The translations under genes were made by a program, and so were the position numbers. A DNA stretch of 8,833 bases from a bacterium (GTDB lineage Bacteria; Spirochaetota; UBA4802; UBA5550). Location: assembly GCA_024224995.1 (NCBI GenBank), contig JAAENB010000712.1:1-8833 (forward strand), written 5' to 3'. How positions within the stretch are numbered: the first letter of the stretch is position 1; each line of letters starts with the position of its first letter. Shown in pieces: positions 1 through 8,833 of this stretch. The notes under the pieces are model-generated. The model made no database searches and had not been told where the DNA came from. It saw only the letters and a list, made by a program, of their open reading frames with translations.

Positions 1-325
1 AAACAGAGCCTGTTCCCGGAAGATGTTATCCGGGGTTTTGCTCTGTTGCCCTATGGGGTTAAAACCCCGGGCTGATATGGGCTCATTTCCAAAAATTCTT
101 GCGCCCCCTCTGGGGGTTGGGGGGCCGATGGAAACAGACCCCGGTATCGACATAGTTTCTTCCGTATTTTTCCCCGTTCGACGGGGTCAACACTCTCAAG
201 AAATTCTTTTTAGACAGGGCCGGTTTCCGGGAAGAGAGACGTTGCATGCAACGCCTTTACGGGTTGGTTTTCGAAGATATTCTCCCGGAGCCATGCTCTG
301 TCTCACGGGGTTGAAAACTTAAATT
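1..325. repeat. Structured intergenic hairpin/repeat array
   Basis: No convincing gene lies here; the stretch is a run of GC-rich inverted repeats. One hairpin has outer arms AACAGAGC (2-9) and GCTCTGTT (40-47) and inner arms CCCGGA (15-20) and TCCGGG (29-34). A related, larger one has AGACAGGGC (212-220) opposite GCTCTGTCT (295-303), an inner TCCGGGA/TCCCGGA pair, and the palindrome GTTGCATGCAAC near its tip. Between them are short C-run/G-run hairpins at 49-58, 104-116 and 172-186. Three of the G-runs (55-58, 183-186, 307-310) are followed by GTTAAAAC, GTCAACAC or GTTGAAAAC. The 5' flanks of the two large hairpins also align (ACAGAGCCTGTTCCCGGAAGA against ACAGGGCCGGTTTCCGGGAAGA), so they look like diverged copies of one unit. 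The function is unknown; it may be a dispersed repeat, or the 3' end of an upstream transcript. Confidence 0.5.
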
Positions 326-351
326 CAGTTAAGATGCAATATTTTGATGAG

Positions 352-367
352 TGGCATGAAACTTGCA
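352..367 (+). promoter_or_regulatory. Sigma-54 (RpoN) promoter
   Basis: TGGCATG-AAAC-TTGCA matches the sigma-54 consensus TGGCAYG-N4-TTGCW exactly. The invariant GG (353-354) and GC (365-366) are separated by the required 10 nt. Counting C366 as -12 puts the start site near 378 and leaves a 5' untranslated region of about 53 nt before the lipoprotein ATG. Sigma-54 promoters need an AAA+ enhancer-binding activator. No activator site could be identified, although the hairpin array just upstream occupies the place where one would sit. Confidence 0.8.
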
Positions 368-430
368 TATCTATATAAGGGTGGTCTTTGCCTGCCATTT
401 TAATTAAAACTATTAAGGAGAATTAGAGTT

Positions 431-1402
431 ATGAAAAAAATTTTTAGTCTGTGTTTATTTATGTGTATCGCATTTTCAGGGTGTGAAGCCGGTCTTACCA
501 GTAATAGGGATTCCTCTTCCGGTGACCAGGAAAATTCGGGATTCAGCTTTTCCGACCTTTATTCCAGAATGACTTCAATGGAAACCAGGAATAACGAGCA
601 AGACAATACAATCGCCTTACTGGAAGGCAGTGACCTGGATACCCGCTTTAATAACCTGGAAACCGCAGTTACGGGTGACGAAGGCTTGAGCAGCAAGGTC
701 AGCTCTCTTGAAGGCTCAATGAGCACCTGGACCGATGTGTATAATGGCAGCATCCTGCTTTCCAATACCACGGGGAATGCCTGGGGCTACGGTATCACAA
801 TAGCTGCTAACGGCGGGTGGGCTCGCGGCTTTAACTTTCTCGATTCTTCAAACAAGGTTGTGGGTGGATTTTGCGCCGGCGGTGTAAACGATACTCTCTC
901 AGCTTTGTATATTGGAGATGTCAATGATCCGGCAAATCCCTGGGTTCTCTTTAATCCAGACGGTTCCATTTCTAGTAAAGGTATAATCCACGCCAGTGGT
1001 GAACTTCTAACTTCCGATAAACGATACAAAAAAAATATCACCCAAATTGACTCCCCTCTTAAAAAGGTTCTCCAACTCCGCGGGGTATACTACAACTGGC
1101 GTGCCAATGAGTTTAAGAACAAGTCCTTTAGCAAGAAAAGACAAATCGGTTTTATTGCCCAGGAAGTTGAACCCGTGCTCCCTGAGGTTGTTGCCACCGG
1201 TAAAGACGGGTATAAGTCGCTTTCATACAGCACAATGACTGCTCTCCTGGTGGAAGCCATAAAAGAAATGAAATCACAGAACAACAGCACCATTGCCGCC
1301 CTTAAAAAAGAAAACACCGCGCTTAAACAAAAACTGGCTCATGTCGATATCATTGCAAAACGGGTTGCCCTGCTAGAACAGGTAAACACCTGTAAACGAT
1401 AA
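431..1402 (+). CDS. Lipoprotein with C-terminal Peptidase S74 chaperone domain
   Basis: This is a 323-residue predicted surface lipoprotein built like a miniature phage tail fibre. The N-terminus (MKKIFSLCLFMCIAFSGC) is a lipoprotein signal with the lipidated Cys at residue 18; Phe at -3 is slightly off the usual lipobox. A Ser-rich linker and a probable coiled coil (about 40-105) come next, then a Gly/Asn-rich beta-type segment (about 110-190). From about residue 195 there is a Peptidase S74 intramolecular chaperone domain: the SDKRYKKN motif gives the Ser195/Lys200 dyad with the family's spacing of five, and GFIAQEVEPVLPEVV is characteristic. A second coiled coil ends the protein (about 280-315). 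In known S74 proteins this domain drives trimer folding and then cuts itself off just before the Ser, which here would release about 129 residues. Start: AAGGAG (415-420) lies 10 nt upstream. A sigma-54 promoter precedes the gene. The S74 assignment is firm; the biological role (adhesin, appendage or phage-derived fibre) is inference. Confidence 0.88.
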   Translation: MKKIFSLCLFMCIAFSGCEAGLTSNRDSSSGDQENSGFSFSDLYSRMTSMETRNNEQDNTIALLEGSDLDTRFNNLETAVTGDEGLSSKVSSLEGSMSTWTDVYNGSILLSNTTGNAWGYGITIAANGGWARGFNFLDSSNKVVGGFCAGGVNDTLSALYIGDVNDPANPWVLFNPDGSISSKGIIHASGELLTSDKRYKKNITQIDSPLKKVLQLRGVYYNWRANEFKNKSFSKKRQIGFIAQEVEPVLPEVVATGKDGYKSLSYSTMTALLVEAIKEMKSQNNSTIAALKKENTALKQKLAHVDIIAKRVALLEQVNTCKR

Positions 1403-1424
1403 AACCGGGATTATAGTTTATGGT

Positions 1425-1596
1425 GGGAGCAGTTTAATCTTTTAGGATTCATAACGATGTCAGGAAATTAGTCCCTGCTTTCCGGAACAGGAGCCAGGAC
1501 GGCGACGCCCAGGCGCAAAACAGGACGTTTTTTCGACTGGGTGAAGGAAAGCAGGGGCTAATTTCCAAGCGCACCCTAAAAGATTAAGCTGCTCCC
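1425..1596. mobile_element. 172-bp MITE-like element with 9-bp target duplication
   Basis: The element begins GGGAGCAG and ends CTGCTCCC. Its 22-bp terminal arms (1425-1446 and 1575-1596) match at all but one position. A second, inner pair of 21-bp arms (1463-1483 and 1546-1566) also has a single mismatch, and both mismatches are T opposite G, so an RNA copy could still pair throughout. The direct repeat GTTTATGGT lies directly outside both ends (1416-1424 and 1597-1605), as expected for a target-site duplication. No protein is encoded, so movement would need a transposase supplied in trans. The 62-nt tip contains GGAACAGGAGCCAGGACGGCG, a motif found again at 4229-4251 in inverse orientation. 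As a near-perfect hairpin 22 bp after the lipoprotein stop it could also serve as that gene's 3' end. Confidence 0.8.
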
Positions 1597-1629
1597 GTTT
1601 ATGGTGAATTCCATTATATCATTTTTTGC

Positions 1630-1657
1630 TTGATACCCGGTAAAAATATGCTATAAT
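1630..1657 (+). promoter_or_regulatory. Sigma-70 promoter with extended -10
   Basis: TTGATA (1630-1635) and TATAAT (1652-1657) are 16 nt apart, and TG at 1649-1650 makes an extended -10 (TGCTATAAT). The -10 is a perfect match and the -35 has one mismatch. Transcription should start near 1664, about 28 nt before the ATG at 1692. The promoter lies just outside the mobile element, which ends at 1596. Confidence 0.8.
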
Positions 1658-1691
1658 GCTATTCACTATCCTAATAAACAAGGAGCTCAAC

Positions 1692-2654
1692 ATGAACTAT
1701 CCCCAAAAAATACGCACCACTTTCATAATATGCATAGCCCTGCTCCCCTTCGTATTACAGGCAGACCCGCATAACAACAAAAAAAACATAGTCTTCGTTA
1801 CCAAAACGGTAAACCGCGTTGTTCACGGAGACTGGATATTAGGAGGATCCAATACCGATACCCTGTACAAACGGAATGACACGTCCGGGAAAGGTCTCTA
1901 TGGAATGTACTTACAAAAATCCATTGTTTCTACGCTTCGGAATAAACTGGTAAACGAATATATTACTCCCGGCGGCACCTTCGGCAATAAAAAAAACGAT
2001 CCCAGGGACGCGGCAATTATTACCGCTGTTAAAACCTCGGTGAATAAGCTGTATATGCATGTTCCCAAACTCAGATACAAAAAAGACCATAAAGGGCTTC
2101 CCGTATACGAACTCAAAGGATGGTCTTCAACGAAATTGACTGCCGGGAATAAACCCTCTATTGAAAAATTCATGAGCCTCCTTTTAGCCGGTGCCCATTT
2201 CGTGATCCTGGAGCCGGCAACTCCCCTGCTCAACAACGTCACCGCTCTTACGGACAGCGGGGTAAATAAAAAACATTCCCATTACGCCCAGACCAGCGGT
2301 GCCAGGGTCTTCCCCTCAATTACCTGGGCCGCTCACGATCCCGCGCCCATTATTTGCGCGCTCCTGGTAGACAAAGTCATGGTTCAAGCCGCGAACAAAG
2401 GCACCTTCTTTCAACTGGAAGGATGGCCCTATCATTCCGGGTCCGGCACTACTGACCTTGTAATGCACGGCATTGATTTTTTGGTCCACAGCAAAAGCTA
2501 CTGGAATATCTCCACCTATGGCAGGTCACCCTATAGTGAAAAACGTGGAACCACCATATTTATTACGAAAAGCAAAACTGCCCCGAAAGCCGCTGTTATT
2601 GCTCCCCTCTTTAAAAAAGGTTGGGATACATACTGTATTGAAAAAAGAAAATAA
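1692..2654 (+). CDS. Secreted protein of unknown function
   Basis: I do not recognise this 320-residue protein. The ATG at 1692 has AAGGAG at 1680-1685 with a 6-nt gap. An in-frame ATG at 1656 overlaps the promoter's TATAAT and cannot be in the transcript. Residues 1-24 form a classical signal peptide: Lys6 and Arg8, a hydrophobic stretch TTFIICIALLPFVL, and a likely cut after Leu-Gln-Ala24. There is no lipobox Cys and no later membrane segment, so the mature protein of about 296 residues is predicted to be periplasmic or exported. It is basic and aromatic-rich. Recognisable local patterns include FVTKTVNRVVHGDWILGG near the mature N-terminus and GTFFQLEGWPYHSGSGTTDL in the C-terminal third. 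No cofactor-binding or catalytic signature could be assigned. The promoter is strong and the gene appears monocistronic. A half copy of the repeat family begins one base after the stop codon. Confidence 0.75.
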   Translation: MNYPQKIRTTFIICIALLPFVLQADPHNNKKNIVFVTKTVNRVVHGDWILGGSNTDTLYKRNDTSGKGLYGMYLQKSIVSTLRNKLVNEYITPGGTFGNKKNDPRDAAIITAVKTSVNKLYMHVPKLRYKKDHKGLPVYELKGWSSTKLTAGNKPSIEKFMSLLLAGAHFVILEPATPLLNNVTALTDSGVNKKHSHYAQTSGARVFPSITWAAHDPAPIICALLVDKVMVQAANKGTFFQLEGWPYHSGSGTTDLVMHGIDFLVHSKSYWNISTYGRSPYSEKRGTTIFITKSKTAPKAAVIAPLFKKGWDTYCIEKRK

Positions 2655-2655
2655 C

Positions 2656-2695
2656 GGGAGTAGTTTATTTTTCAGGTGCGCTCGGGAATAAGTCT
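2656..2695. repeat. Half copy (remnant) of the palindromic repeat family
   Basis: This begins GGGAGTAG, like the terminal GGGAGCAG of the 172-bp element. Aligned with the reverse complement of that element's right end, it matches for about 40 nt with a few transitions and one 2-nt gap. The best-kept part is GGTGCGCTCGGGAATAAGTC, shared with 1567-1580 (inverse) and 4196-4215. The opposite arm is missing, so this is a solo end. It lies between the stop codon of the secreted protein and the asd leader promoter. Confidence 0.65.
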
Positions 2696-2720
2696 GAAAT
2701 ACAAAAAATTAAAAAAATAT

Positions 2721-2748
2721 TTGACAGAAACCATTGCGCAACTAGAGT
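2721..2748 (+). promoter_or_regulatory. Probable sigma-70 promoter of the asd leader
   Basis: TTGACA (2721-2726) is a perfect -35. TAGAGT (2743-2748), 16 nt downstream, is a 4-of-6 match to the -10 consensus. The -35 lies next to an A/T-rich stretch (2701-2720) that could act as an UP-like element. The start site would be near 2755, about 38 nt before the leader peptide ATG. A modest -10 is plausible for a promoter whose output is set mainly by attenuation. Confidence 0.55.
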
Positions 2749-2792
2749 GCCCAAACTTAATTGAACAAAAATTTAACAAGGAAAAATTTCTA

Positions 2793-2900
2793 ATGATTCG
2801 CAACTATACGCAAAATACTTTCAAAACAACGACGTACACATACACCACAACAGGTGTACATACTAATATTTTGCAGTGGCGATTATATACTCTTTTATAA
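2793..2900 (+). CDS. Threonine-rich attenuator leader peptide
   Basis: This is a 35-residue ORF with its own ribosome binding site, AAGGA (2778-2782), 10 nt before the ATG. Eleven of 35 residues are Thr. Codons 12-20 read TTTYTYTTT, so seven of nine are Thr, using ACA, ACG and ACC codons. The peptide then continues GVHTNILQWRLYTLL and stops at 2898-2900. Its product is unlikely to matter; the sensor is the speed at which the ribosome crosses the Thr run. The composition parallels the E. coli thr leader peptide, but without that peptide's Ile codons, so the signal should be threonyl-tRNA alone. Translation would be coupled to the alternative RNA stems that overlap codons 6-30 and to the terminator just before asd. 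An in-frame ATG at 2676 is ignored because it lies upstream of the promoter, inside the repeat remnant. Confidence 0.85.
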   Translation: MIRNYTQNTFKTTTYTYTTTGVHTNILQWRLYTLL

Positions 2901-2962
2901 AAATAGCGTAACAACAGCGATTTAAAAAAGCCCGTCTCTGCAAAACAGAGACGGGCTTTTTT
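2810..2962 (+). promoter_or_regulatory. Threonine attenuator: alternative RNA stems upstream of asd
   Basis: Three competing pairings can be read directly. The 1:2 stem joins GCAAAATA (2810-2817) to TATTTTGC (2867-2874), 8 bp perfect. It encloses a small hairpin, TACACC/GGTGTA (2841-2846/2853-2858). The 2:3 antiterminator joins TTTTGCAGTGGCG (2869-2881) to CGTCTCTGCAAAA (2933-2945): 12 of 13 positions pair, one of them G-U. The 3:4 stem is the terminator. A ribosome stalled at Thr codons 12-20 (2826-2852) would break 1:2 but leave 2869 onward free, allowing 2:3 to form and transcription to read into asd. With ample charged tRNA-Thr the ribosome runs through segment 2 and the terminator wins. 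A ribosome at the stop codon would cover only the end of segment 2, so release and refolding of 1:2 may matter here more than in the trp model. Confidence 0.8.
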
Positions 2963-2965
2963 TTT
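2924..2965 (+). terminator. Intrinsic terminator of the asd attenuator
   Basis: AGCCCGTCTCTG pairs perfectly with CAGAGACGGGCT across a CAAAA loop (2941-2945). The stem is extended by six A-T pairs and followed by an uninterrupted T run to 2965. It ends 38 nt before the asd start codon and so lies inside the asd leader transcript. Because of the A run on its left it could also work in the reverse direction, but no minus-strand gene ends here. Confidence 0.92.
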
Positions 2966-3003
2966 ATTTTTTAAATAAAAATTTCAAACTGGAGGTACAT
3001 ATC

Positions 3004-4092
3004 ATGAAAAACAAAATCAAAGTCGGTGTTATTGGCGCTACCGGGATGGTGGGGCAGAATTATATTCGCTTACTGGATGGGCACCCCTGGTTCGACCTGT
3101 GTTATGTTGCCGCGTCTCCGCGGTCCGCGGGTAAGACCTACAAAGAAGCTGTTGCAGGGCGGTGGCTTATGGATGGGCCGGTGCCGGAGCAGGTTGCGGA
3201 CCGTATTGTTCAGGATGCCGGGGACGTGGGCCTGGCCGCGGAGCACTGTGCTGCTGTTTTTTCCGCGGTGAGCCTTGAAAAAGAAGCCGTGCGGGAGCTT
3301 GAAACAGACTATGCCCGTCACGGGTTAGGAGTTATTTCCAATAACTCCGCGCACCGGTATACCGGGGATGTCCCCATACTTATTCCCGAGATAAATCCCC
3401 ATCATGTTGCGGTGCTGGAGTTTCAAAAGCAGGCGCATGGGTTTCAAAATGGATTTATTACGGTTAAACCAAATTGCAGCATACAGAGCTATATGATTCC
3501 CATCCACGCGCTGCGGCAGGCCGGGTTCCCGGTAAACAGGGTTATGGTTACCACGATCCAGTCCATGTCCGGTGCCGGGTATCCCGGTCCTTCGGGGCTC
3601 GATATGGTAGACAATATTATTCCCTTTATTCCGGGGGAAGATGAAAAATCGGAAGAGGAGCCAAAGAAAATATTCGGGCACCTTGAAGACGGGCAAATTG
3701 CTGCCGACACTTCTATGGCTCTTTCGGCGCAATGCAACAGGGGGCCCATTATCGACGGACACCTGGCCAGTGTGAGTATTGGATTTGAGAACGCGGTGCC
3801 CGGGAAAGACGAGCTTGCTGCTGTTTGGAAAGAGTTTAAATCTTATGCCGTTGAAAAGGGTCTGCCGTCGGCACCGGACCCGGCGATAATTTATTTTGAA
3901 GAAAACAACCGGCCGCAGCCGCGAAAGGACAGGAACGCGGGGAATGGGATGGCGGTGTCCGTGGGGAGGCTTAAAAGTTGTAGTGTGCTTGATTACCGTT
4001 TTGTGGGGCTGTCGCATAATACGGTGCGGGGGGCCGCGGGTGGGGCTATTCTTATGGCGGAGCTTGTGGTGGCAGAGGGGTATTTAGCTTAG
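3004..4092 (+). CDS. asd: Aspartate-semialdehyde dehydrogenase
   Basis: This 362-residue cytoplasmic enzyme reduces L-aspartyl-4-phosphate with NADPH to L-aspartate 4-semialdehyde, the branch point to lysine/diaminopimelate, threonine and methionine. The N-terminal Rossmann motif GATGMVGQ starts at Gly11. The catalytic Cys is C158 in VKPNCSIQS, and the active-site His is H253 in IDGHLASVSIGFEN. The C-terminal RGAAGGAILMAE (from about 342) is characteristic. Length and motifs fit the archaeal/fungal-like branch of the family rather than the enteric branch. The ATG has GGAGG at 2991-2995 with an 8-nt gap. The gene stands alone behind a threonine-type attenuator, so expression should rise when charged tRNA-Thr is scarce. 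The coding strand is clearly richer in G and C than the two genes to its left. All key residues are present and no frameshift is seen. Confidence 0.95.
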   Translation: MKNKIKVGVIGATGMVGQNYIRLLDGHPWFDLCYVAASPRSAGKTYKEAVAGRWLMDGPVPEQVADRIVQDAGDVGLAAEHCAAVFSAVSLEKEAVRELETDYARHGLGVISNNSAHRYTGDVPILIPEINPHHVAVLEFQKQAHGFQNGFITVKPNCSIQSYMIPIHALRQAGFPVNRVMVTTIQSMSGAGYPGPSGLDMVDNIIPFIPGEDEKSEEEPKKIFGHLEDGQIAADTSMALSAQCNRGPIIDGHLASVSIGFENAVPGKDELAAVWKEFKSYAVEKGLPSAPDPAIIYFEENNRPQPRKDRNAGNGMAVSVGRLKSCSVLDYRFVGLSHNTVRGAAGGAILMAELVVAEGYLA

Positions 4093-4110
4093 ACGGTTTT
4101 GTCGGGGTGA

Positions 4111-4130
4111 CGCGGCGCTTACGCGCCGCG
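4111..4130. repeat. GC-rich hairpin downstream of asd
   Basis: CGCGGCGC and GCGCCGCG pair perfectly around a TTAC loop, 18 nt after the asd stop. There is no T run, so it is not a standard intrinsic terminator, though it could protect or pause the asd transcript end. It is the first of three palindromes in a row. Confidence 0.6.
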
Positions 4131-4134
4131 GAGA

Positions 4135-4171
4135 GAGGGGGTTGAAGGGGCTGTGCCCCTTCAACCCCCTC
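4135..4171. repeat. Perfect 17-bp hairpin with 3-nt loop
   Basis: A run of five Gs, TTGAA, GGGGC (4137-4151) pairs without mismatch with GCCCC, TTCAA and five Cs (4155-4169) across the loop TGT. An A-T and a G-C pair extend the stem at its base. No T run follows. It is either a 3'-end structure for asd or a dispersed palindromic repeat; the sequence alone does not decide. Confidence 0.65.
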
Positions 4172-4177
4172 CACTTG

Positions 4178-4291
4178 CTTGCAGAAAATTTTGTTGGTGC
4201 GGTTGGGAATAAGCCTGATCTTTCCTCCGCCATCCGTGGCTCCTGCTCCGGAAAGATCAGGCTTATTCCCGGACAGAGTTTTTGATGCAAG
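4178..4291. repeat. Second member of the palindromic repeat family
   Basis: The core is a perfect 21-bp stem (4205-4225 with 4250-4270) around a 24-nt loop. The stem starts GGGAATAAGCCTGATC and ends TTTCC. The loop (TCCGCCATCCGTGGCTCC, then TGCTCC) is the reverse complement of the tip motif in the 172-bp element with few changes. The left flank GGTGCGGTTGGGAATAAGCC repeats the motif seen in the other two copies. Outer CTTGCA (4178-4183) and TGCAAG (4286-4291) may mark the ends, but no target duplication flanks them. No ORF is present. Confidence 0.65.
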
Positions 4292-4298
4292 AAGAGAT

Positions 4299-4328
4299 AA
4301 AGAGAGAGAGAGAAAAAAAAAGAAAAAA
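4299..4328 (+). repeat. Polypurine tract with GA microsatellite
   Basis: Thirty bases of A and G only, starting with about six GA dinucleotides and ending in A runs, lie about 40 nt upstream of the HD-domain gene. Slippage could vary its length. It sits where a promoter or 5' leader would be, but no clear -35/-10 pair was found in 4292-4367. Confidence 0.5.
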
Positions 4329-4367
4329 TATTGTTGATAAAAAAAATAAGGGATGTAGGGTAGTGAA

Positions 4368-4895
4368 ATGAATGAACTGATAGTGAGTATGTTTGATATA
4401 CATCCGGAAACGGGGTTGGAACGTGAGATATGTGAGGATGAGGATATAATAGAAGGGATGATGTGGGGGGAGCCGCGGAGCGGTCATCCGGAAGGGGAAG
4501 TTGGGTGGCATGTGCGGGATGTATTGGAAAATATTGACCGGTGGTATGGGGATGATCCGGACCGGGAACGGCTGCGCCTGGCCGCATTGGTTCATGATAC
4601 TTTTAAATGCGAGGCGAAATTGAACGGACAGGATCACGCGAGAGTGGCAGCGGGTTTCCTGGAAAAATATTCAACAGATAAAGTTCTGCTGACGCTGGTT
4701 GCGCTTCATGATGAGCCGTACCGGGCTTTCCGGAACCGGCACTCCGCACTGGCACAGGCGCGGCTTGGAAAGATTAAAAAAAGGATGGGGCCGGATATTT
4801 CCCTGCTGGTGAAATTCTACCGATGCGACAGCCTGGTTAAAGGGAAAAAGACTGAGCCCTACGGGTGGTTTACGGAAATTATCGCGAAGAGCTGA
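4368..4895 (+). CDS. Stand-alone HD-domain phosphohydrolase
   Basis: This is a 175-residue soluble protein with the metal-ligand pattern of the HD superfamily: H48 (GWHVRDVL), the H76-D77 doublet (ALVHDTFK), H90 (GQDHARVA), H114 (VALHDEP) and D154 (RCDSL). The segment GHPEGEVGWHVRDVL closely resembles the start of the HD domain in bacterial tRNA nucleotidyltransferases (HPEG-D/E-V...H). That similarity suggests phosphatase or phosphodiesterase activity on a nucleotide or RNA end, but the nucleotidyltransferase half is absent here and the substrate is unknown. The usual HDIGK is HDTFK. The start ATG (4368) has only a weak AGGG at 4357-4360; no better start was found. No operon partner exists: asd is separated from it by palindromes, and the next gene is convergent, with 30 nt between the two stop codons. 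Confidence 0.8.
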   Translation: MNELIVSMFDIHPETGLEREICEDEDIIEGMMWGEPRSGHPEGEVGWHVRDVLENIDRWYGDDPDRERLRLAALVHDTFKCEAKLNGQDHARVAAGFLEKYSTDKVLLTLVALHDEPYRAFRNRHSALAQARLGKIKKRMGPDISLLVKFYRCDSLVKGKKTEPYGWFTEIIAKS

Positions 4896-4925
4896 ACTAT
4901 GCTGCTTTTCCCGGGGATACTGTTG

Positions 4926-7900
4926 TTAAGATTCGAGCCTCTTTAATATTACCATGGTCATATCATCATCGCCGGAAAAACCTTCAAGCGCCGCAAGCAC
5001 AGCCTCTTTTATTTCCGTGGGCGCGCTCTCCGCGAAATTTTTAAAAACCTCCATAAGCCGCTCCTGTGAAAACATCTCATTCTTCTCATCCCTGGCTTCG
5101 ATAATCCCGTCCGTATACAAAAGCAGAACATCGCCGGGCAGCATGTGCAGTTCCCGGTCCGCGTCTTTCCAGGGAAGATTTTCCCAGGGAGAAAGCCAGA
5201 TCCCTTCGGAGTTAACAAGCTCCACAGACTTGTGGGCAGCCCGGTAGAGAATCAGGTCAAGGTGCAGCCCTGAAAAAAGCGCCCTTCCCTCCCTGTCAAA
5301 AGAAATAGCGGTAATGGTCATGTATTTATCCTGGCGCATCCGCCTAACATTGTAACTAATGGCTTTGTTCACCACCCGCAGCAGCCCCGATGGTTTGCTC
5401 TCGGGGTGCCTGCCCAGGTAGGACCGGATTGACGCCTGCACCATCATCATTACCAGGCCGGCAGGTACCCCGTGCCCGGAAACATCGCCAATAATTACCC
5501 AGTTATTTTCATCACTATTAATCACATCATAATAATCTCCGCCAACGGCATCGGCCGGTTTAAGGAAGGCAGAAATTTCAAATCCCGTAATAGCCGGATT
5601 TTCCGGCAGCAGGGCTGTTTGAATATGCGCAGCAATCTTCATTTCCGTTTCAAGACGGGCGGCATTTTCCCGCTCTGCCAGGAGCCGTGAATTTTGAATG
5701 GAAATGGCAGCCTGGGAAGAGAGGATCTGCAAAAGTTCCAGGCGCTCGGGACTAAAGACATTGGCCGCGATATTATTTTCAAGAAAAAGAATTCCCATCA
5801 TTTGACCCTTGTCCAGAATAGGAGAACAGATAATAGACCGGGATGAATTGTCTATTACATAGGGATCGTTAATAAACATCCCGCTGGTACCGGCATCGGA
5901 GAGGACAACACTTTCCCCGGTCTGGTTAACATAGTTGACAATGGCAGGAGAAACCAGGTTGGTCTCTTCAAAAGGAGTCGATTGAAACAGGCTCATGCCC
6001 CGGTTGTAGTCTCCCCAGGCTTCCACATAGAGCTTTTTATTTTCTTCGTTTTTCAGTAGTAACACCCCTTTACGGGCACCGGCATTCTCAACAGCGATTA
6101 CCAGGAGCCGTTCCAGCAGGTTCCGTAAATTGATCTCCCCGGATATGGCCTGTGAAGCCTTAATAACCGTATACAGGTCCAGGTTCTCGGAAGAACTTTC
6201 CGTAGCGGTAGCAAGGGTCGCGGTACTTTCTTCCCAGTTTCCAATCCCGGCTTTTTTAGAAATAAGTTCCGGATGCAGTTTTTCCATATGGCTCACTTTC
6301 GCGAGAGCGCCCCACCGGGAATAGCAGTCGTGCGCTTTTTTCAAATAAAGCGCGGCAATATGTTCCACTCCCCGGTTGCGGTAAAAAAGGGACGCGCATT
6401 CCCAGGCAACTGCCTCTTCGTGAATATATTCATTTTCATGAGCTGCCGCAATGGCCTCTTCGTAGAGCTGAATAGCGCGCAAGTTCTCCTTTGCAATAGC
6501 CGCGAATTGCGCTTCTACGAGCTTGAGTTTATGCAGATTATTCATGGGCACGACTCCAGCCCAGCGTTTTAATTTCTTCAGGCCCTTTTTCGCCATGCGT
6601 AAACACCGCTTCCGCTCTTTCGCGTCCGCCTCTTGAGACCGGGATAGATACGCCAATGAACTGAATAAATAAAACATCGGCATAATAAAAGAACCGCCCA
6701 TGGTGCCTGCGTTCTCCATGGCACGGTCCGCGTTTTGAACAGCATACTCATACTTATCAAACAGCCAGCCAAGGATCGCCTGGTAGCAATAGATCATCCA
6801 TTCGGCGTGGATATCCCCTACCTCAGTAAAGTAGGCTTGCATTGACGTGCCGTTTATATTCTCACTTCCGACATCACAGGGGTCGTTCGCTTTTCCCTGG
6901 AGATTGTGGGCAAGCTGGTGATTGACGATTGTCATATTCAGCTGCATCTCCTGCTTAAGAGAGGAAAGTACCCTGATCCCTTTTTTCATTTCCCAATCAA
7001 CAAACTCAAGACTTCTTCCCATATACAGCAGGGTATAACAATATACCTGTATGGCATAGGCCGCAAACTCAAAATTACCGGTTTCCAGGCCCGTAAGATG
7101 CCCTTTCAGCAAGGGCGCTAAAGTTTCTTTCGCGTGCATTTTCCAATGATAAATAAAGCAGTAAACAGCGACATAGGTATTGACAAATTGCTGGCGCGCG
7201 TCTATTTTTTCCAGCAGGTTTATCCCAAGATTCCCAAAAAGATAGCCCGGCTCAAAATCATTGAGCCCGCACAGAACCATTCCATAGGCGGCATAGGCGT
7301 AGGGTGACCAGGGTGAATTACCGCTGCGAATAGATAAGCGTATGGTCTTAAAAATCAGCAAAGGCATCAGGTTAAACCGGGACAGGTAGGTAGGACTGGT
7401 AATAACCGATATGATTCTCATTTTGGCCTGCGCTGCCGGATCCCTGGTTACGGGAAGCCGGAGCAGATCATCGGTGGTTTTTCCCAAAAGGGTGAATTTT
7501 ATTCGCAGAAGTCCCAGGATCACATGAAACATAGTCGGGTTACGCGGCAACCGCTCCCCCATCATTCGCAAAACCCGGAGTCCCGTATCTATGGCTTCGG
7601 CATGCATTTTGCGGGCTACATAGGTATAGATCCTTGTTTCATATACTTTGATTTTGTCCCGGACCGACATCGCGTGACGCAAAACTGTCTCTCCCAGGGT
7701 TTCCATCTTTTCATATTCCCCACAGAGGTACGCGGCTTCCGCGGCTTCCGAATACAGCGCGAGAGCTCGAGTATAGTTGTCTTCCCAGCAATCCGTTTCC
7801 AACAAGGTAATCCCGGTTTCCAGGTGATGCAGCGCCGATTCATATGCTGCCGAGCCCTTTGCTTTTTTTCCCACTACCAGGTTTAAGTCGATGAGCCTGA

Positions 7901-8833
7901 ATTGTTCACTTTTTAACCGTACCAGGGATATTGCGGAATTAAGCTGTTCTACGATGCGAACTATCTTTTCATCCGGTTCGTCTTCCGCTATATTTTCCAG
8001 TAAATAATTCCCAATATTATAATGCTTCCGGACCCGTTCTTGTTCGCTCAGTAGAGAATACGCTGCTTCCAGTATCCTGTCGTGCTGGAAGCGCCCGGTA
8101 CTTCCCGAAATAATAAGATACCCGTCTTCCGCGACCTTTATGAGCTCCGAAAAAGTTTCATCAATTGAACGGTTTACCATTGGGGGAATTACTTCCAGGT
8201 CGAAACTGTTTCCCATGCACGAACAGGTCTTGAGCATCTTTTGAGCTATTTCCGGAAGCCGGGTAATTTCGGCTGCCATGAGTTCTACCACATTGTCGGT
8301 AACACGCATCTGTTCAATCTTTTGCATATCCCATTTCCAGCCCCCGGCAAAAGGTGCCGGTTCCAGCATTCCTTCTTCGTACAGGGTCTTTAAAAACTGG
8401 TTTATAAAAAAAGGATTACCCCCTGTTTTTTTATGAACCAGCTCTGCCAGTGACCTTGTCTCATCTTCTTTTGATTTAAAAAAAGCGGTAATAAACCTGT
8501 TCACGGTTTCGCTGTTGAGAGAATCGAGCTGTATCCTTTCTACAGGCACTCCTTCCTTTTCTATCTCTAACAGGGTTCTCGTGAGTATATGATTCGTGTC
8601 TACTTCAGTGTCTCTATAAGCGCCAATTAAAAATAAATAGTGTATACCGGGATCGGTGATTATTGTTTTGAGCAATTTTAAGCTTGCCGGGTCGGCCCAT
8701 TGCAGATCGTCCAGAAAAATAACCACGGGATGCTCGGCTTGCGCTACAACATGCGCGCAATTCTTAAACACGACATTAAAACGGTTGAACGCCTGCTCCG
8801 GCTCCAGCTCCGGTACATCGGGCTGAGGACCGA
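4926..8833 (-). CDS. ATPase/helical-repeat/GAF/SpoIIE-phosphatase signalling protein (N-terminus outside window)
   Basis: The last 1301 residues are present; the frame stays open to the window edge, so the GTG at 8769-8771 is not the start. Numbering from the edge, residues 36-47 (VVIFLDDLQWAD) are the Walker B region of a STAND-type AAA ATPase, and TGGNPFFINQFL follows in the same module. The Walker A loop must lie outside. About 210-880 is a long alpha-helical region of TPR type. A GAF domain spans about 885-1045 and a short coiled linker ends at about 1075. The SpoIIE-type PP2C phosphatase domain runs to the end with its metal sites: GGDYYD (1097), GDVSGHG (1115), YTDGI (1239) and GDDDMTM (1287). 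Proteins of this order often begin with a Ser/Thr kinase domain, which would sit beyond the edge. The likely role is a sensor whose phosphatase acts on an anti-anti-sigma-type phosphoprotein; ligand and partner are unknown. Confidence 0.9.
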   Translation of the reverse strand, partial: GPQPDVPELEPEQAFNRFNVVFKNCAHVVAQAEHPVVIFLDDLQWADPASLKLLKTIITDPGIHYLFLIGAYRDTEVDTNHILTRTLLEIEKEGVPVERIQLDSLNSETVNRFITAFFKSKEDETRSLAELVHKKTGGNPFFINQFLKTLYEEGMLEPAPFAGGWKWDMQKIEQMRVTDNVVELMAAEITRLPEIAQKMLKTCSCMGNSFDLEVIPPMVNRSIDETFSELIKVAEDGYLIISGSTGRFQHDRILEAAYSLLSEQERVRKHYNIGNYLLENIAEDEPDEKIVRIVEQLNSAISLVRLKSEQFRLIDLNLVVGKKAKGSAAYESALHHLETGITLLETDCWEDNYTRALALYSEAAEAAYLCGEYEKMETLGETVLRHAMSVRDKIKVYETRIYTYVARKMHAEAIDTGLRVLRMMGERLPRNPTMFHVILGLLRIKFTLLGKTTDDLLRLPVTRDPAAQAKMRIISVITSPTYLSRFNLMPLLIFKTIRLSIRSGNSPWSPYAYAAYGMVLCGLNDFEPGYLFGNLGINLLEKIDARQQFVNTYVAVYCFIYHWKMHAKETLAPLLKGHLTGLETGNFEFAAYAIQVYCYTLLYMGRSLEFVDWEMKKGIRVLSSLKQEMQLNMTIVNHQLAHNLQGKANDPCDVGSENINGTSMQAYFTEVGDIHAEWMIYCYQAILGWLFDKYEYAVQNADRAMENAGTMGGSFIMPMFYLFSSLAYLSRSQEADAKERKRCLRMAKKGLKKLKRWAGVVPMNNLHKLKLVEAQFAAIAKENLRAIQLYEEAIAAAHENEYIHEEAVAWECASLFYRNRGVEHIAALYLKKAHDCYSRWGALAKVSHMEKLHPELISKKAGIGNWEESTATLATATESSSENLDLYTVIKASQAISGEINLRNLLERLLVIAVENAGARKGVLLLKNEENKKLYVEAWGDYNRGMSLFQSTPFEETNLVSPAIVNYVNQTGESVVLSDAGTSGMFINDPYVIDNSSRSIICSPILDKGQMMGILFLENNIAANVFSPERLELLQILSSQAAISIQNSRLLAERENAARLETEMKIAAHIQTALLPENPAITGFEISAFLKPADAVGGDYYDVINSDENNWVIIGDVSGHGVPAGLVMMMVQASIRSYLGRHPESKPSGLLRVVNKAISYNVRRMRQDKYMTITAISFDREGRALFSGLHLDLILYRAAHKSVELVNSEGIWLSPWENLPWKDADRELHMLPGDVLLLYTDGIIEARDEKNEMFSQERLMEVFKNFAESAPTEIKEAVLAALEGFSGDDDMTMVILKRLES

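Follow-up and report, generated by a model that had tools for sequence, protein, structure and literature searches.

The enteric leaders trpL, hisL, pheL, leuL and ilvL share with the leader described here a design in which the position of the ribosome governs the pairing of a terminator arm, although they serve other amino acids and other genes; attenuators of Proteobacteria were reportedly surveyed by Vitreschak and others in 2004. The enteric Thr leader, thrL, controls thrABC, whereas the leader described here precedes asd, and, to our knowledge, the asd gene of E. coli has no attenuator. Passages of a study of Vibrio natriegens describe a thrABC leader that has Thr and Ile codons, five of each, and treat the two asd genes of this organism without mention of an attenuator (PMC12925634). 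According to passages of a study of His leader peptides in Bacilli (PMC2965389), Proteobacteria and Actinobacteria were the only groups in which leader-peptide systems had been demonstrated until that Firmicutes case, for which its authors weigh transfer or repeated origin. For the amino acid attenuator motifs of Rfam, a gamma-proteobacterial origin with few transfers is suggested in passages of a further paper (PMC3766115), and in those of another (PMC1262725) the threonine operons of Actinobacteria are reported to have no conserved RNA structures in front of them.

The locus lies in a window of 8,833 nucleotides (the whole stretch of DNA that was analysed), in which a gene at 1656-2654 and asd, on the same strand and starting at 3004, are separated by 349 nt of intergenic space. 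This space and asd contain the following elements:

2721..2748, + strand: promoter-like site, TTGACA (2721-2726), 16-nt spacer and TAGAGT (2743-2748), 10 of 12 matches
2778..2782, + strand: ribosome binding site of the leader, AAGGA, 10 nt before the ATG at 2793 (read from the sequence)
2793..2900, + strand: leader peptide ORF, 35 codons including 11 Thr, start ATG 2793, stop 2898-2900 (sequence and shuffle test)
2793..2817, + strand: segment 1, the 5' side of the 1:2 stem; pairs with 2867-2886 and includes the leader start codon
2841..2858, + strand: exact inverted repeat TACACC-ACAACA-GGTGTA, located in the Thr run and forming the inner hairpin within the 1:2 structure
2867..2886, + strand: segment 2, partner of segment 1 or, via 2869-2881, of segment 3
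2924..2965, + strand: intrinsic terminator, 17-pair stem (2924-2940/2946-2962), 5-nt loop and T-run (2957-2965)
2933..2945, + strand: segment 3, the inner 5' arm of the terminator plus its loop; antiterminator partner of 2869-2881
2991..2996, + strand: ribosome binding site of asd, GGAGGT (read from the sequence)
3004..4092, + strand: asd, aspartate-semialdehyde dehydrogenase, 362 aa, by TIGR00978 (asd_EA)

The original prediction had described a 35-codon leader that has a ribosome binding site of its own and 11 Thr codons (seven of them in codons 12-20), a perfect 1:2 stem (2810-2817/2867-2874), an antiterminator (2869-2881/2933-2945) exclusive of the terminator, and a strong terminator (2924-2962) with asd after it, and each of these elements was recovered here. 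The leader peptide, MIRNYTQNTFKTTTYTYTTTGVHTNILQWRLYTLL, carries Thr at codons 6, 9, 12, 13, 14, 16, 18, 19, 20, 24 and 33, the seven within codons 12-20 (2826-2852) forming a Thr run with Tyr codons inside or near it (5, 15 and 17). Not one of 5000 dinucleotide shuffles of 2655-3003 gave an ORF with seven Thr per nine codons, two gave six, and one gave seven of any amino acid; the binomial P of the run for a given nine-codon stretch is 2.4e-8 at a Thr frequency of 0.05, as taken from the five genes of the window. ACA, the rarest Thr codon of these five genes (13/124), provides four of the seven Thr codons of the run, and ACC, the commonest (63/124), occurs in it once, a preference that could be partly explained by the A/T-rich intergenic DNA. 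A search for homologs of the leader peptide found none.

The core of the 1:2 stem comprises 8 bp between perfect complements, and the folded stem reaches 19 pairs by the addition of 2793-2805 with 2875-2886 across small bulges, an extension that had gone unnoted earlier and that covers the leader start codon. The extended duplex (2785-2825 against 2860-2900) has a value of -15.0 kcal/mol, with 3 of 1000 shuffles as good; a shorter test (2793-2825 against 2864-2881) was not significant, with 133 of 2000 shuffles as good. The antiterminator helix (-14.4 kcal/mol) is formed by 8 bp, one T-T mismatch and then four pairs including one G-U. For the duplex of the 2:3 region the value is -16.4 kcal/mol, shuffles averaging -8.2 (2/2000 as good), and a share of 0.73 of 2930-2945 pairs upstream, which 11 of 1000 shuffles matched. 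The inverted repeat at 2841-2858 could act as a pause hairpin or reflect constraint on synonymous codons.

The promoter-like site has an A/T-rich stretch directly upstream and is not significant by number (one found versus 1.7 expected from shuffles); transcription from it would start near 2755. At the other end of the leader, the GC core of the terminator (2930-2956) lies 29-30 nt, and its full stem 23 nt, from the leader stop; in an E. coli system, distances above 27 nt between stop and terminator permit maximal termination, according to passages of PMC4824070. The Asd protein scores 355.2 bits against TIGR00978 (cut-off 301.2). The next gene, which codes for an HD-domain protein, starts 275 nt after asd, and no terminator-like site was found between the two; by eye, the stretch 4110-4275 holds several inverted repeats, and no terminator-like T-run.

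The effect of ribosome position was calculated by placing the A-site on codon k and folding the free downstream RNA up to 2945, with five footprint offsets from 9 to 17 nt. At every offset the probability of the 2:3 pairing, P(2:3), is 0.91-0.92 with the A-site on codons 1-20, and it reaches 0.00 by codon 24 (offsets 15 and 17) to 26 (offset 9). Codon 20 is the final codon of the Thr run, the one at which, in the original prediction, a stalled ribosome would leave segment 2 just exposed. In RNA devoid of a ribosome, the 1:2 stem dominates as long as the 3' end lies at 2885-2940 (P(1:2) 0.82-0.97), the 2:3 pairing beats it when the RNA ends at 2945 (P 0.89), and the completed terminator prevails in RNA reaching 2962; this succession indicates that timing decides the outcome. 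At equilibrium the terminator (-48.9 kcal/mol) far outweighs the antiterminator (-26.2 kcal/mol), and antitermination must therefore be kinetic. A more general measure, how much of the terminator core pairs upstream, was computed for the window and six E. coli attenuators (thrL, trpL, hisL, leuL, pheL and ilvL), all six of which gave high values at the control codons and a fall just after them. There are blemishes in the controls, hisL climbing back to 0.75 at its stop codon and leuL to about 0.4 in mid-leader, and in the window, which climbs back to 0.41 at the leader stop codon. The no-ribosome value of the window (0.59) equals its stalled-ribosome value (0.60); given this, and the advantage of 2:3 over 1:2 at 2945 when no ribosome is present, the 1:2 stem would protect only if it is formed first and persists.

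In view of these results, we consider it highly probable that a ribosome-mediated, threonine-responsive transcription attenuator controls asd: chance would rarely produce the Thr run, the antiterminator or the extended 1:2 stem, and in the calculation the antiterminator is set free with a ribosome at any Thr codon of the run but not with one well beyond it. The original prediction of a Thr attenuator with the logic of the thr and trp operons is supported, all its parts being present and yielding a calculated switch. The locus combines the components characteristic of the class, namely an ORF with a ribosome binding site, a codon run that matches the pathway, a terminator and an antiterminator, to which calculation adds the dependence of the antiterminator on ribosome position; Thr, which the leader would sense, is among the end products of the pathway containing asd. 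The sequence and the calculation show the leader ORF and the terminator, together with the alternative pairings and the switch point.

We propose that a transcript starting near 2755 would encode the 35-codon leader peptide, and that a shortage of charged tRNA-Thr would make the leading ribosome stall in the Thr run (codons 12-20), where it would cover segment 1 or physically part it from segment 2. The freed segment 2 (2869-2881) could then pair with segment 3 (2933-2945) while the latter emerges, so that the terminator would be too late to form and RNA polymerase would continue into asd. With plentiful threonine, the ribosome would pass over segment 2 to the stop codon at 2898-2900 and block the 2:3 helix, whereupon the terminator would fold and transcription would stop near 2965. 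If the leader goes untranslated, the 1:2 stem would form first and enclose the leader start codon, an outcome likewise expected to promote termination. For the host, we infer that transcription and translation are coupled, that ribosomes stall on the Thr codons and that a physiological response ensues.

Real DNA was scanned for a Thr-rich ORF with a hairpin of -13 kcal/mol or lower and a T-tail no more than 170 nt beyond its stop. The set comprised 276 sequences, namely the window, fetched loci and six stretches of E. coli DNA, with 24,129 short ORFs on both strands of 1.38 Mb. Three Thr cases passed, with seven Thr in the window, six in E. coli thrL and five in L230, a weak case, and the window leader therefore stands out as thrL does. 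L230 was the single match among the homoserine dehydrogenase loci, of which the scan had 30 from each of two phyla, and was rejected as a Thr leader, being a weak match with five Thr and a hairpin of -13.7 kcal/mol. Irrespective of a terminator, seven Thr in nine codons occurred in one of the 14,871 short ORFs of 154 fetched loci (L060). The His version of the scan recovered E. coli hisL and the Phe version pheL, the Phe and Met versions each returning in addition one unrelated ORF (L072, L032), the listings for Phe, Met, Lys and Ile covering the stronger matches; the leu and trp leaders lay beyond the amino acids scanned. Against the Rfam family Thr_leader (RF00506) the window scores 32.7 bits (2883-2965) versus a cut-off of 55, with thrL, the positive control, at 122.1. 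Membership in this family was rejected, as the match is below the cut-off and mostly to the terminator; the opposite strand scores 28.1 bits, and PyrG_leader 32.0 bits at the same place. Since Rfam did not name the window leader, a filter for a codon run plus a terminator could uncover more of them.

In an Asd tree made by a quick method and leaving out loci with asd on the minus strand, the closest Asd proteins (P0002-P0006, 64-71% identity) form one clade with that of the window; in genomes, the best Asd among 80 of 528 confirmed relatives is 61% identical (L001). Two Asd relatives come from viral contigs (51 and 47% identity), and plasmid and phage records gave no Asd match of at least 60%. 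For the upstream comparison, 177 of 209 loci had an Asd match at E 1e-40, from which 126 distinct regions and 41 with minus-strand asd were obtained (four with less than 200 nt upstream), the 44 scanned loci of the latter kind comprising 41 new ones and three copies. Sixty further Spirochaetota regions, three of which repeat earlier loci, added 57, for 224 distinct regions, the Spirochaetota and Myxococcota matches being sampled in part. None of these 224, with Asd about 40-61% identical, has a comparable leader; L195 shows six Thr in nine codons upstream of asd with no terminator, and the other regions at most four Thr. A leader need not persist at such distances, so this absence limits a claim of conservation and not one of function. 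Among the neighbours, a SpoIIE-type protein has relatives from mixed phyla, the four window proteins other than Asd had no match among the 209 loci, and the HD protein was matched in 0 of 16 genomes, by a search that had no positive control and is uninformative alone. Separately, one Lentisphaerae MAG (L082 / G002) encodes an Asd 58% identical to that of the window, and 287 other genomes of its phylum gave no Asd match at E 1e-60; it might be a transfer or, alternatively, a misbinned contig.

Leaders of another kind precede asd in other genomes. In the phylum of L053 (titled Latescibacterota), 20 of 27 loci have a lysine riboswitch (RF00168) upstream of asd (L161-L170, L174-L181, L183 and L184; 70.4-108.8 bits, one match cut by a contig end), and in six of the seven measured a terminator lies about 29-33 nt before asd (92 nt in L166). 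It follows that asd is an attenuated gene elsewhere, via another sensor. A lysine riboswitch also lies before a Spirochaetota asd (L325:131-303, minus strand), in one among 20 sources. Three loci (L053, L172 and L173), which give no riboswitch match, share a conserved 31-codon Lys/Arg-rich ORF before asd, with a terminator after the ORF about 22 nt before the gene, and L182 resembles them; this ORF might encode a small protein or serve as a further leader peptide. In the window, RF00168 has no match at its cut-off or at E up to 10, with the 20 of 27 loci as positive control, and neither the T-box nor the asd RNA motif that Rfam holds has a match at the Rfam gathering score or among the 77 Rfam matches at E up to 10.

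These observations bear on other readings of the locus. Were 2924-2962 the terminator of the gene at 1656-2654, asd would have a promoter downstream of it and the Thr-rich ORF would be a product of chance, a reading in keeping with the common strand of the two genes, the failure of the promoter-like site at 2721-2748 to exceed shuffles and the absence of the leader from 224 of 224 other asd upstream regions. However, the terminator stem begins about 270 nt past the stop of the upstream gene and ends just 41 nt before the asd ATG, a promoter scan found no site between the terminator and asd, and both the Thr run (0/5000) and the antiterminator (2/2000) would be needed by chance, and we hold this explanation to be unlikely. 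Somewhat less likely still is that the leader peptide attenuates in response to another signal, such as a general slowing of translation, an antibiotic or nascent-chain arrest. The calculated switch would react to any stall in codons 1-20, the Tyr codons lie in or near the run, and a leader sensing ribosome-targeting antibiotics has been published (PMC12121999); yet seven of nine codons specify Thr, itself a product of the asd pathway, and asd is no resistance gene.

The least probable of the alternatives, and a very improbable one, has a repressor or a small-molecule ligand reading the repeat at 2841-2858 or the leader fold, the ORF being incidental. TACACC-N6-GGTGTA is indeed an exact inverted repeat, and lysine riboswitches occupy the same place in asd genes of other phyla, but the window has no Rfam match at or above a family's cut-off, the 77 matches at E up to 10 include neither lysine riboswitch nor T-box, and the repeat sits in Thr codons, so that a hairpin could arise from the choice of synonymous codons there.

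With attenuation by threonine as the preferred reading, the mechanism is already known from the enteric attenuators; asd as its target gene is new, and the lineage of Thr attenuation is probably new as well. The original prediction had considered a Thr leader on asd possibly undescribed, and our search of the open-licence literature likewise found no report of one. The chances appear to us evenly balanced that an uncultured, probably non-proteobacterial lineage independently built a pure-threonine attenuator and placed it on asd. If true, both the target gene and the origin would be new for Thr attenuation, and one branch product would set the supply to the threonine, methionine, lysine and DAP branches; since asd also feeds lysine, DAP and methionine, control by Thr alone would be metabolically odd. 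A complete asd Thr attenuator in such a lineage would favour the view that this simple switch has arisen repeatedly.

The leader of the window and thrL both encode Thr-rich peptides with similar gaps between stop and terminator (about 30 and 25, respectively), both have a like-looking GCCCG/CGGGC terminator with a T-run, and in both, by calculation, the 5' arm of the terminator pairs upstream with a ribosome on the control codons and no longer does so once the ribosome has passed them. They differ in that thrL has 21 codons with mixed Thr and Ile, whereas the window has 35 with a Thr run free of Ile, and in that the 1:2 stem of the window, unlike that of thrL, covers the start codon. The Bacilli His leader peptides before hisS/hisZ, as passages of PMC2965389 present them, represent leader-peptide attenuation outside Proteobacteria and Actinobacteria, as the leader of the window probably does, but in Firmicutes, for His and on aminoacyl-tRNA synthetase genes, compared with Thr and asd here. 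The lysine riboswitches share with the window an attenuator-like asd leader with a terminator; in them, however, lysine is sensed by an aptamer, with no leader peptide, and different lineages would thus place different sensors, a lysine riboswitch or a Thr leader, at the branch-point gene asd.
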